A stretch of DNA of 64,000 nt, from NCBI RefSeq assembly GCF_000485905.1, contig NC_022664.1, positions 1-64,000 of the forward strand. The letters are read 5' to 3'. Below, piece after piece: positions 1-64,000 of the stretch (its first letter is position 1; the number at the start of each line of letters is the position of its first letter). The notes under the pieces are model-generated. The model worked only from the letters and a program-made list of their open reading frames with translations. It had not been told where the DNA came from and searched no databases. The stretch is from Spiribacter curvatus (GTDB lineage Bacteria; Pseudomonadota; Gammaproteobacteria; Nitrococcales; Nitrococcaceae). Both the position numbers and the translations under genes were made by a program.

Positions 1-100
1 TCAATTCCGCCCGTCGCGTCGACCAGCGCCTTGCTGGTACACGATCAGGCCAGACGATAGACTCGATGCGGTCTCTCTACGATCTTGAGGAAGCACACTC

Positions 101-1441
101 TTGTCCGAATCACTCTGGAAGGGCTGCCTGCAGCGGCTGGAGAAAGAACTCCCCGATCAACAGCTGAATACCTGGATACGCCCCCTGCAGGCCGAGGAGC
201 AGGGTAACCAGCTCCGGCTGTTTGCGCCGAACCGATTCGTCCTCGACTGGGTCCGGGAGCATTTCTCAACGCGCATCGAGGAGCTGCTGGCGAGTCAGTA
301 TCCAGATGCGCCGCCGCAGCTGATCATGGAGATCGGCGTCCAGCCATCGGCGCCCCGGGCACCGGCCGCGGAGGAGCGCGAGTCACGGGCACGCACCAGT
401 GCGCCGGCGTCCACGCCCCACAATGCCAACCTCAATCGGGATTTCACCTTCGACAGCTTCGTCGAGGGTAAGTCCAACCAGCTCGCCCGCGCCGCCAGCC
501 TTCAGGTCGTCGATAATCCGGGACAGGCCTATAACCCGCTGTTCATCTATGGCGGCGTGGGGCTGGGCAAAACGCATCTGATGCACGCGATCGGTAACGC
601 GCTCATGAATGCCCGCCCCGATGCACGGGTGCTGTATCTGCACTCCGAGCGCTTCGTCGCCGACATGATCAAGGCCCTGCAACACAACGCCATCAATGAA
701 TTCAAGCGCCATTACCGCGGCGTCGATGCGTTGCTCATCGACGATATCCAGTTCTTCGCGGGCAAAGAACGCTCTCAGGAGGAGTTCTTTCATACCTTCA
801 ATGCGCTGCTCGAGGGACACCAGCAGGTGGTGATGAGCTGTGACCGCTATCCCAAGGAAATCAATGGCCTTGAGGAGCGGCTGAAGTCGCGCTTCGGCTG
901 GGGACTGACCATCGCCATCGATCCCCCGGAGCTCGAGACCCGGGTCGCGATCCTGCTGAGCAAGGCGGATCAGGCAGGCATTGATATGCCGCCGGAGGTC
1001 GCGTTTTTCATCGCGAAGCGCATTCGCTCGAATATCCGTGAACTCGAGGGGGCGTTGCGCCGGGTGATGGCGAATGCCCACTTCACGGGCGCCGCCATCA
1101 CTGTCGATTTCGCCAAATCCGCCCTGCGGGACCTGCTCGCGCTCCAGGACAAGCTGGTCACAACGGAGAACATCCAGAAAACCGTCGCTGAGTACTACAA
1201 GGTCCGTGTCTCGGATCTACTCTCCAAGCGGCGGAGCCGGTCCATCGCCCGTCCCCGACAGATGGCGATGGCGCTTTCCAAGGAATTGACCAGTCACAGC
1301 CTGCCTGAGATCGGTGACGCCTTCGGCGGCAGGGATCACACCACGGTGCTGCACGCCTGCCGCAAGGTACAGACGCTGAGGGAATCGGATGCGCGGTTCG
1401 ATGAGGACTATCACAACCTGTCGAGAACCCTGTCATCATGA
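101..1441 (+). CDS. dnaA: Chromosomal replication initiator protein DnaA
   Basis: DnaA binds 9-bp DnaA boxes at the origin and, as an ATP-bound filament, opens the duplex and loads the replicative helicase. The 446-residue product has the usual domains: an N-terminal DnaB-interaction domain (about 1-85), a variable linker (about 86-110), an AAA+ core with Walker [10 protein letters not shown] at 151-159 and Walker B LLIDDIQF near 211-218, and a C-terminal DNA-binding domain with the signature GGRDHTTV. The start is TTG, chosen because GAGGAAG at 87-93 lies 7 bases upstream and the protein then begins in the usual DnaA way. A DnaA box starts at the base after the stop codon, so autoregulation and origin function are likely coupled. 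Identity is secure. Confidence 0.98.
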
Positions 1442-1657
1442 TGTGGATAACCGGTGGGCAGAAATAAGGACTGATTCTGTCCACAGGTTGTGCAGCTTCC
1501 ATCCCCGGTCACGGACATTGCCGTGAACAGGATATGAGTTGTATTAATCCAAATAAAATCAATCGCTTGAATCACTTATCCACCGACTGGCGCGTGCCTT
1601 GTCACTACAACAGTCTTTAATACACACTCTTATAATAAGAGAAGAACGAGACAGATC
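1442..1657. other. oriC: Candidate replication origin (oriC) between dnaA and dnaN
   Basis: This 216-bp gap holds a perfect DnaA box in reverse orientation, TGTGGATAA, at 1442-1450, touching the dnaA stop. Near-matches to TTATNCACA are TTATCCACC at 1576-1584, TAATACACA at 1618-1626 and CTGTCCACA at 1477-1485. Between the boxes, about 1528-1575 is strikingly AT-rich for this GC-rich chromosome and would suit a duplex-unwinding element. A dnaA-dnaN origin is the arrangement known in Pseudomonas. TATAAT at 1631-1636 could be a -10 for dnaN, but I see no good -35. That the window opens just before dnaA also fits numbering from the origin. The function is inferred from motifs and position. Confidence 0.78.
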
Positions 1658-2758
1658 ATGGAATTCCAGACCGAACGGGAAACCCTCCTCCGACCGCTGC
1701 AATCAATCATCGGTGTGGTTGAGCGACGCCAGACACTGCCGATTCTTGCCAATGTGCTGATTGAGAAAACCGAGGATCGACTCTGCCTGACGGCGACCGA
1801 TCTGGAGGTGGAGCTAAAGACCGATTCCGCGCTTGAGGGCGGACAGCCGGGTCGTGTGACCGTCCCGGCCCGCAAGCTGATGGATATCGTGCGCAACCTG
1901 CCGGATGACGTGACCCTGCATCTCAAGCAGGAGCAGGACCGGATCATCGTGAAAGCCGGCCCGAGCCGGTTTTCGCTCGCGACGTTGCCGGCGGATGATT
2001 TCCCGACCGCCGACGACGTACAGCCCTCGCATCGATTCGCCCTGCCGCAATCGCAGCTTCGGTGGCTGATCGAGAAGACGCACTTCGCGATGGCCCTTCA
2101 GGACGTTCGTTACTACCTCAATGGGCTCCTGATCGAGCTTGAACCGCAGCACTTACGGGCAGTGGCAACAGACGGTCACCGCCTGGCGCTCGCGGCAGTG
2201 TCCTCAGCTGACTCGCTCGGCGAAGCGGCGCAGGTTATCGTTCCCCGCAAGGGGGTGCAGGAGATGCTGCGGCTGCTCGATGACGATGAGGAACCGGTGG
2301 AGATTGATCTGGGGGCGGGCCACGTCCAGGTCACCCTGGCGGGGATCCGGTTCACCTCGAAGCTCATCGACGGTCGTTTCCCGGATTACCAGCGGGTCAT
2401 TCCTGAGGAAGAGGGCAGCTTTGCGGTGGTTGACCGCGAGACGCTGCGCAAGGCCCTTGTGCGGGCATCAATCCTCTCCAATGAGAAATATCGGGGAGTC
2501 CGGTTCGGGTTTGAGGGCGATCAGCTTCGGATCCAGTCCAATAATCCCGAGCAGGAGGAGGCCGAGGAGCAGGTCCCGGCCAGTTTCAGTGGCGAGGCGA
2601 TGGAGATTGGTTTCAACGCCAGCTATATGCTGGATGCGCTCGCGGCGATCGATGAGAAGACCGTTCATCTGCATGTGCGTGATGCGAACAGCAGTGCGCT
2701 GATCCTGGGCGAGACCATGCGCGACGCCCGCTACGTCGTCATGCCGATGCGCCTCTAG
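1658..2758 (+). CDS. dnaN: DNA polymerase III beta subunit (sliding clamp)
   Basis: The 366-residue protein is the ring-shaped clamp that tethers DNA polymerase III and other replication and repair enzymes to DNA. Its length matches the family, and its three repeated clamp folds span the whole chain. The N-terminus (ETLLRPLQSIIGVVERRQTL) and the C-terminal YVVMPMRL are typical of the family, the latter lying at the hydrophobic-cleft end. It follows the candidate origin and is 2 bases upstream of recF, so dnaN and recF are almost certainly co-transcribed. Nothing unusual was seen. Confidence 0.98.
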   Translation: MEFQTERETLLRPLQSIIGVVERRQTLPILANVLIEKTEDRLCLTATDLEVELKTDSALEGGQPGRVTVPARKLMDIVRNLPDDVTLHLKQEQDRIIVKAGPSRFSLATLPADDFPTADDVQPSHRFALPQSQLRWLIEKTHFAMALQDVRYYLNGLLIELEPQHLRAVATDGHRLALAAVSSADSLGEAAQVIVPRKGVQEMLRLLDDDEEPVEIDLGAGHVQVTLAGIRFTSKLIDGRFPDYQRVIPEEEGSFAVVDRETLRKALVRASILSNEKYRGVRFGFEGDQLRIQSNNPEQEEAEEQVPASFSGEAMEIGFNASYMLDALAAIDEKTVHLHVRDANSSALILGETMRDARYVVMPMRL

Positions 2759-2760
2759 GG

Positions 2761-3852
2761 ATGGATACGTCAGCGGGTGCGGGTGGCCTCATCCACTTTC
2801 GCTGGCAATCCGTCCGACATCTGGAGGCGGGGTCGATTGACCCCCATCATCAGCTCAATGTTTTCCAGGGGGCGAATGCGGCGGGTAAGACCAGCCTCCT
2901 GGAAGCGGTCCACTTTCTCGCCCGTTCCCGCAGCTTCATCACCCATCGCACGGCACGGCTGATCCGCAGTGGTGAGTCGGAAGCGCTGGTCAGTGGTCGG
3001 ATCAGCGCCCATGGCAGCGTTCATCGCCTTGGGGTGCAGCATGGGCAGGGCGAGACGCGGGTTCGGTTGGATGGACGTGATGTCACGGTGCTCTCCGAAT
3101 CGGCGTGGCTGTTGCCGCTGCAGGTGCTCAATACCGAGGCGCAGCGGCTACTGACGGATGGGCCAGCGGTTCGGCGTGGCTTCCTGAATTGGGGGGTGTT
3201 CCACGTGGAACCTCTCTATCGCGATGAGTGGCGTCGCTATCAACGCGCGCTGCGGCAGCGGAACGCGGCACTTCGATCAGGGGATCACCGCCTTGCATCG
3301 GCCTGGGAGCCGGATATGGTCGAGGCCGCCGAGTCCGTCGATGCACGCCGTCGCCGGTTTCTGGACGCGGTCATCCCAGCGGCGCTGTCGGTGGCGCATG
3401 AGTGGCTGCCCGACGTGACGCTGGACTGGCGCTATCGATCCGGTTGGCGTGCCGGCGAAGCCTTGGGCACCATTCTTGCGGATGCCCGCGGTCAGGAGAT
3501 CACCCAGGGGTTCAGCCTCCATGGTCCGCACCGGGCCGATTTTCGGGTCATCACCAATGGCGTCGAGGCGACGACATTCCTCAGTCGTGGCCAGCAAAAG
3601 CTACTGGTGGCGGCCATCAAGCTGGCCTTGATCGGTTATTGGTCCGCCGCGTCGACCCAGCGACCCGTGATGCTTGTCGATGACCTGCCGGCCGAGCTGG
3701 ATCGTGGCCATCGTGCCGACCTTGTTCACCGGCTGGAGGCCAGCGGCGCCCAGGTATTCCTGACGGCGATCGAGGGCGACCTGCTCCCGGTGGCCGGTGA
3801 TGCCCGATGGTTCCACGTGGAACATGGTGGGATCTCGACGACGGACGGATAA
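2761..3852 (+). CDS. recF: DNA replication and repair protein RecF
   Basis: RecF is an ABC-type ATPase of the RecFOR pathway that helps load RecA at single-strand gaps. The 363-residue chain has Walker A GANAAGKT at about 37-44, an ABC signature FLSRGQQK and a late Walker B MLVDDLPAELD, all diagnostic of RecF. It begins 2 bases after dnaN. The gene carries two near-perfect parS palindromes, each encoding Phe-His-Val-Glu, one in the middle and one at the extreme C-terminus. The coding sequence therefore seems to double as a chromosome-segregation site. A 65-bp gap with a possible -10 separates it from gyrB. Confidence 0.96.
   Translation: MDTSAGAGGLIHFRWQSVRHLEAGSIDPHHQLNVFQGANAAGKTSLLEAVHFLARSRSFITHRTARLIRSGESEALVSGRISAHGSVHRLGVQHGQGETRVRLDGRDVTVLSESAWLLPLQVLNTEAQRLLTDGPAVRRGFLNWGVFHVEPLYRDEWRRYQRALRQRNAALRSGDHRLASAWEPDMVEAAESVDARRRRFLDAVIPAALSVAHEWLPDVTLDWRYRSGWRAGEALGTILADARGQEITQGFSLHGPHRADFRVITNGVEATTFLSRGQQKLLVAAIKLALIGYWSAASTQRPVMLVDDLPAELDRGHRADLVHRLEASGAQVFLTAIEGDLLPVAGDARWFHVEHGGISTTDG
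3197..3212. promoter_or_regulatory. parS: parS-like ParB-binding site 1 (inside recF)
   Basis: TGTTCCACGTGGAACC contains a 14-bp perfect palindrome, GTTCCACGTGGAAC, at 3198-3211. It matches the parS form known from Pseudomonas (TGTTCCACGTGGAACA) at 15 of 16 positions. It encodes V-F-H-V-E-P in recF. Its position about 3 kb from dnaA fits the usual clustering of parS near the origin. No parA or parB lies in this window, so binding is inferred. Confidence 0.82.
3809..3824. promoter_or_regulatory. parS: parS-like ParB-binding site 2 (3' end of recF)
   Basis: GGTTCCACGTGGAACA repeats the same 14-bp palindrome (core 3810-3823), 612 bp from the first copy. It again matches 15 of 16 positions of the Pseudomonas-type parS and again encodes F-H-V-E, here near the RecF C-terminus. 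Two identical 14-bp palindromes this close are very unlikely by chance. Confidence 0.82.
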
Positions 3853-3884
3853 CCCAAACCCGCCTGTTCCTTGCCGATATCGGT

Positions 3885-3890
3885 TATACT
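3885..3890 (+). promoter_or_regulatory. Possible -10 element for gyrB
   Basis: TATACT lies in the 65-bp recF-gyrB gap, about 28 bases before the gyrB start. No convincing -35 hexamer sits 16-18 bases upstream, so this is only a candidate. Confidence 0.3.
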
Positions 3891-3893
3891 TAA

Positions 3894-7073
<3,180 letters not shown>

Positions 7074-7077
<4 letters not shown>

Positions 7078-7607
7078 GAGAGCAGTGTCTCCACAGCAGC
7101 GGCCAGATCGTCGTAAACCGGCACATCGCCGGTCTGTTGCGCCTCAGTGCGCTGACCGTTGCCGGTACGGACCAGCCACGCCGAGACGCCGGCGCGTGCA
7201 GCGGCGTCGATATCGCGCTGGCTGTCGCCAATCAGGATGGTGTCTTCAGCCCTGCAGTCGAGCTGATGCAAGGCCTGGTGAATGAGCCCCGGTGCGGGCT
7301 TGCGGCAGTGACAGCCCTCGCCCGGGCCATGCGGGCAGAAAAAGATCCCCGCCAGTGCGCCACCGGCGTCCGAGACGGCGGTCTGCAGGTGCCGGTGAAT
7401 AGCGGCGAGGCAATCGTTGGTGAGCATGCCGCGGGCAAGGGCCGACTGATTGGTACAGACTGCGACCGGAATCCCGGCCGCGGTCAGACGCGCGATCGCC
7501 TCAAGGCTGCCGGCGATCGGCTGGAACGCCGCGACACTGAGGATATAGCTGTCGGCGTCTTCATTGATGACGCCATCCCGGTCGAGGAGTACGCAGCCAG
7601 CGCGCAC
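7074..7607 (-). CDS. gmhB: D-glycero-beta-D-manno-heptose 1,7-bisphosphate 7-phosphatase
   Basis: GmhB removes the 7-phosphate from heptose bisphosphate in the ADP-heptose pathway for the lipopolysaccharide inner core. The 177-residue HAD-superfamily protein shows the nucleophile motif DRDGVIN (Asp9, Asp11) and a zinc loop CPHGPGEGCHC (Cys91, His93, Cys99, Cys101), then RKP and GDSQRDIDAA. The zinc loop separates GmhB from other HAD phosphatases, including the histidinol type. The start is GTG. It lies 3 bp after glyS and overlaps plsC by 4 bp, so all four genes of this minus-strand block are probably one operon. Confidence 0.94.
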
Positions 7608-7610
7608 CGC

Positions 7611-9701
7611 TCAGCTGGACTCCGGCAGCGCCGAAACGTCAGCGATCGCCAGGAACAGCTGCTGGAGGCGCTGTAGCAGCGCCAGGCGGTTCATCTGTAT
7701 GGCAGCGTCATCGCTCATGACCATCACCCCATCGAAAAACCGATCGATCGGCTCACGCAGCTCAGCGAGCTTTGCAAGGGCCTCGCTGTAACCACCCTGC
7801 GCGATCAGTGCCTCCACCGCCGGGGCGCGCGCCGCCATGGCGGTATTCAACGCCTGCTCGGCCGGCTCAACCAGGCGGTCGGTATCGATATGCGCCGGTG
7901 GTGTCCGGTCGGCCTTACGAAGGATATTGCGGATGCGCTTATTGGCGCCGGCGAGGCTGCCTGCGGCGGGCAGCCGGGCGAAGTCGTGGCAGGCCCGCAG
8001 CCGGCGGTCAAAATCCAGCGGCTCGAGGGCATCGGGCGCGTGGACCGAGCGGACTGCCTCGAAGAGCTCGGCGCCATAGCCCGCCTCATGGTAGAGCCCA
8101 CGCAGTCGTTCGAGACAGAATTCGACCAGTGGCTGAACCTGTGCACCGGCATTGAGCTCCGCCGGCTGGTGGGCGGCCGCATCTTCAAGCAGAGCGGTCA
8201 GATCGATCGGGTGCTCCCCCTCGATGAGGCTGCGGAGTAACCCGACCGCCGCGCGTCGCAGCGCGAACGGATCCTTCGCGCCGGTGGGCGCCTTGCCGAT
8301 GGCAAAGATCCCGGTGAGGGTATCGGCGCGTTCGGCGACAGCCAGCAGCCGGCCCAACGGCGAGGCGGCAATGGCGTCGGCGGCGAACCGGGGTTGATAG
8401 ATTTCATCGAGGGCAATCGCCACCGCCGGCGCTTCGCCGTCCTCGGTGGCGTAGTAGCGGCCCATGACTCCCTGTAGCTCGGGGAATTCATCGACCATCT
8501 CCGTGACCAGATCGGCCTTCGCCAGCCGCCCGGCGCGTCGTGCCTGCTCGGGATCGGTCTCAAAGCGCTCGGCATAACGGGCGGCGAGATCCGCGACTCG
8601 TGCCGATTTATCCGCCAGGCTGCCGAGCTGTTTCTGGAATACGACCTGCTCGAGGGCCGGAAGGCGCGACTCCAGGGTCCGGGCCCGATCCTGATCCCAG
8701 AAGAACGCTGCATCGGCAAGCCGTGGCCGGATGACCCGCTCATTGCCGGCGACCACCCGGGCCGGATCGCGACTGTCGATGTTGGCGACGGTGATGAACC
8801 GCGGCAGCAGGTGGCCATCCGCGTCACGCACCGGGAAGTAGCGCTGGTGACCCTCCATGCTCGAGATCAGTGCCTCCGGCGGGACGCGCAGGAAGGCCTC
8901 GTCGAAGCTTCCCGACAGCACCACCGGCCATTCCACCAGGGCATTGACCTCATTGAGCAGCGCCGGATCGATCACTGCATGACCACCGATACGCTCGCCT
9001 TCGGCACGCACGCCCTCGAGGATATGATCCCGCCGATCCGTGCGATCGACGAGGACATGGGCATCGCGCATCGCCGCCGTGTAGTCATGGGCATGGGCAA
9101 GCACCACCGGGGCCGGGTGATGGAAGCGGTGACCGCGGCTTTCCCGGCCGCTGTCGACGCCGAACACGGTCACCGGGACGACCGCTTCATCGAGCATGAG
9201 CACCACCCAGTGCACCGGGCGGACGAATTCGCTGGTCTGATCGCCCCAGCGCATTCGCTTGGGAATCGGCAGATGGCTCAGGGCATGCTCGATGATGCCG
9301 GGCAGCAGCTCCCGCGTGTCGCGGCCGGATTCGGTACCACGATGCGCGAGCCAGGCCCCCTCGTCGGTCTCCAGGGTCTCTAGCTGATTGACGTTAACGC
9401 CGCAGGAGCGGGCGAAGCCCTCGGCGGCACGGGTTGGTGCACCACTATCGTCATAGGCCACGGCCAGCGCGGGCCCACGGCGCTCGAAGTCGCGGTCGGG
9501 CTGGCGACGCGCGACCGCCTCGATCTGGACGGCGAGGCGGCGGGGCGCACCCAACGCCCGGCACGTCGTGTATTCGACACCGGCACGCTCGAGACCGCCC
9601 GCCACTGCAGTGGCGAGGCGATCACTGAGATCGTCCAGGGCGCCGGGCGGTAGCTCCTCCATGCCCAGTTCGAAGAGCAGCGTCGCGGTATCACTGCTCA
9701 T
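7611..9701 (-). CDS. glyS: Glycine-tRNA ligase beta subunit
   Basis: This is the large subunit of the alpha2-beta2 bacterial glycyl-tRNA synthetase and carries most of the tRNA-binding surface. The 696-residue chain begins [19 protein letters not shown], the usual GlyS N-terminus, and ends in an anticodon-binding-like domain containing FFDGVMVM. The ATG at 9701 was chosen over an in-frame start 33 bp upstream because it gives the family N-terminus and makes a 4-bp ATGA overlap with glyQ. Length and partner gene fit the family. Confidence 0.97.
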
Positions 9702-10603
9702 GCCGCACCCCGTCTGGACTCGGTCGTCGGACACAGCGGGAAGCCGAGTGCTTCACGCGAGTCGTAATAGGCGCGGGCCGACGCCCGGGCCATGGTGCGG
9801 ACACGCAGGATGTAGCCCTGCCGCTCGGTCACCGAGATGGCGTGCCGGGCATCGAGCATATTGAAGGCATGGGAGGCCTTCATGGTCATCTCATAGGCCG
9901 GGAGGGCCAGCCCCTGGTCAACAAGCCTCAGCGCCTCGCGCTCGCAGGTGTCGAATTGCGTGAAAAGGCTCCCGACATCGGCTTCCTCGAAGTTGTAGCG
10001 GGACTGCTCACGCTCGTTCTGCAGGTAGACATCGCCGTAGGTGACGGGTCCGTCGACGCCCTCGCTCCAGACCAGGTCGAACACGCTCTCCACCTCCTGG
10101 AGATACATCGCGATCCGCTCCAGACCATAGGTGATCTCGCCCATCACCGGCCGGCAGTCGAGGCCGCCGGCCTGCTGGAAATAGGTGAACTGGGTGATCT
10201 CCATGCCGTTGAGCCAGACCTCCCAGCCGAGCCCCCATGCGCCCAGCGTGGGCGACTCCCAGTTGTCCTCGACAAAGCGGATGTCATGGACCAGCGGGTC
10301 AATGCCGAGCGCCTCCAGCGATCCCAGGTACTGCTCCTGGATGTCCGCCGGCGAGGGCTTGAGCGCGACCTGGAACTGGTAGTAGTGCTGCAGGCGGTTG
10401 GGGTTCTCGCCATAGCGGCCGTCAGTGGGCCGCCGGGATGGCTGGACATATGCGGCGCGCCAGGGCTCCGGGCCGATCGACCGCAGGAAGGTCGCGGGAT
10501 GGAAGGTCCCGGCACCGACTTCCATGTCGAGGGGCTGCATCAGCACACAGCCGCGGTCGGCCCAGTATTTCTGCAGCGCAAGAATCAGCGCCTGAAAGGT
10601 CAT
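9698..10603 (-). CDS. glyQ: Glycine-tRNA ligase alpha subunit
   Basis: GlyQ is the class II catalytic subunit that activates glycine and forms Gly-tRNA with GlyS. The 301-residue chain starts [19 protein letters not shown] and contains [38 protein letters not shown] and [19 protein letters not shown], all highly conserved. The start at 10603 was preferred to an open extension of 29 codons because of the family N-terminus and a GGAGAG ribosome site just upstream. It heads the minus-strand glyQ-glyS-gmhB-plsC operon and is divergent from glnA. Confidence 0.97.
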
Positions 10604-10685
10604 GGAGGCTCTCCAGCGAAACGGCGAAAGGCCGAAAGTATAGCCCGGCCACGCCACCCCTGTCAGGCCGCGCTCCGCCACTGAT

Positions 10686-10702
10686 TGCACGGGTTTGGTG
10701 CG
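10686..10702. promoter_or_regulatory. NtrC-type enhancer site 1 upstream of glnA
   Basis: TGCACGGGTTTGGTGCG has GCAC and GTGC half-sites separated by exactly 7 bases, the spacing of the enteric NtrC consensus TGCACYNNNNTGGTGCA. It is centred about 128 bp upstream of the predicted sigma-54 start point, within the usual enhancer range. NtrC itself is encoded just downstream. Confidence 0.72.
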
Positions 10703-10733
10703 CTTGATCAGGCAAACGCGTTAGAGTGGTGCA

Positions 10734-10787
10734 TGCACCCCGACTGGTGCCCCGTATTGGTCATATTGGGGCCCGATTTGGTGCGCT
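10734..10787. promoter_or_regulatory. Further weaker NtrC-like sites upstream of glnA
   Basis: TGCACCCCGACTGGTGC (10734-10750) carries both half-sites but with 8 rather than 7 bases between them. TTTGGTGCGCT at 10777-10787 exactly repeats the right half of site 1 (TTTGGTGCGCT at 10694-10704) but lacks a good left half. These may be weaker sites for cooperative NtrC binding. That is inference. Confidence 0.45.
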
Positions 10788-10796
10788 CTGACGGAT

Positions 10797-10813
10797 TGGC
10801 ACGGAAAATGCTT
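10797..10813 (+). promoter_or_regulatory. Sigma-54 (RpoN) promoter of glnA
   Basis: TGGCACGGAAAATGCTT has the invariant GG at 10798-10799 and GC at 10810-10811, exactly 10 bases apart, and matches the TGGCAC...TTGC consensus well. The start point would be near 10822, about 35 bases before the glnA ATG, with GGAGG at 10845-10849 as ribosome site. Confidence 0.88.
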
Positions 10814-10856
10814 CTCCCCGGGGGACTTTTTAACGGATACGACTGGAGGCCAAACG

Positions 10857-12272
10857 ATGGCTCAAACCGCCGACGACGTTCTTGCAATGATTAAGGACAA
10901 CGAGGTCCGCTTTGTGGATCTGCGCTTCACCGACCCCAAGGGCAAGCAGCAGCACGTCACACTGCCGGCCCACGCCGTGGATGCGGATCTCTTTGCCGAG
11001 GGGAAGATGTTTGACGGATCCTCGATCGATGGTTGGAAGGGCATCAACGAGTCGGACATGATTCTCATGCCCGATGCCGATACCGCCATGCTCGATCCGT
11101 TCTTCGACGACATGACCCTCACGCTGGTCTGCCAGATCATCGAGCCCAACACCATGCAGGGTTATGGCCGTGACCCGCGCTCCATCGCCCAGCGCGCCGA
11201 GGCCTATCTGCAGTCCACCGGCATTGGTGATGTCGCCTACTTCGGGCCCGAGAACGAGTTCTTCGTGTTCGATGACGTGCGCTATGGCACCAACATGAGC
11301 GGCTCGTTCTACAAGATCGACTCCGAGGAAGCGGACTGGAACACCGAGAAGGTCTATCCCGATGGCAACATGGGCCACCGTCCGGGCGTGAAGGGCGGTT
11401 ACTTCCCGGTGCCCCCGGTGGACAGCCTCCACGACATGCGCTCGGCGATGCTCGAGTGCCTGACCGACGTCGGCATGACCACCGAGGTGCATCATCACGA
11501 AGTGGCCACCGCCGGGCAGTGCGAGATCGGCGTGGGCTTCAACACCCTGGTGAGGAAGGCCGATGAGGTGCAGACCCTCAAGTACGTCGTGCACAACGTC
11601 GCCGCCGCCTACGGCAAGACCGCCACGTTCATGCCCAAGCCGGTCGTGGGTGATAATGGCAGCGGGATGCACGTCCATCAGTCCATCGGCAAGACTGGCG
11701 AGATGCTGTTTGCCGGCGATCAGTACGGGGGGCTGTCCGAGACGGCGCTCTACTACATCGGCGGGCTGATCAAGCATGCCCGGGCGATCAACGCCTTCGC
11801 CAACGCCTCGACCAATAGCTACAAGCGGCTGGTCCCGGGCTTCGAGGCGCCGGTGTTGCTGGCCTACTCGGCCCGTAATCGCTCCGCATCCGTGCGGATC
11901 CCGTGGGTGGCCAATCCCAAGGCCCGGCGCATCGAGCTGCGCTTCCCGGACAGCACCGCCAACCCGTACCTGTGCTTTGCGGCGATGCTGATGGCCGGTC
12001 TCGACGGGATCCAGAACAAGATCCACCCCGGTGATGCCATGGACAAGGATCTCTACGACCTTCCGCCCGAGGAAGAGGCGGATATTCCCAAGGTGGCCTT
12101 CTCGCTGGAGGAGGCGCTGGACGCGCTCGACAAGGATCGCGAGTTCCTGAAGGTGGGCGGTGTCTTCAGCGACGACGCCATTGATGGCTACATCGATATC
12201 AAGCGCGAGGACGTCCAGCAGCTGCGGATGACGACGCATCCGATTGAGTTCAACCTCTACTACAGCGTCTGA
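10857..12272 (+). CDS. glnA: Glutamine synthetase, type I
   Basis: GlnA makes glutamine from glutamate, ammonia and ATP and is the main ammonia-assimilating enzyme. The 471-residue length is that of the dodecameric GS-I beta type. Visible motifs include [29 protein letters not shown] and the adenylylation loop DLYDLPPEE, whose Tyr near position 400 matches Tyr397 of the enteric enzyme. GlnE-type covalent control is therefore likely. The gene is preceded by a sigma-54 promoter with NtrC-like sites, followed by a strong terminator, and then by ntrB-ntrC, which would activate it under nitrogen limitation. Confidence 0.98.
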
Positions 12273-12305
12273 TCCGCTCGCACTGTGACGATGTTCGATC
12301 AAAGA

Positions 12306-12330
12306 CCCCCGCACCTGCGGGGGTTTTTTT
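12306..12330 (+). terminator. Rho-independent terminator after glnA
   Basis: CCCCCGC (12306-12312), loop ACCT, and GCGGGGG (12317-12323) form a perfect 7-bp GC stem followed by seven T residues (12324-12330). It lies between glnA and ntrB, so ntrBC would depend on read-through or its own promoter. It is the only convincing intrinsic terminator I found in the window. Confidence 0.93.
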
Positions 12331-12348
12331 CTTCAATCGAGGGCGACG

Positions 12349-13404
12349 ATGACGAATGCCGCGACAATCGATGCCTGCGGAATCCTCGATAACCTCACCC
12401 GTGCCGTGGTGGTGATCGACGCCGGGCGCCGGATCGTTCGCATGAACGCGGCAGCGGAATCGCTCCTGCATATGAGCAGTCGGCAGGCGCTGGGCGAGCG
12501 GTTCACGCAGGTCGTCCCGGCCCTGGCGGTTCTCGAGGAACCGATTGAGCAGGCCTTTGCCCAGGCGGCGAGTTATACCGAGCGGGAGATGCGCCTCAGC
12601 CTTGGGCCGGACCGCACCATTACGGTGGACTGCGCGATCACGCCGCTCGATCAGACCGAGACGCTGTTGCTGGAGTTCGAGCAGCTCGATCGCCATCTGC
12701 GCATCTCCCGCGAGAACCGGCTGATCGCGCAGAACCAGGCGATCAGGGAGCTCATCCGGGGTCTGGCCCACGAGATCAAGAACCCGCTGGGTGGGCTGCG
12801 TGGCGCGGCGCAGCTGCTGGATTCGGAGCTCGATGATGATGACCAGCGCGAGTACACCCGCATCATCATCAGCGAGGCCGATCGGCTACGGACGTTGGTC
12901 AACGGCCTGCTCGGGCCCGATTCACGGATCGAGCACTCGCCCACGAACCTCCACGAGGTCCTCGAGCATGTCCGCAGTCTGGCGGTCGTCGAGGCCCCCG
13001 AGGGAGTGGAGATCCATCGTGACTACGATCCGAGCATTCCGGTGATGGCGGCAGCCAGCGACCAGCTGATCCAGGCGCTGCTCAATCTGGTGCGCAATGC
13101 CCTGCAGGCGGTCGGCGAGAGGGGCCGGATCACGCTGCAGACCCGCACCCAGCGGCGTTTCACGATTGGTGAGCGTCAGCACCGGCTGGTGGCGCGGATC
13201 GAGGTGATTGATAACGGACCGGGGATCTCCCCGGCGATGCAGGATCAGATTTTCTACCCGATGGTGACGGGACGGGCGGAGGGCAGCGGTATTGGCCTGC
13301 CGATTGCCCAGAACCTGGTGAATCAGCATGGCGGGCTGATTGAGTGCACCAGCGAGCCCGGGCACACCGTCTTCACCGTCTGGTTACCGCTGGAGGATGC
13401 CTGA
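12349..13404 (+). CDS. glnL: Nitrogen regulation sensor kinase NtrB (NRII)
   Basis: NtrB is the cytoplasmic histidine kinase/phosphatase that sets NtrC phosphorylation, normally under control of PII. The 351-residue chain has an N-terminal PAS domain (about 10-110), a DHp domain with GLAHEIKNPLGG (phosphoacceptor His141), and an ATPase domain with N box NLVRNALQA, DNGPGI and GSGIGLPIAQNLV. No membrane segment was seen, as expected for NtrB and unlike NtrY. Its stop overlaps the ntrC start (TGATG). No glnK or glnB is visible nearby. Confidence 0.96.
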   Translation: MTNAATIDACGILDNLTRAVVVIDAGRRIVRMNAAAESLLHMSSRQALGERFTQVVPALAVLEEPIEQAFAQAASYTEREMRLSLGPDRTITVDCAITPLDQTETLLLEFEQLDRHLRISRENRLIAQNQAIRELIRGLAHEIKNPLGGLRGAAQLLDSELDDDDQREYTRIIISEADRLRTLVNGLLGPDSRIEHSPTNLHEVLEHVRSLAVVEAPEGVEIHRDYDPSIPVMAAASDQLIQALLNLVRNALQAVGERGRITLQTRTQRRFTIGERQHRLVARIEVIDNGPGISPAMQDQIFYPMVTGRAEGSGIGLPIAQNLVNQHGGLIECTSEPGHTVFTVWLPLEDA

Positions 13405-14807
13405 TGGATGACGCAATCAATGTATGGATTATCGATGATGACCGCTCGATCCGGTGGGTCCTGAAAAAGGCGCTGGAGCGGGATGGCATGCAGGCGGTGG
13501 ACTTCGAATCCGGTGAGGCGGCGCTGGCGGCGATGGGTGACGGCGCGCCGGATGTACTGATCACCGATATACGCATGCCGCGGCTCGATGGGCTGACGCT
13601 GATGAAGCGGGTCAATGCGTTCGACGCCGAGCTGCCGGTGATCGTCATGACCGCCCATTCCGATCTCGACGCGGCGGTGTCCGCCTATGAGGGTGGCGCG
13701 TTCGAATACTTGCCCAAGCCCTTCGATGTCGAGGAGGCCATCGATCTGGTCCGCCGGGCGGCCGCGGCGGTCCGCAGCAGTGCGCCGGCGGCCGATCCCG
13801 GCGGCGAGATGCCGGAGATCATCGGCGAGGCGCCGGCGATGCAGGAGGTGTTCCGTGCCATCGGCCGTCTGTCGCGCTCCAATATCACCGTGCTGATCAA
13901 CGGCGAATCGGGGACCGGCAAAGAGCTGGTGGCGGGCTCGCTGCATCGCCATAGTCCACGGGCGGAGAAGCCGTTCATCGCCCTCAATATGGCCGCGATT
14001 CCACGCGATCTGATGGAGTCTGAGCTGTTCGGTCATGAGAAGGGCGCGTTTACCGGCGCCCACCAGGTCCGGCGTGGCCGTTTCGAGCAGGCCAATGGGG
14101 GCACGCTGTTCCTCGATGAAATCGGTGACATGCCCGCCGAACTCCAGACCCGGCTGCTGCGCGTGCTGGCGGACGGCGAGTTCTATCGGGTGGGTGCCCA
14201 TACGCCGATGCGGGTGGATGTACGCATCATCGCCGCAACCCATCAGAACCTCGATCACCTGGTGGCGGAGGGGCGTTTCCGCGAGGATCTGTTCCACCGT
14301 CTGAACGTTATTCGCATTCACTGCCCGGCGCTGCGTGAGCGCCAGGCGGATATCCCGTCACTGGCGGATCATTTCCTGCGCCGTGCCGCTCGTGAGCTCA
14401 ATGTCGAACCCAAGCAGCTTGCGCCGGCTGTCGAGCAGCGGATGCAGGCGCTGCCCTGGCCCGGCAATGTCCGCGAGCTGGAGAATACCTGCCGCTGGCT
14501 GACGGTCATGGCCAGTGGTCGCACGGTGCAGATGGAGGACCTGCCGCCGGAGCTCGCCGGTGTCGATGAGCCGGTGCCAGCCAGTGGCGCGGCGGATTGG
14601 GAGAGCGCCCTGGCGCGTTGGGCCGATCAGCAGGCGGAGAGCCAGAGCGATGGTGCCCTGGCCGCCGCTCATGGTCGCGTTGACCGGGTCCTGATCGAGG
14701 CGGCGCTGCGACGTACCGGGGGTCGACGTCAGGATGCCGCAAGGCTGCTCGGCTGGGGCCGCAACACCCTCACACGCAAGATCCGGGATCTGCAGATGCG
14801 GGTATAA
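13404..14807 (+). CDS. glnG: Nitrogen regulation response regulator NtrC (NRI)
   Basis: NtrC is the sigma-54-dependent activator of nitrogen genes. The 467-residue chain has a receiver with phosphoacceptor Asp55 (VLITDIRMP) and Lys105 (PKPF), an AAA+ domain with Walker A GESGTGKE at 167-174 and the sigma-54 contact loop GAFTGA at 214-219, and a C-terminal Fis-type helix-turn-helix ending in [11 protein letters not shown]. The start at 13404 overlaps the ntrB stop. An open extension of 20 codons lies inside ntrB and was rejected. Its likely first target is glnA, whose sigma-54 promoter is about 2.6 kb upstream. Confidence 0.97.
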
Positions 14808-14816
14808 TCACCGGCC

Positions 14817-15293
14817 ATGCTGCCCCATGTTGTCCTCCACCGTCCCGAGATTCCGCCTAACGCCGGCAATGTGATCCGGCTCTGCGCCAACAGCGGCGCG
14901 CCGCTGCATCTGATCCGGCCGCTCGGGTTCGGACTCGACGACCGGCGGATGCGCCGCGCCGGTCTGGACTATCATGAATTCACGGCGATGCGGGTGCATG
15001 ATGATTTTGCGGCGTTTCTCGACGCCGTGGCGCCGAACCGGGTCTGGGCGCTGACCACCGGTGGCCAGGTCCGCTTCGATCGACCGGCCTATCAGCCCGA
15101 CGACGCGCTGCTCTTTGGCAGCGAGACCGCCGGGCTCCCGGACGCGGTCATGGCACAGATCCCTACGGAGCGACGACTGCGGTTGCCCATGCAGCCCGGC
15201 AATCGCAGCCTCAACCTCTCCAACAGTGTGGCCGTGACGGTCTATGAGGCCTGGCGGCAGATTGACTTCGCCGGTAGCGTCGGGATCGATTGA
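14817..15293 (+). CDS. trmL: tRNA (cytidine(34)-2'-O)-methyltransferase TrmL
   Basis: TrmL methylates the 2'-OH of the wobble nucleotide in tRNA-Leu isoacceptors. The 158-residue SPOUT-fold protein shows the conserved [18 protein letters not shown] near the N-terminus, [11 protein letters not shown] in the middle, and the knot region [19 protein letters not shown] near the C-terminus. The length is standard for TrmL. It starts 9 bp after ntrC and may be transcribed with ntrBC. It ends one base from the convergent gpsA. Confidence 0.94.
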
Positions 15294-15294
15294 A

Positions 15295-16302
15295 TCAGCT
15301 CAGGCGATCATCAAACTCCGCGCCGGGGCGGCGCTCCATGAGGGCCTCTGCCGCGCTCATGGGTGAGCGCCCGGTGGTGATGATCGATTCGACCGCCGCG
15401 CAGATCGGCATATCCACGCCCAGCCGCCGTGCCAGCCCGCCCACCTCGGTGGCGGTGCGGACACCCTCCACCACGGCCCCGATCTGGGCGGTTGCCGTGT
15501 CGATGGATGCCCCGCGGCCCAGCGCGAGCCCCATCCGGCGGTTCCGCGACTGATCGTCGGTGCAGGTGAGCATCAGATCGCCGAGCCCGGCAAGCCCCGT
15601 GAGCGTGCGGTCGTCGGCGCCGAGTGCGGCCCCCAGCCGACGGACTTCGGCGAGCCCGCGGGTGACCAGCCCACTGCGGGCATTGGCGCCGAACCCCAGG
15701 CCATCGGCGATGCCGGTGGCAATGGCGAGGATGTTCTTGACGGCACCACCAAGCCCGACACCGATCAGATCATCGCTCAGGTAGACACGGAAGCGCTCAT
15801 CGTGGAAATCGGCGCAGAGCCGGTTGCCCACGGCCCGATCCTGGCAGGCAAGCACGATCGCGGTCGGCAGACCGTGGGCCACTTCCCCCGCAAAGCTGGG
15901 ACCGGACAGTGCCGCCAGCGGGTGGTCCGGCAGCGCTGCCGCTGCCACATCGTGGAGCAGTCCGCCGCCGGCGTTGTCGAGTCCCTTGGTGGCCCATACC
16001 ACCGGGGTGTCCGCGGCAATGGCCGGCGCGAGGGCCCGCATTGTCGTGGCGAAGGCATGACTGGGGACCGCGACCAGGACGGTCGTGGCGGTGGCAACAC
16101 TGGCGGCCAGATCAACGGTCGGCCGGACCGTCTCCGGGAGCCGGATATCGGTCAGATGGCGGGGATTGTAACCGGTCGCCGCCATGGTCCGTGCCATGTC
16201 AGGATCATGGGCCCACAGGCGGACGTCGTGGCCGCTTCGCGCCAGCACCAGGGCAAGCGCCGTGCCCCACGAGCCGGCGCCCAGCACCGCGTAGTCCGCC
16301 AT
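15295..16302 (-). CDS. gpsA: Glycerol-3-phosphate dehydrogenase [NAD(P)+]
   Basis: GpsA reduces dihydroxyacetone phosphate to sn-glycerol 3-phosphate, the backbone for phospholipids. The 335-residue cytoplasmic protein begins with the dinucleotide motif VLGAGSWGTALA. It also shows ATKGLD, LSGPSFAGEVA, the catalytic-Lys region GGAVKNILAIA and GLAGLGDLMLTC, all typical. It lies 4 bp after secB in a rhodanese-secB-gpsA operon, an order also known in enterobacteria. Confidence 0.97.
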   Translation of the reverse strand: MADYAVLGAGSWGTALALVLARSGHDVRLWAHDPDMARTMAATGYNPRHLTDIRLPETVRPTVDLAASVATATTVLVAVPSHAFATTMRALAPAIAADTPVVWATKGLDNAGGGLLHDVAAAALPDHPLAALSGPSFAGEVAHGLPTAIVLACQDRAVGNRLCADFHDERFRVYLSDDLIGVGLGGAVKNILAIATGIADGLGFGANARSGLVTRGLAEVRRLGAALGADDRTLTGLAGLGDLMLTCTDDQSRNRRMGLALGRGASIDTATAQIGAVVEGVRTATEVGGLARRLGVDMPICAAVESIITTGRSPMSAAEALMERRPGAEFDDRLS

Positions 16303-16306
16303 CGCC

Positions 16307-16834
16307 TCAGCCCGCGGTGTCGGTTTCCTCGCCGCCGGTCGCCTCGGCGCCGGCCGCTTCCTGCTGGCGCTGACGGGCGTAGAGGGCGTCGAAGTTGACC
16401 GGTGAGAGGGTCATGGGCGGGAATCCGGCCTTGCCGGTCAGGTCACTGACCGCCTCACGGGCGTAGGCGAAGAGCACGCCCGGGCAATAGGCGCCGAGCA
16501 GCTGATCGGTGGCGTTGTCCTCGAACCCGGCCACGGTGAATAGCCCCGCCTGGTGGACCTCGCAGAGATAGGCGGTGCGCTCTTCCACAGTGGCGGTCAC
16601 GGTGACCGTGAGCACGACCTCGTAGAGGCCCTCACCGATGGTGCTGCGCCGTGTGTTCAGCTCGACCTTGGCTTCGGGCTTCCATGACTGGGTGAAAACC
16701 TCAGGCGCGCCGGGGGTCTCCACCGAACTGTCCTTGAGATAGATCTTCTGGATGGTGAACTGCTGCGGGTTGGCGTTCTCGCCGGCGGCCTGACCATTGG
16801 CGCCGCTGGCGTCTGCGTTCGTTGATTCGGCCAT
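16307..16834 (-). CDS. secB: Protein-export chaperone SecB
   Basis: SecB is a tetrameric cytosolic chaperone that keeps preproteins unfolded and hands them to SecA. The 175-residue chain carries the family motifs FTIQKIYLKDSSVETP, VVLTVTVTATVEERTAYLCE and PPMTLSPVNFDALY. The first 22 or so residues and the acidic Ala/Glu-rich tail are low-complexity extensions beyond the core fold. A GAGGGAGAC ribosome site precedes the ATG. It lies between a membrane rhodanese gene and gpsA. Confidence 0.96.
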   Translation of the reverse strand: MAESTNADASGANGQAAGENANPQQFTIQKIYLKDSSVETPGAPEVFTQSWKPEAKVELNTRRSTIGEGLYEVVLTVTVTATVEERTAYLCEVHQAGLFTVAGFEDNATDQLLGAYCPGVLFAYAREAVSDLTGKAGFPPMTLSPVNFDALYARQRQQEAAGAEATGGEETDTAG

Positions 16835-16870
16835 TCTGTCTCCCTCGAGTCGGTATCAATAATGGGGGGG

Positions 16871-17299
16871 TCAGCCGCGGCCTTCCGTGGGAAGGCTCGC
16901 CTCACGCCAGGCGTTGATCCCACCGCGCAGCTGTCTGACGTCGGACCAGCCCTGGGCCTCGAGGGCCTGAATGGCCTTGAGGCTGCGCTGGCCGTTATCG
17001 CAGTAGACGACGATGGTGCGGTTGCTGAAGCGTTTCAGCCGATCCTGACGCTTGTCGATATAGGCCATCGGCAGATTGATGGCCGCGGGCAGATGGCTGC
17101 CCTGGTAGGCGTTCTCGTCGCGGATGTCGACGAATACCGCGGCGTCCTGGTTGTACAACCGGGTGGCCTCGGCGGTATCGACGGCCTGACGGCTGCGCCG
17201 GTAACTCAGATACTCATTGGCGATCAGCGCCGCCAGCACGGCGAGCAGCGATGCGATGAGCAGTGGGTGATTGGTGCTGAACTCTATGACTCTATCCAT
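16871..17299 (-). CDS. Membrane-anchored rhodanese-like protein (YibN type)
   Basis: The 142-residue protein has one N-terminal membrane helix (about 11-30) and a single rhodanese domain. The catalytic loop YCDNGQRS carries the active-site Cys expected to bear a persulfide. The sequence LRGGINAWR near the end is typical. In enterobacteria the equivalent yibN lies with grxC, secB and gpsA; here the glutaredoxin gene is absent from the cluster. It is the first gene of the secB-gpsA operon and diverges from envC. The substrate is unknown. Confidence 0.88.
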   Translation of the reverse strand: MDRVIEFSTNHPLLIASLLAVLAALIANEYLSYRRSRQAVDTAEATRLYNQDAAVFVDIRDENAYQGSHLPAAINLPMAYIDKRQDRLKRFSNRTIVVYCDNGQRSLKAIQALEAQGWSDVRQLRGGINAWREASLPTEGRG

Positions 17300-17334
17300 G
17301 ACCCGGCGCTGTTAGGATGCGTATTGGGCCGCAG

Positions 17335-17343
17335 AGTATACCA
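17335..17343 (-). promoter_or_regulatory. Extended -10 promoter for the rhodanese-secB-gpsA operon
   Basis: On the minus strand the sequence reads TGGTATACT, an extended -10 (TGn plus TATACT), about 36 bases before the rhodanese ATG. No good -35 is visible, which is normal for extended -10 promoters. Confidence 0.5.
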
Positions 17344-17360
17344 GTCGAGACGCCATACCG

Positions 17361-18509
17361 ATGATCCGATGCCTCCTTGCCATCTGTGTGATGTTGCCGA
17401 GCGCCATCGTGCTGGGCCAGAGCGATGAGCTGGCATCACGCGAGGCTCGCCTCGAGACCCTGCGCGAGCAGATCGGTGAGCTGCAGTCACGCATCGCGCA
17501 GGACCGGGAACGCGCCGGGGGGCTGGAGGCGGAACTGAGCGAGCTCGAGCAGCGGATCGGCCGCGAGCGTCAGGCGCTCAGTGCGCTCGATGAACAGATC
17601 CGCAAGCGCCACCAGCGGATCGCCGAGCTGGAGTCGGCCATTGCCACGCAGTCGCGGCGCAGCGAGGCGCTCCGCGAGCGGCTGGCGGAGAGCCTGCGGG
17701 CGACGCACCGCCAGGGCGACACGGCGGCCCTGCGGCTGGTCCTGAACGCCGACGACCCCGCCCGTCTGCAGCGGCTGCTGGTCTATCAACAGGTGCTGGC
17801 GGGCGCCCGCAGCGAGCAGGTCCGGGAAGCCGAGGCAGCGATCCGTCGGCTTGGCGATCGGCGCGCCGAGCGCGAGTCGGCGCTGGCAGCCCAGCGGGCC
17901 GACCGCGACAGGCGCCAGACCCGGTTGGGTGAACTCCAGGCCGATCTGGCCGAACGCGATGCCCTGCTGGATGAGATCCGCGGCCGGATCCGTGATCGCG
18001 ACGCCCGGCTCGCTGCCCGCCGGGAAGAGGCGGCGACGCTGAACGGGTTGATCGAGGATCTGCGCGAGCGGCTGGCATCCACGGGCCCGGCGCCGACGCA
18101 GGGCGCCGAGATGGCCACCGGCGCGCTGGCATGGCCCCATCAGGGGCCGCTACTGGCGCGCTATGGCAGTGAACGAGCCGGTGATCTGGACTGGACCGGA
18201 CTGCTCATTGGTGGTGAATCCGGCGATCCGGTCAGGCCGGTGGCGCCGGGACAGGTGGTGTTCGCCGACTGGTTGCGTGGCCTGGGTTTGCTGCTCATTA
18301 TTGATCACGGCGAGGGCTACCTCAGTCTTTACGGGCGCAATGAAGCGCTCTATGTCGATGTCGGCGATCGGGTGACGGCGAGTGATGTCATTGCAACCGT
18401 CGGCCGTAGCGGCGGGCGCGCCGAGCCGGCGCTTTATTTCGAACTGCGCGCCGAGGGCAGGCCAGTGGATCCACTGGTGTGGCTACGGTCGCGGGACAAT
18501 CAGGGTTGA
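17361..18509 (+). CDS. envC: Murein hydrolase activator EnvC
   Basis: EnvC is a periplasmic factor that activates septal amidases (AmiA/AmiB type) during cell separation. The 382-residue chain has a signal peptide (about 1-19), a long Arg/Glu-rich coiled coil (about 22-245) and a C-terminal LytM domain. The LytM zinc ligands are missing: the first His/Asp region reads GLLIGGESGD, and the HxH motif is replaced by LYFELRAEG. This is the degenerate form known for EnvC, which activates hydrolases rather than cutting murein itself. It is followed 7 bp later by ctpA, a common pairing. Confidence 0.92.
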   Translation: MIRCLLAICVMLPSAIVLGQSDELASREARLETLREQIGELQSRIAQDRERAGGLEAELSELEQRIGRERQALSALDEQIRKRHQRIAELESAIATQSRRSEALRERLAESLRATHRQGDTAALRLVLNADDPARLQRLLVYQQVLAGARSEQVREAEAAIRRLGDRRAERESALAAQRADRDRRQTRLGELQADLAERDALLDEIRGRIRDRDARLAARREEAATLNGLIEDLRERLASTGPAPTQGAEMATGALAWPHQGPLLARYGSERAGDLDWTGLLIGGESGDPVRPVAPGQVVFADWLRGLGLLLIIDHGEGYLSLYGRNEALYVDVGDRVTASDVIATVGRSGGRAEPALYFELRAEGRPVDPLVWLRSRDNQG

Positions 18510-18516
18510 GGGTGGA

Positions 18517-19803
18517 ATGATGCGGATACCCGGACTGCTACAGGGGCTGACAGCCGGGGTGCTGATCGCGCTGCTGCTCGCCAATATCCAGACCGTGACG
18601 GCACAGTCGACGGCCAGAGACGATCTGCCGCTGGAGGAGCTGCAGCGTTTCACCGAGGTCTATGAGCGTATCCAGCGTGACTATGTCGAATCGGTCGATG
18701 ATGAGCGACTGATCCAGAACGCCATTCGCGGCATGCTCTCGGGGCTCGACCCGCACTCGGCCTACCTCGATGAGTCGGCGTATCAGCGGCTCCAGGAGGG
18801 GACCCGCGGCGAGTTCGGTGGTCTGGGACTGGAGGTCGGCACCGAGGATGGCCTGATCAAGGTCATCGCGCCCATCGACGGTACGCCGGCGGAGGACGCG
18901 GACATCCGGCCCGGTGATCTGATCATGCGTATCGACGGCCAGCCGGTGAAGGGCCTCGACCTGCAGGCGGCGGTGGAGCGCATGCGCGGTGAGACCGGGA
19001 CATCCGTGACGCTGGGCATTCTCCGCGACGGCGCGGATGGCCCGATCGAGGTCACCCTGGAGCGGGCGGTGATCCAGGTCGACAGCGTCCGCGCCCGGGT
19101 GCTCGAGGATCGTTTCGGTTATCTGCGGATCAGCCAGTTCCAGGCCCGGACCGGCGAGGATGTGCTCGAGGCGGTTGATCAGCTCACCCATGAGGTCGGC
19201 CCGCTCGACGGGCTGGTGCTGGATCTGCGCAATAATCCCGGTGGCGTGCTCGATGCCGCGGTCGCGGTGACGGATGCCTTCCTCAGCCGCGGCCAGGTCG
19301 TTTCCACCAGTGGTCGGATCGAGCGCTCGCGGGATGCGTTTACGGCAACCCCGAACGATACCCTGAACGGCGCGCCGCTGGTGGTGCTGGTGAATGCCGG
19401 CTCGGCTTCGGCGGCGGAGATTGTCGCCGGCGCCCTGCAGGATCATCAGCGGGCGGTGATCATGGGTGAGCCCACGTTTGGTAAGGGGTCGGTACAGACG
19501 ATCCTGCCGCTGCGCAACGGCGATGCGGTCAAGCTCACCACCGCCCGTTATTACACGCCGAGCGGCCGTTCCATCCAGGCCGAGGGTATCCAGCCGGACG
19601 TCGAGGTGACCAATCTGCGGGTCAGTGACGTCGAGGGCGATCCGGCCCGGTTGCGCGAGTCGGATCTGCCCCGGCATCTGCGCGCCGATGGCGATGCGGG
19701 CGGGTCATCGGCGGATGCGCCGGCGTCTGCGCTGGCCACCGAGGATTATGCCCTCGCCGAGGCGCTGAACCTGCTCAAGGGGCTGACGATCCTCGGCAAC
19801 TAG
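18517..19803 (+). CDS. ctpA: Carboxy-terminal processing protease (S41 family, CtpA/Prc-like)
   Basis: This is a periplasmic serine protease of about 428 residues with an N-terminal signal or anchor segment (about 4-28), a PDZ domain ([11 protein letters not shown] through [10 protein letters not shown]) and an S41 domain. The catalytic Ser is in [10 protein letters not shown] and the Lys in GEPTFGKGS, the Ser/Lys dyad of the family. GGTGGA-type ribosome sequence lies just before two adjacent ATGs at 18517 and 18520. The second has better spacing; the first is given. An open extension into envC was rejected. The 3' end shares the palindrome CTAG with the convergent ubiB stop. Confidence 0.93.
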
Positions 19804-21470
19804 TCGTTGCGCGGCCAGGCGGCGATCCAGATCACGACCCCGAGGCTGCCGACGATCCAGCTCACCAGCGGCGCCTCGCCCAGCATGGTGGGGCTGCGAC
19901 CGTCGAGCGCAGCGACGATGAACGCCGAGACCACCAGCGCCGCGCCGACGCCCGTGGCAAAGCTGCGCCGGCCGCTCTGGCGGATCTCCCGGCGCATGGC
20001 GGTGAGCTGGTGCTGCTGTTCGACGAGTTGTGCACGGCTCCGGCCGACCTCGCCGAGGGCCTCGTCGATGCGACGTGGCAGGGTGGGCAGGGTCTCGGCC
20101 ATGTGGGGGAGTTCCTGCCGGGCCTTTTTGAGGAAGGCACCGGGTCCGACCTGATCGCGCATCCAGCGCTCTAGATAGGGCTTGCCAGTATCCCAGAGAT
20201 CGAGCTCCGGGTAGAGCTGACGGCCCAGCCCCTCAATCGCCAGCAGCGTTTTCTGGAGCAGTACCAGCTGGGGCTGGATTTCCATATCGAAGCGGCGTCC
20301 GGTCTGGAACAGCCGCATGAGGAGCGCACCCAGTGAGATCTCGCCCAGCGGCCGCTCGAAGATGGGCTCGCAGACCGTGCGCATGGCGCTCTCGAACTCA
20401 TCGATGCGGGTATCCGCCGGCACCCAGCCCGATTCCACATGCAGCTCGGCAACCCGGCGGTAGTCGCGATTGAAGAACGCCATGAAGTTGTCCGCGAGGT
20501 AGCGGTGATCGACCGGATTGAGCGAGCCCATGATGCCGAAATCCACGGCCACGTAGCGGGGATTGGCGGGGTCGCGGACATCGACGAAGACGTTGCCGGG
20601 GTGCATGTCGGCGTGGAAGAAGCTGTCCCGGAATACCTGCGTGAAAAAGATCTCGGTGCCGCGTTCGGCAAGCACCTTCATGTCGACGCCGGCCCGATGG
20701 AGCCCCTCGATGTCGCTGATCTGCAGGCCATGGATGCGCTCCATGACCATCACCCGGCGATGGGTGCCGGACCAGTGAACCTCAGGGACATAGAGCAGAT
20801 CGGAATCGCGGAAGTTGCGCTTCAGCTGCGTGGCGTTCGCTGCCTCGCGCATCAGATCGAGCTCGTCGTGCAGGGTATTGTCGAATTCGCGGATCACTTC
20901 CACCGGCCGCAGACGGAAACCCTCGGACCAGTAGCGCTGGGCGAGCCGCGCGAATAGATACAACACCCCGAGATCGCGGGTGATGGCCTGCTCAATGCCG
21001 GGGCGGACGACCTTCACGACCACATCGTGGCCGTCATGCAGCCGGGCCGCGTGTACCTGGGCAATGGAGGCGGAGGCCATCGGCTCGATATCGAAGTGCG
21101 CGAACCAGGCATCCACCGGCTGCTGATACTCCGCCTCGATGATGGCGCGTGCCTCCTCACCCGGGAACGGCGGCACACGGTCCTGCAACCGGGCGAGCTC
21201 GGCGGCGATATCCGGGGGCAGCAGGTCACGGCGGGTGGAGATGATCTGACCGAACTTCACAAAGATCGGGCCGAGGTCCTCCAGCGCCGTGCGGATCCGC
21301 TCGCCCCGCGGGCGCTGACGGCGCTCGAACCAGGTCCAGGGCATGAATACGCGCAGGAAGCGGAATGGCCGGAACCAGCGGGTCGCGAACAGCACCTCGT
21401 CGAGGCCATGGCGCAGTAGCACGATATTGATCTGTGCCAGGCGGAGCAGCAGTCGTGCGCGTCGGATCAT
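19800..21470 (-). CDS. ubiB: Ubiquinone biosynthesis accessory kinase-like protein UbiB
   Basis: UbiB is a membrane-bound atypical kinase/ATPase of the ABC1/ADCK family required for ubiquinone synthesis, probably by extracting lipid intermediates for the Ubi complex. The 556-residue chain shows the hallmark [14 protein letters not shown] (KxGQ), the Ala-rich ATP loop [13 protein letters not shown], the HxDxHPGN motif HADMHPGN, and two C-terminal membrane helices. It overlaps ubiJ by 4 bp at the end of a ubiE-ubiJ-ubiB operon and shares its stop with ctpA on the other strand. Confidence 0.96.
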
Positions 21471-22078
21471 GACTGCCCCCCGCGGCGCTCGAGGCGTCGC
21501 AGTCGGGCGTCGAGGCGATCGACATCCTCGCGGACGTGATCGACGTCCGCCAGAAAGTGCCGTACCTCGATGGCGGTGGGCAGCCAGCGGCGTTCCTCGG
21601 TGGCGAGCTCGACGGCGTTGCGCAGCAGGGTGTCGGCACTGCGGCGACTCCAGTGACTGCCCTCACGCAGGCCGGTGGCCATTCGGGCGGCACCCGCCTC
21701 GCCGACTAATTGCGCCAGCTGCGCCTCGAGGTCGACATCGAGCTCACTGAACAGCGTGCGCACCTCTTGAATGGTGCCGATATCGCCGCGGAATGAGACA
21801 TCACGGCTGCGTCGGCCGCGCGACAGGATCAGCCCGGTCAGGCCGGCGAGTGAGGCCTCGAGTACGACATCGCAGTCGTTCATGTCGGTCGCATCATTGA
21901 TGAGAGTGAGTTCCGCCTCGCTGAACGCGACCCGCAGCGCCACCGCTGGTTCGGTCAGACGCAGTCCCAGCTCGCGGCCGTCAAGCGGCGCGAGGCGCTC
22001 GGGTGTGACCGGATCCAGCTGCAGGATCCGGTTGATGCCGGTCTCGATCAGTCCCAGCGGCAGCCACTCAGTAGACAT
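21467..22078 (-). CDS. ubiJ: Ubiquinone biosynthesis accessory factor UbiJ
   Basis: UbiJ has a lipid-binding SCP2-like domain and, with UbiK, scaffolds the aerobic ubiquinone hydroxylase complex. The 203-residue protein has the SCP2 pattern in its N-terminal half ([33 protein letters not shown]) and a C-terminal predicted coiled coil rich in Arg and Asp (about 160-203). Sequence conservation in this family is low, so the call rests partly on position between ubiE (11-bp overlap) and ubiB (4-bp overlap), the usual order in Gammaproteobacteria. Confidence 0.9.
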
Positions 22079-22832
22079 GGCCGTGGTGGAGCGCGACCAC
22101 CCCTCCGCTCAGATTGATGTAATCGACATCCTCGAAGCCCGCGGTCTCCATCATGGCTTTCAGTGTCTCCTGGTCGGGATGCTGGCGGATCGACTCGGCA
22201 AGATAGCGATAGCTGTCGGCGTCCTGCGCCACGAAATGCCCCATCAGCGGCAGCATGCGGAAGGAGTAGAGGTCGTAGACCGGCTGCAGGGGGCGCAGAT
22301 AGAGCGACGAGAACTCGAGTATGACGACCTGCCCGCCGGGTCGAAGCGCCTCGCGCATGGCCTTCAGCGCCGCCGGGATACGGGTGACGTTGCGCAGGCC
22401 GAAGCCGATGCTGATGCGATCGAAGGATCGCGACGGGAACGGCAGCTGCTCGGCATCAGCGATCACATAATCGAGCTGACCGGTGACGCCCTCGTTCAGC
22501 AGCCGGTCGCGGCCGGTCTCGAGCATGGCTGGATTAATGTCAGAGACAATGACCTGGCCGGACGGGCCGACCTGCCCGGCCATGCCCTCGGCCAGATCGC
22601 CGGTTCCCGCGGCCAGATCCAGGACCCGCTGACCGGGCCGGGCGTTGATCAGGCGCAGAGCCTGGCGCTTCCAGAGTCGATGCAGCCCCACCGACATCAG
22701 GTCGTTCATGACGTCGTAGCGGCTGGCCACGGAGCTGAATACCTCGCCCACGCGGCGGGCCTTCTCTGCGACCGGCACCCGTTGATAGCCGAAATGCGTC
22801 TCGTCCTGATGGATCGGTTCGGATTCTGTCAT
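22068..22832 (-). CDS. ubiE: Ubiquinone/menaquinone C-methyltransferase UbiE
   Basis: UbiE is the S-adenosylmethionine-dependent methyltransferase that adds the ring C-methyl group in ubiquinone (and menaquinone) synthesis. The 254-residue chain shows FGYQRVPVAEKARRV, VASRYDVMNDLMSVGLHRLW, the SAM motif VLDLAAGTGDLA and the family signature IGFGLRNV. It overlaps the DUF971 gene by 4 bp upstream and ubiJ by 11 bp downstream. Confidence 0.97.
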   Translation of the reverse strand: MTESEPIHQDETHFGYQRVPVAEKARRVGEVFSSVASRYDVMNDLMSVGLHRLWKRQALRLINARPGQRVLDLAAGTGDLAEGMAGQVGPSGQVIVSDINPAMLETGRDRLLNEGVTGQLDYVIADAEQLPFPSRSFDRISIGFGLRNVTRIPAALKAMREALRPGGQVVILEFSSLYLRPLQPVYDLYSFRMLPLMGHFVAQDADSYRYLAESIRQHPDQETLKAMMETAGFEDVDYINLSGGVVALHHGHVY

Positions 22833-23221
22833 GCGCTGTCTCCCGCATCGCGCCGAACACCGGCGGCGGCCAGTGAATCGAGGTAGTCCTGCCAGTAGGC
22901 GGCGGCATTCTCGCCCAGGTCATAGAGCAGATCCCAGGAATAGAGACCGGTGTTATGACCGTCGTCAAAATGCAGACGCAGCGCGTACTGTCCCACCGGT
23001 TCGATGCGCTCGATACCCACCGCTTCCTTGCCCACCTGCAGGATCGCCTGCCCCGGACCATGGCCGCGCACCTCCGCCGACGGCGAGTGGACCCGGAGAT
23101 ACTCCGCGCCCAGGTCGAAGTGGCAGCCGTCATCGAAGGTGACCGACAGGGTCCGGGACTGACGGTGGAGATGGATCTGCGTGGGGACGCGGCCGGTATC
23201 CCGGCGCTCGGGGCGTTTCAT
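22829..23221 (-). CDS. DUF971 family protein (gamma-butyrobetaine hydroxylase-like N-terminal domain)
   Basis: This is a 130-residue soluble protein of the DUF971 family. It contains the typical LSVTFDDGCHFDLGAEYLRVHSPSAEV and the motif LRLHFDDGHNTGLYSWDLLY. The domain resembles the N-terminal part of gamma-butyrobetaine hydroxylases and has been linked to iron-sulfur metabolism, but its role here is not established. It sits between hslU (7-bp gap) and ubiE (4-bp overlap), a frequent arrangement in Gammaproteobacteria. Confidence 0.88.
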   Translation of the reverse strand: MKRPERRDTGRVPTQIHLHRQSRTLSVTFDDGCHFDLGAEYLRVHSPSAEVRGHGPGQAILQVGKEAVGIERIEPVGQYALRLHFDDGHNTGLYSWDLLYDLGENAAAYWQDYLDSLAAAGVRRDAGDSA

Positions 23222-23228
23222 GGCGACC

Positions 23229-24563
23229 TCAGAGGATATAGCGGCTTAGATCTTCGTTACCGGCCAGATCTCCGAGCTGTGCATCCACGTAGTCGGCGTC
23301 GATGCTCAGCGTCTCGCCGCTGTGATCGGAGGCGCCGTAGGAAATGGTCTCCAGCAGCCGCTCCATGATCGTATGCAGGCGCCGGGCGCCGATGTTCTCC
23401 GTACGGGCGTTGACCTCCCAGGCCACCCGCGCGATGCGGTCGACACCGTCGGGCGTGAAGGTCAGTTCGACGCCCTCGGTGCGCAGCAATGCCTGGTACT
23501 GGCGGACCAGGGAGGCATCGGGCTCGGTGAGGATGCAGACAAAGTCCTCCACCGCCAGCGATCCCAGCTCGACGCGGATCGGCAGTCGACCCTGCAGCTC
23601 CGGGATCAGATCCGAGGGCTTGGAGACGTGGAATGCCCCCGAGGCAATGAACAGGATATGGTCGGTGTTCACCATGCCGTGGCGCGTCGACACGGTGCTG
23701 CCCTCGATCAGCGGCAGCAGATCACGCTGGACACCCTCGCGCGAGACGTCACCGCCACCGCTCTGTTCGGCCTGGCGGGCGACCTTGTCGAGCTCGTCGA
23801 TGAAGACGATACCGCTCTGCTCAACCGCGTCGATGGCCTTCTGCTTGATCTCTTCTTCGTTGATCAGTTTAGCGGCCTCTTCCTCGCGCAGGACCTTCCA
23901 GGCATCGGCGATGCGGGTGCGCTGACGCTCGCTGCGGGCGTTGCCCATATTCTGGAACATGCCCTGGAGCTGGCTGGTGAGCTGCTCCATGCCGGGCGGT
24001 GCCATGATGTCCATGCCCGACTGCTGGCCGCGGATGTCGATCTCGATCTCGCGGTCGTCGAGCTCGCCCTCACGCAGTTTCTTGCGCATCTTCTGCCGGG
24101 TACTGTCCTGGCTGCGCTCGTCACTCCCGCCATTCTCGCTGCTCCGGGCCTGGGGCAGCAGGGCATCGAGGATGCGCTCCTCGGCTGCATCGTCGGCGCG
24201 ACCCGACTGGCGGGCCATTTCCTGCTCGCGGATCATCCGCATCGCGTTGTCGGTCAGATCCCGGACCACCGATTCCACATCGCGGCCGACATAGCCGACC
24301 TCGGTGAACTTGGTGGCCTCGATCTTGATGAACGGAGCGTTCGCCAGCCGCGCCAGCCGCCGGGCGATCTCGGTCTTGCCGACACCGGTGGGACCGATCA
24401 TGAGGATGTTCTTGGGTGTGATCTCGGGCTGCAGCCCGGTATCCACCTGCAGGCGCCGCCAGCGGTTGCGCAGGGCGTTGGCGACGGCCCGTTTGGCGTC
24501 GCCCTGGCCAATGATGTGCTTGTCCAGTTCCTGGACGATTTCGCGGGGGGTCATCTCGCTCAT
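23229..24563 (-). CDS. hslU: ATP-dependent protease ATPase subunit HslU (ClpY)
   Basis: HslU is the AAA+ unfoldase that feeds substrates into the HslV peptidase. The 444-residue chain begins with [15 protein letters not shown] and has Walker [11 protein letters not shown], Walker [11 protein letters not shown] and the pore-side sequence [11 protein letters not shown] variable I-domain lies near 110-240, and the C-terminus ends DLSRYIL, the tail that docks into HslV and activates it. It is coupled to hslV by a TGATG overlap. Confidence 0.98.
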
Positions 24564-25111
24564 CAGGCTTTCCCGTCACCGAGGGTTTCGATGGTCAGCG
24601 TATGGTTGGTGTAGATGCAGATGTCGGCTGCAATGCCCAGCGACCGTTCGACAATCGTGCCGGCGTCCAGATCCGTGTCCGCGACCAGTGCCTGGGCGGC
24701 CGCCTGGGCGAAGCCCGACCCCGAACCGATCGCCATCAGTGACTGCTCCGGTTCGACGACGTCGCCATTGCCGGAGATCATCAGAAGACTGTCTTCGTCG
24801 GCCACCATCAGCAGCGCCTCCAGACGCCGCAGGGCGCGGTCCGAGCGCCAGTCCTTGGCCATCTCCACCGCGGCGCGGGTCAGCTGACCGCCGTGGCGCT
24901 CGAGCTGGCTCTCGAAGCGCTCGAAGAGCGTGAACGCATCCGCCGTTCCGCCGGCGAATCCGGCCAGTACCCGATCGTGGTAGAGGCGCCGGACCTTGCG
25001 GGCGTTGCCCTTCATGACCGTGTTGCCAAGGGTGACCTGGCCGTCGCCACCGACGGCGACCTGGCCGCCGCGACGCACCGCCAGAATGGTGGTGCCATCA
25101 AACTGCTGCAA
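24563..25111 (-). CDS. hslV: ATP-dependent protease subunit HslV (ClpQ)
   Basis: HslV is the proteasome-like Thr peptidase of the HslUV complex. The mature sequence begins [30 protein letters not shown], with the catalytic N-terminal Thr. I place the start at a TTG at 25111, which gives a six-residue leader (MQQFDG) ahead of that Thr and lies 5 bases after a GGAGAG ribosome site. An upstream in-frame TTG at 25156 has no ribosome site and would give an unusually long leader. The chosen product is 182 residues, close to the family length. It shares bases with the hslU start. Confidence 0.93.
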
Positions 25112-25172
25112 GACTGCTCTCCGGGGGTTGCTGGATACGCATTGATGATCCGCCAATGGTAACGCAGGCGGA

Positions 25173-25195
25173 CCGACGAGGGTTATTTTCGTCGG
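25173..25195. other. Inverted repeat spanning the xerC stop codon
   Basis: CCGACGA (25173-25179) and TCGTCGG (25189-25195) form a perfect 7-bp stem around a 9-base loop. The xerC stop (complement 25183-25185) falls inside the loop. No T tract follows on either strand, so it is not a classical terminator. It could be an RNA hairpin separating xerC from hslVU. Confidence 0.5.
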
Positions 25196-26103
25196 GCGCG
25201 GGGGTGCGCCCGGTCATAAACCTCGGCGAGGTGCTGGAAATCGAGGTGCGTGTAGATCTGCGTGGTGCCGATGTCGGCATGACCGAGCAGCTCCTGGACG
25301 GCACGCAGGTCACCGCTCGACTCCAGTAGATGCGTGGCGAAGGCATGCCGGAGGGTATGCGGGTGAACCGGCCGGTCCAGACCCTGCAGCTGCGCCAATT
25401 GGTTGAGCCGGGCCTGAATGGCTCGATGTGAGAGGCGCCGGCCGCGTCGGCTCACGAACAGTGCGGGTTCCTCGGCGGCGGCGACGGTATCGCGGACCGC
25501 GACCCATTCGCCCACTGCCTCGCGGGCCTTGCGACCCACCGGGACGATCCGCGTCCTTGCCCCCTTGCCGAGCACGCGCAGCTCCCGCGGCTCGCGACCG
25601 GTGTCATCGAGGTTGAGCGCCGCCACCTCGGCGAGCCGTAGCCCGGCACCATAGATAAGCTCGAAGATCGCCCGGTCGCGGCGCCGCAGCGGGTCGGCCT
25701 GATCCGTCGGCCGGTCCGGCGGATCCAGCAGCTGTGCCGTGGCGTCCACATCGAGCGTAGCGGGCAGCGTTTGTTTCGCCCGTGGTGCCTGGATGTCTGC
25801 GGTCGGATCGGTATCGAGGCGGGCCTCGCGCTGCAGATAGCGATACAGGCCACGGGCGGCGGAGAGCTGGCGCTGCAGCGAGCGGGGGGACAGGCCACGG
25901 CGATGGCACTGACTGATCCACGCCCGAATGTGATCACCCCGGACCTGCGCCCAGTCATTGATATCAATGGCTTCGAGATGCTGGCCGAGGTCGGACAGGT
26001 CACGGGCGTAGTGCTGCCGCGTCAGCGCCGCCAGCCGCCGTTCATCGCGCAGATGGGTGAGGTAGCGATCAATATCCGCCCACAGTGGCGGGCGCGACGT
26101 CAC
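25183..26103 (-). CDS. xerC: Site-specific tyrosine recombinase XerC
   Basis: XerC acts with XerD and FtsK at dif to resolve chromosome dimers. The 306-residue chain has an N-terminal SAM-like core-binding domain (about 8-95) and a catalytic domain with Arg156 (GAGLRLAEV), Lys180 (LGKGARTR), HxxR at His249 and Arg252 ([10 protein letters not shown]), His275 ([10 protein letters not shown]) and nucleophile Tyr284 (QIYTH). The start is GTG, 2 bases after the DUF484 stop. The dapF-DUF484-xerC order is the standard gammaproteobacterial one and favours XerC over XerD. Confidence 0.95.
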
Positions 26104-26105
26104 CG

Positions 26106-26807
26106 CTACTCCCCGACGCTCGACCGGCGCAGGACCCTGGCCGCCAGCGCGCCCAGCTGGCCGAGGAAGATCGTGCCCTGCTCACCGTGGTAGCGGTCGG
26201 CGTCGCGACTGCCGATGGCAATGAACCCGCGGACCGGCGGTTCGTCCATCGGGATCACTGCCACTGATCCGAGGCCATCCGCCTGATCACCGAAGATCAG
26301 CCCGCGGTGCTCGGCATCCAGCGCACCCAGTACCGGCTGATCACCCGGGAAGGTGTCCTCGAGCTGCTGCGCGCGGGGGTCGTCCGGCGCCAGAACCGGC
26401 GCACCCGCGGCGCCCAGGGACTCGCCAATGAGGATGACCTCCACCACGTCGGCGCGGAAGTCGTGACGCAGGCCGTCGCGGATCGCCATCAGGACGCTGT
26501 CGAGATCATTGGCGGCGAGCAGCTCGAGGGTGAAGCGATGGATCTGCTCGACGAGTCGATCATTGTCGCGGGCCACCTGGAGGAGTTGATCCAGTCGCTC
26601 GGCGAGGGCGTGGTTCTCCTCGCGCAGGATCGATACCTGGTATTCGATCAGCGAGGTCACGCCACCGGTTGGATGGGGGACGTCGATCTGGCCGACAAGA
26701 TCCGGGTGCCGTTGCAGCAGCTCGGGATGCGCGCGCAGGTAATCCAGCACCGCCTGTTCGTCGATCGGGTGCTCCGGCGTTGCTGATTCGCCCGTCTGAC
26801 CGCTCAT
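26106..26807 (-). CDS. DUF484 family protein (GAF-like)
   Basis: The 233-residue soluble protein belongs to DUF484, whose fold resembles a GAF domain. The N-terminal VLDYLRAHPELLQRHPDL is the family signature. A helical segment (about 65-105, SLIEYQVSILREENHALAERL) is followed by the GAF-like part ending RVLRRS. The start at 26807 makes a 4-bp ATGA overlap with dapF; an open extension of 56 codons lies inside dapF and was rejected. The gene sits between dapF and xerC in most Gammaproteobacteria, but its function is not established. Confidence 0.9.
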   Translation of the reverse strand: MSGQTGESATPEHPIDEQAVLDYLRAHPELLQRHPDLVGQIDVPHPTGGVTSLIEYQVSILREENHALAERLDQLLQVARDNDRLVEQIHRFTLELLAANDLDSVLMAIRDGLRHDFRADVVEVILIGESLGAAGAPVLAPDDPRAQQLEDTFPGDQPVLGALDAEHRGLIFGDQADGLGSVAVIPMDEPPVRGFIAIGSRDADRYHGEQGTIFLGQLGALAARVLRRSSVGE

Positions 26808-27643
26808 GTCGCTCCCGTTACCAGTCTGCCCTCGAATACGGTCTCGGCCGGGCCGGTCATCCAGACCGGCTGACCCTCGCCCTGCCAGTGTATCACCAGC
26901 TCGCCGCCGGTCAGGGCCAGGGTGACGGTGGGATCGAACCAGTCGTTGAGCATACCGGCGACCGCCGCCGCGCATGCCCCGGTACCACAGGCCGGTGTCT
27001 CACCAACGCCGCGCTCGTAGACGCGGAGATCGCCCCGGTCGCGGCTGAGCACCGCGAGAAAGCCGGCATTGACGCGGTTGGGAAAGCGCGGATGAGATTC
27101 GAGCCGGGGACCGAGCGTGGCCACCGGCGCCGTCTCGATATCATCAACCCGCAGGATTGCATGGGGGTTGCCCATCGACACGGCGGCGATTTCATAGGCC
27201 GTCCCGGCAACGGTCAGCTCATAGCCCACCCGACGGCTCGTGGCCTTGAAGGGGATGGCCGCCGGATCGAGGACCGGTGGCCCCATGTCAACGCGGACCT
27301 GGTCGTCGTCCACCCGCTCGACCCGGGTCAGGCCGGCGTCGGTCTCGAGGGTGACGTGATCGGCCCGGTGCAGTCCCTGATCGTGCAGGAACCGGGCCAG
27401 GCAGCGGACGCCGTTGCCACAGTGCTCCACTTCCTGACCGTCGGCGTTCCAGATCCGGTATCGGAAGTCGGCCGCGGAGTGACGCGCGGTCTCGGCGACC
27501 AGAACCTGGTCGCAGCCGATGCCATAGCGCCGGTCGGCGATATGCCGGATCCATGCCGGCGTCGGATCCAGGGACTGGTTGACCGCGTCAAAGACGACGA
27601 AATCGTTGCCTAGTCCCTGCATTTTGGTGAAGGCGAGGGTCAT
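26804..27643 (-). CDS. dapF: Diaminopimelate epimerase
   Basis: DapF converts LL- to meso-diaminopimelate for lysine and peptidoglycan synthesis without a cofactor, using two Cys residues. The 279-residue chain shows both: Cys75 in EHCGNGVRC and the partner Cys in PACGTGACAA. The N-terminal FTKMQGLGNDF is diagnostic. It overlaps lysA by 4 bp upstream and DUF484 by 4 bp downstream, so the last two steps of the lysine pathway are adjacent. Confidence 0.97.
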   Translation of the reverse strand: MTLAFTKMQGLGNDFVVFDAVNQSLDPTPAWIRHIADRRYGIGCDQVLVAETARHSAADFRYRIWNADGQEVEHCGNGVRCLARFLHDQGLHRADHVTLETDAGLTRVERVDDDQVRVDMGPPVLDPAAIPFKATSRRVGYELTVAGTAYEIAAVSMGNPHAILRVDDIETAPVATLGPRLESHPRFPNRVNAGFLAVLSRDRGDLRVYERGVGETPACGTGACAAAVAGMLNDWFDPTVTLALTGGELVIHWQGEGQPVWMTGPAETVFEGRLVTGAT

Positions 27644-28878
27644 GGCGTATCCAGCAGGTGCTCTCCCTGCCAGAGGGCCTCGAGCGATTCGCGCTCGCGA
27701 ATGAGATGGACACGGTCGCCGTCCACGAGGACCTCGGCGGGCCGTGGACGGGCGTTGTACTGCGAGGCCATCACAAAGCCATAGGCGCCGGTCGCGTGAA
27801 TCGCCAGCAGCGTCCCGGGGACGAGGGCCAGGGAGCGCTCGCGGCCGAGGGTGTCGGCACTCTCGCAGACGGGGCCGACGACATCGTAGAGCCGTGCCTC
27901 GGCGTCCACCGGTTCAGCGGTCTCGATGCCCTGCCAGGCGTTGTAGAGCGCTGGGCGCAACAGATCCGTCATGGCCGCATCGACGATGGCGAAGTCGCGA
28001 TGCCCGGGCTTGAGGTATTCCACTCGGGTCAACAGTAGCCCCGCCTCACCGACGAGCGCCCGGCCAGGCTCCATGAGCAGCGTCTGCCGCCGGCCGGCGA
28101 GCAGCGGGCCCAACCGCTCCGCCAGTGCCGCCGGGGTGGGCGGGGTCTCGTCGTCGTAGCGGATGCCCAGCCCGCCGCCGATATCGAGATGCGCCAGATG
28201 GATGCCAGCGGCCTCAAGCCGGTCGACCAGCGCCAGACTGCGCGACAGGGCATCCGCCAGCGGTTCGAGCTCGGTGAGCTGGGAGCCGATATGGAAGTCC
28301 ATCCCCGAAACGCTGATCCCGGGCATGGCCGCCGCCCGGTGGTAGAGGGCCTCGGCGCCGTGGATATCGATGCCGAACTTATTCTCCTTCAGCCCAGTAG
28401 AGATGTAGGGATGCGTCCGGGCATCGACATCCGGATTGACCCGCAGCGACACCGGTGCGGTCTGGCCGGTGCGCGAGGCAACCGCGTTGATGCGCTCGAG
28501 CTCGGCTTCCGACTCGATGTTGAATGCGAGGATGCCCGCGGACAGTCCCTGCTCGATTTCCGCCTCGGTCTTGCCGACGCCAGAGAACACGACCTTGCCC
28601 GGATCGCCCCCGGCCCGCATGACCCGGGCGAGTTCGCCGCCGGAGACGATATCGAAACCGCTGCCAAGCCGTGCGAGCAGCTGGAGAATGGCGAGACTGC
28701 CGTTGGCTTTCACGGCATAGCAGATCTGGTGGTCGAACGCCGCGAAGGCCTGGTCATAGGCCCGCCATGCCGATTCGATGGCGGCGCGCGAGTAAACATA
28801 CAGGGGCGTCCCGAAACGCTCGGCGAGCATCGGTGCGGGGCAGTCCTCGATGGTCAGGGTGCCGTCGTCTCGCTTCAT
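27640..28878 (-). CDS. lysA: Diaminopimelate decarboxylase
   Basis: LysA is the pyridoxal-phosphate enzyme that decarboxylates meso-diaminopimelate to L-lysine. The 412-residue chain has PLP Lys57 in CYAVKANGS, the glycine loop GGGLGIRY and the substrate-site Cys in PVCESADTLG of the fold-III barrel family. I prefer the ATG at 28878, which makes a TGATG junction with lptM and sits 8 bases after GGAGAG, over a GTG one codon upstream. The stop overlaps dapF by 4 bp. Confidence 0.97.
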   Translation of the reverse strand: MKRDDGTLTIEDCPAPMLAERFGTPLYVYSRAAIESAWRAYDQAFAAFDHQICYAVKANGSLAILQLLARLGSGFDIVSGGELARVMRAGGDPGKVVFSGVGKTEAEIEQGLSAGILAFNIESEAELERINAVASRTGQTAPVSLRVNPDVDARTHPYISTGLKENKFGIDIHGAEALYHRAAAMPGISVSGMDFHIGSQLTELEPLADALSRSLALVDRLEAAGIHLAHLDIGGGLGIRYDDETPPTPAALAERLGPLLAGRRQTLLMEPGRALVGEAGLLLTRVEYLKPGHRDFAIVDAAMTDLLRPALYNAWQGIETAEPVDAEARLYDVVGPVCESADTLGRERSLALVPGTLLAIHATGAYGFVMASQYNARPRPAEVLVDGDRVHLIRERESLEALWQGEHLLDTP

Positions 28879-29006
28879 CACGGCGTCTCTCCCTCGCTGC
28901 GCTCAGCGCCGCCGGCATCAGGCAGGTAGAGATCGCCCTTGACGCCACAGCCGGTGAGCAGGATTAGCGTGATGAGTGCCAGAAAGGGCAGGATACGTTG
29001 GGTCAT
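28878..29006 (-). CDS. lptM: Small outer-membrane lipoprotein LptM (YifL-like)
   Basis: This 42-residue prelipoprotein has a signal peptide ending in the lipobox LLTGC (Cys20), then GVKGDLYLPD, the short motif shared by YifL/LptM proteins encoded just before lysA or dapF. LptM is reported to help LptD maturation in the lipopolysaccharide transport translocon. The role here is inferred from the motif and place. The mature peptide would be only 23 residues. Its stop abuts lysA. Confidence 0.85.
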   Translation of the reverse strand: MTQRILPFLALITLILLTGCGVKGDLYLPDAGGAERSEGETP

Positions 29007-29034
29007 GCAGACTCGGCGTTTCATGTGGAACGTC

Positions 29035-29040
29035 AGTATA
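29035..29040 (-). promoter_or_regulatory. Possible -10 element for the lptM-lysA operon
   Basis: The minus strand reads TATACT about 29 bases before the lptM start, in the only short gap upstream of this long operon. No good -35 is seen. Confidence 0.33.
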
Positions 29041-29057
29041 AACAGAGGAAAGAGACG

Positions 29058-29732
29058 ATGGTCGAGCAGCAGCAGCTGGAAACCGTGGAAACCGGCGCTC
29101 AGGATGCCCAATACAGTGTGATCTGGCTCCACGGACTGGGCGCCAGTGGCCACGACTTCGAGCCGATTGTCCCGCAGCTGGGGCTGGAGGCGCCGGATAC
29201 GGTGCGATTCGTCTTCCCGCATGCCCCGGCGCAGCCGGTGACCCTGAACGCCGGGATGGTCATGCCCTCCTGGTACGACATCTACGGATTGGTGCCTGGC
29301 ACGCCACAGGATGAGCCGGGCCTTGATCGGGCCGCGGGCTGGATCGAGGCACTGATCGAGCGCGAGGCAAGCCGTGGCGTGCCACCCGAGCGGCTGGTGC
29401 TGGCCGGTTTTTCGCAGGGCGGGGCGCTCGCCCTGCATACCGGGCTCCGCTATGCCTCCGGCCTGGCCGGGATCATGGGGCTCTCCACCTATCTGCCGCT
29501 GGCCGATCACCTCTCTCAGGCCCATGCCGCCGCCAATCGCGATACGCCAGTCTTCCTCGCCCATGGCCATCATGACCCGGTGCTCGCCTATCAACTGGGT
29601 ACCGACTCCCGGGACGCCCTGGCGGGTCTCGGCTACCCCGTGGAATGGCACGACTACCCTATGGAGCACCAGGTCTGTATGCAGGAGATCAATGACATCG
29701 GCGGATGGCTGCGCCGAGTGCTCCCGCGCTAA
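29058..29732 (+). CDS. Carboxylesterase/phospholipase (alpha/beta hydrolase, EstB type)
   Basis: The 224-residue serine hydrolase belongs to the small carboxylesterase / acyl-protein thioesterase-like family. It shows the oxyanion region [17 protein letters not shown], the nucleophile elbow GFSQGG, the acid in AHGHHDPVL and the His in DYPMEHQVC. The start at 29058 follows GAGGAAAG and avoids overlap with the divergent lptM. There is no signal peptide, so it is cytoplasmic. It resembles Pseudomonas esterases that hydrolyse short-chain esters. The physiological substrate is unknown. The stop overlaps the convergent argH stop by 4 bp. Confidence 0.9.
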
Positions 29733-31132
29733 CCGGTCCGGCCGCTGCCGAGCCGCTCCCTGGCAGCGGCCACCTGACGCCGGACCTGGGCCGGTGCCGT
29801 CCCGCCGGTGTGGTCGCGCGCCGCCAGCGAGCCATCAAGGGTCAGTACCTCGAAGACATCCTCGCCGATGGCCGTGGAGAAGCCCTGCAGTTCCGTCAGT
29901 GACATCTCCGCGAGATCCCGTCCCTCGGCGACGCCATGAGCCACTGCCTTGCCGACGATCGCGTGGGCATCCCGGAAGGCCACGCCCTGGCGTACCAGGT
30001 AGTCCGCAAGATCGGTCGCTGTGGCGAACCCCTCGCGGGCGGCGGCCCGCGTCCGGTCGCGGTTGACCGTCAGTGCCGGAACCATGTCAGCGAATGCGCG
30101 CAGGCTGTCGCGAAGCGCATCGGCGGCGTCGAACAGCGGTTCCTTGTCTTCCTGGTTGTCACGGTTGTAGGCGAGCGGCTGCCCCTTCATCAGGGTCAGC
30201 AGTGCATGCAGGGCGCCATGGACCCGGGCGCTCTTACCGCGCACCAATTCCGCGACATCCGGGTTCTTTTTCTGCGGCATGATCGAACTGCCGGTACAGA
30301 ACCGATCGGGCAGATCGATAAACCCGGTGAGCGGCGACGCCCAGATCACCAGTTCTTCGGCCATCCGCGACAGATGGGTCATGGTGAGTGCGGCGGCGGA
30401 GACGAACTCGATGGCGAAGTCCCGATCCGAGACGGCATCGAGGGAGTTGCGGGTGGGTGCGTCAAAACCCAGCGCCGCACAGGTCTGGTCACGGTCGATG
30501 GGGAAGGTCGTGCCGGCCAGGGCCGCCGATCCCAGCGGCATCTGGTTAACGCGTTCGCGCGCATCCCGCAGGCGCGCCTCGTCGCGCACCAGCATTTCGT
30601 ACCAGGCCAGCATGTGGTGCCCGAAACTCACCGGCTGGGCGACCTGCAGGTGGGTGAAACCGGGCATGACGGTGTCCGCCTCGCGCTCGGCGAGATCGAC
30701 AAGCCCGCGCTGGAAGCGGCGCAGCAGCGTGATATGGGTGTCGATGACCGTGCGCAGCCACAGACGGATATCGGTGGCGATCTGATCGTTGCGCGAGCGC
30801 CCGGTGTGCAGGCGCTTGCCAGCCTCGCCGATGCGCTCGGTCAGCCGCGCCTCGATGTTCATATGGACATCCTCGAGGGCCGGATCCCAGGGAAAGCCGC
30901 CCGCCTCGATCTCCGCTTCAATCGCATCCAGGCCGGCGTCGATCGCCGCTGCATCGTCGGCACTGATCACGCCGCAGTCGGCGAGCATCCGGGCATGGGC
31001 GCGGGAGCCGCGTATATCCTCCTGATAGAGGCGTCGGTCGTAGTGTTCGGAGGCGCTGAAGGCCGCCACGAAGGCGTCCGTGGCTTCGGTGAAGCGCCCG
31101 CTCCAGAGACCCTTGGCGTCAGACTCGCTCAT
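29729..31132 (-). CDS. argH: Argininosuccinate lyase
   Basis: ArgH splits argininosuccinate into arginine and fumarate, the last step of arginine synthesis. The 467-residue chain has the fumarase/aspartase superfamily signature [12 protein letters not shown], with the catalytic Ser, plus [13 protein letters not shown] and [13 protein letters not shown]. The start at 31132 gives the family N-terminus KGLWSGRF; another ATG lies two codons upstream, and a long open extension beyond that was rejected. A TATAAT promoter is just upstream. Gene order argH/algR/hemC matches Pseudomonas. Confidence 0.97.
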
Positions 31133-31162
31133 GCCCATGCATCCCGTTCGAATGAGCGCGGC

Positions 31163-31171
31163 ATTATAGCA
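31163..31171 (-). promoter_or_regulatory. Extended -10 promoter of argH
   Basis: The minus strand reads TGCTATAAT, an exact TATAAT hexamer with the extended TGn element, about 30 bases before the argH start. No good -35 is visible, as allowed for extended -10 promoters. Confidence 0.6.
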
Positions 31172-31284
31172 GCCGGTCGGCCGAATGCGCCGGATGCCCG
31201 GTCTGTGAACCGGTTGGCGGTGTCCGTTGCCGGGCTTTTGCATGCTCGACCCTCCATTCGATGACGCCCCAGGAGGGAATAGCA

Positions 31285-32025
31285 ATGATGAAGATCGTGA
31301 TTGCCTGCGAGCAGCCCGCACTGCGACAGCGACTGGCGGGGCTGGCGGCGACCAGCGCCGGGTGCTGTGTGGCGGCCGTCCTCGAGACACCCGCCGAGGC
31401 ACCGGTCAGCCATGGTCGTGATCCAGTGGACGTGGTGGTGCTCGGTGTGCGTGACGAGACCCACCTCGCCGTCGCGGTGGCGCTCGCCAATACCACCCCG
31501 GCGCCGGCGATTCTGCTGGCCAGTGAGCTCGCCGATCCGATCGTACCGCGGCTTGAGGAAAGCGGTGTGGACTATGTCGTTGACACCGCTCAGCCGACCC
31601 GTTTCGCCGCCGCCCTGCAGGCGGCACGCCCGCTGGGGGCGGGTCAGATCGCGCGGCTCCAGGCCCCTGGCGCCGGGGATGAGCGCCGCCATATCCTCTG
31701 CCGGCGGCGCAATGGCCTCAGCCTGATCCCGGTGGATGACGTGCGCTGCTTCGTGGCCGATCACAAGTACGTCACGGTCCAGCATGACGATGGCGAGGAT
31801 CTGATCGAGGAGTCCCTGTGTCGCCTTGAGGCCGAGTTCGGTCCGCGCTTCCTGCGCGTGCATCGCAGTGCGCTGGTGGCCCGCGATGCACTCCGTGGAC
31901 TGGAGAAGGATCTCGATGGTCAGACGCGGGCGCTGGTCGATGGCAGTGATGATCCGCTGCCGGTCAGCCGGCGCCGTCTGCCCACCGTCCGACGCTGGAT
32001 CAGGACGGCCGCCACACCGGGCTGA
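31285..32025 (+). CDS. LytTR-family transcriptional regulator, AlgR-like with degenerate receiver
   Basis: The 246-residue protein has a C-terminal LytTR DNA-binding domain (about 140-240; [43 protein letters not shown]) very like Pseudomonas AlgR. It also shares the AlgR place between argH and hemC. The N-terminal 120 residues are receiver-like, but the acidic pair reads Ala7-Cys8, the phosphoacceptor position is Gly54 (VVVLGVRDE), and the conserved Lys is replaced by Asp (DYVVDTAQP). It therefore cannot be phosphorylated in the usual way. The sensor gene algZ/fimS, normally beside it, is absent. AGGAGGG precedes the ATG. The targets are unknown. Confidence 0.87.
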
Positions 32026-32107
32026 TGGTTTGCCTCACGGCCGTCAGGCGGTATCGTTGCAGCTCATCGCAACTGGCCGTCACGGTCGTTTTCAGGCATC
32101 CGCATTC

Positions 32108-33031
32108 ATGTCCATCACGCACCTCCGCATCGCCACCCGCCGCAGTCCGCTTGCCGTCTGGCAGGCTGAACATGTCGCTGACCGTCTGCGGGCGCGATAC
32201 CCGGATCTGAACGTCGAACTGGTGCGCCTTTCAACGCGGGGCGATGAGATCACCGATCGCCCGCTGATGGCGGTGGGCGGCAAGGCGCTGTTCGTCAAGG
32301 CACTCGAGGAGGGAATGCTCGCCGGCAAGGCCGATATCGCCGTTCACTCCATGAAGGATGTCCCCGCGGTCGTGCCAGAGGCGTTCCGCCTGCCGGTCAT
32401 CCTCGCGCGCGAGGATCCTTTCGATGCGGTGGTTTCACGGCGCTATACGGATATCGCCGAGCTCCCTGTGGGTGGCTGTGTAGGCACGGCCAGCCTGCGC
32501 CGCGAGTGCCAGATCCGCGCTCGGCGACCGGATCTGGCGGTAGAGTCGCTGCGCGGCAATGTGCAGACCCGCCTGGGCAAACTCGATGCGGGGCAATTCG
32601 ACGCCATTGTACTGGCGGCATCCGGATTGCGGCGGCTGGGCATGGCCGAACAGATCACCCGGGTGATGCCGCCGGAGGAGAGCCTGCCGGCGGTGGGCCA
32701 GGGGGCACTGGGGATCGAGTGCCGAGCCGACGACCCCGAGGTGGCGGCGCTGATCCAGGGGCTCGACGATACCGATACCCACGATCGGGTCGCGGCGGAA
32801 CGGGCGGTCAATTCGCGTCTCGAGGGAAGCTGCCATGTGCCGCTGGCCGCCTATGCACAGCTCGAGGGCGATGAGCTCTGGCTCAGGGGGCTGGTGGCGA
32901 GTCGCGATGGGCGCCGCGTCCTGCGGGCCGAGGGCCGCTCGCCACGCTCGGCGGGGCCGGCGCTGGGGCATGCCGTCGCCGAGGACCTGCTTGCTCAGGG
33001 GGCCGGCGAAATCCTCGCCGAAATCGAGTGA
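32108..33031 (+). CDS. hemC: Hydroxymethylbilane synthase (porphobilinogen deaminase)
   Basis: HemC polymerises four porphobilinogens into hydroxymethylbilane in haem and sirohaem synthesis. The 307-residue chain shows RIATRRSPLAVWQAEHV, IAVHSMKDVPA, GTASLRRECQI and the cofactor-binding Cys in EGSCHVPLAAYA. The start at 32108 gives the usual N-terminus; open sequence upstream lies within the regulator gene in another frame. It overlaps hemD by 4 bp in a hemC-hemD-hemX-hemY operon. Confidence 0.97.
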   Translation: MSITHLRIATRRSPLAVWQAEHVADRLRARYPDLNVELVRLSTRGDEITDRPLMAVGGKALFVKALEEGMLAGKADIAVHSMKDVPAVVPEAFRLPVILAREDPFDAVVSRRYTDIAELPVGGCVGTASLRRECQIRARRPDLAVESLRGNVQTRLGKLDAGQFDAIVLAASGLRRLGMAEQITRVMPPEESLPAVGQGALGIECRADDPEVAALIQGLDDTDTHDRVAAERAVNSRLEGSCHVPLAAYAQLEGDELWLRGLVASRDGRRVLRAEGRSPRSAGPALGHAVAEDLLAQGAGEILAEIE

Positions 33032-33801
33032 CTGAGCGCGGCGCCCTCGCCGGTCGACGTATTCTGGTGACCCGCCCCGCCGATCAGGCCGAGGGGCTGA
33101 TCCGCTGCCTTGAGGCCGCCGGTGCGATGGTGCTGCATCGGCCGACCCTTCGCATTGTCGCGCTGGCGCCTGCCACTGAGGGCTTTCCGACACAGCCCGA
33201 CTGGCTTGTCTTTACCAGTCCGAACGCCGTTCGTTACGGGCTTGAGTGGCTGCCGGCAGCGATGTGGCAGGGCGCCCGCATCGCCGCTGTCGGACCCGGT
33301 ACCGCAGCGGCCATCGAGGAGCGCGGTGGCGCCGTCGACGTGGCGCCCCGTATCGGTGGCGGCGCGGATGCCCTGCTTGCCGAAACCGCCTTCGATCCCC
33401 GTGACGGTGCGTGTGTATTGATCATCCGCGGTGAGGGGGGGCGCCGCCGGCTGCCGGCCGTGCTCCGCGCCCGCGGGGCGGATGTCCGGGAAGGGATGGT
33501 CTACCGACGGGTCCATGCGGCGAGTCAACTCGACATCCCGCGGGAGTGGCAGGCGCAGCCGCTTGACTGCACAATTGTGACAAGCCGGAGTGGTCTGTCC
33601 GGTCTACTCGGCATGGCGGGCGAACCCGCGCTAGAGTGGATCGCCAAAAGCAGGCTGGTCACCGTGAGTGAGCGGATCGCGACGGCCGTGACCACCGCCG
33701 GATTCGAACCGCCGGCCGTCGCCACCGGTGCGGACGATCTGGCCATTACACGTGCGGTGTGTGCCGCGCTGCAGAGAGAGAGCGATGAGCAAGACAGATA
33801 A
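33028..33801 (+). CDS. hemD: Uroporphyrinogen-III synthase
   Basis: HemD closes and inverts the D ring of hydroxymethylbilane to give uroporphyrinogen III. The 257-residue chain starts at GTG in a 4-bp GTGA overlap with hemC. The family is divergent, but RRILVTRPADQAEGL at the N-terminus, LVFTSPNAVRYGLEWL, IAAVGPGTAAAIEERG, LIIRGEGGR and CTIVTSRSGLSGLL fit well, as does the position between hemC and hemX. It overlaps hemX by 17 bp. Confidence 0.94.
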   Translation: MTERGALAGRRILVTRPADQAEGLIRCLEAAGAMVLHRPTLRIVALAPATEGFPTQPDWLVFTSPNAVRYGLEWLPAAMWQGARIAAVGPGTAAAIEERGGAVDVAPRIGGGADALLAETAFDPRDGACVLIIRGEGGRRRLPAVLRARGADVREGMVYRRVHAASQLDIPREWQAQPLDCTIVTSRSGLSGLLGMAGEPALEWIAKSRLVTVSERIATAVTTAGFEPPAVATGADDLAITRAVCAALQRESDEQDR

Positions 33802-34933
33802 GGACACGGATAACGCCCTCGAGACCACGTCGCCCGGCAGAAAGGGCAGCGGCGGCACCGCCAACGGGAAGGGCGATGGCGAGGCGGCCGCGACGCCATC
33901 GGCGGGCCGCACTCCGGGTCGGCTGGCATTGGCCATCGCTATTCTGGTCCTGCTGCTGAGTGCCGCCGGTGGCGCCTATCTCTACTGGCAGATGCAGCAG
34001 CTCACTGAGGCTCAGGCCAACCTGGCGACGCAGCGTGACCTCGAGGCGCTGGCTGACAATCAGCAGGCAATGGCCGGTGAGCTCAATGGCCGCATCACCA
34101 ACCTCAACGAACAGCTCGAGTCCCGCCTGCAGTCCCTGGCCCAACTCGAGAACCGCATGGCCGATCAGGTGACCGCCCGCAACGAACTGGCCGATCGGGT
34201 CGATCAGCTCTATCGGCGCATGAATTCCGAGACCGACGACTGGCGGATCGCTGAGGCCGGCTACCTGGCCCGGATGGCGGTCCATCGGTTGCAGTTCAAC
34301 GGCGATGTCCCGGGTGCGCTCGAGGCGCTTGAGGCCGCCGACATACTCCTCTCCGGACTGGGCGGCGTTGGGATCGACCGGCGCGAAGCGATTGGCGAGG
34401 CCGTCGATCAGCTGCTGGACGTCGATCGGGTCGACCTCGTCATCGTGAATCGCGGGCTTGACCGGGTTGCCGATCAGCTTGGTTCGCTGCCGCTCGCGGC
34501 GGGCATCAAGCGCTTCGAGGCGGCCGATACCGCGACAGCGGCGGGCGATGAGCCGCCGGACGGTGGCTGGCGCCAGCGTCTGGATCGGGCCGGCGACCGC
34601 CTGATGGCGGGGCTTGGGGAGTTGGTGACGGTCAGCCGCGACCGTCAGGTCGAGCCATTGCCGGAACCGGAATCCCGGTTCCTGCTCCAGCAGAACCTTC
34701 GCCTGCAGATCGAATCGGCACGACTCGCCGCGCTGCGGGGCGAACCGCAGACCTACACCAATGCCCTTCAGCGCGTGAATGACTGGATCGGCGCCTATTT
34801 CGACACCGGTGCCGACAGCGTGACCGACGTCCAGAATCGGCTCGCCGAGCTCATGGATGAGACGGTCCGGGTCGAGCGGCCGCCGATCGGTGAAACGCTG
34901 GCGCCGGTCCTCAATGATGGTGGTCGATCATGA
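33785..34933 (+). CDS. hemX: HemX family membrane protein (uroporphyrinogen-III C-methyltransferase-like)
   Basis: The 382-residue protein has a hydrophilic, low-complexity N-terminus (about 1-42), one membrane helix (about 44-67, LALAIAILVLLLSAAGGAYLYW) and a long periplasmic part beginning with a coiled coil (about 68-135). HemX proteins are often annotated as methyltransferases but show no SAM motif, and none is seen here. The role in haem synthesis is therefore guessed from linkage. The ATG follows AGAGAG and overlaps hemD by 17 bp. It overlaps hemY by 4 bp. Confidence 0.88.
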   Translation: MSKTDKDTDNALETTSPGRKGSGGTANGKGDGEAAATPSAGRTPGRLALAIAILVLLLSAAGGAYLYWQMQQLTEAQANLATQRDLEALADNQQAMAGELNGRITNLNEQLESRLQSLAQLENRMADQVTARNELADRVDQLYRRMNSETDDWRIAEAGYLARMAVHRLQFNGDVPGALEALEAADILLSGLGGVGIDRREAIGEAVDQLLDVDRVDLVIVNRGLDRVADQLGSLPLAAGIKRFEAADTATAAGDEPPDGGWRQRLDRAGDRLMAGLGELVTVSRDRQVEPLPEPESRFLLQQNLRLQIESARLAALRGEPQTYTNALQRVNDWIGAYFDTGADSVTDVQNRLAELMDETVRVERPPIGETLAPVLNDGGRS

Positions 34934-36147
34934 TCCGCCGGCTCATCATCTTCGTTGTCCTGCTGCTGGCGAGTGTGCTGGCGGCCCAGTGGTTCGCCAA
35001 CGAGGGCGGATTCCTGATGGTCCGCGTGGGCGAATGGACCATTCAGACCAGCCTGTTCGTGGCGGTGCTCGCGTTCATCGCTCTCTGGGCGCTGGTGACC
35101 CTGGTATTCGGGCTGCTGCGGCGGACCGCCCAGGCGCCGGCCCAGGTCCGTAATCGGCTGGCGAGCCGGCGCATACGCAAGGCGCAGCGCGAGCTGATCG
35201 ATGGTCTGATCGAGCTGGCGGAGGGTCGCTATGCCCAGGCGGAGCGCCACCTGCAGAGTACCAGCCGGATCTCGGATCAGCCCTTGATGCATCACCTGCT
35301 GGCGGCCATCGCCGCGCAGCGTCGGGGTGAATGGCAGCGTCGCGACGATCTGCTTGCCGAGGCGGACGCCGCCAATCCCCGGGCGCGACTCGCGGTGGGC
35401 CTCCTGCAGGCGCAGTTGCAGGTTGATGCCGAGCAGTGGGAGCAGGCGCTCGCAACCCTGGGTTGGTTGCGGGAGAAGGCGCCACGCAACCATCGGGTGC
35501 TGATGCTACTGGCGCGCTCCATGCGGGCGGTGGAGGACTATGCCGGGCTACTCGATCTGCTGCCCGACCTGCGCCGTGAGCAGTCGCTCCCCAGTGCGGA
35601 ACTGACCGCGATCGAACAGCGCGCGCTGGATGAGCAGATCGGCAAGCTCGGTGCGTCGGCGAACGCCGACAGCCTGGGTCGTATCTGGAAGTCACTGCCT
35701 AAGGGCCGGCGCCGCGATCCAGCGCTTCAGGCGCGCTACGCCCGGGCGCTGATCGACGCCGACTGCCCGGTGACCGCCGAGCGGCAACTACGGGGCTGGT
35801 TACGCCAGCGCTGGGAGCCCACGCTGGTGGCGGTCTATGGCGAGTTGCCACTGGACCCGGAGCGCGTCTATCACCGCTTGACCTCGTGGCTTGGCGAGCG
35901 GCCGGAAGATCCGGCGCTACTCTATGCGGCGGCCCGGCAGGCCGCGCGTTGCGAGCGCTGGGGAGCGGCCCGGAACCACCTCGAAACGGCCGTGGCACGG
36001 GGTAACGACCCGGCAATGGCGCGCATGCTCGCGGAGCTCTATGAGCGCCTTGGCGAGCATGACCGGGCGCGGCAGACCTATCGCCAGGCGCTGGGCCTCG
36101 ATCCGATCGGCAACAGCCTGCCGCGTATGGATGCCGCGGCTGACTAG
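34930..36147 (+). CDS. hemY: HemY family protein (membrane TPR protein)
   Basis: The 405-residue inner-membrane protein has two N-terminal membrane helices (about 3-22 and 38-65) and a cytoplasmic or periplasmic alpha-helical repeat region of TPR type to the end (for example AARNHLETAVARG and YERLGEHDRARQTYRQALGLDP). HemY N-terminal proteins follow hemX in many Gammaproteobacteria and have been proposed to organise late haem synthesis, without a proven reaction. It is not the Gram-positive HemY oxidase. Its stop shares the palindrome CTAG with the convergent qor stop. Confidence 0.9.
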   Translation: MIRRLIIFVVLLLASVLAAQWFANEGGFLMVRVGEWTIQTSLFVAVLAFIALWALVTLVFGLLRRTAQAPAQVRNRLASRRIRKAQRELIDGLIELAEGRYAQAERHLQSTSRISDQPLMHHLLAAIAAQRRGEWQRRDDLLAEADAANPRARLAVGLLQAQLQVDAEQWEQALATLGWLREKAPRNHRVLMLLARSMRAVEDYAGLLDLLPDLRREQSLPSAELTAIEQRALDEQIGKLGASANADSLGRIWKSLPKGRRRDPALQARYARALIDADCPVTAERQLRGWLRQRWEPTLVAVYGELPLDPERVYHRLTSWLGERPEDPALLYAAARQAARCERWGAARNHLETAVARGNDPAMARMLAELYERLGEHDRARQTYRQALGLDPIGNSLPRMDAAAD

Positions 36148-37121
36148 GCGCGGAGGATGATCGATCCGGTGCTCTGACGCGATGCCAGTCGCTGGTGGGC
36201 AGCGGCAGCCTCGCCGAGGGGCCACTCGCTGTCGATGCGCACCCGCAGCCGGTCAGCCGCCACCATCGCGAACAGCGCCTCGGCGGCGGACTGCAGTTCC
36301 GCGGCGGTCCCGATGTAGTCGAACAGCGAGGGACGGGTCAGGAACAGCGACCCGCCGGCGGCCAGTTGACCCACGGCTATCGCCGGCGGCGCACCGGATG
36401 ACTGGCCAAAGCTGACCAGCAGGCCCCGCTTCGCCAGACTGGCGAGGGATGCGGTCAGCGTGTCGGCACCCACGGAGTCATAGGCCACCCGCACGCCTGC
36501 GCCATCGGTGATTGCCCGGACCCGTGCGGCGATATCCTCATCCCGGTAGAGAATCGGATGATCGCAGCCGTTGGCGCGCGCCAGCTCGGCCTTCTCCGGG
36601 CTCCCGACGGTGCCGATCACGGTCGCCCCGAGTGACTGTGCCCACTGACAGAGCAGCAGCCCGACCCCCCCGGCCGCGGCATGGATCAGTACCCGATCGC
36701 CCGGCTGGACGGCGCAGACCCGCTGCAGGAGCATGTGCGCGGTCAGTCCCTTGAGCATCATCGCCGCGGCCTGTCCGCTGCTGACCGCCGCTGGCAGGGC
36801 CACGACCCGGTCGGCGGCGATGACCCGGTCGGTGGCATAGGCGCCCGGCGGTCCGCCCACGTATGCGACCTGCTGTCCCGCGGTCAGTCCCGTGACGCCC
36901 TCGCCGACGGCCATGACCTCACCAGCGGCCTCCAGACCTGGGGTGAAGGGCATGCTGGCGGGCGAATAGAGACCGGTACGAAAGTAGATATCGATGTAAT
37001 TGACACCGATATGCGTCTGCCGGATGCGGACCTCGCCGGGTCCTGGTGTGGCGGCTGGCACGCTGGCCAGCTGGAGCTGTTCGGGGCCGCCAAATGCTTC
37101 GATACGAATCGCGTCGGTCAT
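36144..37121 (-). CDS. qor: NADPH:quinone oxidoreductase (zinc-free MDR family)
   Basis: The 325-residue protein belongs to the medium-chain dehydrogenase/reductase superfamily, quinone oxidoreductase branch. It lacks the Cys ligands of zinc alcohol dehydrogenases. It shows VNYIDIYFRTGLY, PFTPGLEAAGEV and the dinucleotide motif HAAAGGVGLLLCQWA, as in Escherichia coli Qor. It probably reduces quinones or related electrophiles with NADPH. It overlaps maeB by 4 bp as the last gene of the long minus-strand metabolic run. Confidence 0.93.
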   Translation of the reverse strand: MTDAIRIEAFGGPEQLQLASVPAATPGPGEVRIRQTHIGVNYIDIYFRTGLYSPASMPFTPGLEAAGEVMAVGEGVTGLTAGQQVAYVGGPPGAYATDRVIAADRVVALPAAVSSGQAAAMMLKGLTAHMLLQRVCAVQPGDRVLIHAAAGGVGLLLCQWAQSLGATVIGTVGSPEKAELARANGCDHPILYRDEDIAARVRAITDGAGVRVAYDSVGADTLTASLASLAKRGLLVSFGQSSGAPPAIAVGQLAAGGSLFLTRPSLFDYIGTAAELQSAAEALFAMVAADRLRVRIDSEWPLGEAAAAHQRLASRQSTGSIILRA

Positions 37122-39409
37122 GATGGACTCCCGTCCTTGTCGGCAACCATCCCCGCTTCTACGCCGGCGAGGGCGGTGAGATTGACCACGCCCCGCACGG
37201 TCACGGAGGGCGTGAGGATATGCGCCGGCTTCGCCATTCCCAGCATGATCGGGCCGATGGATACCGCATCGGTCACCGTCTTGAGCAGGTTAAAGGCGAT
37301 ATTCGCGGCGTCCAGCGTCGGCATGATCAGCAGGTTCGCTTCACCCTCGAGGCGGGAATTGGGGAAGATCCGCCGCCGGATGTCCTCGTTCAGCGCGGCA
37401 TCACCATGCATCTCGCCCTCGACCTCCAGAGAGGGGTCGCGGGCCTCGACCTGGCGCAGCGCCTCACGCATCTTCATCGCCTCGGCATCGTTGGAGGTGC
37501 CGAAGTTGCTGTGCGAGAGCATCGCCACCTTGGGCACCATGCCGAAGCGGCGGATCTCGTCGGCTGCCAGGGTGGTCATCTCAGCGATCTGCTCGGCACT
37601 CGGGTGGTGATTGACGTAGGTATCGCAGAGGAAAAGCGTACCCTTGGGTGTGATGATCGCGTTCATGGCGGCGAGGTCCCGCACGCCCTCGCGCTTACCG
37701 ATCACCTCGGTGACATAGTCGAGCTGGCGGTGGTATTTCCCCACCGCACCGGAGAGCATGGCATCGGCCTCGCCGCGGTGGACCATCAGCGAGGCGATCA
37801 CGGTGTTGCGGGTCCGCACGATCTGCCGGGCCCGGTCCGGGGTCACGCCGCGGCGCTCCATCAGCGAGTGGTAGAGCTGCCAGTAGGCCTTGAAGCGCGG
37901 ATCGTCCTCGGGGTCCACCAGCTCGAAATCCTCATCGATGACCAGGCGCAGCCCCAGGCGTTTGATGCGCATCTTCACCACCCGGCGTCGGCCGATGACG
38001 ATGGGCTTCGCGAGGCCATCATCAACGACCAGCTGCACCGCCTGGAGGATGCGCTCGTCCTCGCCATCGCCATAGGCCACGCGCCGCGGGTTCTGGGTGG
38101 CGCGCTCGAAGATGGGCTTCATCAGCAGACCGGACTGGAACACGTAGTTCGACAGCCGGCGCCGGTAGGCGGCGAAGTCGGTGATCGGGCGTGTCGCGAC
38201 CCCGCTTTCAATGGCCGCCCGGGCCACTTCTGGGGCGATGCGGGTGATCAGACGCGGATCGAAGGGCTTGGGGATCAGGTATTCCGGGCCGAACGACAGG
38301 GGCTTGCCACCATAAGCGGCGCGGACCACATCCGATGACTCCATGGTGGCGAGATCAGCAATGGCGCGGACGCAGGCCTTTTTCATCTCGTCATTGATGG
38401 TGGTGGCGCCAACATCCAGCGCGCCACGGAAGATGAACGGGAAGCACAGGACGTTGTTGACCTGGTTGGGGTAGTCGGAACGGCCGGTGGAGATGATGGC
38501 ATCCGATCGGGCGGCGAGTACGTCCTCGGGCCAGATCTCGGGCGTGGGATTGGCGAGGGCCATGATCATCGGCTTGTCGGCCATGCGCTTGACCATATCA
38601 GCGCTCAGCACGCCCGGCACCGACAGGCCAAGGAAGATATCCGCGCCATCGATGACCTCGTCCAGGGTGCGGGCGGCGGTATCAGCCGCGTACAGGCCCT
38701 TGCGCTCGTCCATGTCCTCGGTGCGGCCCTGATAGATCACGCCCTGACGATCCGTGACGACGATATTCGCCGGGTCGAGCCCCATCGATACCAGCAGATC
38801 CAGGCAGGCGACCGCGGCGGCGCCGGCCCCGGAGGTGACGAGCTTTATGTCCTCGAAGCGCTTGCCGACCAGTCGCAGGCCGTTGTAGATCGCTGCGGCG
38901 GCGGTGATCGCGGTGCCATGCTGGTCGTCGTGGAAGACAGGGATGCTCATCCGCTCGCGGAGCTTTTCCTCGACCTCGAAGCACTCCGGTGCCTTGATGT
39001 CCTCGAGATTGATCGCGCCGAAGGTGGGTTCGAGCCGGGCGATGGTCTCCACCAGTTGATCGGCATCGTTCTCGTCGATCTCGATATCGAAGACATCGAT
39101 GCCGGCGAATTTCTTGAACAGGACCCCCTTGCCTTCCATGACCGGTTTCGAGGCCAGTGGACCGATGGCGCCCAGACCGAGGACCGCCGTGCCGTTGGTG
39201 ATGACACCGACCAGGTTGCCGCGGGCGGTTACATTGGCGGCTTCACGCTCGTTATCGACGATCAGTTCGCAGGCAGCCGCCACCCCCGGGCTGTAGGCGA
39301 GGGCGAGGTCGCGCTGGTTGGCCAGCGGCTTGGTGGGCGTGACCGTGATCTTCCCCGGGATCGGGTTGCGGTGGTAATCGAGCGCGTTCTGCTTGAAGTC
39401 CTCAGCCAT
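37118..39409 (-). CDS. maeB: NADP-dependent malic enzyme with phosphotransacetylase-like domain
   Basis: MaeB oxidatively decarboxylates malate to pyruvate with NADP. The 763-residue chain has a malic enzyme half (about 1-425; [43 protein letters not shown], and the Rossmann motif [16 protein letters not shown]) and a C-terminal phosphotransacetylase-like half (about 430-763) that in MaeB is regulatory, sensing acetyl-CoA. The start at 39409 follows AGAGGGAC; 99 open codons upstream lie inside the hydrolase gene and were rejected. It overlaps qor by 4 bp. Confidence 0.96.
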
Positions 39410-39426
39410 GATGTCCCTCTGCGTGG

Positions 39427-40221
39427 TCAGGGGTGGTCGTCGCCGGCCACAAAGTCGTTCAGATCGTCGGTGAATCGCTGCGGGGCCTCGGCATGCAACC
39501 AGTGTCCGACGCCGTCGTAGCGGATGATCGTGGCCGCGGGGAAGTGCCGGGCGATCGCCGTGCGGCCCGCGGCGGTGACGTAATCCGAGGCGCCCCCATG
39601 GAGGCAGCGCACGGGCCGGTCCGTCAGGATGCCGAGGCCATCGGGCCAGCTCTGGATGACCGGCAGCTGGTCGGCGAGGATGTCCAGCGGGATCCGCCAT
39701 ACCCACTGACCGTCACGCCGTTGCAGGTTGGTGAGCAGGAACTGCCGGATCATCGGATGGGTGATCGTCGTCGCCAGTTCGCGGTCGACGGCGTCGCGGC
39801 CTGACGCGGCGGCGAGGTCCACCGACTGCATCGCCCGGATGATGCCGCCGTGTTCTGATTCGTGGTTGTAGGCCATTGGCGCGATATCCACCACCATCAG
39901 TCGCCGCAGTCGCGATGGCGCCGTCAGTGCCAGTGCCATGGCGACCTTGCCGCCCATGCTGTGACCCATGATATCCGCCTGGTCGATGCCCTTGCGATCG
40001 AGCAGGGCGATGATATCCGCGGCCATCCGCCGGTAGTCCATATCGGTACAGTGCGGTGACTGGCCGTGATTGCGCAGGTCGGGCCGCAGGACGCGATGGT
40101 GGGCCTCGAGGGGCCGGGCGATGGCGCGCCAGTTGCTCCCCGATCCGTAGAGCCCGTGGAGCATGATCAGTGCTGGCCCCTGGCCACTGTCGGTGCTGGC
40201 GAGTTCGACCGGCTCATTCAT
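39427..40221 (-). CDS. Alpha/beta fold hydrolase (YbfF-like esterase)
   Basis: The 264-residue cytoplasmic serine hydrolase shows the oxyanion region IMLHGLYGSGSNW, RPDLRNHGQSPH, the nucleophile elbow GHSMGGKVAM, VVDIAPMAY and the catalytic His in GVGHWLHAEAP. RNHGQS and DIAPMAY are typical of the YbfF group of acyl-CoA or short-chain esterases. It overlaps gdhB by 4 bp and lies 17 bp before maeB, so it is translated with central carbon enzymes, but its natural substrate is not known. Confidence 0.9.
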   Translation of the reverse strand: MNEPVELASTDSGQGPALIMLHGLYGSGSNWRAIARPLEAHHRVLRPDLRNHGQSPHCTDMDYRRMAADIIALLDRKGIDQADIMGHSMGGKVAMALALTAPSRLRRLMVVDIAPMAYNHESEHGGIIRAMQSVDLAAASGRDAVDRELATTITHPMIRQFLLTNLQRRDGQWVWRIPLDILADQLPVIQSWPDGLGILTDRPVRCLHGGASDYVTAAGRTAIARHFPAATIIRYDGVGHWLHAEAPQRFTDDLNDFVAGDDHP

Positions 40222-43200
40222 TGCATGGGTCCCTGCGCGTTGGCGGCCACCTGGCGCAGCGCCTGCAGGGCCACGCCGAACATCGCCGCATCGGGTGTCG
40301 TGCTGGTGGTGACCTGATCAATGATCTGTCGCAGGTCATCGACGCGATTGCTCTGTTCGGCCAGCCAGGTCTCGACCCGTGTCTGCGCTGCCTCAGTGGC
40401 GGTGTGGCGGAGGATGGCCTCGGTGACCCGGCGATGCTCCTCGTGGAGTGATTCCATCAGCCCGATCCGATAGCGCGCCTGCCAGTCATCCCCCGGACGG
40501 AACCGCTCGATCGCCGCCTGCAGTTCGTTGAGCGCCAGATAATCACCGGCCTGGAAGTGGATACCGGCGGCATCCGCCAGATCCGCGCCCGCCAGCGTTG
40601 CCGCGGCACTGATATCGAGCCCGGGATAGAGCATCGGCAGCCGGCTCAGGCGCTCCGCCAGCGATTCCGGGACGCCCGCCTCGACGTGGTGCTCGCGCTC
40701 GGCGGCCAGACGGGCGGCCGCCGCATCGGTGAGCAGTGTGGGCAGGGCGTCATCGAGTGTGCCGATGGCCGTCTTCATGGCCTGGGTCGTGACCGTGTCA
40801 CCGTTGCAGCCGGATTGATGGCGCAGCAACCAGCGGGTCGCCTGTTCCTGGAGCGCGCAGATGGTATGCAGGAGTGACTGCTGGTGAGGGACCGGCACGC
40901 GGTTATCGAGCTGATCGACCTCATGCCAGAGGCCGCGCAGGCCATAGACATCCCGGGCGGCCAGATAGGCCCGGACCGCCTCGGTGACATCGGCGCCGGT
41001 GGCCTCGGTCATGCGCAGCAGAAAGGTCGCACCCATGCGGTTGAGGACATGGTTGGCGAGATGCGTGGCGATGATCTCGCGCCGCAGGGGGTGCTGATCG
41101 ATACGCCCGGCGAAGCGCTCACGCAGGGGAGCGGGGAAATAGCCGACCAGCTCGTGGAGATTCTCCTCGCCCCGTACCAGCGGCGATTCAAGGAGCTCCT
41201 CGAATGCGCGGATCTTGGTATAGGAGAGCAGGATCGCGAGCTCCGGACGGGTCAGTCCAAGGCCCTGCTGCTCGCGCTCGGCGAGGGTCTCGTCATCGGG
41301 GAGTTGTTCAACGACCCGGTCGAGGCGGCCCTCACGCTCGAGCCGGCGCATGCAGCGTCCCTGCTCGGGGAGCCGCTCCGCCGCCCGATCGAGCATCAGA
41401 CTGATGCCCTGGGTCTGGCGGTAGTTGTTGGCGAGGACGTGCTCGGCGACGGCGTCGGTCATATCGCCAAGCAGTCGATTGCGCTGCTTGACCGTCAGAT
41501 CACCGTCGTCGACGACGCCGTTCATGAGGATCTTGATGTTCACCTCATGGTCGGAGCAGTCCACACCGCCGGAGTTATCGATGGCGTCGTTGTTGATCTG
41601 CCCTCCGGCAAGGGCAAAGGCGACACGGCCGAGCGGAGTCACGCCCAGGTTGCCGCCCTCGCCGACCACCTGGCAGCGCAGATCCTCGGCATCCACGCGC
41701 AGGGCGTCGTTGGCCTTGTCACCCACTTCGGCATGGCTCTCGGATTTCGCCTTGATGTAGGTGCCGATCCCGCCGTTCCAGAGCAGATCCACCGGTGCGC
41801 GGAGGATCGCGGCGATGAGCTCCGTTGGTGTCAGGCGTTCGCGCTCGAGCCCCAGTGCCTCGCGGGCCGCCGCCGGAAGGCGGATGGACTTGGCGCTGCG
41901 GGACCAGACGCCACCCCCTGCGGAGATCACCGATTCGTCGTAGTCCGCCCAGCTCGACGGCCCCAGGTTGAACAGCCGCTGGCGCTCCTCATAGCTGCGC
42001 TCGGGATCGGGATCCGGGTCAATGAAGACATGGCGGTGATCAAAGGCGGCGAGCAGTCGTGTGGTGCGTGACTGAAGCATGCCATTGCCGAACACATCCC
42101 CTGACATGTCGCCCACCCCGACCACCGTGAACGGCTGGCGCTGGATATCCCGTCCGCGCTCGCGGAAATGCCGCTGGACGGCCACCCAGGCGCCGCGGGC
42201 CGTGATCCCCATGGCCTTGTGGTCATAACCGGTGGAGCCCCCCGAGGCGAACCCGTCATGGAGCCAGAAGCCATACTCTTCGGCGATGGCATTGGCGTCG
42301 TCGGAGAAACTCGCGGTGCCCTTGTCGGCGGCGACGACCAGATAGGGGTCATCGTCATCATGGCGGACGACCCGGTGCGGCGGCTGGATGGCGTCATCGA
42401 CGATGTTGTCGGTCACATCGAGCAGCCCGCGGATGAACAGCCGATAGCAGGCCAGTACCTCGGCCTGCTGGCCCGGCCGGTCGCGGGGCAGACGCTTGCA
42501 GACGAACCCACCCTTGGCCCCTACCGGGACGATCAGGGCGTTTTTCACCATCTGCGCTTTCATCAGGCCAAGGATCTCGGTGCGATAGTCCTCGCGGCGC
42601 TCCGACCAGCGCAGTCCGCCACGGGCGACCTTGCCCCCGCGCAGGTGAACGCCCTCGACCCGCGGTGAGCTGACAAAGATCTCGAACGCCGGCACGGGTT
42701 TGGGGACGCCGGGAATGCGCTCCGGCTGGAGCTTGATGGCGATGCTCTCGGGTGCCTGGTTGTCGGCGTCGCGCTGAAAGAAATTGGTGCGCAGCGTGGC
42801 TCGCATCGCAGCCAGCAGGCGGCGCAGGATGCGATCCTCGTCCAGGCTGTCAACGGCATCGAGCCGTTGGCTGAGATCATCGGCGATCCGGTTGGCCCGG
42901 TCGGTATCCGCGCCGTCGGGATCGAACCGGGCCCGGAACAGCTCGATCAGTCCACTCGCGATCGCTGGATGATCCGCCAGCGTGCACTCCATATAGGGCT
43001 GGCTGTAGGCCATGCCCGCCTGCCGCAGATACTGGGCGTAGGCTCGAAGGATAATAATGTCGCGCCAGGTCAGCCCGGCCAGCAGGATGAGCCGGTTGAA
43101 GCCATCATCGTCGGTCTGGCGTCGCCAGATCGCGGCAAACCCGGACTGGAAGGCATCACGCAGACGCCCGGTATCGAGGGTCAGATCAGGGTCGTGGCTC

Positions 43201-45050
43201 AGCCCGAAGTCGTGGATCCAGCATTGCCCGGCATGATCCGGACGGATGCCGTAGGGGCGCTCGTCGATGACTCGTACGCCCATGTTCTCGAGGACTGGAA
43301 GGACATCGGAGAGGCTGATTGGCTGGCCGGCGTGATAGAGCTTCAGACGCAGGCTGCCCACCGGCGCCTCGAGCGGGCGATAGAGGCTGATCACCAGGCC
43401 ATTATTATCGGCAAGGGTCTCCAGCCGCTCGATGTCCTGGGTGGCGGTGCCAGGACCGGTGTCTTCCCGATAGGCGGCACTGAAGGCATTGCGGTAGCGA
43501 TGATGCAGCTCGGTGCCGCGGGCCTCACCGCAGTGCTCGAGCAGGGTCTGAGCAAGGTCGTCGGTCCATGACCGTGTCGTTGCCGCGAGACGGGCCTCGA
43601 GGGCCTCGGTATCAACGCCCTGAGCGTCGCTATCCTGGAAATGGACAATGAAGTGGATGCGGGCCAGCACTGCTTCCGAGAGCTGCACCGTAAATTCCGA
43701 GTGGGCGCCGTTGAACGCCTCCATGAGGATCTGCTGCATGCGCTGCCGGGTCGCCGTGTCGTAGCGATCCCGCGGCGCGTAAACGAGGCAGGAGACAAAT
43801 CGGCCGAAACGGTCATGGCGAATGAACAGCCGGACGCGTTGACGCTCCTGGAGCTGGAGGATTCCCAGAGCGGTCTCGTAGAGCGTCCGCGAGTCGATCT
43901 CGAAGAGCTCGTCGCGGGGATCGGTCTCGAGGATGTGGACCAGTGCCTTACCGGCGTGGCTGTTGCTGCGCAGGCCGGCGCGCTCGAGCACTGCGGCGAC
44001 CTTGCGCCGTAGCAGTGGGATATTGCGCGGATTTCGACTGTAGGCCCCCGAGGTGTAGAGCCCCAGGAAGCGATGCTCGCCGATGACCTCGCCCTGGGCA
44101 TTGAAGCGCTTCACACCGATGGTATCCATGTAGCCGTGTCGGTGGACGGTCGACCGATGACTGGATTTGGTGAGGATCAGCGGATCGGGGTCGTTGGCCT
44201 GCTCGCGCAGCGCCGGCGGCAGTGCCTCGAAGCTCTGGGACAGTCGTTGGGCGTTGCGCGCCGGCCGCAGGAGTCCCAGACCGGTGTCCTTGACCGCCTG
44301 CAGTTGCATGGCTCCATCGACGCGGCGCAGGTCATAGCGGCGGTAGCCAAGGAAGGTGAAATGCTCGTCGAGCATCCACTCGAGGAACGCATCCACCTCG
44401 GCCGGATAGTCGTCGTCGGCGGTGGGCGCCTGGCGTTTCAGCGAGCGCCGGGCCTGCTGGGCCTGGCGGCGCATGGACTGCCAGTCGGCCACCGCCACTT
44501 CGACATCGCGCAGTGTGTCGCGCACGACGGCCTCGAGTGCCTGGAGCTGCTCGGAAGTGGCCTGGCGATCGACCTCGATGTGGATCCAGGCCTCGGGATC
44601 GCCGTCGCTGGCGGAGCGGTCACTGATGGTCGTGGCGCGGCCATCGGCGTCACGCATGACCTCGAGCACAGGGTGGGTGATGAGATGGATCATCAGCCCC
44701 TGCTCGTTCATCGCCATGGACAGCGAATCGACCAGGAACGGCTGATCATCAGCAACGATCTGGACGATGCTATGGGTCGATTCCCAGCCGTCCTGCTCCG
44801 GGTCGGGGTTATAGACCCGCAGTGCGATCTCGCCGCGGCGGCGTCGGTCACCGATGCGCCAGTGGGAGATGGCAGCGCCGTAGAGCGTGGCCGGTTGCCG
44901 CGGGGTCAGGTCCTCGGTGGCGGTGCTCGCGTAGTAGCAGTCGAGGAATGTCCGGATCATCGCTTGATCGGCACTGGACCACCGCTGATCGGCCAACCGT
45001 TCGAGGGCCTCGAGCTGCAGCCGGCGGGGGGTCTCGGCATGATCGTTCAT
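40218..45050 (-). CDS. gdhB: NAD-specific glutamate dehydrogenase, large (GDH2/180-kDa) class
   Basis: The enzyme interconverts glutamate and 2-oxoglutarate, with NAD, mainly in the catabolic direction. At 1610 residues it is the giant proteobacterial class. N-terminal ACT-like regulatory segments include VADDQPFLVDSLSMAMNEQG. The catalytic core lies past the middle: RGGLRWSERREDYRTEI, PVGAKGGFVCKRLP (catalytic Lys region) and GVGDMSGDVFGNGML. A long helical C-terminal domain follows. The ribosome site GGAGGAG lies just upstream. It overlaps the KAS III-like gene and the hydrolase gene by 4 bp each. Confidence 0.96.
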   Translation of the reverse strand: MNDHAETPRRLQLEALERLADQRWSSADQAMIRTFLDCYYASTATEDLTPRQPATLYGAAISHWRIGDRRRRGEIALRVYNPDPEQDGWESTHSIVQIVADDQPFLVDSLSMAMNEQGLMIHLITHPVLEVMRDADGRATTISDRSASDGDPEAWIHIEVDRQATSEQLQALEAVVRDTLRDVEVAVADWQSMRRQAQQARRSLKRQAPTADDDYPAEVDAFLEWMLDEHFTFLGYRRYDLRRVDGAMQLQAVKDTGLGLLRPARNAQRLSQSFEALPPALREQANDPDPLILTKSSHRSTVHRHGYMDTIGVKRFNAQGEVIGEHRFLGLYTSGAYSRNPRNIPLLRRKVAAVLERAGLRSNSHAGKALVHILETDPRDELFEIDSRTLYETALGILQLQERQRVRLFIRHDRFGRFVSCLVYAPRDRYDTATRQRMQQILMEAFNGAHSEFTVQLSEAVLARIHFIVHFQDSDAQGVDTEALEARLAATTRSWTDDLAQTLLEHCGEARGTELHHRYRNAFSAAYREDTGPGTATQDIERLETLADNNGLVISLYRPLEAPVGSLRLKLYHAGQPISLSDVLPVLENMGVRVIDERPYGIRPDHAGQCWIHDFGLSHDPDLTLDTGRLRDAFQSGFAAIWRRQTDDDGFNRLILLAGLTWRDIIILRAYAQYLRQAGMAYSQPYMECTLADHPAIASGLIELFRARFDPDGADTDRANRIADDLSQRLDAVDSLDEDRILRRLLAAMRATLRTNFFQRDADNQAPESIAIKLQPERIPGVPKPVPAFEIFVSSPRVEGVHLRGGKVARGGLRWSERREDYRTEILGLMKAQMVKNALIVPVGAKGGFVCKRLPRDRPGQQAEVLACYRLFIRGLLDVTDNIVDDAIQPPHRVVRHDDDDPYLVVAADKGTASFSDDANAIAEEYGFWLHDGFASGGSTGYDHKAMGITARGAWVAVQRHFRERGRDIQRQPFTVVGVGDMSGDVFGNGMLQSRTTRLLAAFDHRHVFIDPDPDPERSYEERQRLFNLGPSSWADYDESVISAGGGVWSRSAKSIRLPAAAREALGLERERLTPTELIAAILRAPVDLLWNGGIGTYIKAKSESHAEVGDKANDALRVDAEDLRCQVVGEGGNLGVTPLGRVAFALAGGQINNDAIDNSGGVDCSDHEVNIKILMNGVVDDGDLTVKQRNRLLGDMTDAVAEHVLANNYRQTQGISLMLDRAAERLPEQGRCMRRLEREGRLDRVVEQLPDDETLAEREQQGLGLTRPELAILLSYTKIRAFEELLESPLVRGEENLHELVGYFPAPLRERFAGRIDQHPLRREIIATHLANHVLNRMGATFLLRMTEATGADVTEAVRAYLAARDVYGLRGLWHEVDQLDNRVPVPHQQSLLHTICALQEQATRWLLRHQSGCNGDTVTTQAMKTAIGTLDDALPTLLTDAAAARLAAEREHHVEAGVPESLAERLSRLPMLYPGLDISAAATLAGADLADAAGIHFQAGDYLALNELQAAIERFRPGDDWQARYRIGLMESLHEEHRRVTEAILRHTATEAAQTRVETWLAEQSNRVDDLRQIIDQVTTSTTPDAAMFGVALQALRQVAANAQGPMQ

Positions 45051-46060
45051 GGGTTTGCGTTCTCCTCCAGTCGCAGGGCGACGCCCGCCATGTTGTAACC
45101 TACGCCGGATCCCACCAGCGTGACCAGATCCCCGGGCCCGGCAAGACCGGTTTCGATGAGGTGATCGAGGGCAATGGGGATACAGGCCGAGCCGGTATAG
45201 CCATAACGATCCATGAGTTTGGGCGCCCGTTCCGCCGCCAGATCCAGCGTGGCGCAGGCGTCATCGATACTGGCGGCATTGATCTGGGTGAAGACCGCTT
45301 GATCCACCGCGCTCAGCGGGAAATCGCCCTGGCTTGCCAGGCGCCGCATGATCCTCGGCCACCCGTGTTCATTGATTGCGGGCGGGTAGCGCTGCTGTAC
45401 GCGCACCCGGGTGCGGCCGGCCGCCACGGCGGCCTGACTGGCCGGTTCGGCGGTGCCACCGGCGGCGATGCCCCAGTGATCGGCGTATCCGCCGTCGGCC
45501 AGAAAGGCGCTGGTGATCAGGCCGGGGCCGTCGGTGGGCATCATCAGTGCCGCACCGGCACCGTCGCCATAGAAAAAGATCATCGGATCATCCGGATCGG
45601 CGAGGCGCTGCATCATGTAGGCGCCGATGACCATGATCCGCGTCAGCGAGGGATTGGTCGCGATCAGCCCGGCGGCGGTGGCAAGCGCGGTCGGAAACGA
45701 TGCACAGGCGCAGCCGATATCCATTGTCCCCGCCTGGGCGGCGCCGAGTTTGGCCTGAACGATCACGCTGGTCGCGGGGGTGATCCGATCGGGGGTATCA
45801 GTGCCGAGGATGATCAGGTCGAGATCACTGGCGTGACAGCCGGCCCGCTCGAGCACGTTCCGGGCGGCCGCGGCGGCCAGATCCGAGGTGGCCTGGTCGG
45901 GTGCCGCCCGATAGCGCTGGTTGATGCCGGAGCCGGTCTCGAAACGATCGATGGCGCCGGCCTGGCCCTTGGCCGCAAAGCGGGCCCGCAGCTCGTCGTT
46001 GCTCACAAGGCGCTCCGGAAGGTAGCGCCCGGTGGCAACGACGGCGGCGGACCGGTTCAT
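45047..46060 (-). CDS. Ketoacyl-ACP synthase III-like (thiolase-fold) protein with altered active site
   Basis: The 337-residue protein has the FabH/KAS III fold: VVATGRYLPERLVSNDEL, IILGTDTPDRITPAT, the nucleophile region DIGCACASF (Cys119 by alignment), FFYGDGAGAALM and the C-terminal VGSGVGYNMAGVAL. The other two catalytic residues of FabH appear to be missing: the HQAN motif reads TQIN (Thr258), and the GNTSAAS Asn is Tyr288 (GYTGSACIP). It is therefore a divergent member and probably not the housekeeping FabH. It lies between lpdA (6-bp gap) and gdhB (4-bp overlap). The reaction and substrate are unknown. Confidence 0.85.
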   Translation of the reverse strand: MNRSAAVVATGRYLPERLVSNDELRARFAAKGQAGAIDRFETGSGINQRYRAAPDQATSDLAAAAARNVLERAGCHASDLDLIILGTDTPDRITPATSVIVQAKLGAAQAGTMDIGCACASFPTALATAAGLIATNPSLTRIMVIGAYMMQRLADPDDPMIFFYGDGAGAALMMPTDGPGLITSAFLADGGYADHWGIAAGGTAEPASQAAVAAGRTRVRVQQRYPPAINEHGWPRIMRRLASQGDFPLSAVDQAVFTQINAASIDDACATLDLAAERAPKLMDRYGYTGSACIPIALDHLIETGLAGPGDLVTLVGSGVGYNMAGVALRLEENANP

Positions 46061-46066
46061 CGCGGG

Positions 46067-47857
46067 TCAGCGTTTCTTCTTGGGTATGTACAGATCCGTC
46101 AGCGTCCCGGCCGCGGCTTCCGCCGCCATGCCCACCGTCTCGGAGATGGTGGGATGCGGGTGGATGGTCAGGCCGATGTCGTGCATGTCGGCGCCCATCT
46201 CGATGGCGAGGCCCACCTCGGCGATCAGATCGCCGGCGTTGGGCCCGACGATGCCGGCGCCCACGACGCGTTCGGTATCGCGCTCGAAAATGAGCTTGGT
46301 AATGCCTTCATCGCGGCCCAGTGACAGCGAACGGCCGTTGGCCGCCCAGGGGAAGCTGGCGATCTCGACATCCATGCCCTCGGCCTTGGCCTGTTCCTGG
46401 GTGACACCCACCCAGGCGACCTCGGGGTCGGTGTAGGCCACCGACGGGATGACCCGCGCATCGAAGGCGCTCTTCTCGCCGGCCGCGACCTCGGCGGCCA
46501 CCTTGCCCTCGTGAACCGCCTTATGCGCCAGCATCGGCTGACCGATCAGATCGCCGATGGCGAAGATGTGATCAACCCGGGTGCGCATCTGATCATCCGC
46601 CGGGATGCAGCCGTTATCCATCAGCTCAAGGCTGGTGGCCTCGAGGTTGAGCCGGTCGGTGTTGGGCCGCCGGCCCACCGACACCAGCACGCGGTCGAAA
46701 CGATCCTCGGCCGGGGCCTTGCCGCCCTCGAACTCGACGCTGACGCCGTCATCGTCGGGCTTGAGCGCCGTCACCTTGGTATTGAGGAAGATATTGGCGT
46801 AGCGCTTGTCGATGATCTTGCGGAACGGCTTGACGATGTCCGGGTCGGCCCCCGTCATCAGCCGGTCGGCCAGTTCGACCACGGTGATCTCGCTGCCGAG
46901 GGCATGATAGACCGATGCCATTTCGAGGCCGATGATGCCGCCACCGACGACGAGCATGCGCTTGGGCACCTCCTCGAGCTTGAGGGCATCGGTGGAGTCC
47001 ATGACGCGTGGATGGTCCAGATCAAAGCCCGGTGGCGCGATGGGGCGTGAGCCCGCCGCGATGATCACGTTGCGGTAGCTGATCGAGCGCTCGCCATCAG
47101 CGGTGTCGACCTTGACGCGATAGTCATCAACGAACTGCGCCGGTCCGTGAACCGTCTCGACATTGCGCTGTTTGGCGAGCCCGACCAGACCGCCGGTCAG
47201 CTTGCCGACCACGCCGGACTTCCACGACTCGAGCTTTTTCAGATCGATTTTCGGCTCACCGAACTCGATGCCGTTGTCGGCGAAGAACGCCGCATCATCG
47301 ATGACCTTGGCGGCGTGCAGCAGCGCCTTCGAGGGGATGCAGCCGACATTCAGGCAGACGCCGCCGAGACTCGGATAGCGCTCGACCAGGATCGTCTTCA
47401 GCCCCATGTCGGCGGCCCGGAAGGCAGCGCTGTACCCGCCTGGTCCGGCACCCACGACGAGGAGATCGCAGTCGGGCGAATCGGGTGCGGCCTGATTGGC
47501 GGATGTGGATGCCGCGGCCGCGGGTGTCGGCTCTGGCGCGCTGGCTGCCGGAGCGGGTGCCTCGCTGGCGGCTGACTCGGCGGGGGCCGCTTCCCCGCTG
47601 CTGGCGGCACCGCCCTCGGCGGGCACCGCCATGGCAATCACATCGCCCTCGGCCACCTTGTCGCCAACGCTGACCGACAGCGACTCGATCCGCCCGTCGA
47701 ACGGCGCCGGCACCTCCATGGTGGCCTTGTCGCTCTCGAGGGTGATGAGCGAGCTCTCGGCCTCCACCGTATCGCCCGGACCGACCAGCACCTCAATGAT
47801 CTCGACCGCGTCGAAGTCGCCGATATCGGGGACGCGAACTTCCTTGGCTTGTGACAT
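46067..47857 (-). CDS. lpdA: Dihydrolipoyl dehydrogenase (E3) with N-terminal lipoyl domain
   Basis: E3 reoxidises the dihydrolipoyl groups of pyruvate dehydrogenase with NAD. The 596-residue chain has an N-terminal lipoyl domain (about 1-80, lipoyl Lys in [11 protein letters not shown]), a flexible Ala/Pro linker (about 82-127), and the flavoprotein: FAD motif [12 protein letters not shown], redox disulfide [18 protein letters not shown] motif [12 protein letters not shown] and active-site HPHPTISE. The fused lipoyl domain closely resembles that of the adjacent E2. E3 proteins with a lipoyl domain are known in some proteobacteria such as Neisseria. It follows aceF by 20 bp. Confidence 0.97.
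47695..47857 (-). repeat. Lipoyl-domain coding repeat, copy in lpdA
   Basis: The first 50 or so codons of lpdA are nearly the same as those of aceF (48974-49136): both encode [10 protein letters not shown], then [11 protein letters not shown] and [13 protein letters not shown]. The similarity is visible at DNA level and suggests duplication of a lipoyl domain between the two genes. Confidence 0.7.
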
Positions 47858-47877
47858 GAATCGCGATCCTTTCAGGT

Positions 47878-49136
47878 TTACAGGATGAGGCGGCGCAGAT
47901 CGCCGAGCACACCCGTCAGATAAGTGGTGAAGCGGGCGGCCGCGGCGCCGTCGATGACCCGATGGTCATAGGAAAGGCTCAGCGGCAGCATCAGTCGGGG
48001 GACGAACTGGCTGCCGTCCCAGACCGGCTTGGTGGCGGTCTTGGACACGCCGAGGATCGCCACCTCGGGGGCATTGACGATGGGCGTGAACGCCGTGCCG
48101 CCCAGACCGCCCAGACTCGAGACGCTGAACGTGCCGCCCTGCATGTCGCCGGCGCCGAGCTTGCCGTCCCGGGCCTTACCCGACAGTTCGGCGAGATCGC
48201 CGGCGATGTCATAGATCCCCTTGCGATCGGCATCCTTGATGACTGGGACCACCAGACCCTGGGGCGTATCCACGGCGACACCGATATTGATGTAGTGCTT
48301 GCGGATCAGGGCCGCCCCGTCGCTGCGCAGTGAGCTGTTGAAATCGGGGAACTCACTCAGCGCCCGTGCCGATGCCTTGACCATGAAGGCGAGCGGCGTG
48401 AGCTTGACGCCGGCCTTTTCCGCGGCGGCCTTTTCCGCCTTGCGGAAGGCGTCGAGCTCGGTGATGTCGGCCTCGTCGAACTGAGTGACATGCGGGATGT
48501 TGAGCCAGCTGCGGTGCAGGTGCGGACCCGAGAGCCGCTTGATGCGGGGCAGGTCGACTTCCTCGACCTCGCCGAACTTGCTGAAGTCCACCGCCGGGAT
48601 GGGCGGGATGCCCGCCCCCTCGGCCGCGGGTGCGGCCGCGGGTGCCGGCGTCGCAGCGGCCCCGCCCTCGAGCGCCGATTTAACGTAGGACTGGACGTCC
48701 TCCCGACTGATCCGACCCTTGCGTCCGGTGCCGGTGACCTGATCGAGCGGAACACCAAGCTCGCGGGCGAACCGCCGCACCGATGGACCGGCGTGGGCCA
48801 GGCGCTGGGTTTCGGCGGTGCGGCGGGCTCGGCCGCTGGTGCCTCAGCGGCGGCTGCCGCACCGTCCCCGGCATCGCCGCCGCCGGCGCTGTCACCACTG
48901 ACCTCAACCTTGGCAACCGGTGTGCCCTCGGCCACCTTGTCGCCGGGCTGGATCAGCATCTCGGTGACGGTACCGTCCACCGGACAGGGCACCTCCATGG
49001 TCGCCTTGTCGCTCTCCAGGGTGATGATCGAGTCCTCGGCGGCGACCGTGTCGCCCGGCCCCACCAGCACCTCAATGACGTCCACCGCATCGAAGTCGCC
49101 GATGTCGGGGACGGTGATTTCCTTGACCTCTGCCAC
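47878..49136 (-). pseudogene. aceF: Pyruvate dehydrogenase E2 (dihydrolipoamide acetyltransferase), apparent frameshift
   Basis: E2 is the core acetyltransferase of pyruvate dehydrogenase. The lipoyl domain ([21 protein letters not shown]) and an Ala/Pro linker are in one frame from 49136. The E3-binding domain ([25 protein letters not shown]) and the catalytic domain, ending with the active-site SYDHRVIDG, are in the -1 frame to 47878. The second frame is closed by a stop at 48844-48846, so the shift lies between there and about 48800. One extra C in the CCC at complement 48807-48809 would restore a continuous linker reading [14 protein letters not shown]. Each half has a normal sequence and no decay is seen, so a sequencing error is at least as likely as a real mutation. 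The only standard start for the second frame alone is a GTG at 48780. Confidence 0.85.
48974..49136 (-). repeat. Lipoyl-domain coding repeat, copy in aceF
   Basis: This is the partner of the repeat at the start of lpdA. The encoded lipoyl domains differ at only a minority of positions over about 50 residues, including identical lipoyl-Lys surroundings. Confidence 0.7.
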
Positions 49137-49165
49137 GCAAATTCCTCCTGCGCCGTGCCTCGCCG

Positions 49166-51847
49166 CTAGACCGTGACCGGGTTAGGGGCGTCGGTATCGA
49201 TGTTGTAGTGGGCGATCGCCTTGCTGACCTGATCGGCCTTGATGGTGCCCTCGTCCGCGAGTGCCTTGAGGGCCGCCACGGTCACGTAGTAACGATCCAC
49301 TTCGAAGAAGCGACGCAGGTTCTCGCGCGTGTCGGACCGGCCGTAGCCATCCGTGCCCAGCACCACATAGTGCCGGTCAATGTAGGGCCGGATCTGATCG
49401 GCAAAGGCCCGCATGTAGTCAGTGGAGGCGATGGCCGGCCCCTGATGATCGGCGAGGCACTGCTGGACGTAGGGAACCCGCGGGGCGTCCTCTGGATGCA
49501 GCATGTTGTGACGCTCGCAGTCGATGCCATCGCGACGCAGCTCGGTGAAGGAGGTGCAGCTCCAGATATCACTGTCGACGCCCCAGTCCTGCTTGAGCAG
49601 ATCCGCTGCAGCGATGACCTCGATGAGGATGCTGCCGGAGCCCATCAGCTGCACGCGACGCTCGCCGCTCTCACCCCGCTGGAACAGGTACATGCCCCGG
49701 GTGATGCCGTCCTCGGCACCCTCCGGCATCGCCGGTTGATGGTAGTTCTCGTTCATCATGGTGATGTAGTAGAAGACCGACTCCTGCTCCTGATACATCC
49801 GCTTCATGCCATCCTGGATGATCACGGCCATCTCATAGGCGAAGGTCGGGTCAAAGGAGCGGCAGTTGGGTAGCGCCGCGGTCATCAGATGGCTGTGTCC
49901 ATCCTCGTGCTGCAGTCCCTCACCATTCAGCGTCGTGCGCCCGGCGGTACCGCCCATGAGAAAGCCCTTGGCCTGCATGTCGCCGGCCGCCCACCACAGA
50001 TCGCCCACTCGCTGGTAGCCGAACATCGAGTAGTAGGCGAAAAATGGAATCATCTCGATGCCGTGGTTGGCATAGGCGGTCGCGGCGGCGATCCAGCTGG
50101 ACATGGCGCCCGCCTCGTTGATGCCCTCCTGCAGGATCTGACCTTTCTGATCCTCGCGGTAGTACATCAGCTGATCGGCATCCTGCGGTTCGTAGAGCTG
50201 ACCCTCCGAGGCGTAGATGCCGAGCTGACGGAACAGACCCTCCATGCCGAAGGTCCGCGCCTCATCGGGCACGATCGGGACCAGGCGCGAGGTCAGCCCC
50301 TTGTCGCGGGCAATGATCGACAGCGCCCGGACGAACGCCATGGTGGTGGACATCTCGCGCTCGCCACTGTCCTTGAGCAGCACCTGGAAGGCGGAGAGAT
50401 CCGGGATCTCCACGGGCTCGGCGGTGATGCGGCGCTCCGGTAGATAGCCACCCAGCGCCTCGCGGCGCTCGTGGAGGTACTTGATCTCCGGCGAGTCCTC
50501 GGCCGGCTTGTAGAACGGTGCATCGGCCACCTTCTCGTCGGGCACCGGGATATGGAAGCGATCGCGGAAATCCTTGAGGGCGTTTTCCGCCATCTTCTTC
50601 TGCTGATGGGTGATGTTCTGGCCCTCGCCGGCCTCACCCATGCCATAGCCCTTCACCGTCTTGGCGAGGATGACGGTCGGCTGACCCTCGTGTTCGGTCG
50701 CCGCGCGGTAGGCATTGTAGACCTTGTTCGAGTCGTGGCCGCCGCGCTTGAGCTGCCAGATGTCCTCGTCAGACATGTTCGCGACCATCGCCTTTAGCTC
50801 GGGGTACTTGCCGAAGAAGTGCTCCCGGGTATAAGCGCCGCCCTTGGCCTTGAAGTTCTGGTACTCGCCGTCGACCGCTTCGTCCATGCGCCGCCGGAGC
50901 AGGCCCTGCGAGTCCTTGGCGAGCAGCGGATCCCACTCCGAGCCCCAGAGTACCTTGAGAACGTTCCAGCCGGCGCCGCGGAACTCGCCCTCGAGTTCCT
51001 GGATGATCTTGCCATTACCCCGCACCGGGCCATCAAGGCGCTGGAGGTTGCAGTTGATCACGAAGATCAGGTTGTCGAGGCCCTCGCGGGCGGCGACACC
51101 GATGGCCCCAAGGCTCTCGGGTTCGTCCATCTCGCCATCGCCGCAGAATACCCAGACCTTGCGGTTGGCGGTATCGACGATGCCGCGGTTGTGGAGGTAC
51201 TTGAGAAAGCGTGCCTGGTAGACGCCCATGATCGGGCCCAGTCCCATGGACACCGTCGGCAGCTGCCAGAAGTCGGGCATCAGCCATGGATGCGGATAGG
51301 AGGACAGCGGCTTGCCGCTCTTGGCGAGGTCGGCGCGGAAATTGTGCAGGTCATCGTCGTCGAGACGGCCTTCAAGGTAGGCACGGGCGTAGATCCCCGG
51401 CGCCGAGTGGCCCTGCATGAACACCAGATCACCGCCATGATCCTCGCTTGGCGCGCGCCAGAAATGGTTGAAGCCCACCTCGTAGAGCGTCGCCGATGAG
51501 GCGAACGAGGCGATATGCCCGCCGATCCCATCACGGTCGCGGTTGGCCTGGACCACCATCGCCATGGCATTCCAGCGGATGATCGAGCGGATCCGTGATT
51601 CCAGCGCCTGATCACCCGGGAACGGCTGCTCGTGCTGGGTCGGGATGGTGTTCTGATAGGCGGTGGTGGCCTTGAAGGGGAGCTGCCCGCCGCTGCGCCG
51701 GGCCTTGTCCACCAATTGTTCGAGCAGAAATTGCGCCCGCTCCGGCCCTTCATATTCGAGGACCGACTCGATCGCCTCGAGCCACTCCTGCGTCTCCTGC
51801 GGATCCAGGTCGTCCGGCGTCGGTATGGGCGTCATTTTTGCTGCCAT
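49166..51847 (-). CDS. aceE: Pyruvate dehydrogenase E1 component (homodimeric)
   Basis: AceE is the thiamine-diphosphate enzyme that decarboxylates pyruvate and passes the acetyl group to E2. The 893-residue length is the homodimeric Escherichia coli type. The thiamine-diphosphate motif runs from CGDGEMDEPES to INCNLQRLDGPV. SFASSATLYEVGFNHFWR, QGHSAPGIYARA and GGTAGRTTLNGEGLQHEDGH are family signatures. A CGAGG ribosome site precedes the ATG. It is the first gene of the aceE-aceF-lpdA operon, which continues through the KAS III-like gene to qor. Confidence 0.98.
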   Translation of the reverse strand: MAAKMTPIPTPDDLDPQETQEWLEAIESVLEYEGPERAQFLLEQLVDKARRSGGQLPFKATTAYQNTIPTQHEQPFPGDQALESRIRSIIRWNAMAMVVQANRDRDGIGGHIASFASSATLYEVGFNHFWRAPSEDHGGDLVFMQGHSAPGIYARAYLEGRLDDDDLHNFRADLAKSGKPLSSYPHPWLMPDFWQLPTVSMGLGPIMGVYQARFLKYLHNRGIVDTANRKVWVFCGDGEMDEPESLGAIGVAAREGLDNLIFVINCNLQRLDGPVRGNGKIIQELEGEFRGAGWNVLKVLWGSEWDPLLAKDSQGLLRRRMDEAVDGEYQNFKAKGGAYTREHFFGKYPELKAMVANMSDEDIWQLKRGGHDSNKVYNAYRAATEHEGQPTVILAKTVKGYGMGEAGEGQNITHQQKKMAENALKDFRDRFHIPVPDEKVADAPFYKPAEDSPEIKYLHERREALGGYLPERRITAEPVEIPDLSAFQVLLKDSGEREMSTTMAFVRALSIIARDKGLTSRLVPIVPDEARTFGMEGLFRQLGIYASEGQLYEPQDADQLMYYREDQKGQILQEGINEAGAMSSWIAAATAYANHGIEMIPFFAYYSMFGYQRVGDLWWAAGDMQAKGFLMGGTAGRTTLNGEGLQHEDGHSHLMTAALPNCRSFDPTFAYEMAVIIQDGMKRMYQEQESVFYYITMMNENYHQPAMPEGAEDGITRGMYLFQRGESGERRVQLMGSGSILIEVIAAADLLKQDWGVDSDIWSCTSFTELRRDGIDCERHNMLHPEDAPRVPYVQQCLADHQGPAIASTDYMRAFADQIRPYIDRHYVVLGTDGYGRSDTRENLRRFFEVDRYYVTVAALKALADEGTIKADQVSKAIAHYNIDTDAPNPVTV

Positions 51848-52052
51848 CTCTGACCTCGTTAGGTTTCTTTCTGGGCACAGCCTAGCGGCCCGGTTTTTGT
51901 GTGACCAGACCCTTGATCGCTGTAGGTTATTGTTGCGCTGCGGAAAAAATACGGCGCTTCAGATCCACCAAACTAACCCAGTGATTGCGAGTTGTCGCCC
52001 CATCATTTTGGACCCACAGGCACAGGCTGTATGAAGTCAGACCGTCAGGCCA
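51848..52052. other. Intergenic region between hemF and aceE
   Basis: These 205 bp lie between the end of hemF and the start of aceE, both on the minus strand. The region is AT-richer than its surroundings (for example 51941-51960) and must hold the aceE promoter. I could not identify a convincing -35/-10 pair, a terminator for hemF or a clear PdhR operator. Confidence 0.5.
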
Positions 52053-52979
52053 TCACTTGTGTGACGGCTGCCCGTCCGACTGGATCCAGGTCTGTGGCAC
52101 GAGGTATCGGTGGGCCAGATCAGCCTCGGGGGTGCCGTCAGCGGCCTGATAGTCGTATTCCCAGCGTGCCAGCGGCGGCATGGACATGAGGATCGATTCG
52201 GTCCGGCCGCCAGACTGGATACCGAACTTGGTACCCCGGTCGAAGAGGAGGTTGAACTCGACATAGCGACCCCGGCGATAGAGCTGGAAGTCACGCTCAC
52301 GCTCGGTGTATGGGGTTCCCTGACGGGCCTCTACGATGGGGCGGTAGGCCGCCATGTAGCCATCTCCGACCGAGCGCATGAGCCCGAATGCTGACTCGAA
52401 TCCGCCGCGGTCGAAGTCATCAAAGAAAAGTCCGCCAATGCCACGCGTCTCTCCGCGATGGGGCAGGTAGAAGTAGTCATCACACCAGGTCTTGAAGCGC
52501 GGATAGAGGTCATCGCCCCAGGGGGCGACGGCATCGTGGGCGATCTGGTGCCAGTGCCGGCAGTCTTCGTCGAAGGGATAGAAAGGTGTCAGATCGAACC
52601 CGCCACCGAACCACCAGACGGGATCGGCGTCCTCCGCCTCGGCGAGGAAAAACCGCACATTGGCATGTGAGGTGGGTATGTAGGGATTGCGGGGGTGGAC
52701 CACCAGTGAGACGCCGAGCGCCTGGAAGTGGCGGCCCGCGAGCTCGGGGCGCCGTTCACTCGCCGTGGCCGGCAGGGCATGACCGAAGACGTGCGAGAAA
52801 TTGACGCCGGCCTGCTCAAAGGTACCACCGTTGCTCAGCACGCGCGTCCGCCCCCCGCCGCCGGCATCACGGTCCCAGGCGTCTTCGCGGAAGCCGCTGC
52901 CGTCGAGCGCGGTGAGCTCGGTACAGATCCGGTCCTGGAGGTCGAGGAGATAACGGCGAATGGCGTCGGCATCGATCAT
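52053..52979 (-). CDS. hemF: Oxygen-dependent coproporphyrinogen-III oxidase
   Basis: HemF oxidatively decarboxylates coproporphyrinogen III to protoporphyrinogen IX using oxygen, so it points to aerobic haem synthesis. The 308-residue chain has [58 protein letters not shown] and [18 protein letters not shown], all diagnostic. The ATG at 52979 gives the usual N-terminus; a TTG six codons upstream is less likely. The gene is divergent from moaE. Confidence 0.97.
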
Positions 52980-53063
52980 AAAGGTGTCGCACCACAATTT
53001 GCGTATTTATAACGAGTGTCGGGCGTGTGAGGATAGTTGCTGACATGGGCCAGGGAAATCACC

Positions 53064-53507
53064 GTGACGGAACGCGTCGATGCCGCAGCGATTGATCTTG
53101 ACCAGCTGTTCGATGATACCGCGTCGGCGGACGCCGGTGCAGTCGTGGTCTTTGGTGGCACCGTCCGCCGTCATCATGCCGGTCAGTCAGTCACCGACAT
53201 CGAGTACTCGGCCTATGCGCCGCTTGCTGAACGCGCCCTCGCGACGGTGGAATCCGAAGCGCTGTCGCGGTTCGATATCATCAGTTGCGCCATCCGTCAT
53301 CGCACCGGCCGGCTTGCGGTGGGTGAGCTGAGTGTCGTGGTCGTGGTGCGTGCCGCCCATCGGGCCGAGGCGTTCGATGCGGCACGATTCGCCATTGACC
53401 GGCTCAAGGCAACGGCACCGGTGTGGAAGCGCGAGACTTATGCCGATGGATCGCAGGTCTATCAACAGGGCGAGACGCTGCCGGGCGCGGGTGAGTCGGT
53501 CGAATGA
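53064..53507 (+). CDS. moaE: Molybdopterin synthase catalytic subunit MoaE
   Basis: MoaE, with the sulfur carrier MoaD, converts cyclic pyranopterin monophosphate to molybdopterin. The 147-residue protein shows [53 protein letters not shown] and the catalytic-Lys region [13 protein letters not shown]. The start is GTG at 53064, 8 or so bases after AGGGA; an open TTG extension of nine codons has no ribosome site. It overlaps moaA by 4 bp. MoaD and MoaC genes are not in this window. Confidence 0.94.
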
Positions 53508-54421
53508 CACAACCCATCACCGATCAGTACGACCGGCCACTGCGGGATCTGCGCATCTCGCTGACCGACCGCTGCAACTTCCGCTGTGGTTACTGTATGC
53601 CCCGGGCGCTGTTCGGCGCCGATCATGCCTTTCTGCCGCGCCGGGAATTACTCTCGTTCGAGGAAATCGCCCGGTTGGCCGCGGTGTTCTCGCGGATCGG
53701 TGTGCGCAAGCTGCGCCTGACCGGGGGCGAACCCCTGCTACGTCGGGGGCTGGAGACACTGGTGGAGCAGCTGCGCGGCATCCCCGGCATTGACGACATC
53801 AGCCTGACCACCAACGCCTCGCTGCTGACCCGGGAGAAGGCGCATGCACTCCGCGCCGCCGGTCTTGACCGGATCACCGTCAGCCTCGACGGCATCGATG
53901 ACACCACGTTCCAGCGCATGAACGATGTCGGCTTCCCGGTGGCCCGCGTGCTCGCGGGCATCGACAACGCCGAGGCCGCCGGCCTGGGGCCGATCAAGAT
54001 CAACATGGTGGTGCAGAAGGGCGTCAACGATCACGACATCCCGGCAATGGCGGCGCATTTCCGCGGCACGGCCCATATCGTGCGTTTTATCGAGTACATG
54101 GATGTCGGCAACAGCAATGGCTGGCGGTACGATCACGTCGTGCCATCCCGCGAGGTCCTGGATGGCATCGAGGCCCGCTGGCCGGTCGAGCCCCTCGCGC
54201 CGAACGAACGCGGCGAGGTGGCATCGCGTTACCGGTATCGGGATGGCGGCGGGGAGATCGGCCTGATCAGCTCGGTCACCCAGCCCTTCTGCGGGACCTG
54301 CAAGCGGGCCCGACTGTCAGCCGAGGGCAGGCTCTATACCTGTCTGTTCGCCAGCGACGGCCACGATCTGCGCCAACGCCTGCGCGAGGGGGGAGTGACG
54401 AGGTCATCCACGCGGCGCTGA
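53504..54421 (+). CDS. moaA: GTP 3',8-cyclase MoaA, C-terminus lost to a frameshift in a G run
   Basis: MoaA is the radical-SAM enzyme that starts molybdenum cofactor synthesis from GTP. The 305-residue frame has the SAM-cluster motif [19 protein letters not shown], and the C-terminal cluster cysteines in [13 protein letters not shown] and LYTC. It then runs off family sequence at GGGGGG (54388-54393). In the -1 frame the usual tail continues ([22 protein letters not shown]) and ends with MSYIGG at 54525; the terminal Gly-Gly is important for activity in known MoaA. One more G would restore a protein of about 340 residues. The bases G GGG GGA also form a possible -1 slip site. The restored gene would overlap tsaC by 18 bp. 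Confidence 0.9.
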
Positions 54422-54507
54422 CCGATATCTGGTCGCGACGCGATGATCGCTACTCGGAGCGTCGCACTGCCGGCGTGCAGCCGATCGACAGTCGCCGGAT
54501 CGAGATG

Positions 54508-55095
54508 TCATACATCGGCGGGTGATGCCGGTGCGGCGCGGAGAATGCGCCCGGTATCCGCCTCGCGGATCTCTGACGGGCCGCGCTGACCGCCGAGCGG
54601 ACCCGGCAGTAACCAGTCGAGCTGTGCTCCGAAAACCCGTCGTACCTGCCAGGAACGCCGGCAGGCCGGCCTGCCACTGTGGTTGGCGCTGGTGGAGACA
54701 AGTGCCGAGCCGACCCGCCGACAGAGATCAACCACCGGCGGATGGCGGGTAACGCGGACCGCGATGGTGGAACGCCCGCCGGTCAGCAGCGCCGGCAGAC
54801 CGTCAGCGGCCTGCATGACCCAGGTCACGGGACCGGGCCAGGTCGCGAGCATGGTGTCGCGGATCGATGCCTGCACCGGCCATTCCACCAGACCTTCGAG
54901 TTGCGCGGTATCCGCGGCGATCACGATCAGACCCTTATCCGTACCCCGCCCCTTGAGCCGGATCAGGCGCCGGATAGCGGCGGTATTCAGGGGGTCACAC
55001 CCAAGCCCCCAGACCCCCTCGGTGGGATAGGCGCCAACGCCCCCGGCGAGGACGGCATCGCGGATGCGGCGCAGCGCTGGGTTGGCAGGTCCCAT
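54508..55095 (-). CDS. tsaC: L-threonylcarbamoyladenylate synthase TsaC (YrdC/Sua5 family)
   Basis: TsaC makes threonylcarbamoyl-AMP from threonine, bicarbonate and ATP for the t6A37 modification of tRNA. The 195-residue chain shows AYPTEGVWGLGCDP, IRLKGRGTDKGLIVIA, WPGPVTWVM, TIAVRVTRHPPV and LVSTSANHSGRPA, the ATP/threonine-binding pattern. It is a short TsaC form without the Sua5 C-terminal domain. The start at 55095 is one base after the topA stop; open sequence upstream lies inside topA and was rejected. Confidence 0.95.
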   Translation of the reverse strand: MGPANPALRRIRDAVLAGGVGAYPTEGVWGLGCDPLNTAAIRRLIRLKGRGTDKGLIVIAADTAQLEGLVEWPVQASIRDTMLATWPGPVTWVMQAADGLPALLTGGRSTIAVRVTRHPPVVDLCRRVGSALVSTSANHSGRPACRRSWQVRRVFGAQLDWLLPGPLGGQRGPSEIREADTGRILRAAPASPADV

Positions 55096-55096
55096 G

Positions 55097-57505
55097 TCAG
55101 CTGCTGGATGAGGGCTTCTTGCGGCTGGTCTTCGCCTTGCTGGTACCACTGGCGGTCTTCTTGCGTCCGCCCTTGCCCTTGGGTTCGGGGGCCTCGTCGA
55201 TCAGCGCCTGGCACTCATCACGGGTGAGGGACTCCGCCTCGCGGTCCTTGGGGACCTTGGCACGCTTGCGACCGTCGGTCACATACGGACCAAACCGGCC
55301 TTTCATGACCGTCAACGCGCCATCGTCAAAGCGCTGGATGGTGCGTTTGGCGATGTTTTCCTTTTTCTCCTCAACCAGCTCGAGGGCCCGATCGCGGCCG
55401 ATCGTATACGGGTCATCATCCTTTTTGAGGGACGCAAACTGGTCGCCGAAGCGCACATAGGGTCCAAAGCGACCGATGTTGGCACTGAGCGCCAGTCCAT
55501 CCGGTGTCGTGCCCAGATCCCGCGGCAGCGTGAACAGTGCCAGTGCCTGGTCGAGGGTGATGGTGTCGATGCTCTGTCCCGGCCGCAGGCTGGCGAATCT
55601 CGGCTTTTCCTCGTCCTCGCGGGTGCCGATCTGGGCGAACGGCCCGTAGCGACCGAGCCGGGCCGACACGGGGCGGCCGCTTTCGGGATCGGTACCGAGC
55701 TCGCGCGCCTTCATCACCTCGCTGCGTGAGACCTGCTGCTTTTCCTCGATGCGCTCCTGGAAGGGGTCCCAGAACTGACGCAGCACCGGCACCCACTCGG
55801 TTTCGCCCCGGGAGACGGCATCGAGCTGGTCTTCCATGCGGGCGGTAAATTCGTAGTCGACGTAGCGGTCGAAGTGCTCGGTGAGGAATTTCGTCACCAC
55901 CCGCCCGGTATCGGTGGGCTTGAACCGCCGGTTCTCCTGGGTCACGTAATTGCGCGCCTGAAGCGTGGCGAGGATCGAGGCATAGGTCGACGGCCGGCCG
56001 ATGCCGTATTCCTCGAGCGCCCGGACGAGGCTTGCCTCGGAGTACCGCGGCGGCGGCTCGGTGAAGTGCTGTTCCGGGCGCAGCGCCGTCAGCGGAATCC
56101 GCTCACCCTCGCTGAGCGGCGGCAGGATGCGGTCATTGGCATCGCCACCCCGGTCGTCGGCGCCTTCCTGATAGACCGCCATGAAGCCGGGGTCGCGGAC
56201 GGTGGACCCGGTGGCCCGGAAACCCGCCACATCGCCGGCGGCGAGATCGACCGAGACGGTATCAATGGTGGCATGGATCATCTGACAGGCGACGCTGCGC
56301 TTCCAGATCAGATCGTATAGCCGGTACTGATCCTCGGAGAGATGGCCCTTGAGCGATTCCGGCGCCCGCTCGGCGTCAGTCGGGCGGATACCCTCATGCG
56401 CCTCCTGGGCATTCTTGGCACGGGTCCGGTACTGGTTGGGCTTCGCCGGGAGTTTGTCCTTGCCAAAACGCTTCTCGATGACCGCACGCAGCCCGTGGAC
56501 GGCCTCCTGGGAGAGATTGACCGAGTCGGTCCGCATGTAGGTGATCAGCCCCGCCGTACCACTGCCGGTATCGATCCCTTCGTAGAGCTGCTGGGCAATA
56601 CGCATGGTCTGCTGGGCGGAAAAGCGCAGCTTGCGCGATGCCTCCTGCTGGAGCGTGGAGGTGATGAATGGTGCCGCAGGATTGCGGCGGCGCTGTTTTT
56701 TCTCGACCCGGGTCACCAGCAGCTCGCCCTGACCGGACGCTGGCAGCGGCTCACCGAGCGGCTGCGAGGCATCGGCCCCACTCGCCTCGAGAATGCGTTT
56801 CGACGTGTTCTCGGCCGTTTCGGCGTTATTGATCGTGAACTGCTCGACCTTGCCGCCGTCGAGCTGCTGGAGGCGCCCGACGAATGGCGTGTCCGCCTGG
56901 AGCAGGTCGGCCTCGACGCTCCAGTACTCCTGCGGAACAAACGCCTCGATCTCCTTTTCCCGCTCTACGATCATCCGCAGCGCCGGTGACTGGACCCGGC
57001 CGGCCGACAGCCCACTGGTGATCTTTCGCCAGAGTAGCGGCGAGAGGTTGAACCCCACCAGGTAATCGAGGGCGCGGCGCGCCTGCTGGGCGTCGACCAG
57101 GTCGCCGGAGAGGCCGCGCGGATGCTCGATGGCCTCGCGGATCGCATCGCGGGTGATCTCGTAGAAAACCACCCGATGCACGGGCTTGTCGCCGACGACG
57201 CCGCGTTCACGAAGCAGCTCCAGCAGATGCCAGGAAATCGCCTCGCCCTCGCGGTCCGGGTCCGTCGCCAGATAGACGGCATCCGCCTTGCGGGTAGCCT
57301 TGGCGATGGCGTCCACCTGTTTGGCGTTGCGCTCGACCACACTGTAGTGCATGGCGAAATCCTGCCCGGGATCAACCGCCCCCTCCTTGGCGATCAGGTC
57401 ACGGACATGACCGTAGGACGCCATCACCTCGAAATCCTTACCGAGGTACTTGTTGATGGTGCCGGCCTTGGCAGGCGACTCGACGATAACCAGAGAATGC
57501 GACAT
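55097..57505 (-). CDS. topA: DNA topoisomerase I (type IA), without zinc fingers
   Basis: TopA relaxes negative supercoils by single-strand passage and balances gyrase. The 802-residue chain has the TOPRIM start LVIVESPAKAGTINKYLG, YLATDPDREGEAISWHL, SAGRVQSPALRMIV and the catalytic Tyr in LITYMRTDSVNLS. The C-terminal part has three repeats of the form GRYGPF or GRFGPYV (near 650, 705 and 765) and a Lys-rich tail, but only two Cys are present in the whole protein, so the tetracysteine zinc ribbons of Escherichia coli TopA are absent. It lies 6 bp after smg and 1 bp before tsaC. Confidence 0.96.
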   Translation of the reverse strand: MSHSLVIVESPAKAGTINKYLGKDFEVMASYGHVRDLIAKEGAVDPGQDFAMHYSVVERNAKQVDAIAKATRKADAVYLATDPDREGEAISWHLLELLRERGVVGDKPVHRVVFYEITRDAIREAIEHPRGLSGDLVDAQQARRALDYLVGFNLSPLLWRKITSGLSAGRVQSPALRMIVEREKEIEAFVPQEYWSVEADLLQADTPFVGRLQQLDGGKVEQFTINNAETAENTSKRILEASGADASQPLGEPLPASGQGELLVTRVEKKQRRRNPAAPFITSTLQQEASRKLRFSAQQTMRIAQQLYEGIDTGSGTAGLITYMRTDSVNLSQEAVHGLRAVIEKRFGKDKLPAKPNQYRTRAKNAQEAHEGIRPTDAERAPESLKGHLSEDQYRLYDLIWKRSVACQMIHATIDTVSVDLAAGDVAGFRATGSTVRDPGFMAVYQEGADDRGGDANDRILPPLSEGERIPLTALRPEQHFTEPPPRYSEASLVRALEEYGIGRPSTYASILATLQARNYVTQENRRFKPTDTGRVVTKFLTEHFDRYVDYEFTARMEDQLDAVSRGETEWVPVLRQFWDPFQERIEEKQQVSRSEVMKARELGTDPESGRPVSARLGRYGPFAQIGTREDEEKPRFASLRPGQSIDTITLDQALALFTLPRDLGTTPDGLALSANIGRFGPYVRFGDQFASLKKDDDPYTIGRDRALELVEEKKENIAKRTIQRFDDGALTVMKGRFGPYVTDGRKRAKVPKDREAESLTRDECQALIDEAPEPKGKGGRKKTASGTSKAKTSRKKPSSSS

Positions 57506-57511
57506 GTATGC

Positions 57512-57985
57512 TTAGTGTTTTGTGGGATGGGGAGGTTCAAAGAGCAGGCTTTCCATAGAAGCACAGGCCTCTTCCTGACCGGGCTGGCTGAACAGCACCA
57601 TGAGTACGACCCATTTCAGCTGGTCGAGATCGATCAGATCGTCATCCAGGTCCATCAGCTGATCAATGACCAGCTCGCGGCTACCCGGCGTGAGAATCCC
57701 GGCCTGTTCGAGGAACAGCATGAAACCGCGGCACTCGACATCAAGTCGGGCCGTTTCGGCGCTGGTATAGATCCGGATCGCCGAGGGTCCAAGTGCGGAG
57801 ACCGGCAGATCGCGGCTTTCCGCCAGGGCGTCAATCCAGGCGAGGGCCTTGAGAATCTGTGGGTCCGGAAATCCGGCGTCGCGGAGGTCGGCCTCGATCT
57901 GTGCACGGTTGGGATCGATGTCGACGGCGTCCTGGAAGTAGTGCTCGAACAGGTACATCAGGATCTCGAAGACGTTTTCTTTCAT
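57512..57985 (-). CDS. smg: Smg family protein (DUF494)
   Basis: The 157-residue acidic protein belongs to the Smg/DUF494 family found beside dprA and topA in many Gammaproteobacteria and Betaproteobacteria. It shows FEILMYLFEHYF at the N-terminus, CRGFMLFLEQAGILTP in the middle, and DDLIDLDQLKWVVLMVLFSQPGQE, the most conserved stretch, near the end. No enzymatic motif or membrane segment is seen, and the function is not established. It is coupled to dprA by a 4-bp ATGA overlap. Confidence 0.92.
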   Translation of the reverse strand: MKENVFEILMYLFEHYFQDAVDIDPNRAQIEADLRDAGFPDPQILKALAWIDALAESRDLPVSALGPSAIRIYTSAETARLDVECRGFMLFLEQAGILTPGSRELVIDQLMDLDDDLIDLDQLKWVVLMVLFSQPGQEEACASMESLLFEPPHPTKH

Positions 57986-59133
57986 CCGCCCGCTCGATTG
58001 CTGGTTCGCATGTAGTAACCGCCGCTGGAGGGCGCGATATCGCCCGAAAGCTCGAGCTTCAGGAGAATGGATGAAAGGATATCGGGCGTCAATGAAGCCC
58101 GCCGGAGCAGTGTCTCGAACGCGATCGGGTCGTGACCCATGGCCTCGAGCACGGCGATTTCCTCCTCATCGAGCGCCGCCCAGTCTGACTCCGGGTGCTC
58201 CGTGTCGTCATTGCCGCCGGCCATGGGTGCGGGCGTCTGGGGGGTGAAACCCTCGACTGCGGCCCTGATTTCCTCGATCACCTGGTCGGCGGATTCCACC
58301 AGCCGCGCACCGGCCCGGATCAGTGCATGACAGCCCTTGGCGACGGGATTGTGGATCGATCCGGGCACGGCCATGGCCTCGCGGCCCGAATCGATCGCCC
58401 GGTAGGCGGTACCCAGTGCGCCACTGTTGCGACCCGCCTCGATCACGACGGTGCCCACCGACAGCCCGGCGATCAGTCGGTTGCGGCGCGGAAAGAGACC
58501 GCGGGTAACCGGTGTGCCGACCGGCATCTCGGTGACGATCGCGCCGTGTTGTCCGATCGAGTGGGCGAGCGGATGGTTGTCGCGCGGATAGACCCGATCC
58601 GGACCGGTCGCCATGACCGCGACGGTTGCGCCGCCCACCGCCAGGGCGCCCTCATGGGCCGCCGTATCGATGCCGAGGGCAAGCCCGCTGGTGATGGTCA
58701 GTCCCGCCGCCGCGAGGTGGGCGGCGAATGCCTCGGCGGTGCGGCGTCCGCTCTCGGAGGCGTGCCGGGCACCGACAACGGCGATCTGTGGCTGAACCAG
58801 CACGTCGGCGTCACCGCGCACGAACAGCACCGGCGGCGGATCGCCGATGCGCGCGAGCGCTGGCGGATAGCGGGGATCGTCGCGGGTGATGATGTGACAG
58901 TCCGCCGCCTCGGCCCAGCGCCGATCCGCAGCGATTCCATCGGCAACGGCCGCGCGGTCGCGGGGCGCAGTGACGGCGGCCTTTGGCAGGCCGCGCGCGG
59001 CACGATCGGCTTCGCTCGCCGCCAGGTAGCGGTCGGGATCGCCGTATGCCTCGAGGATCCGGTTGCTGGCCTGTGGCCCGACGCCTTTGAGTCGGGCCAT
59101 GCACAGCCAGCTCTCGAGTGCCGCGTCAGTCAT
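57982..59133 (-). CDS. dprA: DNA-processing protein DprA (Smf)
   Basis: DprA binds incoming single-stranded DNA and loads RecA during transformation. The 383-residue chain has an N-terminal helical region (GVGPQASNRILEAYG), a Rossmann-like DNA-binding domain with VVGARHASESGRRTAEAFA, ITSGLALGIDTAAHEGAL, PRDNHPLA and FPRRNRLIAGLS, and a C-terminal winged-helix domain (about 310-383). The start at 59133 gives the family N-terminus. It overlaps the small secreted protein gene upstream by 8 bp and smg by 4 bp. Competence itself cannot be judged from this window. Confidence 0.95.
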   Translation of the reverse strand: MTDAALESWLCMARLKGVGPQASNRILEAYGDPDRYLAASEADRAARGLPKAAVTAPRDRAAVADGIAADRRWAEAADCHIITRDDPRYPPALARIGDPPPVLFVRGDADVLVQPQIAVVGARHASESGRRTAEAFAAHLAAAGLTITSGLALGIDTAAHEGALAVGGATVAVMATGPDRVYPRDNHPLAHSIGQHGAIVTEMPVGTPVTRGLFPRRNRLIAGLSVGTVVIEAGRNSGALGTAYRAIDSGREAMAVPGSIHNPVAKGCHALIRAGARLVESADQVIEEIRAAVEGFTPQTPAPMAGGNDDTEHPESDWAALDEEEIAVLEAMGHDPIAFETLLRRASLTPDILSSILLKLELSGDIAPSSGGYYMRTSNRAGG

Positions 59134-59527
59134 GGCCGACGCGCCGATCCGGTTCGATGGCCAGCAGGTAATCCCCGGGGCGGATCTCGCGGCGCGATCG
59201 CTCGATTCGTAGCAGCGCGGGCTCGCCATCAGTGACTCGTCGGGCCTCGCCGAGCGCAATGCTGCTGCGCCCCAGGCGCTGGCCGCGGTCGCCGGTCAGC
59301 ACCGGCCCCGGGCGGAGCAGGAGGTAGCGGGTCGCGGTGCGGCCACTGAGTCCTGCGGCATAGATCCGGTCGCCGGCCGCATTGAGGCGGCGTCCCTCCT
59401 CACCCATTACAACGCGGGGCAGGTGCTGGCTGACCGGGAACAGCGCCGGCGGCGAGGCGAGCACGGGTAGTGCTGCCAGCATCATTCCAAGCGCTGCGGG
59501 CAGGGACCGGTTGAACCGCGCGATCAT
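59126..59527 (-). CDS. Small secreted protein related to the LysM protein encoded beside dprA, without LysM domain
   Basis: The 133-residue product has a signal peptide (about 1-25) and a mature part with PRVVMGEEGRRLNAAGDRIYAAG and GEARRVTDGEPALLRI...SRREIRPGDYLL. I recall this pattern from the middle of the larger (about 340-residue) LysM-domain proteins encoded directly upstream of dprA in many Gammaproteobacteria. Neither the LysM repeat nor the C-terminal third is present. A GGAGAG ribosome site lies just before the ATG. It overlaps dprA by 8 bp. It may be a shortened but functional envelope protein or a remnant. The function is unknown. Confidence 0.75.
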   Translation of the reverse strand: MIARFNRSLPAALGMMLAALPVLASPPALFPVSQHLPRVVMGEEGRRLNAAGDRIYAAGLSGRTATRYLLLRPGPVLTGDRGQRLGRSSIALGEARRVTDGEPALLRIERSRREIRPGDYLLAIEPDRRVGHD

Positions 59528-59646
59528 GGTCTCTCCTTGTCGTGCCGGGGATTGGCTGGTCGCAGGTGGCGGCGGTTCGATACACTGAGGGCCGGACCCA
59601 TCATGACCCCGGTGTCATACCGTCACCGCTTTTAACGGATAGTCTC

Positions 59647-60180
59647 ATGGCGATACGCGAAATCCTCCAGTACCCCGATGAAAGGCTCCGCCGCCAGGCG
59701 AAACCGGTCGAGCACATCGATGAGCGGATCCGTGCGCTGGTCGACGACATGTGCGAGACCATGTACGACGCGCCGGGGATCGGTCTGGCGGCGACGCAGA
59801 TCGATGTCCATGAGCGCGTGGTCGTGGTTGATGTCAGCGACGCGGGCAACGAGCCCATGGTGTTCATCAATCCCGAGATCGTCCAGCGCAGCGATACCCG
59901 TGATACGGCCGAAGAGGGCTGCCTGTCCATCACCGGCTATACCGACAACGTCGAGCGGGTGGATGCCGTGACCGTTCGTGCCCTGGGACTCGATGGCGAG
60001 ACGTTCGAGGTTGAGGCCGAGGGAATGATGGCCCGCTGTCTCCAGCATGAGATCGACCATATCGACGGGCGCCTGTTCATTGATCATCTCTCGGAGCTCA
60101 AGCGCAAGCGACTGCGCCGGCGCTATGAAAAGGCGGCCCGCCAGCGCGGTGATCAATCCGCCCGAACGGGGTCGGTCTGA
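59647..60180 (+). CDS. def: Peptide deformylase
   Basis: Def removes the formyl group from nascent N-terminal Met. The 177-residue metalloenzyme shows all three family motifs: GIGLAATQ, EEGCLSI (metal-ligand Cys) and HEIDH (two His ligands and catalytic Glu). The N-terminus AIREILQYPDERLR is typical, and the ATG at 59647 gives it; an open extension upstream was rejected. It begins the def-fmt-rsmB cluster known across Gammaproteobacteria. Its stop is embedded in a CTGA junction with fmt. Confidence 0.97.
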   Translation: MAIREILQYPDERLRRQAKPVEHIDERIRALVDDMCETMYDAPGIGLAATQIDVHERVVVVDVSDAGNEPMVFINPEIVQRSDTRDTAEEGCLSITGYTDNVERVDAVTVRALGLDGETFEVEAEGMMARCLQHEIDHIDGRLFIDHLSELKRKRLRRRYEKAARQRGDQSARTGSV

Positions 60181-61136
60181 TCGCGGCGGGCACTGACGCG
60201 CCACCGCGGATTGTCTATGCCGGTACGCCGGCGTTCGCGGTGCCCGCCCTTGATGCCCTGGTGGCGGCCGGTTATGACGTTGTCGCGGTCTACACACAGC
60301 CTGATCGGCCCGCCGGACGGGGTCGGCAACCGCGCCCCTCGGCCGTCAAGACCGCCGCCCGGCATCACGGCCTGACCGTCGAGCAGCCCGATCGCCCCGG
60401 CGGCGCAAGCGCCCAGGCGCAGCTCGCGGCGTATCAGCCCGACGTCATGGTGGTCGCGGCGTACGGGCTGATCCTGCCGCCGGCGGTACTGGCGATCCCC
60501 ACCTACGGCTGTCTCAACATCCATGCCTCGCTGCTGCCCCGGTGGCGCGGCGCGGCGCCGATCCAGCGGGCCATCGAGGCCGGTGATGCCGAGACCGGTG
60601 TCTGTCTCATGGAGATGGAAGCAGGGCTCGACACCGGTCCGGTGATCGCCACCCGCCCCACACCGATTGCACCGGACGATACCGGCGCCACGGTCCATGA
60701 TCGCCTCGCCGGCCTCGGTGCCGGGCTGCTCGTCGATACGCTCGGCGCCTGGCTGAACGGTGAACGCCGGGCGACACCCCAGGCAGACACCGGCGTGACC
60801 CACGCCGGCAAGATCAGCGCCGACGAGGCCTGGATCGACTGGCAGCGCCCGGCAGTGGAGACGGAGCGCCGTATCCGTGCCTTCGACCCCTGGCCGGTGA
60901 TGCGGGCTCAGCGAGGCGATGATCGCCTTAAGGTATGGCGGGCCGAGGCCGTTGCCGGCAGCGCTACGCCCCACGCGCCAGGGACCGTGGTCGCGGTGGG
61001 TGAGAAGGGTATCGACGTGCAGACCGGTGACGGTCTGCTTCGACTGCAATGCGTTCAGGCGCCGGGCGGGCGTGCCCAGCCGGTCGCCGATTTCCTCCGT
61101 GGACACCCCGTGTATGCCGGCGAAACCCTCGACTGA
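60177..61136 (+). CDS. fmt: Methionyl-tRNA formyltransferase, no standard start codon
   Basis: Fmt formylates initiator Met-tRNA. The product shows RIVYAGTPAFAVPALDALV at the N-terminus, TQPDRPAGRG, VVAAYGLILPPAVL, NIHASLLPRWRGAAPIQRAI and GLDTGPV, so the catalytic domain is complete only if translation begins before 60213. In this frame there is no ATG, GTG or TTG between the stop at 60150-60152 and a GTG at 60240, which would cut off the first conserved strand. I place the start at CTG 60177, which overlaps the def stop as CTGA, like the coupled starts elsewhere here, and follows a GGGG run. A one-base error in that run (60168-60171) is the alternative. The C-terminal domain is normal. Confidence 0.82.
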   Translation: MIAAGTDAPPRIVYAGTPAFAVPALDALVAAGYDVVAVYTQPDRPAGRGRQPRPSAVKTAARHHGLTVEQPDRPGGASAQAQLAAYQPDVMVVAAYGLILPPAVLAIPTYGCLNIHASLLPRWRGAAPIQRAIEAGDAETGVCLMEMEAGLDTGPVIATRPTPIAPDDTGATVHDRLAGLGAGLLVDTLGAWLNGERRATPQADTGVTHAGKISADEAWIDWQRPAVETERRIRAFDPWPVMRAQRGDDRLKVWRAEAVAGSATPHAPGTVVAVGEKGIDVQTGDGLLRLQCVQAPGGRAQPVADFLRGHPVYAGETLD

Positions 61137-62430
61137 CCCCCGCGCGGCCGCCGTGGAGGTCCTGCTGGCCGTGCTCGGCCGGGGCCGTTCGCTGGATCGG
61201 GCCCTCGCCGAGCATGCTCCGGTGGATGGCGACGGACGGGATGTCGGCCTGTGCCGGGCGATCGCCTATGGCGTGCTGCGCCACCATCGGCGGCTTGGCG
61301 CGATTCGCGATCGATTCCTGCGCAGCCGTCTGCGGGGTCGTGATCAGGATATGGCGCTGCTGTTGGAGATCGGATTCTTCCAGTTGCTGGCGATGGATGT
61401 ACCTGCCCACGCAGCGGTCTCGGAGACGGTTGCAGTGGCACGCCAGCGCGGCAAGCCCTGGGCCGCGAAACTGATCAATGCAGTGCTGCGGCGGTTCCAG
61501 CGCGATGGCGATGGCGATGGCTGTCTGGCCGCGGTGGATGCGGATCCCGCTCAACGCGAGTCGGTCCCGGACTGGCTGCTCGAGCGGCTGCAGGCGGACT
61601 GGCCGGCGGACTGGCCGGCGCTGCTCACGGCTCAGAACGACCGCGCGCCAATGACCCTGCGGGTCAACCGCCGACGCGTGTCGGTTGCGGCCTATCAGCA
61701 GCGGCTGGCGGCGGCGGGGCTCGCTGCCGACCGGCTGCCCGGCTTTGACGACGCGCTGGTCCTGCAGGCCCCGGTGAGTGTGGAGGCACTGCCGGGATTC
61801 AGCGAGGGGGACTGCTCGGTCCAGGATGCCGTCGCCCAGCTGGCCGCTCCGCTGCTCGACGCCGCGGACCACCATCGGGTGCTGGATGCCTGCGCCGCGC
61901 CCGGTGGCAAGTCGGCGCATCTGCTCGAGCGCTCCTGGCCCTCGCTGCTGGCGCTCGATAGTGACGCCGGGCGACTGCGGCGGGTCTCGGAGACCCTGGA
62001 GCGAGTGGGGCTCGAGGGTGAGTGCCGGGCAGCGGATGCCACCACGCCGGATCAGTGGTGGGATGGCCAGCCATTCGAGCGCATCCTTATCGACGCGCCC
62101 TGTTCGGGTACCGGTGTCATCCGCCGGCATCCGGATATCAAGTGGCTGCGGCGCGAGGCCGATATCCCGCGTCTGGCCGACGACCAGCGCCGCCTGCTGG
62201 AGGCGCTCTGGCCGTTGCTCGCAGCGGGTGGCCGGTTGGTTTACTGCACCTGTTCGGTCATCCAGGCCGAGAACGAATCGGTCATCGCGGCCTTCGTCGG
62301 CGATCATGATGATGTTCATGTGATCCCGCCGGCGCTGCCGGTGGGGCAATCAGTGGGTTGTGGCCAGCAGATACTGACCGGCGAGGCCGGTGTCGATGGC
62401 TTTTATTATGCCTGTCTGGAAAAGCGCTAG
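61114..62430 (+). CDS. rsmB: 16S rRNA (cytosine(967)-C(5))-methyltransferase RsmB
   Basis: RsmB (Sun/Fmu) methylates C967 of 16S rRNA. The 438-residue chain has an N-terminal NusB-like domain (about 1-140, TDPRAAAVEVLLAVLGRGRSL) and a Rossmann methyltransferase domain with SAM motif DACAAPGGKSAHL, the motif IV Cys in DAPCSGTGVIRRHPDIKW and the catalytic Cys in YCTCSV. The ATG at 61114 overlaps the fmt end by 23 bp. The downstream DUF4390 gene starts inside its 3' end. Confidence 0.96.
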   Translation: MPAKPSTDPRAAAVEVLLAVLGRGRSLDRALAEHAPVDGDGRDVGLCRAIAYGVLRHHRRLGAIRDRFLRSRLRGRDQDMALLLEIGFFQLLAMDVPAHAAVSETVAVARQRGKPWAAKLINAVLRRFQRDGDGDGCLAAVDADPAQRESVPDWLLERLQADWPADWPALLTAQNDRAPMTLRVNRRRVSVAAYQQRLAAAGLAADRLPGFDDALVLQAPVSVEALPGFSEGDCSVQDAVAQLAAPLLDAADHHRVLDACAAPGGKSAHLLERSWPSLLALDSDAGRLRRVSETLERVGLEGECRAADATTPDQWWDGQPFERILIDAPCSGTGVIRRHPDIKWLRREADIPRLADDQRRLLEALWPLLAAGGRLVYCTCSVIQAENESVIAAFVGDHDDVHVIPPALPVGQSVGCGQQILTGEAGVDGFYYACLEKR

Positions 62431-62983
62431 GCGCCGATCGGTGCCGCTGGCCGGGTTGCTCTGGCTGGTTCTGGTCAGCGTCGCGACCGAGGCGTCCGCG
62501 TTCAGCGTTGCCAGCTTCGAGAGCCGGTTCGACGACCAGCTGCTGGTCGTGGACGCCCGGATCGACTACTCACTGAGCAGTACCGCGATCGAGGCGCTGG
62601 AGAATGGCGTCGACCTGGTGATCGTCCAGCGTCTGGGGCTGGAGCGCCCGCGCTGGTGGTGGCGCGATGTCGAGGTGGCGGATCAGCAGCGGCGCTACCG
62701 GTTGGCCTATCACGCCATCAGCCGCCGCTATGTGCTCAACCGTCTTGCGAGTGGCGAGAGCCGTAGCTTTCGCACGCTCAATGCCCTGCTGATGCGACTC
62801 GGCGAGATCGAGGCCTGGCCGGTGATCGGGCGCGACCGTCTTGATCCAGCCCACGACTATCGGCTCAGCCTCGATACCCGGTTGGAGGTGGATGCGTTGC
62901 CACGACTGCTGCGGACGGTCGCCTGGACCAATGCCGACTGGCAGCTGAGCAGCGAGACCCAATCGCTCGAGGTGCGTCCATGA
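62408..62983 (+). CDS. DUF4390 domain-containing protein
   Basis: The 191-residue protein has an N-terminal signal or membrane segment (about 13-32) and a beta-rich region typical of DUF4390 (FSVASFESRFDDQLLVVDARIDYSLS, RRYRLAYHAISRRYVL, YRLSLDTRLEVDALPRPL-like end). The start could be the ATG at 62408 or an upstream GTG at 62390; both lie within the rsmB 3' end. DUF4390 genes commonly precede ntrY-type sensor kinases in this bacterial group, and here the 3' end overlaps that kinase by 4 bp. The function is unknown; a periplasmic partner of the sensor is possible. Confidence 0.84.
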   Translation: MPVWKSARRRSVPLAGLLWLVLVSVATEASAFSVASFESRFDDQLLVVDARIDYSLSSTAIEALENGVDLVIVQRLGLERPRWWWRDVEVADQQRRYRLAYHAISRRYVLNRLASGESRSFRTLNALLMRLGEIEAWPVIGRDRLDPAHDYRLSLDTRLEVDALPRLLRTVAWTNADWQLSSETQSLEVRP

Positions 62984-64000
62984 GCTGGCTGCCGCGTCAG
63001 GCGATCATCCGCATCCTGCTCAGTGTGCTGCTGGTGCTCTCGCTCTACCTGCTCAGTGCGGCCACCGAGAATTCGGCGCGCTTCGGTCGGCTCTATCTCT
63101 GGCTGTTACTGATCAACGGCGTGGTGCTGGTCGTGCTCTCGGGACTGATCATCAACAACCTGCAGCGGTTGGTCCGTTCGTTCCGGGCGCGCGAGACCGG
63201 CAGTCGGCTGACGCTGCGATTGATGGCTCTGTTCGTGGTGCTGGCGGTGGTGCCCGGGCTGGTGGTCTATGGGTTCTCGATGCAGTTTCTGCAGCGGGGC
63301 GTGGACAGCTGGTTCGACGTGCGTATCGAGAATGCCCTGGAAGACGCCCTGACCCTCTCCCAGGCGTCACTCGATCAGCGCATGCGCGACATGCAGCAGC
63401 GCCTCGAGGAGGCCGCGCAGGAACTCGCCGACGTGACGCCGGCCATGGCACCGATCACGCTCGGTGACCTGCGTGGACGCACCGGCGCCTCAGAGCTCAC
63501 GCTGATCGGTGAGAACGGCCGGATCATTGCGGCAAGCAGCGTCGATACCGACAGCATCCTGCCGCATCGGCCGGAGGAGAGCATCCTGCTGCAACTGCGC
63601 CAGGGACGGCCCTACGTCGGGCTTGATCCGATTGAGAACGCCGGCCTGCACATTCGCGCACTGGTGCGCGCTCCCGGGCCGGACGGGCCGGGCAAGACAC
63701 GGATCCTGCAGGGGCTTTTCCAGGTCTCGCCACGAATCAATGACCTGGCTGCCGAGGTAGAGACGGCCTTCAGCGAATACCGCGAGCTCGCCTATCTGCG
63801 CGGGCCACTGAAGGATAGCTTCAGCCTGACCCTGTCGCTGGTGCTGCTGCTGTCACTGCTGTTCGCGGTGTGGTCCGCCTTCTATCTGGCGCGGCGGCTG
63901 GTGGCGCCGGTCAGCCGGCTGGCGGAGGGCACCCGGGCGATGGCGGCGGGCGAATACGGTACCCAGCTGCCGCCAGCCGGTAATGACGAGCTCGGGTTTC
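62980..64000 (+). CDS. NtrY-like membrane sensor histidine kinase (3' end outside window)
   Basis: The frame is open from the ATG at 62980 to the window end, giving 340 residues of an incomplete protein. It has three membrane helices in the first 105 residues (about 8-28, 38-58 and 80-103), a periplasmic sensor region (about 105-280) and a further helix (about 283-305). A HAMP linker then begins (ARRLVAPVSRLAEGTRAMAAGEY). This is the NtrY layout of NtrYX two-component systems. The kinase domains would lie beyond 64000. It is coupled to DUF4390 by an ATGA overlap. The signal sensed is unknown. Confidence 0.85.
   Translation, partial: MSWLPRQAIIRILLSVLLVLSLYLLSAATENSARFGRLYLWLLLINGVVLVVLSGLIINNLQRLVRSFRARETGSRLTLRLMALFVVLAVVPGLVVYGFSMQFLQRGVDSWFDVRIENALEDALTLSQASLDQRMRDMQQRLEEAAQELADVTPAMAPITLGDLRGRTGASELTLIGENGRIIAASSVDTDSILPHRPEESILLQLRQGRPYVGLDPIENAGLHIRALVRAPGPDGPGKTRILQGLFQVSPRINDLAAEVETAFSEYRELAYLRGPLKDSFSLTLSLVLLLSLLFAVWSAFYLARRLVAPVSRLAEGTRAMAAGEYGTQLPPAGNDELGF

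Follow-up and report, generated by a model that had tools for sequence, protein, structure and literature searches.

AlgR of Spiribacter curvatus looks like an orphan pseudo-receiver regulator and may be controlled mainly through its own transcription

How a response regulator is controlled when both its phosphorylation chemistry and its partner kinase are missing is the question raised by one open reading frame (ORF) of Spiribacter curvatus. The window analysed was the first 64,000 nucleotides of contig NC_022664.1, the single contig of a genome of 1,926,631 bases that is 99.73% complete. Within it, positions 31285 to 32025 (+ strand) encode an orphan response regulator of 246 amino acids, made up of a pseudo-receiver and a LytTR DNA-binding domain.

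The LytTR domain, which is strongly conserved, occupies residues 134-240 (31684..32004, + strand; Pfam match to residues 146-239). The product scores 61.8 bits against PF04397 (LytTR; cut-off 22.6) and in a whole-genome profile search this ORF gave the sole LytTR match. Its neighbours are the divergent argH (29729..31132, - strand, start at 31132) and, downstream, hemC (32108..33031, + strand), and these two genes flank algR in all 14 loci from the genus. In sister genera argH is visible at seven of eight algR loci, on the far side of algZ, while the eighth stretch shows none. Over its length the protein is 40 to 48% identical to the eight sister-genus AlgR proteins. By position and full-length similarity the ORF is an AlgR orthologue, in agreement with a sequence-only reading of this DNA, which had named it AlgR from the LytTR domain and the argH-hemC location. 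Membership of the BtsR family was rejected, as the score against NCBIfam NF008677 (44.4 bits) is far below the cut-off of 246.

The argH-algR gap is 143 to 181 bases long in 13 of the 14 genus genomes. In G015 (locus L015) it extends to 1,106 bases and contains no AlgZ; the extra sequence, between argH and a conserved element that stays adjoining algR, holds a reverse-strand ORF which by eye resembles a Vgb/SMP-30-type secreted protein. In genome G005 an additional LytTR match, incomplete and interrupted by a stop, lies about 1.4 kb downstream of algR, a short way ahead of hemC (L024, C36:25736-25945); it may be what is left of a duplicate of algR. In G022 a second regulator of the LytTR type is accompanied at short distance by a PF06580 kinase of its own (C9; L025 and L034).

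The receiver (residues 2-118; 31288..31638, + strand) is predicted to have a (βα)5 fold and has lost the residues of canonical receiver chemistry. In alignment with sister-genus AlgRs, Cys8-Glu9 (31306..31311, + strand) replaces the acidic pair DD, Gly54 (31444..31446, + strand) replaces the phospho-acceptor Asp and Asp100 (31582..31584, + strand) replaces the conserved Lys, with Ser80 (31522..31524, + strand) at the conserved Thr/Ser position. The substitutions of Asp54 and of the Lys had been called correctly from the single sequence. The acidic pair had been given as Ala-Cys, which is one position off: Ala7 aligns with the Val preceding the pair, and Glu therefore sits at the second acidic position. 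As a single protein, the algR product has no match to PF00072 even at E values up to 1.

Aligning orthologues, the check proposed with the sequence-only reading, revealed that these changes are shared. The phospho-Asp position holds Gly in 12 of the 14 genus AlgRs and His in two; the first acidic position, Cys in 12 and Ser in two; the second, Glu in 11 and Arg, Ser or Ala in the other three; and the Lys position, Asp or Glu in 12 and His in two. The Thr/Ser position is occupied by Ser (four), Thr (four), Cys (three), Ala (two) or Gly (one), and two residues are missing from the β3-α3 loop in 12 of the 14. The pocket is canonical in 8/8 sister-genus AlgRs. It is also canonical at 77/77 non-Spiribacter loci in a wider survey of the best 80 of 577 loci found with two LytTR peptide patterns, a choice by which the survey favours conserved LytTR domains. 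Of these 80, L035-L037 repeat genus genomes and L038-L040 repeat sister-genus genomes, so that 74 of the 77 are new. In the tree, a branch with 100/100 support separates the 14 genus AlgRs from the others; their inner placement is unsure because long branches meet there, as the tool itself warned. Loss of the pocket is genus-wide, as judged from all 14 genomes examined, and is no accident of one strain. The alignments support the view that the receiver is unable to carry out canonical phospho-Asp chemistry.

The kinase has gone as well. A profile search for PF06580, the family of AlgZ/FimS, gave no match anywhere in the S. curvatus genome, which was the second check proposed. The family was absent from all 14 genus genomes and present in eight of nine other members of the family Nitrococcaceae; the ninth, G007, is fragmented and yielded neither an AlgR match nor a PF06580 kinase. 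Five of the 14 genus genomes are less than 90% complete, and the remaining nine are also without PF06580. At the level of the locus, algZ lies beside algR in 8/8 sister-genus loci vs 0/14 genus loci. The sequence-only reading had noted that the kinase gene usually next door is missing and had proposed that kinase and phosphorylation chemistry were lost together; at the level of the genus this is true, 14/14 for both.

Loss of the adjacent kinase gene alone was considered as the cause of receiver decay and rejected. Among the best 80 of 577 survey loci, algZ was detected at 59 of the 77 non-Spiribacter loci; at the remaining 18 there is no algZ in the stretch examined, and the receivers are intact. 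These 18 loci (L041, L043, L052, L060, L063, L068, L071, L072, L074, L075, L080, L082, L087, L090, L092, L107, L108 and L110) belong to what we take to be Lysobacteraceae. Genomes were searched for 11 of them, and all 11 carry PF06580 kinases somewhere. Receiver decay therefore goes with genome-wide absence of the kinase family and not with mere separation of the two genes.

Receiver domains gave 13 matches in the S. curvatus genome and HATPase_c gave 12, not all of the latter being kinases. For the first two Spiribacter genomes the 2013 genome paper reports two two-component systems, fewer than the signalling matches found here (PMC3832224). With as many as 12 HATPase_c matches, and with further Asp/Glu residues following Gly54 in the loop, another kinase might be imagined to phosphorylate an alternative residue of the receiver. 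However, phospho-Asp and Lys are both gone, the β3-α3 loop is shortened and the PF06580 family is absent, and we consider phosphorylation of this kind very improbable.

An input of the pathway is also missing. PilY1 is a type IV pilus protein. It was found (PF05567) in 0/14 genus genomes vs 9/9 others. In Pseudomonas aeruginosa, PilY1 is reported to prevent AlgZ/R signalling (PMC13001225). Since PilY1, PF06580 and the receiver pocket are each lost in 14/14, input, kinase and receiver chemistry are all absent from the same genus. The 2013 paper describes Spiribacter genomes as streamlined, without motility and with few regulators (PMC3832224).

Is the receiver a relic? Mean pairwise identity within the genus is 49% for the receiver and 79% for the LytTR domain, vs 74% for both domains in relatives. 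Rates were estimated by a simple Nei-Gojobori calculation for pairs with LytTR dS < 1.6 (53/91 in the genus, 24/28 outside), many dS values being near saturation. Receiver dN/dS in the genus was 0.07 to 0.55, below 1 in all 52 valued pairs (53 listed), and LytTR dN/dS was 0.016 to 0.235. Among the listed pairs, receiver dN exceeded LytTR dN by 1.2- to 5.4-fold in the genus vs a ratio of 0.7- to 2.3-fold outside. By these comparisons the LytTR domain is shown to be held under strong selection, and the receiver is under purifying selection that is looser than that on LytTR. Genus algR copies have no stop inside the match (14 genomes), and their length is conserved.

The predicted structure is in keeping with a retained fold. 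AlphaFold2, run on a mixed alignment of 34 of the 80 survey loci plus the S. curvatus protein, gave a mean pLDDT of 92 and a pTM of 0.58. When run with four Spiribacter sequences only, it gave receiver blocks with pLDDT of 76 to 92 and the same strand-helix order, and LytTR fell to 40 to 65. Foldseek with the full-length model returned ComE at a TM of only about 0.36, a low value because the two domains sit differently; searched per domain, it returned LytTR and receiver structures with TM by target length mostly 0.65 to 0.82 (single-domain entries). A profile of 22 AlgRs, eight of which are normal receivers, matches solved receivers, and phmmer with the single AlgR protein gave no match to solved structures at 0.001. 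Identity, dN/dS and fold prediction together indicate a receiver that looks folded and constrained yet relieved of its chemistry.

These data bear on the simplest alternative, that the receiver is just decaying, leaving AlgR as no more than a LytTR DNA-binding protein whose N-terminal part is scaffold or on the way to loss. The faster evolution of the receiver than of LytTR in the genus, the loop deletion and the failure of PF00072 to find the domain are what such decay would leave. Yet every valued pair listed has dN/dS below 1, length is conserved with no stop inside the match in 14 genomes, and a fold is predicted from Spiribacter sequences alone, so that plain decay appears quite unlikely.

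Another possibility is that the old pocket (Cys8, Glu9, Ser80 and Asp/Glu100) has become a sensor, in which a metal, an oxidant or a small ligand switches DNA binding. Residues in the main clade are non-random, with Cys in 12/12, Gly in 12/12, Asp or Glu at the Lys position in 12/12 and Glu after the Cys in 9/12, and pseudo-receivers under redox or ligand control do exist, such as RitR, HP1021 and JadR1 (PMC12632262). However, the two basal members carry Ser, Glu, His and His, so the same sensor site is not common to the genus. Even in the main clade, Glu9 is replaced by Arg, Ser or Ala in 3/12 and residue 80 varies between Ser, Thr, Cys and Gly, and the excess of non-synonymous change in the receiver over LytTR (53 listed pairs) also argues against a conserved site. 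A sensor pocket is therefore regarded as unlikely.

If phosphorylation no longer sets the activity of AlgR, the sequence upstream of the gene is of particular interest. A 16-bp element, TGTGAACCGGTTGGCG (31204..31219, + strand), a candidate CRP/Vfr-type activator site, precedes algR in 14/14 genus genomes and is the sole strongly conserved block of the argH-algR gap; TGTGAAC, one T and GCG are invariant in all 14. Across these genomes the element pattern occurs at 21 places, 14 of which are the algR site (the reversed pattern occurs at three), and in the 64-kb window it occurs once, before algR. TGTGAAC was not seen in 27 argH-side stretches of relatives (270 bases each; two genomes contributed twice). 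A -10-like hexamer, CATGCT (31241..31246, + strand), follows 21 nt after the element. This spacing is kept in 13 of the 14 genomes (22 nt in one), and the hexamer reads CATnCT in 11, CAAGCT in two and CATATT in one. If the conserved hexamer is the -10, the element spans -49 to -34 and is centred at -41.5, the position expected of a class II activator. A sigma-70 promoter scan of 30900-32300, a stretch that includes the sites before algR and before hemC, returned none at threshold. The same scan gave two terminator-like hairpins at 31214-31235 (0.4 expected), which span the last bases of the element and the spacer after it, a spacer that is poorly conserved.

The element matches the published Vfr core at 10 to 12 of 14 positions, with shuffle P values of 0 to 0.03 per genome (14 genomes; 300 single-base shuffles of a 26-base stretch in each), values that flatter the match because the comparison was chosen after TGTGA had been noticed. 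As a CRP site, one half is invariant and the other is poor (TGGCG for TCACA). The S. curvatus genome encodes a CRP equivalog (NF008732, 282 bits, cut-off 266; named model, searched in this genome only), and each of the 14 genus genomes has one match to the PF00211 cyclase. At least four PF13545 (Crp-type) matches occur in each of the 14 as well, a search that is unspecific because all 14 control genomes also match. The algZ promoter of P. aeruginosa, located in the gap between argH and algZ, is activated directly by Vfr (PMC8787478), and CRP control of the same gap may therefore have been inherited and re-sited in Spiribacter. The 16-bp element is probably read by CRP/Vfr, judging from these matches, and could alternatively bind a regulator other than CRP or AlgR.

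Perfect TGTGA-N6-TCACA palindromes are rare in the genus, with nine places in 7/14 genomes (one for the reversed control). Near-identical ones, TGTGAACGAARTCACA, occur at L144 (G000:C1:1858895) and L147 (G014:C1:1825953), where they lie close to a shared three-gene module that by eye encodes MarR-like, nucleotidyltransferase and HEPN-like proteins. Because they lie near this nucleotidyltransferase/HEPN module, they say nothing about algR.

The element might instead be an autoregulation site through which AlgR sets its own level. There is one conserved site per genome before algR, and in L010 and L012 the element holds CCGTTTGGC, which agrees with the AlgR consensus at 7 of 9 positions; the shuffle P for the consensus is 0.02 to 0.05 in three genomes (L005, L010 and L012), and 8-of-9 matches occur elsewhere in the gap in L006, L012 and L013, at differing places. 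In 11 of the 14 genomes, however, the match of the element to CCGTTCGTC is no better than shuffles (P 0.22 to 0.39), whereas the match to the Vfr core beats nearly all shuffles in 14/14 (P ≤ 0.03). Autoregulation from this site is thus doubtful.

Control of the adjacent hem genes, and so of haem supply through hemC/hemD, had been suggested by the sequence-only reading. In its favour, hemC follows algR in 14/14 genomes, and P. aeruginosa transcribes algZR together with hemCD and expresses less hemC when algZR is disrupted (PMC5790918). However, a shared transcript could by itself account for the P. aeruginosa observations. The algR-hemC gap of 82 bases contains a conserved promoter-like pair, TTTGCC-N17-TATCGT (32029..32057, + strand; below the scan threshold), in which TATnGT with a 17-base spacer is present in 14/14 genus genomes and the first hexamer is TTTGCn in 12/14. 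Because of this predicted pair, hemC can probably be expressed on its own. The 16-bp element that precedes algR is not found before hemC in the 64-kb window, and the algR-hemC gap has no AlgR-consensus site with one mismatch or fewer; the nearest match, with one mismatch, lies inside hemC at 32288. In the whole window such matches are at chance level (23 vs 24.6 expected), and no AlgR target was found among them. The suggestion is accordingly not supported, and control of haem synthesis by AlgR is improbable; on present sequence data AlgR appears tied to hemC by old neighbourhood alone, nothing further having been found.

The explanation we prefer, with somewhat more confidence than doubt, is that Spiribacter AlgR is an orphan pseudo-receiver regulator that has lost its kinase, is competent without phosphorylation and has its activity set mainly by its own transcription. 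Genome streamlining and loss of PilY1 would have made the phosphorylation circuit useless, after which it was lost. AlgR would have been kept because at least one target of the unphosphorylated protein still mattered; in P. aeruginosa, AlgR acts at several targets without being phosphorylated (PMC5790918, PMC4064291). The pseudo-receiver may have a structural role or support dimerisation, and so keep AlgR competent without phosphorylation. Activity would then be set by the amount of AlgR made, via an activator-dependent promoter whose 16-bp site is probably read by CRP/Vfr, and regulation of hemC by AlgR would be unnecessary, given the promoter-like site of hemC itself. The constitutive or ligand control proposed by the sequence-only reading appears to be the right class, and the conserved upstream element favours control through synthesis. 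A combined scheme, in which the phosphorylation circuit was swapped for a transcription-level circuit by gain of a cAMP-CRP site while the main-clade pocket (Cys8, Glu9 and Asp/Glu100) became a metal, redox or ligand site, seems rather improbable.

Compared with known systems, the protein resembles P. aeruginosa AlgR of the AlgZR pair in its LytTR output domain and its argH/hemC neighbourhood, and the argH-side promoter region is under CRP/Vfr control in that species (PMC8787478). Unlike P. aeruginosa, Spiribacter has no AlgZ, phospho-Asp, Lys or PilY1, and algR directly follows the promoter region. In having a receiver fold (here predicted) without the chemistry, no partner kinase and, presumably, activity when unphosphorylated, it is like the atypical orphan regulators ChxR, HP1043, GlnR and RitR (PMC12632262). 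It differs from the reviewed pseudo-receivers in its LytTR output and in that the ancestral working type persists in sister genera. With RitR it shares an Asp-less receiver, orphan status and a Cys of interest; the RitR Cys is in the linker (PMC12632262), whereas Cys8 of Spiribacter is at the acidic-pair position and any redox role for it is hypothetical. AlgR by descent, but without a PF06580 partner or the phospho-Asp and Lys of the AlgZR two-component system, the protein thus appears to belong with the orphan pseudo-receiver regulators, which are a known type.

In word searches, neither AlgR nor LytTR turned up in the main text of a 2025 review (PMC12632262) or of the 2015 survey of aspartate-less receivers. 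Searches of the open-licence literature for Spiribacter algR, pseudo-receiver LytTR proteins and aspartate-less receivers gave, among the matches listed, no paper whose title or opening abstract concerned this AlgR; the single match to Spiribacter with algR deals with a soybean metagenome. The 2025 review describes as a mystery how pseudo-receivers are turned on and off (PMC12632262). In Spiribacter, a pseudo-receiver can be compared with sister-genus relatives that are still canonical and have the same gene neighbours, and both the lost kinase and the lost input protein are identified. The order and the consequences of the loss of phosphorylation are therefore directly testable in an environmental halophile, and AlgR may be a case in which a two-component system has been rewired in nature so that control is exerted through synthesis.
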